Of a DNA stretch of 41,599 nt, positions 1 through 41,599 are shown piece by piece. Origin of the DNA: Syntrophaceae bacterium. GTDB taxonomy: Bacteria > Desulfobacterota > Syntrophia > Syntrophales > Smithellaceae. The notes beneath the pieces are model-generated. The model did no database searches and was not told the DNA's origin. It saw nothing but the letters and a program-made list of their open reading frames with translations. Position 1 is the stretch's first letter. Every line of letters begins with the position of its first letter. The stretch lies in the NCBI GenBank assembly GCA_003141615.1, contig PLMV01000094.1, forward strand, positions 1-41,599. The letters are read 5' to 3'. Position numbers and translations under genes: made by a program.

Positions 1-20
1 CTGGTTAGTTGTGCAAAGGT
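1..20 (+). repeat. Copy of the right end of the IS-like element at 7953-8086
   Basis: The first 20 bases match 8064-8083 exactly and include the TGCAAAGGT part of that element's terminal repeat. After the match the sequences diverge: TTC here, CTC there. A window beginning exactly in a repeat is typical of a contig broken at a multicopy element. Confidence 0.7.
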
Positions 21-288
21 TTCTATCCGTGCTCGGACATCAGCCACACTTGAATTATCGATCAAGGAGCAGAACATCCTTGAGGTCGATATACTAAGCG
101 TCCAAATACCTGCAGATGAAGAAGTGAATCTCACGGTGGCCATCCCTCGTCCCGCGGCGTGGATTAAACATAACGTTGTGATAGAAGCGGATGGTTTAGT
201 ATTGAGCGAACTTGCCGCATCATCTGATCCTGAAATTATATGTGATGTGCCTGTCAATCGGAAGGTCTTGATCTGGGCACGGAAATGA
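1..288 (+). CDS. C-terminal fragment of an unrecognised protein, cut by the window edge
   Basis: Frame 1 is open from the first base to a TGA at 286-288, giving about 95 residues that end in LIWARK. I do not recognise the family. The residues form an alternating polar/hydrophobic, beta-like pattern with no obvious membrane segment. The first 20 bases are identical to 8064-8083, the right end of an insertion-sequence remnant. The first six or seven codons may therefore be repeat sequence read through in frame, and the gene may be an IS-truncated remnant rather than an intact gene extending beyond the window. The next gene starts 110 bp downstream on the same strand. That gap has a TTGACA at 291-296 but no good -10. 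Confidence 0.45.
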   Translation: MVSCAKVSIRARTSATLELSIKEQNILEVDILSVQIPADEEVNLTVAIPRPAAWIKHNVVIEADGLVLSELAASSDPEIICDVPVNRKVLIWARK

Positions 289-398
289 GATTGACAATTT
301 TTCCGTGAAACTATTAATCAACGGACTGCTTCGCATGAGGCTGGAAAGCGATGGTCCAATACAATCAAATCAAAAGCAAATATTAGAGAAAGGCGCAT

Positions 399-1166
399 AT
401 GGTTGAGTCTATAATGATGAAAAACAATTGGATTAAATATCGGGATGTTACAATAGGAAAAAATGTAAACATCGGTTATGGATCTATTATTTATCCTAAC
501 GTAGTTATAGGAGACAACACCTTTATAGGTCCATATTCGATATTAGGTGAACCGACTGACTCTTTCTATAATAAAAATTCAGCTAGCGTAGAGAAACATG
601 ATTTTAAAAAAACTATTATTGGACCCAACTCAGTCATCAGGTCGCATTCGATTATCTATGAGGATGTTGAGATAGGTGATGGATTTCAATCCGGGCATCG
701 GATCACCATTAGAGAAAAATCAATTCTTGGTATTAATTGCAGCGTTGGTACTCTGTCAGACATTCAGGGAAGTGTCTCTATTGGAAAATATGTAAGATTG
801 CATTCTAATGCACATATCGGACAACATTCGATAATTGAAGATTATGCGTGGATATATCCGTATGTTGTTTTAACTAATGATCCGCATCCACCCGTATATA
901 GTCCAAAGGGAGTTACAATAAAAAAGTACGCGGTAATTTCTACTTCATCCGTAATTATGCCCGGAATTGTTATTGGTGAAAACGCACTTGTCGGTGCACA
1001 TTCAGTTGTCACGAAAAATGTTGATGATGAAATGCTTGTTGTCGGAAACCCGGCGAAAGTCAGGTGTAGCGTACGAGATATTAGGGATGAGAATGGCAAT
1101 CAGATATATCCATGGAAAGATCATTTAAAAGAATACAGGGGGTATCCATGGCAGATAAAGGAATAG
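399..1166 (+). CDS. Left-handed beta-helix (hexapeptide) sugar N-/O-acetyltransferase
   Basis: A 255-residue protein built of hexapeptide repeats of the [LIV]-G-x-x-x-x type (for example VTIGKNVNIG and VVIGDNTFIG), spanning about residues 17-230. It closes with the VIxPGIVIGENALVGAHSVV and VGNPAKV signatures common in sugar acetyltransferases (WbbJ, PglD, FdtC/QdtC relatives). These enzymes are trimers that use acetyl-CoA to acylate a sugar amine or hydroxyl. An aminotransferase of the FdtB/QdtB type follows 92 bp downstream, so acetylation of a 3-amino-deoxy sugar on dTDP is a reasonable inference. The ATG at 399 is chosen because GAAAGG lies about 8 bases upstream; ATGs at 414 and 417 are alternatives. 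The gene is clearly AT-richer than its neighbour, which suggests separate acquisition. Confidence 0.85.
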   Translation: MVESIMMKNNWIKYRDVTIGKNVNIGYGSIIYPNVVIGDNTFIGPYSILGEPTDSFYNKNSASVEKHDFKKTIIGPNSVIRSHSIIYEDVEIGDGFQSGHRITIREKSILGINCSVGTLSDIQGSVSIGKYVRLHSNAHIGQHSIIEDYAWIYPYVVLTNDPHPPVYSPKGVTIKKYAVISTSSVIMPGIVIGENALVGAHSVVTKNVDDEMLVVGNPAKVRCSVRDIRDENGNQIYPWKDHLKEYRGYPWQIKE

Positions 1167-1258
1167 TGTCGGCGATGAAACGCTATGATCTCACGATATA
1201 GACGCGGCTGATTGTTTTCACGGCTATAACTATTATTGAAATCAGCAAGGAATGCAAG

Positions 1259-2359
1259 ATGCAAAAAATCCCCTTTTTAGATTTAAAAGAGAGTTATCTG
1301 GAATTAAAAACGGAGCTTGATGCCGCCTTCCAGTGTGTGATGAATTCCGGCTGGTACATTCAAGGCGAAGAGCTTAGGGCCTTTGAATCTGAGTTCGCTG
1401 ATTATTGCGATGTTAAATATTGTATAGGTGTTGGCAACGGATTGGATGCTCTGCATTTAATCCTTCGCGCAATGGACATCGGTGCAGGGGATGAAGTTAT
1501 CGTGCCATCTAATACGTTTATCGCCACCTGGCTGGCGGTATCTTATGCCGGGGCAACACCAGTACCTGTTGAGCCAGACGAGACAACATACAATATTGAC
1601 CCAACCAGGATTGAGGCGGCCATAACGGAGAAGACAAAAGCAATCATGCCCGTCCATCTTTATGGACAACCGGCTGACATGGATCCCATTATGAAAATCG
1701 CCGCAAGATATCGTTTGAAAGTAATTGAAGACGCGGCTCAGGCGCATGGGGCGCGATACAAGGGTAAACGAACAGGCGGTTTAGGTGACATGGCCGGTTT
1801 CAGTTTTTATCCGGGGAAGAATCTTGGCGCCTTTGGCGACGGCGGTGCTGTTACGACGAATGATTCCATGATCGCGGAAAGGGTTCGGCAACTGAGGAAT
1901 TACGGCTCTCAAATAAAATATTCCCATGACATCAAAGGGTTTAATTCGCGCCTCGATGAACTGCAGGCCGCCTTTTTACGCGTCAAGTTGCGACATCTTG
2001 ACGAATGGAATGGAAGACGCCGGAAAATCGCCGATCAATATCTTGAGGAACTCTTGGCCTATGACTATTTGACACTTCCCCAAGTGCCACCCTGGGCGGA
2101 ACCTGTTTGGCATATCTTTGTCGTTCGTACGCTGAAGCGTGACCGTTTACAAAAACATCTTGCAGATTGCGGAATCCAAACATTGATTCATTATCCCGTA
2201 CCGCCTCACAGACAGGGAGCTTATCACGAATTCACCAATCTTAATTTGCCTGTTTCAGAAATGATTCATAAGACAGTGTTAAGTCTTCCTATGGGCCCGG
2301 CGATGGATGCGAGTCATGTTCAATGTGTATGTCGTGCTTTAGAAAAGTATAATGAATAA
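1259..2359 (+). CDS. DegT/DnrJ/EryC1/StrS-family sugar aminotransferase
   Basis: A full-length (366 aa) PLP-dependent nucleotide-sugar aminotransferase. The motifs are in order: PFLDLK at the N-terminus; GVGNGLDAL (residues 57-65), which binds phosphate; [11 protein letters not shown] with the PLP-nitrogen aspartate at D158; and [15 protein letters not shown] with the Schiff-base lysine at K187. The [14 protein letters not shown] version is typical of FdtB/QdtB-like enzymes that make dTDP-3-amino-3,6-dideoxyhexoses from a 3-keto sugar, usually with glutamate as donor. The acetyltransferase upstream supports this role. A ribosome site AAGGAA lies just before the ATG. The stop codon overlaps the long form of the next reading frame. 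Family assignment is firm; the exact sugar is inferred. Confidence 0.92.
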
Positions 2360-2378
2360 GGTCCGGCGAGTTGTTATT

Positions 2379-3224
2379 ATGAAAAATAATCCATTAGTAA
2401 GTGTTATAATACCTGCATATAACCATGAAATGTATATTGAAGAAGCGCTGCAAAGTGTTATTAAACAAACTTACAAAAATATCCAGTTCATTGTAATCGA
2501 TGATGGTTCAACAGATAGAACCGCAGAAATCATAGAAAAATTCATAAAAATTAATCAGGATAAAAAAATACAGTTCATAAGAAAACAAAATGAGGGTATC
2601 TGTAAAACTCTTAATAGGGGCTTAGCCCTGGCTACAGGTGATTATATTGCCTGCCTTGCGTCTGATGATAAATGGATAGAAAATAAACTGGATGAACAAG
2701 TAGCTTTTATGGAGGATAATAAGAATATAGGATTGGTATGCTCTGATGCATATTTTACAAAATTTAATCAGGATACTAATTTGAAATGGTCAAATTATAA
2801 GGAAGGTATGGATCAATATTTCAAGAAGGGAATTCAAAATTGTAATATGCACGAAGTTTTGTTAGCCAGACCCCTGATTTGTGCCGTGACAGTTATGCTA
2901 AGGCGATCGATATTCGACGAAGTTGATTATTTTGATGAAAAAGGGCGTGGCGAAGATACTGATATGTGGCTGCGTGTCGCACGAAAATATCCAATTGGCT
3001 ACATTAATAAACCTCTCGTGTACTACCGAATGCATGGTACAAATGTAAGTAATAATAACATTAAATTAATAAAGGGATTGCTCAGAATCATCAGAAAACA
3101 CTTTAAAGAAGAACCACTGAGGAATGCTCCAATAAAAAAAATCAAGATATTAATAACCCTATTTATAAACATTGCAGTAACGAGAATCAAACGGGTTCTA
3201 ATTAATTATCGTGACCAAAAGTGA
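2379..3224 (+). CDS. Family 2 glycosyltransferase (GT-A fold)
   Basis: The protein begins MKNNPLVSVIIPAYNHE, a classic GT2 N-terminus. It has the nucleotide-binding VIDDGSTD motif at about residues 41-48 and a CLASDDKW segment supplying the metal-binding aspartates, followed by a GEDTDMWLR acceptor or catalytic-base region. It is about 281 aa, normal for a soluble or membrane-associated GT2. An in-frame ATG at 2352 overlaps the previous stop codon, but the start at 2379 matches where GT2 proteins begin and has GGCGAG upstream. The gene is AT-rich compared with the aminotransferase before it. It probably adds one sugar to the lipid-linked repeat unit; donor and acceptor cannot be read from sequence. 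Confidence 0.9.
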   Translation: MKNNPLVSVIIPAYNHEMYIEEALQSVIKQTYKNIQFIVIDDGSTDRTAEIIEKFIKINQDKKIQFIRKQNEGICKTLNRGLALATGDYIACLASDDKWIENKLDEQVAFMEDNKNIGLVCSDAYFTKFNQDTNLKWSNYKEGMDQYFKKGIQNCNMHEVLLARPLICAVTVMLRRSIFDEVDYFDEKGRGEDTDMWLRVARKYPIGYINKPLVYYRMHGTNVSNNNIKLIKGLLRIIRKHFKEEPLRNAPIKKIKILITLFINIAVTRIKRVLINYRDQK

Positions 3225-3248
3225 AAACAAAATGTCAGGACCTTTCAA

Positions 3249-3932
3249 ATGTCGTCTAATAGAAGTAAAAGCAAATTTTATTTTTCCTGCGGCAAGCGTG
3301 TACTTGATCTGGCATTGACCATACCGGCGTTAATAGCACTATCGCCGGTCCTTGTTGTTACCGCAATACTGGTGCGCATTCAATTAGGTAGCCCGGTTTT
3401 ATTTAAACAGATACGTCCAGGTTTACACGAAAATCTTTTTGCCATTTTCAAATTTCGCACAATGACCAATACACGCGACGCTAAAGGCAATCTCCTGCCC
3501 GACAAGCAGCGCCTGACGGCATTCGGGAAGTTTCTACGCAGGAAGAGCCTGGATGAGTTACCCCAATTGTTGAATGTTATTAAAGGTGATATGAGCCTGG
3601 TTGGTCCGCGGCCATTATTAGTCGAATATCTGAACCGGTATAATCCCGAGCAACACCTCCGACATGATGTTAAACCGGGGATTACAGGATGGGCGCAAAT
3701 CAATGGACGACAAGATCTCAAACTCAGTCAGCGGATCGAATTAGATATATGGTACGTGGTGAATCAATCTTTATTGCTGGATATTAAAATATTATTTAGG
3801 TCAGCTATTGTAGTTTTTCATGGGAAAGGTATTCAACCAGGACAAGGGCCTAGAACGCTGGATGATTTAATGCCGCCCAATGAATGTATGGAAAACACAA
3901 AAGCGAAAATCAAGATAAAGGGCAATTTCTGA
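3249..3932 (+). CDS. Monotopic phosphoglycosyl transferase (PglC/WcaJ catalytic-domain family)
   Basis: A 227-aa bacterial sugar transferase that moves a sugar-1-phosphate from a nucleotide sugar to undecaprenyl phosphate, the first step of glycan assembly at the inner face of the cytoplasmic membrane. A single hydrophobic re-entrant helix (about residues 17-43, after KRVLDLAL) precedes the conserved core: FKFRTM, then SLDELPQLLNVIKGDMSLVGPRP with the catalytic Asp-Glu pair, then KPGITGWAQINGR. It lacks the extra N-terminal membrane domain of WbaP/WcaJ, so it is the short PglC/EpsL type. The C-terminal 40 residues extend a little beyond the minimal core. A second enzyme of the same family is encoded at 10088-10648, so the locus may start two different glycans or be a merger of two clusters. 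Confidence 0.93.
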   Translation: MSSNRSKSKFYFSCGKRVLDLALTIPALIALSPVLVVTAILVRIQLGSPVLFKQIRPGLHENLFAIFKFRTMTNTRDAKGNLLPDKQRLTAFGKFLRRKSLDELPQLLNVIKGDMSLVGPRPLLVEYLNRYNPEQHLRHDVKPGITGWAQINGRQDLKLSQRIELDIWYVVNQSLLLDIKILFRSAIVVFHGKGIQPGQGPRTLDDLMPPNECMENTKAKIKIKGNF

Positions 3933-3946
3933 AAGGATAGAATTCC

Positions 3947-4948
3947 ATGATTGTAGTCCTTGGTGCCTCGGGCTTTATTGGCACATATCTGGTCGACGAG
4001 CTAATATCTGCGGGTAGAGAAGTGTTCGCAACCGGCTGGAGAAATATGCCTCGTGAGTACTACACAAGCCAAAAAATTGCATTCGCTCAGGTAGACCTTG
4101 GATGCGCAGCCGACTTCGACCAATTGCCAAAAGAAAGGGTGGAAGCTGTCGTGATTTGCTCGGCGCATTTACCAGCAAATGTTCAGGAATATGATCCGCA
4201 GCATTATATAAATATTAATGTAACAGGAACGGTTAACGTAATGGAGTATTGCCGGCGTGTCCATGCAGGAAAAGTAATTCTTGCCAGCTCACACTCTGAT
4301 GTCGCTCAATTGTGGAACATCGGCCGGCCAATCACTGAAGAGGATCAACGTGCTATCATCTACACCGGCGATCACGCCATGTATATCATTACGAAAATCA
4401 CGGCTGAGGAAATTATTAAACATTACGAAAAGCAATATGGTATTCCAGGCATAGTATTCCGGCTCCCGGCAGTCTATGGCTACGGTCCACATAGCGAAAT
4501 TTATGAAGATGGAAAGCCCCGCGTGCCTGGATTTGAAATGATCATACGCAGTGTTATTTCGGGCGGGCCGGTAGAGATTTGGGGTGATCCAGCAAAAGGT
4601 AGAGATCTTGTTTATGTAAAAGATGTTGCTCATGCTTTCGTCCTGGCTATCGATAGCAAAAATGCCGGTGGATTATACAACATTGCCAGTGGTGTTAGAA
4701 CATCATTAGAAGAAACGGTTCGCGGGATAATAGATGTGTTTTCTAAACCGGGAATAGATATTCAGGTTGTATATCGCCCGGAGAAGCCGAATTATATGAC
4801 ATATCTCTACGATATTCGAAGAGCACAACGTGATTTCGGTTACGTGATTCGATATCCTTATAGAATGATGCTTGAGGATTATAAGTTGGAAATGCACATT
4901 AAGCGATTCCCTCACCTGATACGACGCGAGAAAAAGTCACCGCAATAG
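3947..4948 (+). CDS. NAD-dependent epimerase/dehydratase (extended SDR)
   Basis: A 333-aa extended short-chain dehydrogenase. GASGFIG (residues 6-12) binds the dinucleotide; a serine region SSH near residue 108 and YIITK (Tyr-x-x-x-Lys) supply the catalytic residues; and RLPAVYGYGPH plus GDPAKGRDLVYVKDVA are hallmarks of nucleotide-sugar epimerases and dehydratases. The product is probably a modified nucleotide sugar for this locus. It starts 14 bp after the phosphoglycosyl transferase with GAAAGG as ribosome site, so the two are surely co-transcribed. The substrate cannot be named; the C-terminal third, which decides specificity, matches nothing I can place. Confidence 0.88.
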   Translation: MIVVLGASGFIGTYLVDELISAGREVFATGWRNMPREYYTSQKIAFAQVDLGCAADFDQLPKERVEAVVICSAHLPANVQEYDPQHYININVTGTVNVMEYCRRVHAGKVILASSHSDVAQLWNIGRPITEEDQRAIIYTGDHAMYIITKITAEEIIKHYEKQYGIPGIVFRLPAVYGYGPHSEIYEDGKPRVPGFEMIIRSVISGGPVEIWGDPAKGRDLVYVKDVAHAFVLAIDSKNAGGLYNIASGVRTSLEETVRGIIDVFSKPGIDIQVVYRPEKPNYMTYLYDIRRAQRDFGYVIRYPYRMMLEDYKLEMHIKRFPHLIRREKKSPQ

Positions 4949-5009
4949 ATATAATGAGAATTAATTTTATCACACCCGAATAGAAATTTTGGAAATGATA
5001 AGTATATAG

Positions 5010-6122
5010 ATGCCCAATTATAAACTGATACATGTTGATGATCAGGATCAATGGATCAACGCACTGGAATCATGCGGTGAGTATGATACATATCATCTTC
5101 CTGAATATCATCTTTTAGCTAAAGAACAAAAAGAAGGGATTCCGTTTCTGTTTTTTTTTCAGGATGCAGAATATTTTGCCGCTTTACCTTTTCTCCTTCG
5201 GCAAATATGTGATGCGCAAGGGTTAGAGGATTCCCGGTCATTTGACGCAACATCTGTTTATGGATATCCCGGCATAGTGACGAATATTGCGAATGGTTCA
5301 ACACACGCATATACATTCAGAAATAATTTTCAAATTGCCTTGTTAAACATTTTGAATGATAAAAAAGTAATAGCCTTTTTTACAAGACAAAATCCTCTGT
5401 TCCAAACTTCATGGCTTTTTCATGGCATGGGTGATGTTAAGAAAATGAGCAACACTGTTGCTATTGATCTTACGCAATCAAATCATGAACAAGAAAAAAA
5501 CATGACGAAGGGACATCGATACGACATAAGAAAAGCAAAGGAATCAGGTGTCTTTGCGTATGAAGATAAAGAATTTAAAAGATTTGACGATTTTATATTA
5601 ATCTACAATGAGACTATGAAAAGAAACGAGGCGCTAGAATATTATTTTTTCTCTGCAAGCTACTACAATGAATTAAAGAGATCATTGGGTAATAAAATCA
5701 AACTTTTTTTTGCAGAAAAAGATGGTGTACTTATCAGCGCCTCCTTATTTCTCGTAACGGGCAAAATTATTCAGTATCACCTTTCGGGCACACCAGATAT
5801 GTATTTGAAATATTCTGGGGCTAAGGTCATCCTCGATGAGATTAGGAGATGGGGTGCAGACAAAGGCTATAAATGGTTACATCTTGGTGGTGGATTGGGT
5901 TCAATGGAAGATTCCCTTTTTCGTTTTAAGTCAGGATTTTCAAAGTTTAGATTTCCATTTGAAATCGTTAAGGCCATTTTAGAGCCCCAAATATACAATC
6001 AACTGGTAGATCAAAAAAACCATTGGATAGAATCAAGCGGTTATGAAACAAATACTGATAATTATTTTCCAACTTATCGCACCCCGATTGTAAAAAATAC
6101 AGGAACGCGTTTTAAGGAATAA
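5010..6122 (+). CDS. FemAB/GNAT-like acyl- or aminoacyltransferase
   Basis: A 370-aa protein with the architecture of the FemAB-like, double-GNAT 'BioF2-like acetyltransferase' group. An N-terminal half carries the YHLPEYHLLA segment near residues 30-40, then comes a KGHRYDIRKAKESGV motif in the middle (similar motifs occur in MurJ-cluster FemX proteins), then a C-terminal GNAT domain containing FRFKSGFSKF. Proteins of this group in polysaccharide clusters are thought to acylate or aminoacylate sugars. No signal peptide or membrane span is visible, so it should act in the cytoplasm. The gene is AT-rich with long A/T runs. The 3' end (TTTTAAGGAATA) recurs at the end of the acetyltransferase remnant 160 bp downstream. 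Confidence 0.75.
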   Translation: MPNYKLIHVDDQDQWINALESCGEYDTYHLPEYHLLAKEQKEGIPFLFFFQDAEYFAALPFLLRQICDAQGLEDSRSFDATSVYGYPGIVTNIANGSTHAYTFRNNFQIALLNILNDKKVIAFFTRQNPLFQTSWLFHGMGDVKKMSNTVAIDLTQSNHEQEKNMTKGHRYDIRKAKESGVFAYEDKEFKRFDDFILIYNETMKRNEALEYYFFSASYYNELKRSLGNKIKLFFAEKDGVLISASLFLVTGKIIQYHLSGTPDMYLKYSGAKVILDEIRRWGADKGYKWLHLGGGLGSMEDSLFRFKSGFSKFRFPFEIVKAILEPQIYNQLVDQKNHWIESSGYETNTDNYFPTYRTPIVKNTGTRFKE

Positions 6123-6150
6123 TTAATAATTGCGATATCTCGTTTATATT

Positions 6151-6282
6151 ATGCCAAGTGTGAGGATTGGCGAGAATGCCGTTGTCGGGGCTTTCAGTTT
6201 TGTTAATCAGGATATTCCAGACGATGCTTGTGCTTATGGAACTCCGGCGAAAGTTGTTAAAATTGTAACTTTTAAGGAATAG
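6151..6282 (+). pseudogene. 3' remnant of a second hexapeptide acetyltransferase
   Basis: Forty-three codons encode IMPSVRIGENAVVGAFSF...GTPAKVVK followed by a stop. This is the last coil and C-terminal cap of a left-handed beta-helix acetyltransferase. It is alignable by eye with the C-terminus of the intact gene at 399-1166 (PGIVIGENALVGAHSVV...GNPAKV) but clearly divergent from it. The frame is closed by a stop at 6127-6129, so the N-terminal 150 or more residues are missing. I infer deletion or recombination that replaced the front of the gene when the upstream FemAB-like gene arrived. Confidence 0.75.
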
Positions 6283-6293
6283 ATAGAACTTCA

Positions 6294-7835
6294 ATGACAC
6301 ATATGGATATAACGACTACCGTAACCAAAGAGTGCCACAGTCCACAGGATCTGTGTGAATTATCCACTAAACGTAGATGGCTTGCTATAGTATACCTGAT
6401 CTTAGCGATTCATCTTTTCTGCTTTCTGATCTGGTTTCCCAAAGCGATCACTATTACTGATGAACAGCACTATCTGTCACAAGCCGTTGCGTTGGCGCAT
6501 GGCAGTAATAGATACTTCGTCGATGATCCGACTAGCGGCACTAGAACATTGCAAGTATATGACGTGTACTCACCCGGAACTGCAATCCTAATGGTGCCGT
6601 TTATCCTTGTTTTGGGATGGCGAGGCGCGTTTGTGGTCACCCTGCTCTCTTCATTATTAGCCGTAACAGTAACAGCTCATTGGCTTGTGCGTATGAAGCA
6701 TTCCCCACTTTGGAGCCTGCTGCTGCTATTTTATCTGCCATTTTTGGTGCTTAGCCGGACAGGTATGAGTGAAATACCAAGTGCCGCTCTGGCGGCGATA
6801 GTTTTCTCATTGCTTTGGCAAGCGACAGAAGTGTCATGGCCCCGCTGGTTAGTTGCTGGATTGCTGGCCGGAAGTTCTGTCCTTTTGCGTGAAACAAATG
6901 CCATATTGTTCGCGCCGATTATCGTACTTTCTCTGATCCGTTTTCGTTCGCGTGCGTTCCCTCTTGTGATCGGCGTCTTATTTGGGGGCTGTGTTGCTAT
7001 CGCAATAAGATTGCTTCTCTGTGGATCACTATTGCGACGCGGTGGTAGTGACCTTAGCCATTTTAGTTACACGTATATCCCCGCCAACTTGCTTCCGCAT
7101 CTAGGGGCTTTGCTCCTGTTTATTCCAGGCGGGCTGATCGCTGTGCTGTTGTATCGAGGTTATAGGAGATTGGAGTTGTCACTGACGGTGGCTTTATTTG
7201 CGGCCATACACTTGATGTGGTGGTTCAACGCTTCCGGGAGCGGACTGACGAAGCAGGCTATTCTCGGTCCGGGAAGATTTTATGTGCCATTAATACCCCT
7301 CCTGATCATGGCAATTGCCTCCGTCGTGGAGGATAGAGCGGGAAGCTTTACTGCTTGGTTAAAGTGTGCCACCTCTGGGTTCAGAGGAAGTGTAGTTATC
7401 TGTATTGGGATACTTGCATGCACTGGTGCATTGATCTGCATGCATCGATCAATGGACCGTTGGGCAAACGGTTATGTGGAAATGCGGCGCATTGTTTACG
7501 GAACCATTCCGCGTGATGCCATTGTTCTGACCAACCTTTTAGCCACAAATAAGGTTTTCAATCCCGTCTATGCTAGCGAATACGGCCCCCGAACTGCATT
7601 AGAATTGACTGAGACTTCAACCGAAAGCATTCAGCGTATGTTCGCTCGCCGACTGGATCTGTGGGTTGCCATTCTCTACCGTACAGACTCGACGTTCTGG
7701 ATCGCACAGAACTCAGAAAAAGACGATGCCCTAGCCGCAGTTCGAAAAATATGTAACATTACAAAGCCTATAGAGGAGAAGATTAGTGCTACGGAGGTAA
7801 TTTGCATATACCACCTCATACCTGCGGCATGGTAA
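6294..7835 (+). CDS. GT-C-like polytopic membrane glycosyltransferase (ArnT/PMT-like fold)
   Basis: A 513-aa integral membrane protein with about 10-12 hydrophobic helices. After the first helix (about residues 31-50) comes a loop containing ITDEQHYLSQA, the acidic Asp-Glu motif expected in the first periplasmic loop of GT-C enzymes that use polyprenyl-phosphate sugars (GT39/GT83-like). A VYSPGTA segment follows. The soluble C-terminal portion after about residue 390 is probably periplasmic. It likely transfers a sugar from a lipid carrier onto the glycan outside the membrane, and the DPM-like GT2 at 17230 could make such a donor. The start at 6294 is close to an alternative ATG at 6303. Confidence 0.7.
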   Translation: MTHMDITTTVTKECHSPQDLCELSTKRRWLAIVYLILAIHLFCFLIWFPKAITITDEQHYLSQAVALAHGSNRYFVDDPTSGTRTLQVYDVYSPGTAILMVPFILVLGWRGAFVVTLLSSLLAVTVTAHWLVRMKHSPLWSLLLLFYLPFLVLSRTGMSEIPSAALAAIVFSLLWQATEVSWPRWLVAGLLAGSSVLLRETNAILFAPIIVLSLIRFRSRAFPLVIGVLFGGCVAIAIRLLLCGSLLRRGGSDLSHFSYTYIPANLLPHLGALLLFIPGGLIAVLLYRGYRRLELSLTVALFAAIHLMWWFNASGSGLTKQAILGPGRFYVPLIPLLIMAIASVVEDRAGSFTAWLKCATSGFRGSVVICIGILACTGALICMHRSMDRWANGYVEMRRIVYGTIPRDAIVLTNLLATNKVFNPVYASEYGPRTALELTETSTESIQRMFARRLDLWVAILYRTDSTFWIAQNSEKDDALAAVRKICNITKPIEEKISATEVICIYHLIPAAW

Positions 7836-7952
7836 TCTCTTGTTGACTCGCATCACCCCGCTAAGCATAAAGGGGTACAGTGCCTTTTGGTTCGGTACGT
7901 TTTGCCGAAAAAAAGCATTTGGCGGGAAGATCAGACCAGTGAATCACATAAC

Positions 7953-8086
7953 GAGACCTTTGCAAAAAGCGATTATTCCACGGGTGATCAAATTTGGAGC
8001 AAAGTTAGCTTTGAATAACTACAATTTATTGCTGTAAATATGAGGATAAAAAAGTTGAAGTTGCTGGTTAGTTGTGCAAAGGTCTC
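7953..8086. mobile_element. 134-bp IS remnant or MITE with perfect 12-bp terminal inverted repeats
   Basis: GAGACCTTTGCA at 7953-7964 is mirrored exactly by TGCAAAGGTCTC at 8075-8086. The inner part is too short to encode a transposase and looks like the two ends of an IS joined by an internal deletion. GAGACCTTTGCA ends are, to my knowledge, typical of IS4/IS5-superfamily elements. No target-site duplication is clear. The element ends 3 bases before the start codon of the downstream aminotransferase fusion gene, so it supplies that gene's whole leader, including any ribosome site. The 65-codon open frame across 7840-8037 is not considered real. Confidence 0.75.
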
Positions 8087-8089
8087 AGA

Positions 8090-9892
8090 ATGAAATTACC
8101 AGATTGGTGGAAAAATCGGCTGAAGACGGATTTCACTCCGAAGGGGCTTCTCATACGGGTGGCGGTGGACCTGATCCTGAGTAATATAGGTTTATTTTGG
8201 GGAATTCTCACTACAGTGGGCGTTCGGGTTTTTAAATGGGAAGAAACGTCGCAGACATTCTTTCATTGGATGTTCTTCAAAACTTGGCTTGCCAATGCCC
8301 CCATGCTGACATTTGTCTGTTTATTTGCCTATGTCGTGAACGGTCTTTACCGGGGTACCCGGAACATGTCTTACTTACAACGAATCATTGTGGTGAGCAA
8401 AGCCGTGGGAATGGCTTTTTTTCTCTTTCTGTTATGGATTTATCTGACAGGGACCTTCATTCCCCGGAGTACAATAATGGCCGGGTGGTTTTTTATCTTT
8501 GGTCTGATTTTATCCAGCCGGTTGTTGTGGACTGCTTTTACCCGGCAATATCATATTACGCCGTCTGCAACTTATGACCCGCGAATTGAAAAAATTGTGC
8601 GCGAATTATCGTTGCTTTCTCAGCAGGATGGCTGGATTCCACCGGAAGGTCTCTCCGCTAAATCCGCATGGCCTTACTTTGATGATGATGAGGTTCTTGC
8701 CGCTGTCGCGGTGCTGCGTTCCGGGAAAATCAATCAGTGGACTGGTAAAGAGGTGGAAAAATTTCAGGAGGAATTTGCTGATTACTGCGGTGTCCGTCAT
8801 GCCATTGCGCTCGCCAATGGTTCTATTGCCCTGGATCTGGCTCTTTATGCTCTGAATATCGGAAATGGGGATGAGGTGATTGTTACACCAAGGACATTTA
8901 TAGCTTCGGCCAGCTGTGTGGCTCTGCGGGGGGCGAAGCCGGTCTTTGCCGATGTCCATCCGGATAGTCAAAACATCACTGCGGAATCAATCGTTAAAGC
9001 GATTACACCAAAAACGCGGGCGATTATTGCAGTTCATCTTGCGGGATGGCCCTGTGATATGGATCCGATACTGGAAATCGCGGAAAAGTATCATCTGAAA
9101 GTGATAGAAGACTGCGCCCAGAGTCATGGAGCGATTTATTATAGCCGCAGACCGGGAAGGGTTTCGGCAATTGATCAAGGCGTGCCTTTGGAAAAAGAAG
9201 GCATACGTCTTTATCCGCGCCTTACGGGCAGCATGGGTGATGTGGCTGCCTTCTCCTTCTGTCAGGATAAGATAATGACTACCGGCGGCGAAGGCGGCAT
9301 GCTTCTGACAAATGATGAAGCCCTTTGGGAAAAGGCGTGGGCATTCAAAGATCACGGCAAGAGTTATGACGCAGTCTATCACCGGCAGCATCCAGCAGGA
9401 TTTCGCTGGCTCCATGAATCATTCGGGACAAACGGAAGGTTGACGGAGATGCAGGCGGCTATCGGCAGACAGCAATTAAGGAAGCTGCCGGAATGGGTGG
9501 CTATCCGGCAACGAAATGCCATGATTCTGACAGAGGCGTTTTCCAGAATCAAGGGCTTGCGGGTTACATGTCCACCGGAAAATATACGGCATTCCTATTA
9601 CAAATATTACGTCTTTGTACGTCCGGAGCGCTTGAGAGAAGGTTGGGACAGAGACAGAATTATGAACGCCGTGACAGCAGGCGGTGCGCCCTGCTTCAGC
9701 GGGAGCTGCAGCGAAGTTTACATGGAAAAGGCTTTTGACGGCGAAGGATTGCGTCCCGCGACACGTTTGCCGGTGGCGAAGGAACTGGGCGAAACGAGCC
9801 TGATGTTTCTGGTTCATCCGACGTTGACGGGAAAAGATATGATGTCCGTTGCCTCCATTGTCGGTAAAGTAATGTCCGAAGCTGTGAAATAG
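8090..9892 (+). CDS. PglF-like membrane domain fused to a DegT-family aminotransferase
   Basis: A 600-aa fusion. Residues 20-155 form about four membrane helices and carry GLYRGTRNMS and a PRS...SSRLLW pattern, closely like the membrane domain of the FlaA1/CapD/PglF dehydratase encoded at 12184 (GLYRGMWRYTS). Residues 195-595 are a full DegT aminotransferase: WTGKEVEKFQEEFADYCG, LANGSIALDLAL (241-252), VIEDCAQSHGA with PLP aspartate D341, and FCQDKIMTTGGEGG with Schiff-base lysine K394. The dehydratase's Rossmann domains are absent. I infer a membrane-tethered aminotransferase that could pair with PglF to channel the 4-keto sugar to the amino sugar. ATG 8090 is chosen because the upstream in-frame start at 8072 lies inside the IS end. 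Confidence 0.85.
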   Translation: MKLPDWWKNRLKTDFTPKGLLIRVAVDLILSNIGLFWGILTTVGVRVFKWEETSQTFFHWMFFKTWLANAPMLTFVCLFAYVVNGLYRGTRNMSYLQRIIVVSKAVGMAFFLFLLWIYLTGTFIPRSTIMAGWFFIFGLILSSRLLWTAFTRQYHITPSATYDPRIEKIVRELSLLSQQDGWIPPEGLSAKSAWPYFDDDEVLAAVAVLRSGKINQWTGKEVEKFQEEFADYCGVRHAIALANGSIALDLALYALNIGNGDEVIVTPRTFIASASCVALRGAKPVFADVHPDSQNITAESIVKAITPKTRAIIAVHLAGWPCDMDPILEIAEKYHLKVIEDCAQSHGAIYYSRRPGRVSAIDQGVPLEKEGIRLYPRLTGSMGDVAAFSFCQDKIMTTGGEGGMLLTNDEALWEKAWAFKDHGKSYDAVYHRQHPAGFRWLHESFGTNGRLTEMQAAIGRQQLRKLPEWVAIRQRNAMILTEAFSRIKGLRVTCPPENIRHSYYKYYVFVRPERLREGWDRDRIMNAVTAGGAPCFSGSCSEVYMEKAFDGEGLRPATRLPVAKELGETSLMFLVHPTLTGKDMMSVASIVGKVMSEAVK

Positions 9893-9929
9893 AAATAGCA
9901 GTCGGCGGACAGTGGAAGGCAATAGCTGA

Positions 9930-10091
9930 AAGCTGAGAGCAAACAAGGTCTCGATCACGCGGGATGCGGTTGACAAATATACAGAAGATATTGCCGTTGC
10001 CGGCAGTCTCATTCAACAAGATCTGGGTTTTGTATCCCAATATGATTTAAAAACCGGATGGGAAGAGACGATCCGAAAGATGCGGACATGA
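9930..10091 (+). pseudogene. 3' remnant of a nucleotide-sugar epimerase, translationally coupled to the next gene
   Basis: The frame from 9930 to the TGA at 10089-10091 reads ...DAVDKYTEDIAVAGSLIQ, then DLGFVSQYDLKTGWEETIRKM. This is the usual C-terminal end of an extended-SDR UDP-sugar epimerase (the 'LGF.P.YdL..Gw.eTi' block). The Rossmann N-terminus and active site are missing, and a stop lies at 9927. The final TGA overlaps the ATG of the following phosphoglycosyl transferase as ATGA, so the remnant may survive as a short coupled leader. Confidence 0.65.
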
Positions 10092-10648
10092 AAAAGATAT
10101 TTGATTTGCTGCTTTCCTTTTGCTTGATTATGGTCTTGTCGGTTCCAATTTTTATCATTGCAGTTTTAGTCAAGCTGACTTCCAATGGTCCTGTGTTATA
10201 CTGGTCGGATCGGGTGGGGATGGGCAACAAGATTTTTAAGATGCCGAAATTCAGAACGATGCGAATTGATACGCCTGCCGTTGCAACACACTTATTGAAA
10301 GACACAGATACGTACTTGACGCCAATAGGCTCCTTCCTTAGAAAAACGAGCCTGGATGAACTGCCGCAATTGTGGAGTGTCTTGAGGGGGGATATGAGTT
10401 TTGTGGGTCCCCGGCCTGCGTTGTTCAATCAAGAGGACCTGATTGCTTTACGGACGGCGAAAGGTGTTCACCGATTAATTCCTGGGATCACGGGATGGGC
10501 ACAGATCAATGGCCGGGACGATCTGCCGATCCCCGTCAAGGTTGCGTTCGATGTCCATTATCTGGAGCACTGCTCCTTGATGTTTGACATGAAGATACTG
10601 TTTTTAACGCTGGTGAAAGTGCTGCGTCGTGAAGGGGTGACGCACTGA
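10088..10648 (+). CDS. Second monotopic phosphoglycosyl transferase (PglC type)
   Basis: A 186-aa minimal PglC-like enzyme. An N-terminal re-entrant helix (KIFDLLLSFCLIMVLSVPIF) is followed by PKFRTM, then SLDELPQLWSVLRGDMSFVGPRPA with the catalytic Asp-Glu, then PGITGWAQINGRDD. It would load a sugar-phosphate onto undecaprenyl phosphate, competing with or acting in a different pathway from the enzyme at 3249-3932. A longer reading frame from 10058 exists, but the ATG at 10088 matches the family's usual start and overlaps the stop of the epimerase remnant (ATGA), a coupling arrangement. In Campylobacter-type clusters such an enzyme is grouped with aminotransferase and dehydratase genes, as here. 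Confidence 0.92.
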   Translation: MKKIFDLLLSFCLIMVLSVPIFIIAVLVKLTSNGPVLYWSDRVGMGNKIFKMPKFRTMRIDTPAVATHLLKDTDTYLTPIGSFLRKTSLDELPQLWSVLRGDMSFVGPRPALFNQEDLIALRTAKGVHRLIPGITGWAQINGRDDLPIPVKVAFDVHYLEHCSLMFDMKILFLTLVKVLRREGVTH

Positions 10649-10847
10649 AATTAATCTGAAAAATGCTTTTGATGCTGTTAATAAACGCGATATCATTGGA
10701 ACCGAAGAAAAGGTGATGGCTGTTGCGTTCCGGTAGAAGTAATAGTTGCACTACAAATATAATATTGATATTAATGATCAATTTCCGATAATGCATATTA
10801 TGAAGATTTAAGTTGCAAAATGTGCATTATTTTGATACTTACTTGAT

Positions 10848-12035
10848 ATGATTAATAGAATTATTGAACATGTATTTTGGAAGCTTTGCTCTCAATACCC
10901 TGTTGTCACACTGACAGGGCCCAGGCAAAGCGGGAAAACAACCCTGTGCCGCAAAATCTTCCCGGATATGGCTTATGCCAACTTGGAAAGTCCCGATGTC
11001 CGCGAATATGCTGCCTCCGATCCGCGAGGGTTTCTCGCCGCTTACACGAATGGCGTCATTATTGATGAAATCCAGCGCGTTCCTCAACTTGTTTCCTATA
11101 TCCAGGGCATTGTCGATGAGCGCAAAACGCCGGGGCAGTTTATCCTTACCGGCAGCCAGCAGTTCGAAGTCATGAACACGATTAATCAATCACTGGCCGG
11201 CAGGACGGCTCTCTTGAAGCTGTTGCCTTTAAGCATATCAGAAGTTCAGGAAACTACGCTTCCCGAATCACTAGATATGTTGCTGTTAAAAGGGTTTTAT
11301 CCGCGTATCCACGACCAGGGATTGAATCCGACACAGGCATTGGGAGATTATTATGAAACCTATGTTGAAAAAGATTTACGACAGTTGTCGTCTATCCGTG
11401 ACCTGCGCCTTTTTCATAAATTCGTCCGACTGTGTGCCGGGCGAATCGGGCAGATAATCAACATGCAAAGTCTGGCTAACGATACCGGCGTCTCCCATAC
11501 GACAGTGCAAGAGTGGTTATCCCTTCTCGAAGCGAGTTATATAATTTTTCTGCTGAAGCCCTGGTATCGTAACATTTCCAGGCGGCTGATCAAATCCCCC
11601 AAAATGTATTTTTATGACGTTGGCCTGGCTGCCTATCTACTGGGTATGGAGAGCGAAACTCATGTAAGCCGCGATCCGTTGCGCGGCAATCTTTTCGAGA
11701 ATCTTGCGCTTATGGAGTCGATTAAATATCGTTTCAATAGAGGCAGAAAAAACGCCGTGACATTTTATCGGGACAGCCGGGGAAACGAAGTGGATATGAT
11801 TTTTGAAAGCGGGCGCGAAGTGTTTCCATTGGAAGTGAAGGCCGGAGCAACAATCGCAGATGATTTCTTTAAAGGGCTAAAGCATTTTTCCCGCGTAGCA
11901 GGCGAGCTATCTCACGGTTGCGGTTTGATCTACGGCGGCAAAGAGATTCAGCAACGCGGTAATTTCCGTATCTATCCTGTTACTGCAATGGAAGAAATGT
12001 TTGAAGCGTTGAATCGAGAAGGGTTTGTTTATTGA
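10848..12035 (+). CDS. AAA_14/DUF4143-family ATPase
   Basis: A 395-aa protein of the widespread 'ATP-binding protein, DUF4143' family. The Walker A motif is TGPRQSGKTTL (residues 22-32); VIIDEIQRVP (about 75-84) is the Walker B with its characteristic DEIQ; and GSQQFEVM is sensor 1. A helical linker follows. The C-terminal DUF4143 part contains GNEVDMIFE...FPLEVKAG, a PD-(D/E)xK nuclease-like pattern. Cellular role is not established for the family; it is common, patchily distributed and often moves between genomes. It is out of place in a glycan locus and has its own AT-rich flanks. No clear ribosome site precedes the ATG. Confidence 0.88.
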   Translation: MINRIIEHVFWKLCSQYPVVTLTGPRQSGKTTLCRKIFPDMAYANLESPDVREYAASDPRGFLAAYTNGVIIDEIQRVPQLVSYIQGIVDERKTPGQFILTGSQQFEVMNTINQSLAGRTALLKLLPLSISEVQETTLPESLDMLLLKGFYPRIHDQGLNPTQALGDYYETYVEKDLRQLSSIRDLRLFHKFVRLCAGRIGQIINMQSLANDTGVSHTTVQEWLSLLEASYIIFLLKPWYRNISRRLIKSPKMYFYDVGLAAYLLGMESETHVSRDPLRGNLFENLALMESIKYRFNRGRKNAVTFYRDSRGNEVDMIFESGREVFPLEVKAGATIADDFFKGLKHFSRVAGELSHGCGLIYGGKEIQQRGNFRIYPVTAMEEMFEALNREGFVY

Positions 12036-12183
12036 AAGATTTAAGTAATTAAGTTTTAAGTAATTAAGTATCAAAATTTAAGGGTTAAGAGCAGAGGATT
12101 AGAAGAATAGAAGTTCAGACGGATTGGACGGTTTAGCAAACTCGGCAAAGCTCTAAATAAAGAGGGGTAGCAATAATATAACT
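12036..12183. other. AT-rich spacer with short direct repeats before the dehydratase gene
   Basis: TAAGTAATTAAGT occurs twice close together just after the ATPase stop. The rest shows no open frame or hairpin. No strong promoter could be called. Confidence 0.4.
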
Positions 12184-14082
12184 ATGAATCCTCAACTTAA
12201 AAATCCGAAATTCTATACGATGATATTGACGGATGTTTTCGTCTTTATTGTTGCCCTTTTTCTATCATATCTGATTCGCTTTGAATTTTCTTTTGCCCAG
12301 ATTGACATTGAACAAATATATGGCCTGCTTCTCTGGATGGTCCCGCTTAAATTTATTATCTTTCTTTTTATCGGATTATACCGCGGTATGTGGCGTTACA
12401 CCAGCGTGCGAGACTTCTGGTTGCTGGCCCGGGCCTGTTTCTTATCGACGGTACTCGTTATGGTGATTATTCTGGTCATCAATAGGTTTGAAGGATATTC
12501 CCGTAGCGTATTTGTCGCCGACGGTATTATCACTTTCTTCCTTGCCGGTGGAGTACGTATATTTATTCGTTCTTTCTATGCGGTGCGCGGGAACCGGGGG
12601 GCAGATGTTTATCCATTGGTCAATACACGGCTAACAAAAGTATTGATCATTGGCGCCGGTGACGCAGGAGAAAAAATTTTACGGGAAATCATGGCTAACA
12701 ACGCATTGCATTATGATGTTGTTGGCTTTGTTGATGACGATATGGAAAAACAGGGACGGACAATTCATGGAATACGGGTATTGGGCACTGTTGAGCGCTT
12801 GCCTAAAATTTTAAAAAGGGAAAGTATTCAGCAAATACTTATTGCGATTCCTTCCGCCAAAGGCGATCAAATCAGACACATTGTGGATGCTTGCCAGAAA
12901 TGCAACACCTCTTATAAAATATTACCCGGTATCGGCGAGCTGATTGACGGCAGGGTCAGCGTAAAATTACTTCGGGACATCAGCTATGAAGATCTGCTGG
13001 GACGGTCATCCGTCCATCTGAATATAAAAGACATCCGCAATTATCTTGACGGCAAAACCATCCTCATCACCGGATGCGGCGGTTCAATCGGTTCTGAGTT
13101 ATGCAGACAGGTTGTGAAATATCAGCCTCGCAACCTCATTTTGTTGGATTCCAGTGAACCCAGTCTGTTCAACATCCAGATGGAAATGCAAAACGAAAAT
13201 TACTATCAACATTGTGAAGCCATTCTGGGACGGGTACAGGATGAAGCTTTAATGAATGACATTTTTGAAAAATATAAACCCGAAGTTGTGTTTCACGCGG
13301 CGGCTTATAAGCATGTGCCCATGCTGGAGAAAAATCCCTGGCAGGCCGTTTTCAATAATATTATCGGCAGCCGTGTGGTGATGGAAATGGCCGTCAAACA
13401 TCATGTGGATCGATTTGTTCTGGTATCGACCGATAAGGCCGTTCGTCCGACCAATGTCATGGGTACCAGCAAACGAGTGACGGAATTGATTATGCAATGC
13501 CAGCAGGGAAACGGCACACGGTTTATGGCCGTCCGGTTTGGCAATGTGGTGGGTTCGTCCGGCTCGGTCATTCCTCTTTTCCGCCGTCAAATCGAGCAGG
13601 GAGGGCCGGTGACGGTCACGCATCCGGAAGTAAACCGCTTTTTCATGACCATACCCGAAGCGTCGCAGATGATCTTGCAGGCAGGAACGATGGGGGAAGG
13701 CGGCGAAATCTTTATTTTGAAGATGGGAACGCCCGTAAAAATAGCCGATATGGCACGGGACTTAATCCGCCTTTCGGGGAAAGAGCCGGATGTGGACATC
13801 AAAATTGTCTATACCGGCCTGCGTGAAGGTGAAAAACTATATGAGGAATTGATTACGGTTGGAGAAGATATTCTGCCCACCGTCCATGAAAAGGTTATGG
13901 TCCTGCGTTCCAACAGCCACTTCAACGGCGCAAAAAATCCTCAGGAAGCCAAAAAACATCTCTATCATGAACTTGACGAGTTGACAAAGATAGCGTTGCG
14001 ACACGACGCAAAAGGTATTAAAATAAAACTCAAAGAAATAGTTCCCGAATATACACCACAGGAAAATGAATCCGTTCTTTGA
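12184..14082 (+). CDS. Membrane-bound nucleotide-sugar 4,6-dehydratase (FlaA1/CapD/PglF family)
   Basis: A 632-aa full-length member. Four N-terminal membrane helices (about residues 10-130, containing GLYRGMWRYTS) precede a first Rossmann domain (VLIIGAGDAGEKIL, about 157-170) and a second catalytic Rossmann/SDR domain starting near residue 293 (ITGCGGSIGSEL). STDKAVRPTNVMGTSKR carries the Met-x-x-x-Lys that replaces Tyr-x-x-x-Lys in this subfamily; the RFGNVVGSSGSVIPLF block follows. It should convert UDP-GlcNAc to the 4-keto-6-deoxy sugar, the first step towards bacillosamine/QuiNAc4N or related sugars. The aminotransferase fusion at 8090 and the acetyltransferase at 399 could complete that route. 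Confidence 0.95.
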   Translation: MNPQLKNPKFYTMILTDVFVFIVALFLSYLIRFEFSFAQIDIEQIYGLLLWMVPLKFIIFLFIGLYRGMWRYTSVRDFWLLARACFLSTVLVMVIILVINRFEGYSRSVFVADGIITFFLAGGVRIFIRSFYAVRGNRGADVYPLVNTRLTKVLIIGAGDAGEKILREIMANNALHYDVVGFVDDDMEKQGRTIHGIRVLGTVERLPKILKRESIQQILIAIPSAKGDQIRHIVDACQKCNTSYKILPGIGELIDGRVSVKLLRDISYEDLLGRSSVHLNIKDIRNYLDGKTILITGCGGSIGSELCRQVVKYQPRNLILLDSSEPSLFNIQMEMQNENYYQHCEAILGRVQDEALMNDIFEKYKPEVVFHAAAYKHVPMLEKNPWQAVFNNIIGSRVVMEMAVKHHVDRFVLVSTDKAVRPTNVMGTSKRVTELIMQCQQGNGTRFMAVRFGNVVGSSGSVIPLFRRQIEQGGPVTVTHPEVNRFFMTIPEASQMILQAGTMGEGGEIFILKMGTPVKIADMARDLIRLSGKEPDVDIKIVYTGLREGEKLYEELITVGEDILPTVHEKVMVLRSNSHFNGAKNPQEAKKHLYHELDELTKIALRHDAKGIKIKLKEIVPEYTPQENESVL

Positions 14083-14118
14083 GATGATTGCAGATTTGTA
14101 AATTTTTATAAAGTCTGA

Positions 14119-14300
14119 ATCACGGGTATGAATCTCAAAGCAAGCTTTGATAACATTCCGCAGCGAGCTTATAGTACCAATTAAATTCGCACATGGAATA
14201 GTCCCGTGTCGCTTCGCTCCTGGGATAATTCGTCCAGCAAGTTTCAGCGCGCTTCGCTTCTGAAACTTGGGACTCATTAAATTGGAATATCACAATAAAA
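14119..14300 (+). repeat. Family B dispersed mini-hairpin element, copy 1
   Basis: Begins ATCACGGGTATGAA and ends in TTGGAATATCACAATAAAA, directly against the ATG of the GT9 gene. Several mini-palindromes lie inside. The clearest is CAAGTTTCAG at 14238-14247 with CTGAAACTTG at 14260-14269, a perfect 10-bp stem with a 12-base loop. Shared with 15570-15708 and 36027-36208. It contains no open frame. Confidence 0.75.
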
Positions 14301-15377
14301 ATGTTAATTTCAGCTCAGCATAAAATAAGTATTCCCGTCAGAAAAATATTAGTCATTCAATTAGGCGATATCGGCGATGTCGTCTGGGCAATTCCCGCGT
14401 TTTGGACTCTGAAAGATGCATTTCCGCAAGCCGGCCTTTCGGTGTTGGTGAGAAATCCCAATGGAGATTTGCTTTTGGATGATCCCCATATAGATAAAAT
14501 ATTTCAAGTCGACCAGCAAAGTTTATTCAAAGGATTGCAGTTATTAAAAAATCTGCGCCGGGAAAAATTTGATTTGCTCTTTGACTTGCGCTCTGATGAT
14601 CGAGGGGCTTTTATTTCTTTCTTTACCGGTGCAAAAATAAGAGCGGCGCTTTATTATACTGGATTGTTTTGGCGCAACAGGGCATTCACTCACCTTGTTG
14701 ATCCGCCTCCCGTAAAAGAAAAAATATCAGGAGCAGCCGAGCAATCTCTCAAAATTATTCGTGGATTCGCAATCAAAGAAACAACTTCCACTCCGCAAAT
14801 ATTTGTTGCCGAAAAATTAAAAGATAAACTATCAACATTGTTGACCGAAGAAAAAATCGAAACAAAATATGGCTGGGTCAGTATCAATCCTTTCTCGCGC
14901 TGGTCGTATAAGGAATGGGATATGGATAAGTGGCGGCAGCTTGCTTTTTTTATCTGGGAAACATATAAAATGCCGGCGATAATTATCGGTTCGGCAATGG
15001 AAAAACAGCGAGCTGATGCCTTAGCCGCTGCAGGTCGTTCTCCAATATATAATCTGGCCGGTAAAACTACACTCCGGGGAATGGCGGCTCTTTTGCAAAT
15101 GAGCCGCCTGCATATTGGAGTAGATAGCGCGGCGCCGCATATCGCTGCGGCAGTCGGCACTCCGACAATTACAATCTATGGCCCGTCCGATTGGCGCGAT
15201 TGGGCGCCGCCAGGAGATAGAAATCAGGTTGTTTTGCCGGATATGGATTGCTCTCCCTGCCACAAAAAAGGTTGCGATGGAAACGGCCGAAGCAAGTGTC
15301 TTGACAATTTGGCTGTTGCTAAAGTACAAAGTGCCGTAGAAACAATGCTGAATAAAGTTGTATCTGATAAATCTTGA
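14301..15377 (+). CDS. Family 9 glycosyltransferase (heptosyltransferase-like)
   Basis: A 358-aa GT9 protein related to the ADP-heptose:LPS heptosyltransferases. The N-terminal domain has ILVIQLGDIGDVVWAIPAF (about residues 17-35). The C-terminal nucleotide-sugar domain has INPFSRWSYKEWDMDKW, then the hallmark HIGVDSAAPHIAAAVGTPTITIYGPS (about 273-298) followed by a DxCSPCHKKGC cysteine segment common in this family. It acts at the cytoplasmic face, extending a lipid-linked core or glycan. The start codon abuts a dispersed hairpin repeat and no ribosome site is visible, which is odd. The acceptor cannot be read from sequence. Confidence 0.9.
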   Translation: MLISAQHKISIPVRKILVIQLGDIGDVVWAIPAFWTLKDAFPQAGLSVLVRNPNGDLLLDDPHIDKIFQVDQQSLFKGLQLLKNLRREKFDLLFDLRSDDRGAFISFFTGAKIRAALYYTGLFWRNRAFTHLVDPPPVKEKISGAAEQSLKIIRGFAIKETTSTPQIFVAEKLKDKLSTLLTEEKIETKYGWVSINPFSRWSYKEWDMDKWRQLAFFIWETYKMPAIIIGSAMEKQRADALAAAGRSPIYNLAGKTTLRGMAALLQMSRLHIGVDSAAPHIAAAVGTPTITIYGPSDWRDWAPPGDRNQVVLPDMDCSPCHKKGCDGNGRSKCLDNLAVAKVQSAVETMLNKVVSDKS

Positions 15378-15381
15378 TTTT

Positions 15382-15540
15382 ATACCAATGCGCTTCCTTT
15401 GGCTAACTTTGTTGGCAGCGTCGTTATCCTTTGACCGGGGGCGCAACCAAAGGGCGCGCAATAAAAATAAAATTTTTACCCTGCCGGGAAGTGACGCCGA
15501 ACAGGCGGCAGCTTTCAAGCAAAATGGTATTACATATTTC
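15382..15540 (-). repeat. Family A MITE-like element, copy 1 (159 bp)
   Basis: Bounded by ATACCAAT on the left and ATGGTAT on the right; the terminal inverted repeats are imperfect. Its reverse complement aligns by eye with the element at 26914-27218: both have CGTCACTTCCCGG, TTTTTATTGCGCGCCC and GGTCAAAGGATAACGA. It starts 4 bases after the stop codon of the GT9 gene and has lost the central part present in the longer copy. Confidence 0.75.
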
Positions 15541-15569
15541 GTTACGGTATAAAATGAAAATTCCCGAAA

Positions 15570-15708
15570 ATCACGGGTATGAACCCCAAAGCAAGCATTG
15601 GAAACATTTCGCAGCAAGCTGCGGGGTACCATACCCTCCGCTTCGCGGGATTGTTCAACTTACCAATTCCAATCCGCTTAGCTTTCGGAATTGGAGTTTC
15701 ACAATAAA
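15570..15708 (+). repeat. Family B dispersed mini-hairpin element, copy 2
   Basis: Begins ATCACGGGTATGAACCCCAA and ends TTGGAGTTTCACAATAAA, directly before the ATG of the ABC permease gene. Internal mini-palindromes include CGCAGCAAGCTGCG and CCGCTTCGCGG. Strongly similar to 36027-36208. Together with copy 1 of family A it fills the 331-bp gap 15378-15708, which has no gene. Confidence 0.78.
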
Positions 15709-16482
15709 ATGACGAGCGAAATAACGGCAATAGTTAGATATTTTAATATGTGGTTCTTGCTGGGGTGGTATGATATCAAACAAAAATATCGCCGCTCACT
15801 AATCGGGCCTTTCTGGATTACGATCAGCACCGGGGTTATGGTCGGCAGTATAGGACTTATATTTTCGACAATATTCAAGTCTCCCGTCAAGGAATTCCTG
15901 CCATACTTCGCTGTTGGACAGATAATGTGGCTTCTAATTTCCTTGCAATTGAATGATGCCTGCACCATGTTTGTCCAGTATCAGTCGATTATCAAACAGA
16001 TATCTATTCCTCTGGCGGTTCATGTTTTGCGAAAATTATGGTATAATATTATTCTTTTTTTACATAATTTTCTCATTGTCATAGCCGTGTTAATTATTAC
16101 CGGACGCGGATTTTCGTGGGAATCCTTATATGTAATACCGGCGCTTATTCTTATTCTCATCCTGCTTTTTCTGCTATCTGTAATCCTTGGAATTGTTTGT
16201 ACCAGATTCCGCGATATAACCCAGATCGTGGCGGTTTTATTTCAACTCATTTATTTCTTCACTCCTATTTTTTGGATGCGAAAAGCCCTGCCTGCTAAAT
16301 ACTCATGGGTTACTGATTTTAATCCCTTCTTCCATATGATCGAGTTGATACGCACTCCCTTGCTGGGAGTCGCTCCGGCATGGTATCATTGGATTTATAT
16401 GTTTATATATATTGCCGTATCGGCAGCCATAGCTTTCTACTTTATGAAACGATTCCGATACAAGGTGGCGTACTGGTTATAG
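15709..16482 (+). CDS. wzm: Polysaccharide ABC exporter permease (Wzm-like, ABC-2 family)
   Basis: A 257-aa membrane protein with six hydrophobic helices and the N-terminal signature WYDIKQKYRRSLIGPFW of the O-antigen/capsule ABC-2 permeases. It would form a dimer in the inner membrane and pass the lipid-linked glycan to the periplasm. The ATG at 15709 is chosen over the TTG at 15691 because it matches the family N-terminus. The start immediately follows a repeat element. The ATPase subunit begins 8 bp downstream. The symbol reflects role and context rather than close identity to a named protein. Confidence 0.92.
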   Translation: MTSEITAIVRYFNMWFLLGWYDIKQKYRRSLIGPFWITISTGVMVGSIGLIFSTIFKSPVKEFLPYFAVGQIMWLLISLQLNDACTMFVQYQSIIKQISIPLAVHVLRKLWYNIILFLHNFLIVIAVLIITGRGFSWESLYVIPALILILILLFLLSVILGIVCTRFRDITQIVAVLFQLIYFFTPIFWMRKALPAKYSWVTDFNPFFHMIELIRTPLLGVAPAWYHWIYMFIYIAVSAAIAFYFMKRFRYKVAYWL

Positions 16483-16490
16483 GTGCTATA

Positions 16491-17201
16491 ATGACTTCAA
16501 TAAAAGCGGAAAATCTGACAATAGATTATCCTATCTTTGGTTCTTCAAGCCGCTCTCTCAAAAAAACGATCGTTCGCGCGGCAACAGGAGGAAAAATAGC
16601 CAACGATGCGCATGGAATTAGTATACGTGCCATTGATGGCATCTCATTTTCGTTTCGTGAGGGTGAAAGGATAGGGTTGGTGGGGCATAACGGGGCAGGA
16701 AAATCGACCCTCCTCCGCGCGCTCGCCGGAGTATACGCTCCGACCCATGGCAGTTTAGTTGTCGGGGGATCAATAGCTTCGTTGCTGGATATTTCCCTCG
16801 GCATGGATGAGGAATTTACCGGTTATGAAAACATTTTTATTCGTTGCATTCTCATGGGCATAGCAAGGTCCGAGATCAACAAACATATCGAAGATATCAT
16901 CGAATTCTCCGAACTGGGCGAATATATACAAATGCCGATGAGGACGTACTCTACAGGAATGTCTCTGCGTCTGGCTTTTTCCATATGCACGACATTTCCA
17001 ACTGATATTATTCTTATGGACGAATGGCTTGCCGTTGGTGATGCTGATTTTAGTAAAAAGGCCGAAGCAAGGCTGCTGGAGTTTATAAGTAAATCTTCAA
17101 TACTTGTTCTGGCATCACATAAGCCTGAACAGATACAAAAGATTTGTACTCGCGTCCTGTCAATGGATCATGGGCACATAATAAAGGATGGTTTAATTTA
17201 A
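16491..17201 (+). CDS. wzt: Polysaccharide ABC exporter ATPase (Wzt-like, short form)
   Basis: A 236-aa ATPase of the Wzt/KpsT/TagH type. Walker A is GHNGAGKST, the signature region is YSTGMSLRLAF, and Walker B with its glutamate is ILMDEWLAVGD, whose DEWLAVGD form is specific to polysaccharide exporters. The ATG at 16491 gives the usual N-terminus (MTSIKAENLTIDY); the longer frame from 16380 overlaps the permease gene and is rejected. The protein ends soon after the H-loop, so it lacks the C-terminal carbohydrate-binding domain that recognises capped O-antigen chains in E. coli O8/O9. Export is therefore probably not coupled to recognition of a terminal cap by this subunit. Confidence 0.93.
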   Translation: MTSIKAENLTIDYPIFGSSSRSLKKTIVRAATGGKIANDAHGISIRAIDGISFSFREGERIGLVGHNGAGKSTLLRALAGVYAPTHGSLVVGGSIASLLDISLGMDEEFTGYENIFIRCILMGIARSEINKHIEDIIEFSELGEYIQMPMRTYSTGMSLRLAFSICTTFPTDIILMDEWLAVGDADFSKKAEARLLEFISKSSILVLASHKPEQIQKICTRVLSMDHGHIIKDGLI

Positions 17202-17229
17202 TCCGCGTATTACAAATGGAGTTAGCCCA

Positions 17230-17967
17230 ATGGAAAAACGCACATTCAAAATGTTATCAATTGTTGTGCCGGTTTACAACGAAGATCGTTATCTTGATAC
17301 TGTAATCGGCAAAGTTATTGCACAACCACTTCCTGACGGTCTCGAACGGGAATTGATTCTGGTTAACGACGCTTCGCAAGATGCTACCTGGGATATCATG
17401 CGATCATTGCCGGATAAATTTCCATCAATTCGATTTCAATTAGTTAATAAGCCGGTAAATGAAGGCAAGGGCGCGGCTCTAAGAGACGGCTTTGCCAAAG
17501 TTACCGGAGATATTGTGATTATCCAGGATGCCGATTTCGAGTATGATCCAGCCGATTATCCAAAGCTCTTGCAGCCTATTCTGGACGGTAAAGCCGATGT
17601 TGTTTTCGGGAGTCGATTTATTGGCGAGCCGCATCGAGTGATGTATTTCTGGCATCAAATCGCCAATAACATTCTAAATCTCCTCTCCAATATGTTAACT
17701 AATTTGAATCTTACAGACATGGAGGTATGTTATAAAGTTTTTGTGCGCGATGTTATCGATCAGATCAAAATCAAAAGTCCGCGGTTCGGAGTTGAACCGG
17801 AAATGACAGCCAAGATTGCCCGCATGCGTCTCAATGGCAAACGTCTGCGTGTTTATGAGACGGGTATTTCTTATGCCGGACGAACCTATGAGGAAGGCAA
17901 GAAAATCGGCTGGAAGGATGCTTTATCGGCCATTATCCAGATTATCCGCTTCCGCTTCATGGATTAG
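17230..17967 (+). CDS. DPM1-like family 2 glycosyltransferase (polyprenyl-phosphate sugar synthase type)
   Basis: A 245-aa soluble GT2 with SIVVPVYNEDRYLDTVI, ILVNDASQDATWDIM, NEGKGAALRDGF and IIQDADFEYDPADYP, the standard set of dolichol-phosphate-mannose/glucose synthase-like enzymes. It has no C-terminal membrane helices. It probably makes a polyprenyl-phosphate sugar used by the GT-C-like membrane proteins at 6294 and 19276. It lies 28 bp after the ABC ATPase. The gene ends with FRFMD before a 129-bp degenerate stretch. Confidence 0.9.
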   Translation: MEKRTFKMLSIVVPVYNEDRYLDTVIGKVIAQPLPDGLERELILVNDASQDATWDIMRSLPDKFPSIRFQLVNKPVNEGKGAALRDGFAKVTGDIVIIQDADFEYDPADYPKLLQPILDGKADVVFGSRFIGEPHRVMYFWHQIANNILNLLSNMLTNLNLTDMEVCYKVFVRDVIDQIKIKSPRFGVEPEMTAKIARMRLNGKRLRVYETGISYAGRTYEEGKKIGWKDALSAIIQIIRFRFMD

Positions 17968-18096
17968 ATATTACAAAGGTCTTGTCGTTTTTTGAAATAA
18001 TTCAGTTTACTTTGCTCTGCTGCGATTCGATGGGATACGGTCTTCTTACAGATGACTTTGCCGATTTTTGTGGAATGGCACAAACACTAAGGTATG

Positions 18097-18237
18097 ATGC
18101 GATTCTACGGTAAATTTTTCCGCCATCAGTATCCAAGGGTATTATTGTGGATTATTGGATTTGGTGTTTGGTTAAGGTTTAGCGCTATCGCCATTTACTA
18201 TAGCGTAAGGCATTTGAAACAATGGTTTGAAGCATGA
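18097..18237 (+). pseudogene. 46-codon C-terminal remnant of a membrane-associated glycosyltransferase
   Basis: The ORF reads MRFYGKFFRHQYPRVLLW, then a 17-residue hydrophobic segment, then a basic tail ending in WFEA. The basic-aromatic motif followed by one membrane anchor resembles the C-terminus of WbbL/rhamnosyltransferase-type GT2 proteins. No catalytic domain is left: the preceding 129 bp has stops in all frames, with a few coding-like scraps. Its TGA overlaps the ATG of the next gene (ATGA at 18234-18237). It may be only a fossil, or a retained leader peptide. Confidence 0.55.
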
Positions 18238-19157
18238 TTACTTATAAAGGCCGCGTCGGCGTTCTCGGCGCAACAAGTATCATTGGGGAATGTTTACTGC
18301 CGTTACTGCTTGAGGAAGGGTGGGATGTCGTGGCGTTTTCGCGACAGGCGCGATGTATAAAACAGCCATCGGAAAATCAGTCGATTACCTGGCAACTGCT
18401 TACGAAATCCAAATTACCTGACAGCAGTGATGTTCATCAAACAGAAAAACAGATAACTTTTTGGATTAGTCTGGCGCCTATTGAGGTCTTGCCGGAATAC
18501 TTTTCGATGTTTTTGATCTACGGTGCCAAACATATCGTGGCGGTTTCATCAACAAGCAGATTTACCAAGAGAACATCTTCTGATCCGGCGGAAAAAAAAT
18601 TGGCGGAGAACCTGGCTGAAAATGAGGAGCGTTTAGAGTCTTGGGCAAAAAAAGAGAATTTAACTTTTACAATACTGAGACCGACTCTGATTTACGGTCT
18701 GGGACGTGATAAGAATGTAAGTGTAATTGCAGCTTTTATCCGGCGTTTTGCTTTTTTCTGCGTGTTCGGAGCCGCGCGCGGACTGCGGCAACCGGTGCAT
18801 GCGCAGGATGTGGCGTCGTGCTGTGCAGCGGCGCTGGGCGTGAACGCGGCGATTAATCGCTGCTATAATATATCCGGCGGAGAAATAGTAACCTATCGGG
18901 AAATGGTCTGCCGTATTTTTTCGGCGCTCGGCAGAAAACCGCGCTTTGTGGCATTTCCTCTTTGGCTTTTTCGGCTGGCAGTATGTCTCTTACGAATATT
19001 TCCGCCTTTTCACCACTGGTCGGCTGCTATGGCCGAAAGGATGAATCAGGATCTTATCTTCGATCATGAGGACGCAAGTCACGATCTTGGTTTTGCCCCG
19101 CGTCCCTTTCTGCCAACCCTGAAGGATTTACATGGATATTGCCAAAATGAAAAATGA
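18234..19157 (+). CDS. Atypical SDR-family NAD(P)-binding protein
   Basis: A 307-aa epimerase-like protein with GVLGATSIIGECLLPLLL as the nucleotide-binding turn, ILRPTLIYGLGRDKN, and PVHAQDVASCC in the usual epimerase positions. The catalytic Tyr-x-x-x-Lys is not visible: where it should be, the sequence is TKRTSSDPAEKKLAEN, so the Tyr is missing. That matches 'atypical' SDRs that reduce or only bind nucleotide-sugar substrates. Its start codon is coupled to the upstream remnant. Base composition is more GC-rich than the flanking genes, with GCGCGC tracts around 18770. Confidence 0.75.
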   Translation: MITYKGRVGVLGATSIIGECLLPLLLEEGWDVVAFSRQARCIKQPSENQSITWQLLTKSKLPDSSDVHQTEKQITFWISLAPIEVLPEYFSMFLIYGAKHIVAVSSTSRFTKRTSSDPAEKKLAENLAENEERLESWAKKENLTFTILRPTLIYGLGRDKNVSVIAAFIRRFAFFCVFGAARGLRQPVHAQDVASCCAAALGVNAAINRCYNISGGEIVTYREMVCRIFSALGRKPRFVAFPLWLFRLAVCLLRIFPPFHHWSAAMAERMNQDLIFDHEDASHDLGFAPRPFLPTLKDLHGYCQNEK

Positions 19158-19168
19158 GGCAGAAAAAA

Positions 19169-19279
19169 ATGATAAATAAATTTATATTTGACTCTATCGA
19201 AAATACTGATTTTGCCAAAAATATTAGATTGCGTAATGGCAGTGAATCGGATGTGATTTCTAAAATGGTCTTGTTATGA
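19169..19279 (+). CDS. Small 36-codon ORF coupled to the next gene
   Basis: Encodes MINKFIFDSIENTDFA...KMVLL. Its TGA at 19277-19279 overlaps the ATG (19276) of the large membrane protein. I recognise no family. It has the acidic, soluble look of a real N-terminus cut short, so it could be a truncated gene start or a leader peptide. It is included because its position and overlap are exactly those of the other coupled remnants in this locus. Confidence 0.35.
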   Translation: MINKFIFDSIENTDFAKNIRLRNGSESDVISKMVLL

Positions 19280-21174
19280 ACTTTGGGTTGAATGCAAATG
19301 TGTTGCCTCCGCCATTTTCAGCTTTAGTCTCAATGCTGATGATTGCTGGTATTGATCGGCTTGGTTTACGATTGGCGCACATATTCAATTTGCTTGGACC
19401 GTCTGCGCCTGCCTGGCATCGCTGGCAAGCTCCGATTATCGGGGCGATGCTGTTGAGCGTTCTGTTTTATCCTTTGGCGCTGGCCGGCATGACGCCACGC
19501 TGGTGTTTTCAGGCTGCAGGGATAGGCATATCCGCTTTCGGTGCATGGCATATAATCTTGATTCTAAGAAACTTTTTATGCAACCGCCGGATTTCTTGGT
19601 GTAATATAATTCAGTGCACCCAGGAAATTAATGGCTGGCACTTAATTTTAATTGCTTTGCTCACGTGTATGGGAGTCACGGCACTGGCCGCTATTACTAA
19701 TGCTGACAGCCTTGATTACCATATTGGCGTGGCAATTTCTCTCCTGAATAATGGTTCTTTTCCCGCAAACCCTGAGTGGTTCTTTAGCAGATTAGCAGGT
19801 AGCGGAGAAGTACTTAACGCGCTTGGTTTATCAGTCGGTGCGGAGCAATTCGGATCGTTGTTACAGTTTTCAGGTGTTATCGCTATTACCGGTTTGTTGA
19901 TCAAAAGTGAATTGCCGGAAAATATAACGAAAGACAAATACGATCCGCGTCTCGTCCTCGCAATGGCAGCGGTATCCGCCCCAGTATTGCTTTTTCTGGT
20001 TAGTTCGCCAAAGCCACAATTTCTCCAAATTGCTATGACATCTCTGGCAGTCGCACTTGTCTTCTATCCATCAAGGCGTGAGTTGACAAAAAGAGCCACT
20101 TTGTATGGTTACACACTGGTCTGTTTGCTTATAATGACCGCTTCTCAAGCCAAGTTATCCTTTATGCTTTCCGGTGGCGTCATCGGTCTATTTTCTTTTT
20201 CTGTGATGATGCGGCGTAAATTATATATACCTGCGATCCTGATCTCTTTATTCGTTGCCGCTTTAGTTATAAGTCCGCCGGCATTATGGAAACATTACAA
20301 CTTTGGCGGTGGTCCATTAGACTCGCTGTTCATGCCATTTTCCGGAAACTGGCCGGGTTATGGTAGCTTTGAATCTTCTGAACATAACTATAGCGAGAGT
20401 TCGCTGTTTTTCCCCCTGTCACTTCTTGTCCCCTCCGGGATTGGCGTAATCTCTACGATTATTGGCGCCGGCTTACTCGTTATGCTGTGGCTTAGACCCG
20501 GTCGTGATCCATGGGTTTGGGGTTTGGTAACCATCTCTCTTTTAGTGACTATCCTTCTTACCATATTAACTCCGCAAAACTCTCGTTTTTTTCTTGAACC
20601 ATATTATTGGATATTAATGGCAGTCTCTATTTCTCCTGCCATAGTTAAATCAGGCACCATACTTTCATGGGTCAAGTGGCCGGTCACTATACAAGCGGTT
20701 GTGGTTACCGGATTATGGCTGTTTGGAGCGATCACACTTGCTCCTAGTGCCATCAGTCAAAATATGCGGGATAAAATCATGAACCGTTCCGCAGATGGCT
20801 ATACAGTAATGAAATGGGCTGATAAAGTTTTGCCGATTGATGCCGTGTTGCTCTCGAACCATAGATCGGTAGCTCTTGCCCCGCGTGATGTTGTTTCCAT
20901 GGATTGGTCGGATTATGTTCGTTCAGATACCGCAGAGGCCATGCCTTACCTGCTCCGTATTAAAAAGCGGAAAGTTACACATGTTTTGATAACAGGAAAT
21001 CCCGCAGACGCAAAATTAAAAGAATGCTTCGGCAGCCTTGTTGCCGGACCATCGTATGCGCGCAGAGAAACGAGAAATCCATTTAATCGTGGAGAGCTGT
21101 ATTCCGCATGGATTTATGAATTTAATTCTGATGACTTGCCTGATTGCGCCATTGTTAATGGCAAAAATCATTGA
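19276..21174 (+). CDS. Large polytopic membrane protein, GT-C-like
   Basis: A 632-aa protein with about 12 predicted hydrophobic helices and a soluble C-terminal domain of about 130 residues. NADSLDYHIGV near residue 150, between the fourth and fifth helices, resembles the acidic loop of GT-C glycosyltransferases and of the uncharacterised membrane proteins found next to them. The C-terminal domain resembles the tail of the protein at 6294 in layout (KVLPIDAVLLSNHRS here, GTIPRDAIVLTNLLA there), so both may belong to one broad family. It probably transfers a sugar in the periplasm, but function is not proven. A GT2 gene follows 12 bp downstream. Confidence 0.65.
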   Translation: MNFGLNANVLPPPFSALVSMLMIAGIDRLGLRLAHIFNLLGPSAPAWHRWQAPIIGAMLLSVLFYPLALAGMTPRWCFQAAGIGISAFGAWHIILILRNFLCNRRISWCNIIQCTQEINGWHLILIALLTCMGVTALAAITNADSLDYHIGVAISLLNNGSFPANPEWFFSRLAGSGEVLNALGLSVGAEQFGSLLQFSGVIAITGLLIKSELPENITKDKYDPRLVLAMAAVSAPVLLFLVSSPKPQFLQIAMTSLAVALVFYPSRRELTKRATLYGYTLVCLLIMTASQAKLSFMLSGGVIGLFSFSVMMRRKLYIPAILISLFVAALVISPPALWKHYNFGGGPLDSLFMPFSGNWPGYGSFESSEHNYSESSLFFPLSLLVPSGIGVISTIIGAGLLVMLWLRPGRDPWVWGLVTISLLVTILLTILTPQNSRFFLEPYYWILMAVSISPAIVKSGTILSWVKWPVTIQAVVVTGLWLFGAITLAPSAISQNMRDKIMNRSADGYTVMKWADKVLPIDAVLLSNHRSVALAPRDVVSMDWSDYVRSDTAEAMPYLLRIKKRKVTHVLITGNPADAKLKECFGSLVAGPSYARRETRNPFNRGELYSAWIYEFNSDDLPDCAIVNGKNH

Positions 21175-21186
21175 GTATTATTGGGT

Positions 21187-21951
21187 ATGATAAAAATAAC
21201 CATAGTAACTGTTTGTTGCAATAGTGTAGCGACGATCAGGGATACCCTGGAATCTGTCGCATCGCAATCGTATAATAACATTGAGCACATTATTGTTGAC
21301 GGCGGTTCGACTGACGGAACGGTAGCTGTTATTCGTGATTGGAAAAAACATCCGATCAGCCTTATCAGCGATCCTGATAAGGGCATATATGACGCGATGA
21401 ATAAGGGTATCCGATTGGCAACCGGTGATATTATCGGAATCCTTAATTCAAGCGATTTATATTACGACTCCCAAGTTTTGGAAAATGTTTCCCAGGTTAT
21501 GAGTAATTTGTCTATTGATGCGTGTTACGCGGATTTGATTTATGTTGATCAAAGTAACCTCAAAAAAATTATTCGCTATTGGAAATCCTGTGTTTTTAAA
21601 AAAGGATTATTCCCTAAAGGCTGGATGCCGCCTCATCCGACCTTTTTTGTTCGCCGGTCGATCTACGAAAAATACGGTCTGTTTGATTTAAATTATTCCC
21701 TGGCGGCTGATTTTGAATTGATGGCACGATTATTAGAGCGGTTTCAGATTCGATCAGTTTACGTGCCGAAAATATTTATAAAGATGAGATTCGGCGGCGC
21801 TTCCAATAATTCCGTGATTAATATTGTTAAGCAAAATATTGAGATTTATAAGGCCTGTAAAAAAAATAATCTTCCAGTATTTCTGGGCGCTTTCTTTATT
21901 ATAAAAATTGTCTCCCGAATAAAACAATTTTGTACCAGGCCGACTATATGA
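21187..21951 (+). CDS. Family 2 glycosyltransferase (WcaA/colanic-acid-like)
   Basis: A 254-aa GT-A enzyme with ITIVTVCCNSVATIRDTLESV, HIIVDGGSTDGTV, SDPDKGIYDAMNKG and GILNSSD. The 'SDPDKGIYDAMNKGI' block is the mark of the WcaA/PgaC-neighbouring GT2 subgroup. The ATG at 21187 is preferred over the TTG at 21181 because it gives the family's MIKITIVTV start. This is the last gene of the polysaccharide operon and is followed by a terminator-like hairpin 100 bp later. Confidence 0.9.
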   Translation: MIKITIVTVCCNSVATIRDTLESVASQSYNNIEHIIVDGGSTDGTVAVIRDWKKHPISLISDPDKGIYDAMNKGIRLATGDIIGILNSSDLYYDSQVLENVSQVMSNLSIDACYADLIYVDQSNLKKIIRYWKSCVFKKGLFPKGWMPPHPTFFVRRSIYEKYGLFDLNYSLAADFELMARLLERFQIRSVYVPKIFIKMRFGGASNNSVINIVKQNIEIYKACKKNNLPVFLGAFFIIKIVSRIKQFCTRPTI

Positions 21952-22050
21952 ATAATATACTAAATTGCGGTAGAAATAATTATGTTAATGGGTTCCCTTT
22001 CCTGAAGTATAATTAAAAATATCAAATAGTTGTCATCGATTCACGGTTAT

Positions 22051-22076
22051 GAGCCCCAAAGCTTGCTTTGGGGCTC
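22051..22076 (+). terminator. Rho-independent terminator candidate ending the polysaccharide operon
   Basis: GAGCCCCAAAGC (22051-22062) and GCTTTGGGGCTC (22065-22076) form a perfect 12-bp stem. The loop is only two bases on paper, so the inner pair would open. A short T-rich run follows. The left arm and the preceding CACGGTTATGAG resemble the start of the family B repeats, so this terminator may derive from that family. Confidence 0.7.
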
Positions 22077-22154
22077 CTGCTTTTGATTTCAAAGGACTTC
22101 TTAACGATTTAAAGCAGAAGCCACCGATGCACCATCAATAAATACAATTTTATC

Positions 22155-22184
22155 TTGACAACAAGTATAGTCTTAGCCGATATT
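22155..22184 (+). promoter_or_regulatory. Candidate sigma-70 promoter for ppdK-pckG
   Basis: TTGACA at 22155-22160, then 18 bases, then GATATT at 22179-22184. The -35 is perfect and the -10 only fair. An inverted repeat GCCG/CGGC (around 22176-22190) overlaps the -10 and could be an operator. It lies 56 bases before the start codon. Confidence 0.5.
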
Positions 22185-22239
22185 ACGGCGTTAAAAAAAT
22201 ATTTTGGAATCAATTTTAAGGAGGTTGGAAGTCGAGGAA

Positions 22240-25008
22240 ATGAGCACGAAATATGTATATATCTTTTCGGATGGAGAAGGGAAGGACAAAAATATTCTAG
22301 GGGGCAAGGGAGTCGGTCTTGCGGAAATGGCCAAGCTTGGCATCCCGATCCCTCCGGGTTTCACGATTACAACGGAAGTGTGCACAGCTTTCTATAAGAA
22401 CAAAGGCCGCTATCCTGAAGGTCTCAAAGAACAGGTCAACAAAGCCATGCTCAAGGTAGAGCGGGCGACAGGAGCGAAGTTCGGTGATCCGAAGAATCCT
22501 TTGTTGTTTTCAGCACGTTCCGGAGCGCGCAGCAGCATGCCCGGTATGATGGAAACGGTACTCAATATCGGTCTTACTTCAAAGACTATTTCCGGCATGA
22601 TTGAGAAAACCAAAAACGCTCGCTTTGTCTGGGATTCTTATCGTCGTCTCATCCAGATGTATTCGGACGTTGTCATGGAGAAGGCCGAGGGCATCGAACC
22701 AGCCGAAGGCATGGGCGTTCGCCAGCATCTCGAAAGAGAGCTCTCGGCCATGAAGAAGCGCCGCAATGTCAAATACGATACAGAACTTACTGATACTGAT
22801 CTGGCGGAACTTGCCGAAATATACAAGAACAAGGTGAAGCAGGTCATTGGAAAACCCTTTCCGGATAATGCCGAAGAGCAGTTGTGGGGCGCCATATCCG
22901 CTGTATTTAAGAGCTGGAACGGTAAACGTTCCGTTTCCTATCGCCGGATCGAATGCATACCGGATGAGTGGGGCACGGCGGTAAATGTACAGGCCATGGT
23001 GTTTGGCAATATGGGTGACAATTCGGCCACGGGCGTAGCTTTCACCCGCAATCCGGCCACCGGCGAAAACAAATTTTACGGCGAGTGGCTGCCGAACGCT
23101 CAGGGCGAAGATGTGGTCGCCGGCATTCGTACGCCAAATCCGATAAATGAAGAAACTCGCCAGTTAGACGATACCGAAGGACATCCCAGCTTGGAGCGGG
23201 CCATGCCTAAAGCCTATGTACAAATCAAAAAGATTCGCCGGAAACTGGAATCTCACTTCAAAAATATGCAGGATATCGAGTTTACGATTCAGGACGGACA
23301 TGTTTGGATGTTGCAGACGCGCGACGGCAAGCGTAATGGTCCCGCGGCCGTGCGCATGGCCGTGGAAATGGTTAAGAGCAAAATGATAAGCGCCGACGAA
23401 GCGGTCTCGCGCGTTACGCCCGCTCAGCTCGATGAACTGCTCCACCCGATGGTTGATCCGGCGGCGGAAGCGGCGGGAGATTTTCTGGTAAAGGGTTTGC
23501 CTGCCGGTCCCGGAGGCGCTGTGGGTCAGGTTGTATTTACGGCGGAAGACGCGGTGAATTGGACAAAAGAAGGCAAGAAAGTTATTCTTGTCCGTGAAGA
23601 AACCAATCCCGAAGACGTGGAAGGCATGCGCGTGGCGCAAGGAGTACTCACGGCGCGCGGCGGCATGACCTCGCACGCGGCGCTTGTAGCCCGCGGCTGG
23701 GGCAAGTGCTGCATTGTCGGCGCCGGAGCTTTGCACGTTGATATTCAACAAAAGACAATGACGGTTGACGGTAAGACGGTGCGCGAAGGTGAAATTGTTA
23801 CGCTCAATGGAACCAAAGGCCGCGCTTACAGGGGATCTTTGGCGATGATCAGCGGCGCCGAGGATGATAAAAACTTCATGGCTTTTATGAAACTCTGCGA
23901 TTCGGTGCGGCGCCTTAAGATTCGCACGAATGCCGAAACTCCAAAGGATGCCGCCAAGGCCGTTCAGTTCGGCGCTGAAGGCATAGGTCTGTTCCGTACC
24001 GAGCATATGTTCTACGGCGAAAACAGCGAAAAGCCTCTATTTTACCTGCGCAAGATGATTCTCTCCGATAATTTGGACCAGCGCCGCGCGGCATTGAATG
24101 ATCTATTCCCGTTCGTCAAAAACGACGTCAAAAAAACCATGGAGGTCATGGCCGGAAGACCCGTGACCATTCGCCTTCTGGATCCGCCTCTGCACGAATT
24201 CGTGCCGGAGAATCCTGAGGAAAGACAGCGTCTGGCTGAAAGCCTCGGTATTTCGATAGACAAACTCAACAGCCGGGCGGAAAATCTGCACGAGACCAAT
24301 CCGATGATGGGACATCGCGGTGTGCGTCTGGGCATTACCTATCCCGAAGTGAGCGAGATGCAGATCCGCGCTATTCTTGAGAGCGCGGCGGAACTTCTAA
24401 AGGAAGGTAAAAAAGCGCTGCCCGAAATCATGATTCCGGTCGTCTGCGATGTGGCCGAATTTAAAAATCAGGCGGATATAGTAAAGAAGATTTATCCGGA
24501 AGTGTGCGCCAAATACGGGCTCAAAAAGATTCCGTACATGGTGGGTACGATGATCGAAATTCCGCGTGCGGCGCTTCTGGCCGGCCGGATTGCCGAAGAA
24601 GCGGAATTTTTCAGCTTTGGAACGAACGACCTCACCCAGATGACTTACGGCTTCAGCCGTGATGACGTCGGCGCTTTTGTGCCTGAATACGTGGAAAAGA
24701 AAATTATTCCCGTTGATCCCTTCCAAATTCTTGATCAGGAAGGTGTTGGCCAGCTAATAAAGTTTGGTGTTGAGCGAGGACGTAAAACGCGCCCGGGCTT
24801 GAAGGTTGGCATTTGCGGCGAGCATGGCGGCGAACCGTCGAGCGTTATGTTCTGTCATAGTGTGGGTATGGACTACGTCAGTTGTTCTCCCTATCGCATA
24901 CCGATAGCGCGTCTGGCTGCCGCTCAGGCGGCGGTAAACGAGAAGAAGAGCTCACCAAAGCCAAAGGCAAAAGCAAAGGCAAAAGTAAAAGTAAAACCAC
25001 GCAAATAA
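22240..25008 (+). CDS. ppdK: Pyruvate, phosphate dikinase
   Basis: A 922-aa enzyme interconverting pyruvate + ATP + Pi and PEP + AMP + PPi. The N-terminal ATP-grasp domain has GGKGVGLAEM and SARSGARSSMPGMMETVLN. The swivelling phosphohistidine domain has GGMTSHAALVARGWGK with catalytic His479. The C-terminal TIM-barrel PEP domain has FGTNDLTQM and GICGEHGGE with Cys859. The ATG at 22240 gives the usual N-terminus; the strong AAGGAGG at 22218-22224 lies 15 bases upstream, a rather long spacing. Unusually, the protein ends with an extra lysine/alanine/proline-rich tail of about 20 residues (KPKAKAKAKVKVKPRK). It shares an operon with PEP carboxykinase, a pairing that suits gluconeogenic growth or PPi-linked energy saving in anaerobes. 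Confidence 0.97.
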   Translation: MSTKYVYIFSDGEGKDKNILGGKGVGLAEMAKLGIPIPPGFTITTEVCTAFYKNKGRYPEGLKEQVNKAMLKVERATGAKFGDPKNPLLFSARSGARSSMPGMMETVLNIGLTSKTISGMIEKTKNARFVWDSYRRLIQMYSDVVMEKAEGIEPAEGMGVRQHLERELSAMKKRRNVKYDTELTDTDLAELAEIYKNKVKQVIGKPFPDNAEEQLWGAISAVFKSWNGKRSVSYRRIECIPDEWGTAVNVQAMVFGNMGDNSATGVAFTRNPATGENKFYGEWLPNAQGEDVVAGIRTPNPINEETRQLDDTEGHPSLERAMPKAYVQIKKIRRKLESHFKNMQDIEFTIQDGHVWMLQTRDGKRNGPAAVRMAVEMVKSKMISADEAVSRVTPAQLDELLHPMVDPAAEAAGDFLVKGLPAGPGGAVGQVVFTAEDAVNWTKEGKKVILVREETNPEDVEGMRVAQGVLTARGGMTSHAALVARGWGKCCIVGAGALHVDIQQKTMTVDGKTVREGEIVTLNGTKGRAYRGSLAMISGAEDDKNFMAFMKLCDSVRRLKIRTNAETPKDAAKAVQFGAEGIGLFRTEHMFYGENSEKPLFYLRKMILSDNLDQRRAALNDLFPFVKNDVKKTMEVMAGRPVTIRLLDPPLHEFVPENPEERQRLAESLGISIDKLNSRAENLHETNPMMGHRGVRLGITYPEVSEMQIRAILESAAELLKEGKKALPEIMIPVVCDVAEFKNQADIVKKIYPEVCAKYGLKKIPYMVGTMIEIPRAALLAGRIAEEAEFFSFGTNDLTQMTYGFSRDDVGAFVPEYVEKKIIPVDPFQILDQEGVGQLIKFGVERGRKTRPGLKVGICGEHGGEPSSVMFCHSVGMDYVSCSPYRIPIARLAAAQAAVNEKKSSPKPKAKAKAKVKVKPRK

Positions 25009-25037
25009 TTACTCAGAAATAAAGGAAATATTTTTTT

Positions 25038-26825
25038 ATGGAAATTGTTGTAAAAAACGAAAAGTTGAAAAATTGGGTTAAGGAAGTTTCCGGGATGTGT
25101 ACGCCCGATACGGTATATTGGTGCGATGGCTCCAAAAAGGAATATAATTCCTTGATGTCGCAGATGGAAGAAAGCGGCATGGCTATAAAACTCAAGAAAC
25201 GAAAAAACAGTTTTTTGTTTCGTTCCGATCCATCTGATGTGGCCAGAGTTGAAAATAGAACCTATATCAGCACTCCCTCGCAGAGCGAAGCGGGCCCCAC
25301 AAATAACTGGGTCGCGCCTGATGAATTAAAGGCGACGATGAAGTCCCTTTACAAGGGGTGCATGAAAGGGCGCACGATGTATGTGATCCCTTTCTCCATG
25401 GGGCCTATTGACTCACCGATTGCCAAGATCGGCATAGAAATTACGGACAGCCCCTACGTTGTTTGCAATATGCACATCATGACCCGCGTGGGGAAAAAAG
25501 TTCTCAGGAAGCTGGGGAAGAAAGGGGAGTTTATTCCCTGCCTGCATTCCATCGGCGCTCCGCTTATGGAGGGACAGAAAGATGTTTCCTGGCCCTGCGC
25601 GCCCATAGAGAAAAAATATATCAGTCATTTTCCGGATGAAAATCTGATCTGGTCTTACGGTTCCGGTTATGGAGGCAACGCACTTTTAGGCAAGAAATGT
25701 CTGGCCCTGCGTATTGCCTCGGCTATGGCCAAACGGGAAGGCTGGATGGCGGAACATATGCTAATACTCAGGCTGACCAACCCGGAAGGCAAACAGTATC
25801 ATATCGCTGCCGCCTTTCCCTCCGCATGCGGCAAGACCAACCTTGCCATGCTGCAGCCAACCATTGACGGCTGGAAATGCGAATGTGTCGGCGATGATAT
25901 TTCCTGGATGAAGATTGGTTTTGATGGTCGTCTTTACGCGATCAACCCCGAAGCCGGATTTTTCGGTGTAGCGCCGGGTACGTCTTATGATTCCAATCCC
26001 ATGGCGATGGATACAATCAAGAAAAACGTCATTTTTACCAACTGCGCTCTTACCGATAAAGGCGACATCTGGTGGGAAGGCATGGATGGCAAGCCTCCCA
26101 AGCATGCCATTGACTGGAAAGGACGTGATTGGCCTGCGGAGAATAAAGAAGCCGCGGCGCATCCGAACGCTCGCTTCACGGCGCCTGCTTCTCAGTGTCC
26201 GGTAATCTGTAAAGACTGGGAAAAACCGGAAGGTGTTCCCATTGATATCTTTGTATTTGGCGGACGCCGCGCGGGTGTTGTGCCTCTGGTTAATGAGGCC
26301 TATAGTTTTGATCACGGTGTTTTTCTGGGCGCGACCGCTTCATCGGAAACGACTGCCGCCAATATCGGCGCGGTAGGGAACCTGAGGCGTGATCCTTTTG
26401 CTATGCAGCCTTTCTGCGGATATAACATGGGTGATTATTTCCAGCACTGGCTGGATATGGGCGACAAGCTTGGAAGTAGTGCGCCTAGAATTTTTTATGT
26501 AAACTGGTTCCGTAAAACACCGGATGGCCGGTGGCTCTGGCCCGGTTTTGGAGAAAACAGCCGCGTATTAAAATGGATGTGTGAACGGATTGAAGGAAAG
26601 GCTGACGCGGTTAAAACACCAATCGGTTTACAGCCAACGGCTGATGGCCTCGATATGAGCGGGCTATTCATTGATGCGCAAGATATTAAAGCGCTGCTTC
26701 AAATTGATATAGAGGCATGGAGAGCGGAAATTCCCGATATCGAAAAACACTTTGCTCAGTTCGGGGATCGTCTTCCCGAAAGGCTTAGAAAACAATTCGA
26801 AGCGCTTAAAGAAAGACTTAAGTAG
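25038..26825 (+). CDS. pckG: Phosphoenolpyruvate carboxykinase (GTP)
   Basis: A 595-aa enzyme catalysing oxaloacetate + GTP to PEP + CO2 + GDP. The GTP-type signature [13 protein letters not shown] contains the hyper-reactive Cys264 and the P-loop. [10 protein letters not shown] binds metal, and [15 protein letters not shown] and [13 protein letters not shown] are conserved in the GTP family. It starts 29 bp after ppdK with AAGGAAAT as ribosome site. Together the two enzymes link pyruvate, PEP and oxaloacetate. Length and motifs are normal. A strong terminator follows 10 bp after the stop. Confidence 0.97.
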
Positions 26826-26835
26826 GTTTAACGAG

Positions 26836-26873
26836 AGAGCCGGAGCAACACCGTTGCTCCGGCTCTTTTTTTT
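26836..26873 (+). terminator. Strong rho-independent terminator after pckG
   Basis: A perfect 14-bp stem (26836-26849 with 26853-26866; AGAGCCGGAGCAAC against GTTGCTCCGGCTCT) with a 3-base loop, followed by an eight-T run. Confidence 0.95.
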
Positions 26874-26913
26874 ATTCATGACCGCACAGGTTTCATTTTA
26901 AAATTGTTGTATC

Positions 26914-27218
26914 ATACCATTTCGATTGGAAGCTACCGCCGACACGTCGTCACTTCCCGGTAGGGTAAAAAGTTATTTTTATTGCGCGCCCTTTGGTTGC
27001 GCACCCGGTCAAAGGATAACGAGGCGGCAAGAAGGAGGCGACGAGGCGTATTACACACGCGTGACCTTCAGGTTATACGTTGAGGACGCCGACGACGCAG
27101 CCAACAAAGTTAGCCAAAGACCGGGGGCGCATCCCGCAGGGGAGCACATAATAAATCAAAAATTTACCTTACCGGTAATTACTGCCTGCAAGGTGGTAAC
27201 TTACAAGCGAATTGGTAT
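26914..27218 (+). repeat. Family A MITE-like element, copy 2 (305 bp, longest)
   Basis: Terminal inverted repeats of about 27 bases agree at 22 positions (ATACCATTTCG... on the left; ATACCAATTCG... read from the right). The interior includes ACGAGGCGTATTAC and ACGTTGAGGACGCCGACGAC, shared with the element at 36598-36718, and CGTCACTTCCCGG, shared with 15382-15540. There is no convincing ORF. The 27218 end is also the last base of the crotonase stop codon on the - strand. It fills most of the gene-free gap 26874-27217. Confidence 0.8.
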
Positions 27219-27934
27219 CAGAACAGTTTCGCCTTCCCGATAAAATCCTGAAATCCTTCCCTCTCTAATTTGCAAGCATCATCAAAGGACACCTCATTCT
27301 GTTTCTCTATCAAGGCTTTTATCTGTAACATGATGTCGTAATTGACCGCGCATATGTCCTGCGCGATCTGTTTGGCCCGAAGCACTAACTCCGCAGGGGG
27401 CACCACCTCGTTAATAAGCCCGCACCTGAGCGCATCCTGCGCGGACAGCGGCTTGCAGGTGAACGACAACTGCTTGGCCATCCGTTGGCCAACCGAGCGC
27501 TGCAGTAATTGGGTCATTCCCCAACCCGGGTGGATGCCGACCTTCGCATGGGAATCGATGAACCGGGCATTCTCCGAGGCGATGAGAAAATCGCACTGCA
27601 TGGCAAGCTCGAATCCACCGGTGATTGTGTTGCCGTTGATAGCTCCTATGATGGGTTTATTGCAGGAAGCGAAGACATCCGGCATGTCTTTTCCGTCGCC
27701 CCGCGGATCAAGGAGATTATCCTTGCCGATGACACTAAGATCGATACCGGAACAAAACGACTTGCCGTTGCCGGTAAGGATCGCAACTTTTATATCGTTA
27801 TTGCGCGCCACTTCATCGATTGCGTTGTACAGGTTTATGAGCAGGTCCTGACAAATGGAATTGTGCCTTTCCGGCCGGTTCAGCGTAATCAACGCCAACT
27901 GGCCTTCTACGTCAAACAATACGGTTTTTTCCAT
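27218..27934 (-). CDS. Enoyl-CoA hydratase/isomerase (crotonase) family protein
   Basis: A 238-aa crotonase fold. NRPERHN near the N-terminus, SGIDLSVIG (CoA/oxyanion loop) and GAINGNTITGGFELAMQCDF with the first catalytic glutamate are present. The second glutamate of true enoyl-CoA hydratases (in QPE) is replaced by histidine: the segment reads IDSHAKVGIHPGWGMTQLL. That pattern is seen in a recognised subgroup of crotonases and makes simple hydratase activity uncertain. The start at 27934 has AAAGGAG seven bases upstream; the longer frame to 28039 covers the promoter and is rejected. The protein is slightly short: its C-terminus (GKAKLF) ends exactly at a MITE-like element whose last base completes the TGA. 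Confidence 0.88.
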   Translation of the reverse strand: MEKTVLFDVEGQLALITLNRPERHNSICQDLLINLYNAIDEVARNNDIKVAILTGNGKSFCSGIDLSVIGKDNLLDPRGDGKDMPDVFASCNKPIIGAINGNTITGGFELAMQCDFLIASENARFIDSHAKVGIHPGWGMTQLLQRSVGQRMAKQLSFTCKPLSAQDALRCGLINEVVPPAELVLRAKQIAQDICAVNYDIMLQIKALIEKQNEVSFDDACKLEREGFQDFIGKAKLF

Positions 27935-27982
27935 GACGTGACTCCTTTCACTGGGGATAAAAACTTTCTTTTTCAAGAAATA

Positions 27983-28011
27983 AGTATAGGTAAATTGCCA
28001 TTGTCTGTCAA
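27983..28011 (-). promoter_or_regulatory. Sigma-70-type promoter of the crotonase gene
   Basis: On the - strand TTGACA (28011-28006), 17 bases, TATACT (27988-27983). Near-perfect and 49 bases from the chosen ATG, which also supports that start. Confidence 0.8.
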
Positions 28012-28130
28012 TCACGGATATGACACCGAATTGCCTCAAATAAAATGTTACCGAAGGAGTAGATAAAAAAGGAACGTTGACTCATAAAAGATGTTACCGA
28101 AGCAAGATTCGGAAACGGAGGCATAAGCAT

Positions 28131-28286
28131 ATGAGTCCAAAGTCCAAACAAGAGTATTTTGAAGCCCTTCATAGGCGCTATAAAGAAGCATCCCGTAAAG
28201 AAAAGACTATTATCATCGATGAATGTTGCGCCATCTGTTGTTATCACCGGAAGCGCATTTCCTTTAGGAGAGCGCATAACAAATAG
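28131..28286 (+). pseudogene. Truncated N-terminus of an IS transposase
   Basis: The frame reads MSPKSKQEYFEALHRRYKEA, then SRKEKTIIIDECCAICCYHRK before losing sense and stopping. This is the usual N-terminal start of integrase-core transposases of the IS481/ISNCY-like kind ('SKxEYLEAIRxRYKxASKKEKxxILDEFCxxCGYxRKYAIRLL'). The frame breaks at the expected KYAIRLL. Upstream, ATGTTACCGAAG occurs twice (around 28046 and 28091), as expected near an IS terminal repeat. GGAGG precedes the ATG. Together with the crotonase promoter, this is the content of the 28040-28350 gap. Confidence 0.7.
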
Positions 28287-28305
28287 AACCTTACATTACC
28301 GGGAA

Positions 28306-28326
28306 TTTTCGCCAGTGTGGCGAAAA
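28306..28326 (-). terminator. Hairpin downstream of the APC transporter gene
   Basis: TTTTCGCCA (28306-28314) and TGGCGAAAA (28318-28326) form a perfect 9-bp stem with a 3-base loop, 25 bases past the stop of the - strand transporter gene. The flanking T-run is short, so it may be bidirectional or weak. Confidence 0.55.
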
Positions 28327-28350
28327 CTTCCTTTAGAATTGGATTTAGAA

Positions 28351-30333
28351 TCAAAGATTCACCCGAACCGGCAGAATAACCGTTGTGATGCCCTCCCACT
28401 GCAGGCGCCTCTGGATGGCGTTGGCCGTCTCGTTGTGGAGGATTCTCTGGAAGGGATGCTCTTGGCGGAAAACAAGCTTCCCCGTAAAAACTGACGATTT
28501 AGGAAACTCCTGGACAATAGCCTGGCAGAGGTTGGTCGCCGTCTCGACGACATCTGTTCCTACATCCATGCGATAATCAGCGGCGTAACCATAGGAACGG
28601 GCTAACTTGACGTATTTAGCGAGCTGTTCGGCGATCGATGACTTCAGGGCCTCAATCTCCGATGCGCCCTTAAAGGCGCCGGAATCAATCTCCGCCACGG
28701 CTACAAAGATGAAATTGCGATAGAGCTTGGGAAATTCCCGAAAAACGGAAAGCCAGGAGTGCAGGCCGAATCCGTTGTAACCGCTTACCAGAATAATGGC
28801 CGTCCGTTCATTCGTATTAAGTGGTTCCTCATTAGGAATTTGCCCGGAAGGAATTGAAGACAGAATTTCCTCGAGCTGACGCACGCCTTTCCGCACTTTC
28901 AGGTAATGGAGCCGGATCAGATAGCACAACCCAATCAGAATTGACGTGATGACCAGGGTGACCCATCCCCCTTCGCTGAACTTCTCATAAACCGTCACGA
29001 TCAATATAGTCACACAGAGAACCAAGCCAATGAGATGAATAACGATGTGTCTAGCCCAAGCTTTGTCTTTATGTCGGTTCTGGAAAAAAAACTTCGCCAT
29101 GCCGAATTGAGACAGGGAGAAAGTAAGAAAAACGTTGATGGAATACATAACAACGAGGGCCGATACTGAACCATGGGTATAGAAAAGCACCGCCAGAGAA
29201 GCCGCACCCATGAGGAGAACGCCGTTCTGCATGGTGAGGCGTTCCGATAGAGCCGAAAAACGCCGGGGAAGCCAGGAATCAACGGCCATATTGGCCATAA
29301 CCCTCGGTCCATCGACGAAACCAGCCTGGGCACCGACCATAAGAAGAGCGCCTTCCGAAAGAAGAGTAACAAGAGCCAAGAGACCACCCAAGGGCCAGCC
29401 GCTGAAGGTCCGGTCCGCCAGGATTGCATTCAGGGTTCTGCCTTCGGCGGGTTGAATGGAAAACAAAGCATAACAAAAAAGAAGGCCGGAAGCGGTGACG
29501 GCCAGTGATACAGCCAGATATACCATGGTGCGCTTACCCGTCTGCACCTTTGGTTCCCGCATGACGTTCATGGCGTTGGAAACGGCCTCGATTCCCGTAT
29601 ATGTTCCACCGCCCATGGAAAATGCCCGCAAAAAAATCGCCATGATTCCTATAAAACCAATTGTCAAGAGATCTTGATGCACACTTCCGCGGTATTTTCC
29701 CAAAACTGGTCCTATTTCACCCAAATGGGTTCCCAGACCATAGCCGATGAGGAGAATATGGGTGATTATAAATACGATGAATATGGGCGCGAGAAAAGTG
29801 ATGGATTCTTTTACGCCACGGAGATTCATCAAAACGAGCAGGATAATCAACCCCACGACGAAAGGCATCTTGTAATGCAAAAAGGCGTGGGGAAGGTAAC
29901 TGAAGATGGCATCCCCGCAGCAGGCAAGGGAAACGGTGATGGTCAGGATATAGTCCACAAGCAGTGCCGACCCGGCAATGACGCCTGCCTGAGCGCTGAT
30001 GTTATGGGTGGCGACTATATACCCGCCGCCGCCGTAGGGAAAATGTTCAATGATGCGGGAATAGGCGTAAGCAATAATGAACACCGTGAACGCTGTGGCA
30101 ATGGCAATAAAGATGGCCAGGTAGGTATGAGGGCCCAGAGCCTTGAAGGCTTCTTCCGGCCCATAAGAGGATGATGATAAACCGTCAGCGCCTAGACCGA
30201 TCCACGCCAGAATCGGGATCAGGGAAATTTTGTGAAAGAGGGACGGCTCATTGATATTCCGCGGCGCGCCAATAAAACGGCGTCTGATGCGCTCAAAAAA
30301 CGATTGTTGCGGCTTGTCATCATACATATTCAT
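28351..30333 (-). CDS. APC-superfamily transporter, KimA-like (potassium or amino-acid import)
   Basis: A 660-aa permease with about 12 membrane helices and a C-terminal soluble domain of about 150 residues. The first helix block (LAWIGLGADGLSSSSYGPEE) and FPYGGGGYIVATHNI...AGSALLVDYILTITVSL closely follow the layout of Bacillus KimA/YdaO, a c-di-AMP-controlled K+ importer, and its amino-acid-permease relatives. The C-terminal domain has the alpha/beta look of a universal-stress/KimA regulatory domain (TAIILVSGYNGFGLHSWLSV). The ATG at 30333 is chosen because it overlaps the upstream stop as ATGA; the extended frame to 30474 lies inside the neighbouring gene. Substrate is inferred only: potassium is my first guess, amino acids the alternative. 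Confidence 0.82.
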   Translation of the reverse strand: MNMYDDKPQQSFFERIRRRFIGAPRNINEPSLFHKISLIPILAWIGLGADGLSSSSYGPEEAFKALGPHTYLAIFIAIATAFTVFIIAYAYSRIIEHFPYGGGGYIVATHNISAQAGVIAGSALLVDYILTITVSLACCGDAIFSYLPHAFLHYKMPFVVGLIILLVLMNLRGVKESITFLAPIFIVFIITHILLIGYGLGTHLGEIGPVLGKYRGSVHQDLLTIGFIGIMAIFLRAFSMGGGTYTGIEAVSNAMNVMREPKVQTGKRTMVYLAVSLAVTASGLLFCYALFSIQPAEGRTLNAILADRTFSGWPLGGLLALVTLLSEGALLMVGAQAGFVDGPRVMANMAVDSWLPRRFSALSERLTMQNGVLLMGAASLAVLFYTHGSVSALVVMYSINVFLTFSLSQFGMAKFFFQNRHKDKAWARHIVIHLIGLVLCVTILIVTVYEKFSEGGWVTLVITSILIGLCYLIRLHYLKVRKGVRQLEEILSSIPSGQIPNEEPLNTNERTAIILVSGYNGFGLHSWLSVFREFPKLYRNFIFVAVAEIDSGAFKGASEIEALKSSIAEQLAKYVKLARSYGYAADYRMDVGTDVVETATNLCQAIVQEFPKSSVFTGKLVFRQEHPFQRILHNETANAIQRRLQWEGITTVILPVRVNL

Positions 30334-30677
30334 GCAATGGGATTGTCTATATGAACGCCATCGGCAACGTATCCGCAAAGGAAACCATGTTTGTCGTTCA
30401 ACTGTGTTCCCTTCTCGTCGTATATACCGATCGCAAAGTGCCGGGCATCGATCTGTAAATGGACGGTCTTGCAATCCGCCATTCTAATCTGAATCGGTTT
30501 GCACATACTCGGCAATCCTTCTTCATTACTGCCCGAGATATTAAGTTCGTATTTCCCCGGTTCCACATCAATCGTATTGGTTTTCAGGGGCAGTACGGTA
30601 CCCCGGTCTTGACCATTGAGTAAAATCGTATAATCGTCGTTGCGACTGAGATTTGAAAAAATGATTTTTGATGCCAT
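30330..30677 (-). CDS. Small hypothetical beta-rich protein coupled to the transporter
   Basis: A 115-aa soluble protein without signal peptide or membrane span. It has a PEGA-like or Ig-like beta pattern (YTILLNGQDRGTVLPL, then VEPGKYELNISGSNEEG). I do not recognise a named family. Its TGA overlaps the start codon of the KimA-like transporter by four bases, so the two are almost certainly translated together, and it may be a regulatory partner of the transporter. No clear ribosome site is visible. Confidence 0.7.
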   Translation of the reverse strand: MASKIIFSNLSRNDDYTILLNGQDRGTVLPLKTNTIDVEPGKYELNISGSNEEGLPSMCKPIQIRMADCKTVHLQIDARHFAIGIYDEKGTQLNDKHGFLCGYVADGVHIDNPIA

Positions 30678-30850
30678 AATATTCTATGAAAACAGTTTCT
30701 TAACAGTTTTTTATCTAATCAGTAATTCGCATTTTTACCTTTCTTTAGGAGGAATTGCAAGGAATTTGATACAACAACAGTATATGGCCGGGCACTGCCG
30801 TTCTTAATTCAAAAAAGCGAATTATTCCTGCGGTTGTATTAGGCAACGGG

Positions 30851-31420
30851 TTAAGTCTGTGCTGCTTTTTTTCCAAGCTCAAAAGCCTGCTTTCTGGCCG
30901 TTTTGTCCTTGATAATATCCCCCTTATCTGAGGCGGATGCCATGACAGCTCCGAGCCAGTGCATTTTTGTCATTTCCACTGTTGATTTAAAGCTGTGCAC
31001 GATAGGATCAGCCGTATGGACGTTCGGATCTCCGCAAACCGTGATCAGGCCTATACGCTTGCCCTTCATTCTGGGATAGTAAGCTTTCTGCCAATTCCAC
31101 TCTGCGTCAAAGAGAGCGCACCACCTGTCCATGTAAGCTTTCATCTGCGAGGTCATGGACCAGAAATAAACAGGTCCGCTGTGAATAATGGCGTCAGCAT
31201 CCAAAATCTTCTTATGGATCTGGAGCATATCGTCCTTAATCATGCAGATGCCGGTTTCGTTACACTTCTTGCAGTCTTTGCAGCCGGAAATTTTCTTTTT
31301 GTCCAAGATAATTTTTTCCACTTCCGCACCTGCATCCTTGGCACCGGCCAAAGCTTCGTCAAGGAGAATATCGCTGTTACCGCCGACTCGCGGACTTCCC
31401 ATAATGCCCAGTACTTTCAT
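30851..31420 (-). CDS. Iron-sulfur flavoprotein (flavodoxin-like NAD(P)H:FMN reductase family)
   Basis: A 189-aa flavodoxin-fold protein. GIMGSPRVGGNSD (residues 5-17) binds the FMN phosphate, and C47-x2-C50-x2-C53-x5-C59 is the compact 4Fe-4S cluster motif of the archaeal/anaerobe Isf family. SGPVYFWSMTSQMKAYMDR is the typical FMN-ring segment. Isf proteins transfer electrons and may reduce O2 or H2O2 in anaerobes. It starts 11 bp after the ImmA-type gene with GAGGATTAAT before the ATG, so it probably shares that operon and its redox or stress control. Confidence 0.9.
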   Translation of the reverse strand: MKVLGIMGSPRVGGNSDILLDEALAGAKDAGAEVEKIILDKKKISGCKDCKKCNETGICMIKDDMLQIHKKILDADAIIHSGPVYFWSMTSQMKAYMDRWCALFDAEWNWQKAYYPRMKGKRIGLITVCGDPNVHTADPIVHSFKSTVEMTKMHWLGAVMASASDKGDIIKDKTARKQAFELGKKAAQT

Positions 31421-31431
31421 ATTAATCCTCT

Positions 31432-32049
31432 TTATCCTAATATAGATATCTTTGCCGGTATATTTTCTTTTTTAATGCGGTTTTCAACTACAGGCGGATT
31501 AACGTCAAAGTAATCAGCGATTTCTATAGCGATATATGACCAAATGTCATCCGGTATTGATGCCAGTTTTTTGAATTCTTTTTTATGTTTGTTAACGACG
31601 ACCTTGCAAACATCAATTAGTTGTTTAGAAGGCACTAGTAGCTGACTGGCAAACCACTCGCCTTGAGTTTCAAACCAACTAATTTCTTCAGCAGGAATGG
31701 AAATTCTCCAGTTGGCATAATCAACTGCGGATTGAAAGGTCAGATCATCATAACATTTCTTGTGTAAAACATAATGCCCCAATTCATGTGCCAATGTGTA
31801 ACGGTACTTTTCATTATATTGATTAAACTGAACTTCATCTATATGAATGGCTGACATATCTTTACTCAGAAATCCATTTAAGCCATGATCTTTGTATAGT
31901 CGTGGAAAAGGAAAAATATCGAGTCCAAGCTTTAGTTCAATAATTTCTTCAACAGGTATCGGGATTTCAAATGAAGGATGGTGCTGTTGAAGAAATGTTT
32001 CTGTTCTCTTGCCAATTTCGATGTAGCTGAGATAGGGACATTTAAACAT
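31432..32049 (-). CDS. ImmA/IrrE-family metallopeptidase
   Basis: A 205-aa protein with the zinc-protease motif AHELGHYVLH (H88-E89-x-x-H92) and the usual upstream strand GFLSKDMSAIHID. Members cleave phage repressors or DNA-damage regulators, or act as the toxin-like partner of an adjacent XRE protein. The start codon overlaps the XRE gene's stop (TGATG), so the two are translationally coupled. The natural substrate is probably the XRE regulator encoded just before it. The C-terminal 60 residues look helical and may sense the signal. Confidence 0.9.
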   Translation of the reverse strand: MFKCPYLSYIEIGKRTETFLQQHHPSFEIPIPVEEIIELKLGLDIFPFPRLYKDHGLNGFLSKDMSAIHIDEVQFNQYNEKYRYTLAHELGHYVLHKKCYDDLTFQSAVDYANWRISIPAEEISWFETQGEWFASQLLVPSKQLIDVCKVVVNKHKKEFKKLASIPDDIWSYIAIEIADYFDVNPPVVENRIKKENIPAKISILG

Positions 32050-32420
32050 CAGCGTAGTTCTCTTTTGATAGATTTTATTAGTTTGTCAAGGTCTTCTTTA
32101 TCAAGCTTCTTATTACGTACTGTTCTAAATAATACAGGTAACGCGTTCATTAGTTCCTGATTAGTTACAATGTCGTTAGGTAGTCTGGTTATTGCCAGAT
32201 CACAAAAAGTCAACCATTCTTCAGAACCTTCTTTAATGCCTAAAGCCGAGGCATACTTCAAAAGCATCTCTTTTGATTGTGGCGGTTGGAACAGTCCTCT
32301 TTCAATTTTGCTTACATTGCCAGGATCGAATCCATTAATCCGGCAAAACTCCCTTAAAGTAAGGCTTTTGCTGATTCTCTTTGTCTTAAACAACTCGCCA
32401 AAGGTTTTTGCTATTGCCAT
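32049..32420 (-). CDS. XRE-family DNA-binding regulator (antitoxin/repressor type)
   Basis: A 123-aa protein with a helix-turn-helix at about residues 19-45 (LTLREFCRINGFDPGNVSKIERG). The C-terminal 50 residues probably dimerise or contact the protease. The ATG at 32420 has AAGGTGGTG just upstream; a GTG at 32432 would add only four residues. A perfect 8-bp palindrome over its promoter implies autorepression. With the ImmA-type protease and the flavoprotein it makes a three-gene operon. Confidence 0.9.
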   Translation of the reverse strand: MAIAKTFGELFKTKRISKSLTLREFCRINGFDPGNVSKIERGLFQPPQSKEMLLKYASALGIKEGSEEWLTFCDLAITRLPNDIVTNQELMNALPVLFRTVRNKKLDKEDLDKLIKSIKRELR

Positions 32421-32436
32421 ATAATTCACCACCTTT

Positions 32437-32459
32437 CTGTTGTATCTATTTTACAACAG
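32437..32459. promoter_or_regulatory. Palindromic operator of the XRE regulator
   Basis: CTGTTGTA at 32437-32444 and TACAACAG at 32452-32459: perfect 8-bp half-sites separated by 7 bases. The site lies between the -10 and the start codon and overlaps the -10, an ideal place for autorepression. Confidence 0.8.
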
Positions 32460-32475
32460 TTAATTGAAATGTCAA
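32448..32475 (-). promoter_or_regulatory. Sigma-70-type promoter of the XRE-ImmA-flavoprotein operon
   Basis: On the - strand TTGACA (32475-32470), 16 bases, TAAAAT (32453-32448), about 28 bases before the ATG. Its -10 overlaps the palindromic operator. Confidence 0.75.
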
Positions 32476-32602
32476 GAGTAATTTATTAATGAACAAAAGC
32501 GAAACGGCCATTGGGAAAATATTTATCTATAAAATAGTTAAAGAATTATATGCTTTAATATGTTAAAAAACATGCGGTAAAGAAAGAATATAAGGAGGAT
32601 TT

Positions 32603-32971
32603 ATGAAAACATTAAGCTTTGTATTAGTTGTTGCCGTCATGTTTTGTTTTGTCTCATCCCTTTCTTATGCCCAGGATGTACAAAAACAAGGTGCATGTAA
32701 AGCATATTATGAAAAATTCTGTAAAAATGTTAAGCCCGGACAAGGTCGGATAGCACAATGTATGAAGCAGCATGAAGGTGAAATATCGCTTGCCTGTAAG
32801 GAGCAGCTTGAGGCAGAAAGAGAAAAGGCGCGGGATTTTGTCAAAGCCTGCAAACCGGATGCGGAAAAATTTTGTAAAGACGTAAAACCGGGAAAGGGAC
32901 TAATCATAAGGTGTCTAAAGCAGCATCAGGCAGAACTGTCCGCAAATTGTGGTGGGTGTTTTACAAAGTAA
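32603..32971 (+). CDS. Secreted protein with two GLG1-type cysteine-rich repeats
   Basis: A 122-aa protein with a clear signal peptide (about residues 1-23, cleavage after SYA). The mature part has two copies of a four-cysteine repeat: C32, C40, C53, C65 and C83, C91, C104, C116. The spacing is 8-13-12 in both, and both have FCKxVKPGxGxIxxCxKQH. This matches the Cys-rich repeat of the Golgi glycoprotein GLG1/ESL-1 (Cys_rich_FGFR), also found in proteobacterial secreted proteins of unknown role. An additional C119 sits at the C-terminus. A strong AAGGAGG precedes the ATG. It is expected in the periplasm or outside, with disulfides; function unknown. Confidence 0.85.
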   Translation: MKTLSFVLVVAVMFCFVSSLSYAQDVQKQGACKAYYEKFCKNVKPGQGRIAQCMKQHEGEISLACKEQLEAEREKARDFVKACKPDAEKFCKDVKPGKGLIIRCLKQHQAELSANCGGCFTK

Positions 32972-33031
32972 TAAAAACGGTTAACAGTTTCCTGTTTCTA
33001 ATTCACCATAAAATAATATTGAGTGCTGCTA

Positions 33032-33829
33032 ATGGGCAAACCTTACCACTTATTCAAGTATAACCTCCGCGATGATGATGACTTTACCATCATTGCCCAT
33101 CGCGGGGCGTCGGCCTATTTTCCCGAAAATACTATTCCCTCGTTTAAGGGCGCTATTGCCATGGGCGCGGATATGGTCGAACTCGACGTTCAGCTTACCT
33201 CGGATAAAGAGGTTGTTGTCTTTCACGATGAAAAAATATCACGCTGTACGGATGGCCGGGGGAAAATTGCCGATCACACGCTTGCCGAATTGAAAAAAAT
33301 GGATGCGGGAAGCTGGTATAGTAAAGATTTTAAAAACACAAGAATACCGACTCTTGCTGAAGTTTTAGGCGTCTGCAAAAATAAAATCGCGGCGAATATT
33401 GAAATCAAAACGGAAGCGGTAAGCAAAATGTTCTTCGGCGGCATTGAAGAAAAATGTCTGAAAATTGTCGAACAAGCCAGGATGCGGGAACATGTCGTGT
33501 TTTCCAGTTTCGATCCGCGCGCCATTATGCATCTCAAGCAAATCGATAACACTGTAACTGTTGCCGTGTTGTTTGAAAAAAAACGCTATGGTTCTAAATT
33601 GCCTTCAGATATAATTGAATCACTGGGAGCCGATGCCTTTAACTGTTCCAACGCTGAGTTTAACAAGAAATGGCTTGCCAATTTTAAATTAAATAATATT
33701 CCTGTAAATATTTATACTGTAAATGACGCAAAGAATATGAGGCGGTTTCTGAAAATAGGTGTCAGCGGGATTTTTACTAATAAACCGGATATATTGAAAA
33801 GAGTGGCGGCGGATATAAAACAAATGTAA
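33032..33829 (+). CDS. Glycerophosphodiester phosphodiesterase
   Basis: A protein of about 265 aa with a GDPD TIM barrel. FTIIAHRGASAYFPENT supplies the first catalytic His and the ENT motif; MVELDVQLTSDKEVVVFHDE supplies the metal-binding Glu/Asp and the second catalytic His. It hydrolyses glycerophosphodiesters to glycerol-3-phosphate and an alcohol. No signal peptide is seen, so it acts in the cytoplasm (UgpQ-like). The start at ATG 33032 is preferred; a GTG at 33023 is possible. The next gene, 20 bp on, is an acyltransferase-lipase fusion, so the pair points to phospholipid turnover and resynthesis. Confidence 0.92.
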   Translation: MGKPYHLFKYNLRDDDDFTIIAHRGASAYFPENTIPSFKGAIAMGADMVELDVQLTSDKEVVVFHDEKISRCTDGRGKIADHTLAELKKMDAGSWYSKDFKNTRIPTLAEVLGVCKNKIAANIEIKTEAVSKMFFGGIEEKCLKIVEQARMREHVVFSSFDPRAIMHLKQIDNTVTVAVLFEKKRYGSKLPSDIIESLGADAFNCSNAEFNKKWLANFKLNNIPVNIYTVNDAKNMRRFLKIGVSGIFTNKPDILKRVAADIKQM

Positions 33830-33849
33830 AAAAGCGAAGGTCAAAGATA

Positions 33850-36039
33850 ATGAATATATCAAACTCTTTGATTAAAATAATTGAACTTGCCCTTGATACT
33901 TTGATAAAGGTATCGGGATCGGATATCCGCCTGCATGGAAACCAGAACGTGCCTGATCAGCCTGTGCTCTATGTCATCAATCACTTTACGCGTTTAGAAA
34001 CAATCTTAATGCCGTATATCATCAAAAAGAGTATTAAAAAATATCCCATCTCTCTGGCCGATAAGTCCTTTTTTAGCGGTGAAATGAGCACTTTTATGGA
34101 TAAGGTGGGCGCAATTTCAACTAATAATCCCAACAGGGATAAAATATTTATCAACGCGCTTCTCACCGACAGTTACCCGGTCATTATTTTTCCGGAAGGC
34201 CAGATAATAAAAGATAAGAAGATAATCGAGAAAGGCAAATATATAGTTTACAATTCAGGTCTCCGGCGGCCGCCTCACTCCGGAGCAGCGCAAATCGCCT
34301 TGCGGACCGAATTTATACGTGAAAAATTGCGAGTATTCCGTGCCCGGGGAGATGATTCATCCATTACCCGGCTCGCGACACATTTTGGTTTTGATCCTGC
34401 AGATGTAGACAAAATTATAAATAAAGAAACTTATATTGTACCGGTAAACATCACCTATTATCCTGTCCGCGCGCAAGAGAATGCGTTGAGCAAGCTTGCC
34501 AACAGATTTGTCGATAATATTTCAACCCAGTTTCAAGAGGAGATGGAGGTTGAGGGCCCCATCATAATGGGTCGTGTGGATATCGATATTAACTTTGGAA
34601 AACCGATGCTGATAAAAAAATATATTCTTACAAGTTCCGGGATGAGTAAGATGCTGGCGGATAATAACCATTACCTGAACCCGGAGGAGTTTAAAAAATT
34701 AGTACCTTTCAAAAAATTATGCGTCAGCATGAGATATGATTATATGAATGCCATATACGGCATGACGACTGTTAATCATGATCACCTGTTCTCATATATT
34801 TTGACAAAATATTGGAAAAACAGTTTCAGTGAAGACGACTTCAAAAACCGTGTTTTTCTCGCCATAGAATATTTGCGTACAATCGGCATATCCAATTGCC
34901 ACACGTCCCTCTTCAAAAAGCAGTTTTATCTTCTTACCGATGATTATCATGAAAAATACGATAATTTTATAAAAGAAGCCGTAGCCAACAATTTCATTAC
35001 TCTGGAAAACGGGATAATCACTAAAAACAGTGAACGATTCAGCAGGAAATCCGATTTTCATGCCATCAGGAAGGATAATATCATTGAGGTTCTAAAAAAC
35101 GAGATAGAGCCTCTCCGAGGTTTCATCACGGCCATGGACCGCCTGATGATCCTTCCAGCCTTTTTTGTCCGATGGAAGATAAAAAATCACTTTATCAAAT
35201 TGGATAAAAATCTCTTTGAGCAGGACTATCAAGAGTATTATATAAAAGATGAGAGCAAGTCTAAAAATATTGGAAGACCTTTCTTCTTAAAGTGTTTTTT
35301 CAGCAGAAAGGGAGTTGTTCTGGTTCATGGGTATATGGCGGCGCCTGAAGAAATCAGGCCGTTGGCGGATTATCTTTATAAGAATGGCTATAATGTTTAC
35401 GGTGTCCGGTTGCGCGGGCACGGTACAGCGCCTGAGGATCTCGCCGTCCGAAACTGGGAAAAGTGGTACGATTCCGCGAGCAGGGCTTACATTATCATGA
35501 AAAACAGCGTCAGGACATTTTCCATCGGCGGATTTTCCATGGGCGCCGGAATTGCTCTGCTACAGGCTGCCAATAAGCCCGGCAGGTTCGCCGGAGTGAT
35601 ATCCATCAATGCTCCCCTCAAACTGAAGGGCATCGCTTCCAAGTTTGCATCTATTGTTGTCGCGTGGAATAAGTTGCTCTCAAAGATTCATGTGAATAAA
35701 GGAAAAATGGAATTCGTGGAAAATGTGCCGGAAAATTCGGAGATAAACTATTTGCGAAATCCCGTGAGCGGGGGAAATGAACTGGAAAAGCTCATGAAGC
35801 AAGTCGAAAATCAACTAAGAAATGTGATGGAGCCGACACTTATCATACAGGGCTCAGATGATCCCGTAGTGAATTCGGTGAGTGCACAGGAAATCTTTGA
35901 AAAGCTTGGCACAAAGGAAAAACAGTTTCTCCGAATTTATGCCGATCATCACGGTATATTGCGGGGAGGGGAAGCGGATAAGGTCAATGCGATGGTTTTG
36001 ATGTTTTTAAGAGAATTATCTTCAAAATCACGGGTATGA
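33850..36039 (+). CDS. PlsC-like acyltransferase fused to an alpha/beta hydrolase (lipase-like)
   Basis: A 729-aa two-domain protein. Residues 30-250 resemble 1-acyl-glycerol-3-phosphate acyltransferases: NHFTRLE is the catalytic motif, with H45 kept but the usual Asp replaced by Glu50, and IIFPEGQI is the substrate motif (usually FPEGTR). Residues 260-480 are a helical linker of unknown type. Residues 487-725 are a hydrolase of the monoacylglycerol-lipase/thermostable-carboxylesterase type: VLVHGYMAAPEE, GFSMG nucleophile Ser563, GSDDPVV with Asp671, and HHG at 700-702. I infer an acyl-chain remodelling enzyme working with the GDPD upstream. The last three codons and the stop come from a family B repeat (SRV, stop). 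Confidence 0.85.
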   Translation: MNISNSLIKIIELALDTLIKVSGSDIRLHGNQNVPDQPVLYVINHFTRLETILMPYIIKKSIKKYPISLADKSFFSGEMSTFMDKVGAISTNNPNRDKIFINALLTDSYPVIIFPEGQIIKDKKIIEKGKYIVYNSGLRRPPHSGAAQIALRTEFIREKLRVFRARGDDSSITRLATHFGFDPADVDKIINKETYIVPVNITYYPVRAQENALSKLANRFVDNISTQFQEEMEVEGPIIMGRVDIDINFGKPMLIKKYILTSSGMSKMLADNNHYLNPEEFKKLVPFKKLCVSMRYDYMNAIYGMTTVNHDHLFSYILTKYWKNSFSEDDFKNRVFLAIEYLRTIGISNCHTSLFKKQFYLLTDDYHEKYDNFIKEAVANNFITLENGIITKNSERFSRKSDFHAIRKDNIIEVLKNEIEPLRGFITAMDRLMILPAFFVRWKIKNHFIKLDKNLFEQDYQEYYIKDESKSKNIGRPFFLKCFFSRKGVVLVHGYMAAPEEIRPLADYLYKNGYNVYGVRLRGHGTAPEDLAVRNWEKWYDSASRAYIIMKNSVRTFSIGGFSMGAGIALLQAANKPGRFAGVISINAPLKLKGIASKFASIVVAWNKLLSKIHVNKGKMEFVENVPENSEINYLRNPVSGGNELEKLMKQVENQLRNVMEPTLIIQGSDDPVVNSVSAQEIFEKLGTKEKQFLRIYADHHGILRGGEADKVNAMVLMFLRELSSKSRV

Positions 36040-36208
36040 ACCCCAAAGCAAGCTTTGGAAACATTTTGCAGCAAGATGCGGGGTATTGTACCCTCCGCTT
36101 TGCGGGATAGCCCCGATAGCCTTTGGCTACGGGATAATTCAACTGGCAGAGATTACTGCGCTGTGCTTGTAATATCTGAGTTTCATTAGAATTGGAGTTT
36201 CACAATAA
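36027..36208 (+). repeat. Family B dispersed mini-hairpin element, copy 3
   Basis: From ATCACGGGTATGAACCCCAA to TTGGAGTTTCACAATAA. Nearly the same as 15570-15708 at both ends, with an extra central hairpin (CCGATAGCCTTTGGCTACGG). Its 5' end is read as the last codons of the PlsC fusion gene. Confidence 0.78.
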
Positions 36209-36250
36209 CTGATTCGTAAATAAGATATATAATAATAAGGGAAGGTTTTT

Positions 36251-36598
36251 ATGATCAATCAATGGATAAAGGAAATAAAAAAAGAATGTCCGGCAGACAT
36301 GCTCGGTATGATTCTTTTACATAATGGAATAGTACGGGCTACGGCGAAGGATGGAGGAAAGGTTCAGGCGATGAATCTTTCCTACGATAAGGCAAAGCTC
36401 GAAGCTACTGTGCGTGAATTTAAAAAGAAAGACGGCATCGCTGACATTAAGGCGTGGATTAATGAAGGCCATCTCCAGGTAGGCGACGATATTATGAACG
36501 TTTGTGTGGCCGGAAGATTTCGAAAAGATGTGTTGCCCGTCTTTCAGGAACTCATCGCGGTGATTAAAACCAAAATCGTCAAAGAAGAAGAGATGTAA
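36251..36598 (+). CDS. MoaE-like protein (molybdopterin synthase large-subunit family)
   Basis: A 115-aa protein. GMILLHNGIVRATAKDG aligns with the N-terminal strand of MoaE, GHLQVGDDIMNVCVAG with the GxxxxGDxxVxVxVxx block, and FQELIAVIKTKIVKEEE with the C-terminal lysine segment (KTRAPFWKxE in E. coli). It is shorter than E. coli MoaE (about 150 aa). The APFWK part is changed, so one catalytic lysine equivalent is doubtful. Such short MoaE relatives are frequent in anaerobes and their activity is unproven. No moaD lies next to it. Its TAA stop shares its last base with a MITE-like element. Confidence 0.7.
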   Translation: MINQWIKEIKKECPADMLGMILLHNGIVRATAKDGGKVQAMNLSYDKAKLEATVREFKKKDGIADIKAWINEGHLQVGDDIMNVCVAGRFRKDVLPVFQELIAVIKTKIVKEEEM

Positions 36599-36718
36599 TA
36601 CCAATTTTAAATCAAAGCGCGGCTTTGTTGGCGTCGTTGTCGGCTTCCTCAACGTATTAGTAATACGCCTCGTCGTCTCCGTCTAGCCGCCTCGATATCA
36701 TCTTTGATTTAAAAAGGT
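36598..36718 (-). repeat. Family A MITE-like element, copy 3 (121 bp)
   Basis: Terminal inverted repeats of about 20 bases: ATACCAATTTTAAATCAAAG on the left, and ATACCTTTTTAAATCAAAG read inward from the right. The interior has CTTTGTTGGCGTCGTTGTC and a CGTATTA/TAATACG hairpin. Its reverse complement shares the ACGAGGCGTATTAC core with 26914-27218. The first base is the last base of the moaE-like stop codon. Confidence 0.82.
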
Positions 36719-36733
36719 ATATTATTCAATTAT

Positions 36734-36779
36734 TTTAGTCGAAAAAACTTTTATCGCGGCGATATCAGTAATTGGGAAG
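36734..36779 (-). repeat. Direct repeat A: stray copy of the gpsA-like gene 3' end
   Basis: 46 bases matching 37864-37909 at 43 positions. Read on the - strand it encodes LPNY-stop-YRRDKSFFD-stop: the true C-terminus of the neighbouring gene with TGG changed to TGA. Same orientation as the real end; offset exactly 1130 bp. Confidence 0.9.
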
Positions 36780-36806
36780 GTAATTAATTATACTGTCCCC
36801 GAAATT

Positions 36807-36867
36807 TCCTAACGCTCCGCTTAACCCGCCGGTGCTTTATCCGGTCGGGTTGGAGCGGTTGTTAGAC
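36807..36867 (-). other. attC-like integron recombination site
   Basis: On the - strand, R'' GTCTAAC (36867-36861) and R' GTTAGGA (36813-36807) bracket an imperfect palindrome. Plus-strand arms pair as 36817-36821 with 36854-36858, 36823-36828 with 36846-36851, and 36829-36832 with 36841-36844, leaving one extrahelical base at 36845 and an 8-base apical loop at 36833-36840. This is the standard attC layout (R, unpaired spacer, L, loop). The HNH gene's TAA lies inside R''. Confidence 0.8.
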
Positions 36868-37584
36868 GCCCTTTGCAAGTTCTTCAATGTTGCCCCTCCC
36901 TTGATTGCAAGCCGCGCACAAAGTTCTTAGATTATCGAAGGTCGTTCTTCCCCCTTTAGAATAGGGTACGATGTGATCGAGATGGAGCACGACTCCTCTC
37001 TCAATTGCTGGGCTGTGGCCGCACAGAACACACCGAAATCCATCCCGCGCTAGTACTCTCAGGCGCAATCGATCAGAAGGACCGCGGGGCAAACTTTCAG
37101 TTGGAACAATTTTTTGTGGAGTCTTCACTATCTCTTGGAATTCAATAACCACGGGTTTGCCCATCCGCCATTCGATGAATCGAAGGCAGGCTTTGGTCCA
37201 CCCTCCAAATCGTGTCTTGTACGGTTGGAAGCTGTATTTTGATCCGGACTTCTCCCATTCATGTCGTGAAGGGCGCTGCCCGAGCTCATTCCAGATCCGT
37301 TCCATTTCAATGAATAGCTCGTCGTCTGAAATCCGCTTCGTCGAACGCGCAGCGAGCTCAATCCCCTGGGCACGAAGCGCTATTCGCAAGGCGCGCATAG
37401 CCTCGGACCAAGAACCATATGCGCTATCCACGCCGCCCCGAGAGATGCCAAGCTTCGCAGAAATGAAGTCTCGCAGACTAAATTCAACGTAGGCAAAGTG
37501 CTTCGCCGCCGCCAGAAGTACTGGCAGGACTTGCTCCTTCCGATATTTATCCGCCCGATGTCTTTCGTATTTGTATTCCATCAT
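36862..37584 (-). CDS. HNH homing-type endonuclease carried as an integron-style cassette
   Basis: A 240-aa protein. Residues 85-135 contain ISDDELFIEMERIWNELGQR...KYSFQPYKTRFGGWTKAC, the 'homing endonuclease associated repeat'. Residues 40-70 may be a weaker copy. The C-terminal HNH domain has a zinc-binding C185-x2-C188, LDHIVPYSKGG (D203-H204), N218 and C223-x2-C226. It should cut DNA. The stop codon is within an attC-like site, and GTTAGAC (37598-37592), a perfect complement of the R'' box, lies 7 bases before the start. The cassette is therefore 36813-37597 (785 bp). No integrase gene is present in the window. Composition is more GC-rich than the AT-rich DNA around it. Confidence 0.9.
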   Translation of the reverse strand: MMEYKYERHRADKYRKEQVLPVLLAAAKHFAYVEFSLRDFISAKLGISRGGVDSAYGSWSEAMRALRIALRAQGIELAARSTKRISDDELFIEMERIWNELGQRPSRHEWEKSGSKYSFQPYKTRFGGWTKACLRFIEWRMGKPVVIEFQEIVKTPQKIVPTESLPRGPSDRLRLRVLARDGFRCVLCGHSPAIERGVVLHLDHIVPYSKGGRTTFDNLRTLCAACNQGRGNIEELAKGV

Positions 37585-37863
37585 TCTATGCGTCTAACAT
37601 TGTTTATATGGATCGGTGTTAATATTACAAACGCCGACACCCTTGTCGGCATAAAACCCCTCAGCAGAAACTGCAATTTTAAGTCTAATAACTTAATATT
37701 AAATAACAATCAACCAATTTTCTGTTTTCTTACTTGGGATATTATCTGGATCGGCATAATATCCCGAAAACTGGGAACGTCGTATTGATTTTATATTTGT
37801 TTCTTTGTAATTCCAATTTATTATTTTTAATTTTTTGATTTTGAACAATATACGATTAAATTG
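37585..37863. other. AT-rich non-coding stretch between the HNH cassette and the gpsA-like gene
   Basis: Contains the cassette boundary GTCTAAC (+ strand 37592-37598), a hairpin GCCGACA...TGTCGGC around 37633-37650, and otherwise AT-rich sequence. I found no second attC upstream of the cassette and no credible ORF. Confidence 0.5.
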
Positions 37864-37909
37864 TTTAGTCGAAAAAACTTTTATCACGGCGATACCAGTA
37901 ATTAGGAAG
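37864..37909 (-). repeat. Direct repeat B: authentic 3' end of the gpsA-like gene
   Basis: The true C-terminal coding end (LPNYWYRRDKSFFD, stop), repeated with three changes at 36734-36779. The two copies flank the HNH cassette region like attachment sites. Confidence 0.9.
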
Positions 37910-39058
37910 AATACGGTACATAAATCTGGATACCTGGCCGATATATTCTTTCGTTCTTTTATCATGCTGACAGGCTTGAATGATCATATCTTTGATGGCG
38001 TCTTTGTTGCCTGCTTCATTAAATATCCGGTAGGCGCAGGAAAAAAGAGGGCTGTACATGTTTTTCTTTTCTAAATATTTATAAACGTTTCTGACCGTAT
38101 TGGGGCCTTCGGGAGTCCCATCAATTTGTTCCAATACACGCAAGTTGGTTTCGATGGGATTGCCGGTATAGAGTTCATAAAAATATTTTCCATAGCGGTA
38201 ATTTTTACTGGCCAGGGACGAAACAGTTACATACATGTCGCCCACGCCTGCCTGGCTGTGGAAAGCCTGAAAACCACCGCCCAAAAGACGGGATAACGAA
38301 CGAATTTCCACGCCGGAACGGGCAAATATGGTGCCGGGGATTGAATCACCCAGCTCCAGCGAATCCGCCAGCCCCTTAATATTCGCCACAATATTTTTTA
38401 AAGCGCCGCAGGCTTCCACCCCGACAATGTCAAAGTTATAATATGAATTTATTTCCTTGCGGTTGAATTTAAGTAAATCTTCCCTGATAATATTGGCAAT
38501 GCGTTTTTTGCCGGCTACTGTTAAACAAACAGGATTGCCCAACGCTATATCCATATCAAAAAACGGCCCTCCAATACACCCAAGCTGATACTTATGCTTT
38601 AAATTGTAAAGATTGCTGTTGATTAGTTGGGAAGGTGTTATCAGCTCCTTGGAAATTTCATCGGAAATCAAACCTTTTATCGGAGAAATAAGACATGTAT
38701 CACCTGCTTTTTTATCAATCATTGGTTTGAGATAATTGAGCAAATCCGGAAGGCGGTTCATGGTTATGGCCAGAATGATAAAATCATTATTTTCGACGAT
38801 GTGTTCCAAATCGTTTGTGGCGTATACTTTGGGCGACAGGCGGGGAACGCTTTCCATTCCACCCAATCGTTTAGCTAAATCTTCTGTTAAGTGGAGGGGG
38901 TTTAAATGATCTCTGTTGATCGCCTTACAAACTTCTGAATCGTGGTAATAAATGGCCACACGTTTGTTATCACGGCCAAATTTATACGCAAAAGATGTGC
39001 CCAAACGTCCCGGCCCAATAATGGCCACTCTCGTTGTATCTAAATTAGAGGTTATCAT
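37865..39058 (-). CDS. NAD-dependent glycerol-3-phosphate dehydrogenase family protein
   Basis: A 397-aa GpsA-like protein. The N-terminal Rossmann turn is VAIIGPGRLGTSFAYKFG (residues 11-28), followed by FIILAITMNRLP, SPIKGL (SxxKG motif) and CIGGPFF. The C-terminal domain has GVEACGALKNIVANIKGLADSL with the catalytic lysine, and RSGVEIRSLSRLLGG. It is about 60 residues longer than E. coli GpsA because of a C-terminal extension. It would make glycerol-3-phosphate for phospholipids, in keeping with the lipid genes nearby, though the extended family is not well characterised. It has a perfect sigma-70 promoter. Its last 14 codons are duplicated 1130 bp downstream. Confidence 0.88.
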   Translation of the reverse strand: MITSNLDTTRVAIIGPGRLGTSFAYKFGRDNKRVAIYYHDSEVCKAINRDHLNPLHLTEDLAKRLGGMESVPRLSPKVYATNDLEHIVENNDFIILAITMNRLPDLLNYLKPMIDKKAGDTCLISPIKGLISDEISKELITPSQLINSNLYNLKHKYQLGCIGGPFFDMDIALGNPVCLTVAGKKRIANIIREDLLKFNRKEINSYYNFDIVGVEACGALKNIVANIKGLADSLELGDSIPGTIFARSGVEIRSLSRLLGGGFQAFHSQAGVGDMYVTVSSLASKNYRYGKYFYELYTGNPIETNLRVLEQIDGTPEGPNTVRNVYKYLEKKNMYSPLFSCAYRIFNEAGNKDAIKDMIIQACQHDKRTKEYIGQVSRFMYRILPNYWYRRDKSFFD

Positions 39059-39091
39059 TAATTATGCTCTTTATCATAGTTTTAAAGTATT

Positions 39092-39121
39092 ATTATAGGA
39101 AATAATGTGTCCGGCTGTCAA
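39092..39121 (-). promoter_or_regulatory. Consensus sigma-70 promoter of the gpsA-like gene
   Basis: On the - strand TTGACA (39121-39116), 18 bases, TATAAT (39097-39092). Both boxes are perfect. The leader is about 27 bases. Confidence 0.88.
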
Positions 39122-39395
39122 ATTCTAATAGCTTTTTTCCAAAAATAATTAAATAATCATTTATTAATAAGTGGAGCTCCCTCCGGCTGGAGCCGGGTGA
39201 TTCCAAGTCGTGGGATTCGGTTTTTTTAGTTGCATTATCATAAATGATTGTTTAAAAAAAGCAATGCCTTAATCGCCTAAAAATAACAGGCCTTTTTTAT
39301 AGGGCAATTCATAAACGAAGTGATTATTCTGGCGTCTGGCTTCAGATTTTAAATTGATTTAAGTAAGTTAAAAACTTTAAACGAGATTATATTTT
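39122..39395. other. Intergenic region before the MORN-repeat gene
   Basis: Gene-free. GCTCC...GGAGC near 39176-39192 can make a short hairpin, and GCCT...AGGC followed by six T around 39270-39299 could be a weak terminator. I see no conserved riboswitch or clear promoter for the gene at 39396. Confidence 0.35.
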
Positions 39396-40064
39396 ATGGC
39401 CAAAACAAATGCGGCTCCAGAGGAAACAACGTTGTTTTTCTCCGATGGAGCTATAAAAGAAAAAAAATTTCTCCAGGAAGGTAAATTAGAAGGTGAATAC
39501 ACCTCCTACTACAATAATGGTCAAATACTGGCGCATCTGTTTTTTGTTCACGGCAAGAAAAATGGCGCAGCGGTGGCTTATTATCACGACGGCCACGTAA
39601 GGGAAAAGGTAAATTTTATTAATGGCCGAATGGACGGAGAATATATTTCTTATTATGAAAACGGGCATATCAGAGAACAGGAATACTACAAAAACGGCAA
39701 GCTTGACGGCAAATATCAAATTTATTATAAAACCGGACAATTAAAAGAAGAAGAAAATTTTACGAACGGCAAATTTGACGGCAACTATATTTGTTATTAT
39801 AAAAATGGGCAAATTAAGGAAAGCGGATATTTTAAAAACGACAAACGGGAGGGCGAATATGTTGCATATTTCAAAAGCGGGAAGATAAAAGAAAAAGCCA
39901 CTTATAAAAATGGAAATTGTGTAGGCAAATTTCTTGTTTTCAATGAAGATGGTTCCCATTCCTCCGAAGCAAATACTGACGATGATGGCGTTTCGGATAA
40001 TTGGGAAGAAAAAGATATTGCTAATTTGCTCCAGGACTTAAAACACTTCGACAAAAAAGAATAG
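39396..40064 (+). CDS. MORN-repeat (MORN_2/YwqK-like) protein
   Basis: A 222-aa protein made of about eight tandem repeats of about 23 residues with the form YYxNGxIxExxxYKNGKxDGxY (residues about 12-190; for example YYENGHIREQEYYKNGKLDG and YYKNGQIKESGYFKNDKREG). The C-terminus is acidic (NTDDDGVSDNWEEKD). MORN_2 repeats form an extended beta sheet that binds proteins or membranes; some members act as antitoxins (YwqK), but no toxin gene adjoins it. There is no signal peptide, so it is probably cytoplasmic. It is AT-rich. A stress protein gene follows 33 bp later, and the two may be co-transcribed. Confidence 0.88.
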   Translation: MAKTNAAPEETTLFFSDGAIKEKKFLQEGKLEGEYTSYYNNGQILAHLFFVHGKKNGAAVAYYHDGHVREKVNFINGRMDGEYISYYENGHIREQEYYKNGKLDGKYQIYYKTGQLKEEENFTNGKFDGNYICYYKNGQIKESGYFKNDKREGEYVAYFKSGKIKEKATYKNGNCVGKFLVFNEDGSHSSEANTDDDGVSDNWEEKDIANLLQDLKHFDKKE

Positions 40065-40097
40065 TAGTCATTATTCTAATTTTAGAGAGAAATCATC

Positions 40098-40949
40098 ATG
40101 ATAAAGAAAATCCTCATTCCTACCGATGGTTCCGCTAATAGTCTCACCGCTTTGGAATACGGAATTTATGTCGCCCGTAAACTCAACGCCGCCTTAATCG
40201 GCCTTTATGTTCTGGATGTGAATTTGATTCAGGGGCCGATGCTGACTGACATTTCCGGTTCAGTAGGAATGCCGCCTTATGACGGTTTTTTTGATGCCAT
40301 TGAAACATCTCTTAATGAAAAAGCGGATTTTATCTTAAAAGATTTTCAGAAGCGCTGCCAGGAATCCGGCATCAAGGCCGAAGTAAGAAAAACGATTGGT
40401 AAAATCAGCCCAATAATCATCGAAGAAGCCCAAAACGCTGATTTAATTCTAATGGCAAAAAAAGGCGAACACTTTCACTTAAAGGAAGGCGGGCTTCTTG
40501 GTTCTGTTGCCGAAGCTGTTATCCGTAATTCGGGCAAACCGGTGCTGGTCACTCCTGAGAATTTTCTGGAAATAGAAAGCATGGGGCTTGCTTACGACGG
40601 CAGTGATTCGGCGTCCAAAGCTTTAAAGCTTTCTTTGGAATTATCAGACCAAGCTGTCTGGCCGCTGACAGCTGTCATCATCACATCAGACACGAAAAAA
40701 GCCGATACTTTATCCACACAGATAGAAGACATGAATCAAAAAGAATCAGTTGCCCCGACATCTGATTGCGAAATAATAATCCTGTCCGGCAAAGAATCCA
40801 ATGAAATTATCAAGTTCATCCTGGAAGGCGCCGTGGAATTAATGGTCATGGGAGCCTATGGACACAACCGTCTGCGCGAATTACTCTTAGGCAGCACTAC
40901 ATCTCACGTTATCCGCAAAAGCCCGATTCCGGTTTTGCTGACACGATAG
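40098..40949 (+). CDS. Tandem-domain universal stress protein
   Basis: A 283-aa protein with two UspA domains. The first (residues 1-153) has KKILIPTDGSANSLTALEYG and LILMAKKGEHFHLKEGGLLGSVAEAVIRNSGKPVLV; its GxxG motif is altered (KGEH). The second (about 155-283) has LAYDGSDSASKAL and LMVMGAYGHNRLRELLLGSTTSHVIRKSPIPVLL, a full Gly-x2-Gly-x9-Gly-Ser ATP-binding motif. Only the second domain is therefore likely to bind ATP. Such proteins respond to starvation and redox stress. It starts after AGAGAGAAA. Confidence 0.92.
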   Translation: MIKKILIPTDGSANSLTALEYGIYVARKLNAALIGLYVLDVNLIQGPMLTDISGSVGMPPYDGFFDAIETSLNEKADFILKDFQKRCQESGIKAEVRKTIGKISPIIIEEAQNADLILMAKKGEHFHLKEGGLLGSVAEAVIRNSGKPVLVTPENFLEIESMGLAYDGSDSASKALKLSLELSDQAVWPLTAVIITSDTKKADTLSTQIEDMNQKESVAPTSDCEIIILSGKESNEIIKFILEGAVELMVMGAYGHNRLRELLLGSTTSHVIRKSPIPVLLTR

Positions 40950-41016
40950 TCAGCATATTGGGATGGACCGTATGCTCTTAATCACTTCTTCCTGACATTT
41001 TGTGGCCAATATTTCA

Positions 41017-41045
41017 TTGACATACATGACCGCGTTTCTTATAAT
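41017..41045 (+). promoter_or_regulatory. Consensus sigma-70 promoter of the PilZ gene
   Basis: TTGACA at 41017-41022, 17 bases, TATAAT at 41040-41045: a perfect match in both boxes and spacing. The leader to the ATG is about 75 bases. Confidence 0.88.
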
Positions 41046-41127
41046 TCAAGCATGAATAAGCAGGGTTTGAAGTGAAGGTTTTTTCAAAACGAGCATTCTG
41101 GAGTAAATAAAGGAGGAATGAATCGTT

Positions 41128-41490
41128 ATGGACGAAAAAAGAATAGCGCCAAGACTGGAGGAGGAAAATGAGGTTACTATAAGTGTCATCTCCAGCAGAA
41201 AAAATCTTCCTAAAGAAAAAATCACATATAACTATATAAAGGATGTCTCTGTATCCGGTGCAAAACTTCAGACCAATATTCTTTTGCCCGTAGATACCCT
41301 CCTCATGATAGAAATGACATTAAAGACTCTGCAACAAAAGATAATCGCCATAGTAAAAGTAAAATGGGTTAAAATCATCATTGATGATGAGTCTTATGAG
41401 GCGGGCGTGGAATTCGTCAATACACCCATCTACGCAATCAAGAAACTTGAGGATTACATCTCGTGGAAACAAAAGAGTAACGAGTCTTAA
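41128..41490 (+). CDS. PilZ-domain c-di-GMP-binding protein
   Basis: A 120-aa single PilZ domain. The N-terminal RIAPR (R5-x3-R9) and DVSVSGAKLQ (the D/N-x-S-x-x-G motif) are the two c-di-GMP contact motifs, and the beta barrel ends with YEAGVEFVN. It should bind cyclic di-GMP and modulate a partner, often motility or polysaccharide export. A polysaccharide locus lies in the same window but far away. AAAGGAGG sits 10 bases before the ATG. A stand-alone gene with its own strong promoter. Confidence 0.93.
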   Translation: MDEKRIAPRLEEENEVTISVISSRKNLPKEKITYNYIKDVSVSGAKLQTNILLPVDTLLMIEMTLKTLQQKIIAIVKVKWVKIIIDDESYEAGVEFVNTPIYAIKKLEDYISWKQKSNES

Positions 41491-41599
41491 TCCGGTTTAA
41501 GCATACTTGTCTAAAATTTCTTACTTCCTGTAATGTTATTTTTCTTATTTTCCCAATTTACACAACATTTCAACCAGTAAGTGTGCCACGAGGCTGCAC

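Follow-up and report, generated by a model that had tools for sequence, protein, structure and literature searches.

An HNH endonuclease gene cassette at an orphan attI copy behind gpsA, and dispersed attI docks in related genomes

The 41,599-nucleotide stretch analysed here (the window; contig PLMV01000094.1 of a Syntrophaceae bacterium) contains an HNH endonuclease gene that, together with its attC site and G/TT ends, is an ordinary integron gene cassette. The reading we favour, at a probability of about 0.8, is that this cassette sits at an orphan attI dock and was captured there by an IntI integrase acting in trans, the integrase being absent from, or unassembled in, this genome. IntI would have inserted the cassette at the G^TT of an attI copy at 37598-37765, behind gpsA. 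The attI region of the genus comprises a palindrome, a conserved AT-rich promoter-like block and the core CCGATCCATATAAACAATG^TT, and is present in several copies per genome. Where intI is present, one copy adjoins it; the remaining copies are docks elsewhere, which the same integrase most likely served in trans. We lean slightly towards a broader picture of a distributed integron, in which the attI region (~170-270 bp) is a dispersed, probably mobile docking module and one integrase supplies cassettes to numerous docks on the chromosome, most of them located 3' of host genes.

The HNH gene was identified by ORF and domain searches at 36862-37584 (minus strand). Its 240-residue product carries an HNH_repeat at residues 85-133 and an HNH domain at residues 185-232. 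The stop codon TAA (36864-36862) lies inside GTCTAAC (36867-36861), the R'' box of an attC site at 36807-36867 (minus strand; R'' GTCTAAC ... R' GTTAGGA), and GTTAGAC starts at 37598, 7 bases upstream of the ATG. The cassette occupies 785 bp at 36813-37597 (minus strand), beginning with TTAGAC and ending on the G of the R' box; its G/TT ends were read from the sequence, and the junction is common to the sister genome G010. Folded as single-stranded DNA, the 61-nt attC reached -18.5 kcal/mol (z -5.6; 0 of 200 shuffles as good), and with the R' box of the excised circle (GTTAGAC) the R boxes paired at all seven bases, at -20.4 kcal/mol. Eleven attC sites from relatives' integron arrays, the window site excluded, were used to build a covariance model, which gave a single match in the 41.6-kb window, at 36807-36867 on the minus strand (33.3 bits, E 6.1e-6 for 478 kb); an Rfam scan at gathering thresholds returned no attC and no other family match. 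The locus combines the R''/L''/L'/R' attC and single-strand stem of integron gene cassettes with one ORF ending at R'' in the same orientation and G^TT at both ends. The earlier note had placed the stop codon within the R'' box and GTTAGAC 7 bases before the start, and had derived a 785-bp circle with a perfectly paired attC. These positions and the circle's boundaries hold to the base, and the attC was recovered at the same coordinates by the covariance model and borne out by the single-strand fold.

Upstream of the cassette lies the orphan attI unit (37598-37765, minus strand), recognised by sequence comparison. Positions 37599-37768 were 79-82% identical over 167-173 bp to the intI-adjacent attI of congeners G014, G006, G002 and G009. 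Because the unit is homologous to the congeners' region between intI and the first cassette, it was assigned as an attI copy without intI, and cassettes start exactly at its crossover. Core comparison located the core (37598-37616, minus strand), with the crossover after the G. Alignment revealed a small hairpin, GCCGACA...TGTCGGC (37633-37650, minus strand), and the palindrome GGGATATTATGCCGATCCAGATAATATCCC (37736-37765, minus strand), which marks the outer end of the unit and, at another dock, the insert's left boundary. A block TTGATT-17-TATTAG (37685-37713, minus strand), conserved in attI, could be a cassette promoter to judge from its conservation; a promoter scan gave no strong promoter there, and the block was absent from its list.

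The earlier note described an integron-style cassette without an integrase, inserted at a lone secondary site or left in a cluster of attC sites. The description stands; neither placement does, since the cassette occupies a full-length copy of the genus's attI, one of many dispersed copies, and the window has a single attC. One attC without intI corresponds to a SALIN. A CALIN has at least two clustered attC sites and, with one attC only, the locus is not an attC cluster.

The lack of a visible integrase was confirmed beyond the window: no IntI above the TIGR02249 cut-off was found in the genome assembly (3.54 Mb in 218 contigs, 89.7% complete). The best partial matches in this genome were XerC/XerD-like recombinases, ~30% identical to the congeners' IntI, and the best reading is that the integrase is absent or unassembled. 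Among 197 relatives, 80 gave matches to IntI at E 1e-60 or better; the 16 congeners account for 11 of these. In the congeners' integrons, intI points towards the cassettes, and its 3' end is separated from the first cassette by attI; the attI in the window lacks the adjoining intI of a complete integron. Because no IntI was found in its genome, the cassette is unlikely to be mobile at present.

Copies of attI were dispersed across the genus and family. A search of congeners with the 177-bp attI unit gave 53 matches, spread over 15 of 17 genomes; about 20 came close to full length, and most ended at the crossover. When no more than one mismatch was allowed, the 19-base core was found at 69 sites, in 25 of the 51 family genomes; a reversed-pattern control gave 0. 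Most of these copies lay at a distance from intI. Three full attI copies were present in the genome of the window. Among the docks examined, intI adjoined five; at the remainder, tblastn detected no intI or remnant adjoining attI within up to 2.5 kb upstream (shorter sequence at a few). Many orphan docks followed the 3' end of a host gene with which they shared their orientation.

Of the orphan docks, 26 had 900 bp or more of sequence downstream, and 17 of these were followed by a same-strand attC within ~1.2 kb (by the model, counted by hand). Among a further 19 loci fetched by the core, same-strand attC lay downstream in 12 and opposite-strand attC in none. No attC was found within ~1.3 kb of the attI cores C39, C175, C87, G002_C323, G002_C248, G003_C9, G015_C49 and others. 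The longest ORF ran in the attI-to-attC direction in all 47 attC-bounded cassettes at orphan and intI-borne loci, and docks held one to ten cassettes. The first cassettes at the orphan docks L230 (G010:C120) and L216 (G009:C1) contained an Mrr-type restriction nuclease gene and a second, different HNH gene. Elsewhere in the genome of the window, L241 (C202:20653-24382) carried a six-attC array in which no attI core was found, contig C95 carried two attC sites, and C61 and C68 carried one each.

Two attI copies in this genome, C34 and C175, were 96% identical over 268 bp and then diverged into different host genes, direct evidence for copying of the attI unit. An orphan attI of G004 was 96% identical to the intI-borne attI of G001, and an ORF-less first cassette (92-93% identical) recurred at the orphan dock C34 and, in G014 and G002, at the attI beside intI. 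G001 and G002 had a common dock behind cutA with unrelated first cassettes. At the TraB-PilT dock, attI was missing from G013, G009 and G004, present in G008 and reduced to a left-end remnant in G001, and from this comparison the left edge of the attI unit was placed at the palindrome GGGATATTAT. On the right flank, a motif CTTTCAAATAGTAATCC... followed the last attC at several docks, not all. The conserved motif CTTTCAAATAGTAATCCTCAATTCTGACAACTGCC was also observed after the last attC at several docks (L212 1-700, L222, L235, L023, L246), and in another genus too. The idea that docks and their cassettes are enclosed by a terminal inverted repeat (CTTCCTGAAA...TTTCAGGAAG) was considered and rejected as unsupported.

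In the window, the dock lies just downstream of a gpsA-like gene of the same orientation (37865-39058, minus strand; ORF and domain search). As gpsA and moaE are ~11 bp apart in four congeners, the window carries an insert of ~1.27 kb. By sequence comparison, a direct repeat has its first copy at the 3' end of the intact gpsA-like gene (37834-37909, minus strand) and its second, which covers the gpsA 3' end and sequence beyond it, at 36703-36779 (minus strand; 46 bp at 93%, 77 bp at 83%). The flank after the cassette (TTAGGAAATTTCGGGGACAGTATAATTAATTAC; 36780-36812, minus strand) is similar to sequence after the last attC of G002_C41. In the sister genome G010, the gpsA dock had flanks 93% identical to those of the window and the same junction, CAATG^TT; its first cassette contained a CAP12/Pycsar TIR-domain gene, not HNH. 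The attC of this CAP12 cassette was found by eye and folded, the attC model having missed it, and a second cassette begins after it, at the contig end.

Across 16 congeners, the gpsA-moaE intergenic region is an insertion hot spot: it was empty in four species, contained different unrelated genes in others (in G003, an rsgA-like gene together with Sel1 repeats) and cassettes in two. A hairpin-bounded repeat (TTTTAAATCAAAG ... CTTTGATTTAAAA, ~110 bp) occupied 36605-36714 of the window, on the stretch that separates moaE from the gpsA copy, with similar copies on other contigs of the same genome and at the TraB-PilT locus of G001. The sequence ATTATACTGTCCCCGAAATTT at 36784-36808 resembled a repeat near other cassette ends (C199 of the same genome, G002_C41) and may be linked to a REP-type element.

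Within the family and order there are relatives of the HNH gene beside attC sites, for which the earlier note had proposed a search. In the closest of them, from G021, an attC follows the gene immediately (46.8 bits); further cassette-borne relatives were found in G046, G077, G023 and an array of G015, and in G034 an HNH gene starts just past an attI core. Because these relatives are also cassette-borne, the HNH cassette is recurrent in the family and order and not a chance packaging. Plasmid, viral and genome contigs gave no close relatives, only partial or distant ones, and a Leptospira plasmid homologue was without attC. The nearest similarities in PDB and PADLOC were generic HNH domains, and searches of open-access papers gave nothing relevant on HNH integron cassettes. 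Cassettes scanned at other docks encode, besides a further HNH protein, an Mrr-type restriction nuclease and the CAP12 TIR protein, which makes a defence-like role plausible for the cassette nuclease.

As an alternative, IntI might have inserted the cassette off target, at a secondary site of attG type in the genome with no more than a resemblance to attI. This would agree with the lack of a nearby integrase and with off-target insertion as an accepted origin of CALINs (PMC8618304). It is very unlikely here, because the attI homology covers ~168 bp including the palindrome and hairpin, is common to many loci, and far exceeds a short site. Self-mobility through HNH cleavage is scarcely credible: the protein has the HNH nuclease domain of a homing endonuclease element and a 'homing endonuclease associated repeat', but the boundaries are IntI-type G/TT, the HNH relatives in the family and order occupy separate attC cassettes, and unrelated genes have the same cassette architecture. 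The two modes of mobility proposed in the earlier note are not supported: IntI alone explains the G/TT ends, the HNH relatives are ordinary attC cassettes, and nothing points to a nuclease that moves itself.

Deletion of intI from a complete integron once present at the gpsA locus has a parallel at G011_C179, where attI with its 10-attC array directly adjoins sequence that normally precedes intI; this is evidently an intI deletion, and an exception in kind among the orphan docks. Against such a history in the window, the gpsA gene that precedes the dock is intact, the 2.5 kb upstream contain neither intI nor a remnant of the sequence before it, and, given the short gpsA-moaE spacing in four congeners, there was no ancestral integron behind gpsA. 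In addition, the history would have to be repeated at each of the many host-gene docks, with an integron inserted and its intI exactly removed, and we regard it as improbable. How docks spread is a separate matter. The attI unit and its cassettes may be cargo of another element, e.g., a small integrative element that uses the gpsA 3' end for attachment and leaves a 46-77 bp direct repeat. Such repeats flank the dock inserts at the window (77 bp) and at G005_C65 (58 bp) only; none were found at the other docks examined, so they are not a general dock feature, and no recombinase or transposase gene is present in the insert. Spread as cargo is thus a tentative proposal that we doubt, and it is compatible with capture of the HNH cassette at an orphan attI dock.

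The HNH cassette is of a known type, and the dispersed attI docks appear to be new as far as the literature searched shows: no description of multiple, orphan or dispersed attI was found in open-access literature, most subscription papers being outside its scope. Such docks would provide an added origin for CALINs and SALINs and would allow first-position expression at many loci at once. The distribution suggests that, in the genus, many docks across the chromosome could have relied on one integrase. As the gpsA dock carries HNH in one species and CAP12/TIR in the sister species, it allows dock turnover to be tested directly. IntegronFinder limits its attI search to class 1 (PMC9024848), so dispersed docks would be missed; with current tools seeking attI in class 1 only, they may be widespread and overlooked.

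Several known systems resemble this arrangement in part. As in sedentary chromosomal integrons, attC cassettes are found at attI with a G^TT crossover, and the congeners' IntI score above the TIGR02249 cut-off. In known integrons, a single attI near intI is typical (PMC9024848), whereas attI copies in this genus are scattered through the genome without intI. The window resembles CALINs and SALINs, usually attributed to off-target insertion, intI loss or rearrangement (PMC8618304), in having one attC and no intI nearby, and differs in the presence of a copied attI as dock. Delta-attI-type gene cassettes, in which a partial attI replaces attC at the downstream end of the cassette and is functional with IntI1 (PMC12901181), also place attI sequence away from its normal position; the window instead has a complete attI as an upstream dock beside chromosomal genes. 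The attG sites (Loot et al., 2024), as cited in PMC11023631 and PMC12901181, are genomic cassette insertion sites that diverge from classical att sites. They likewise put cassettes in the genome outside an integron, whereas the docks of this genus are full attI homologues.
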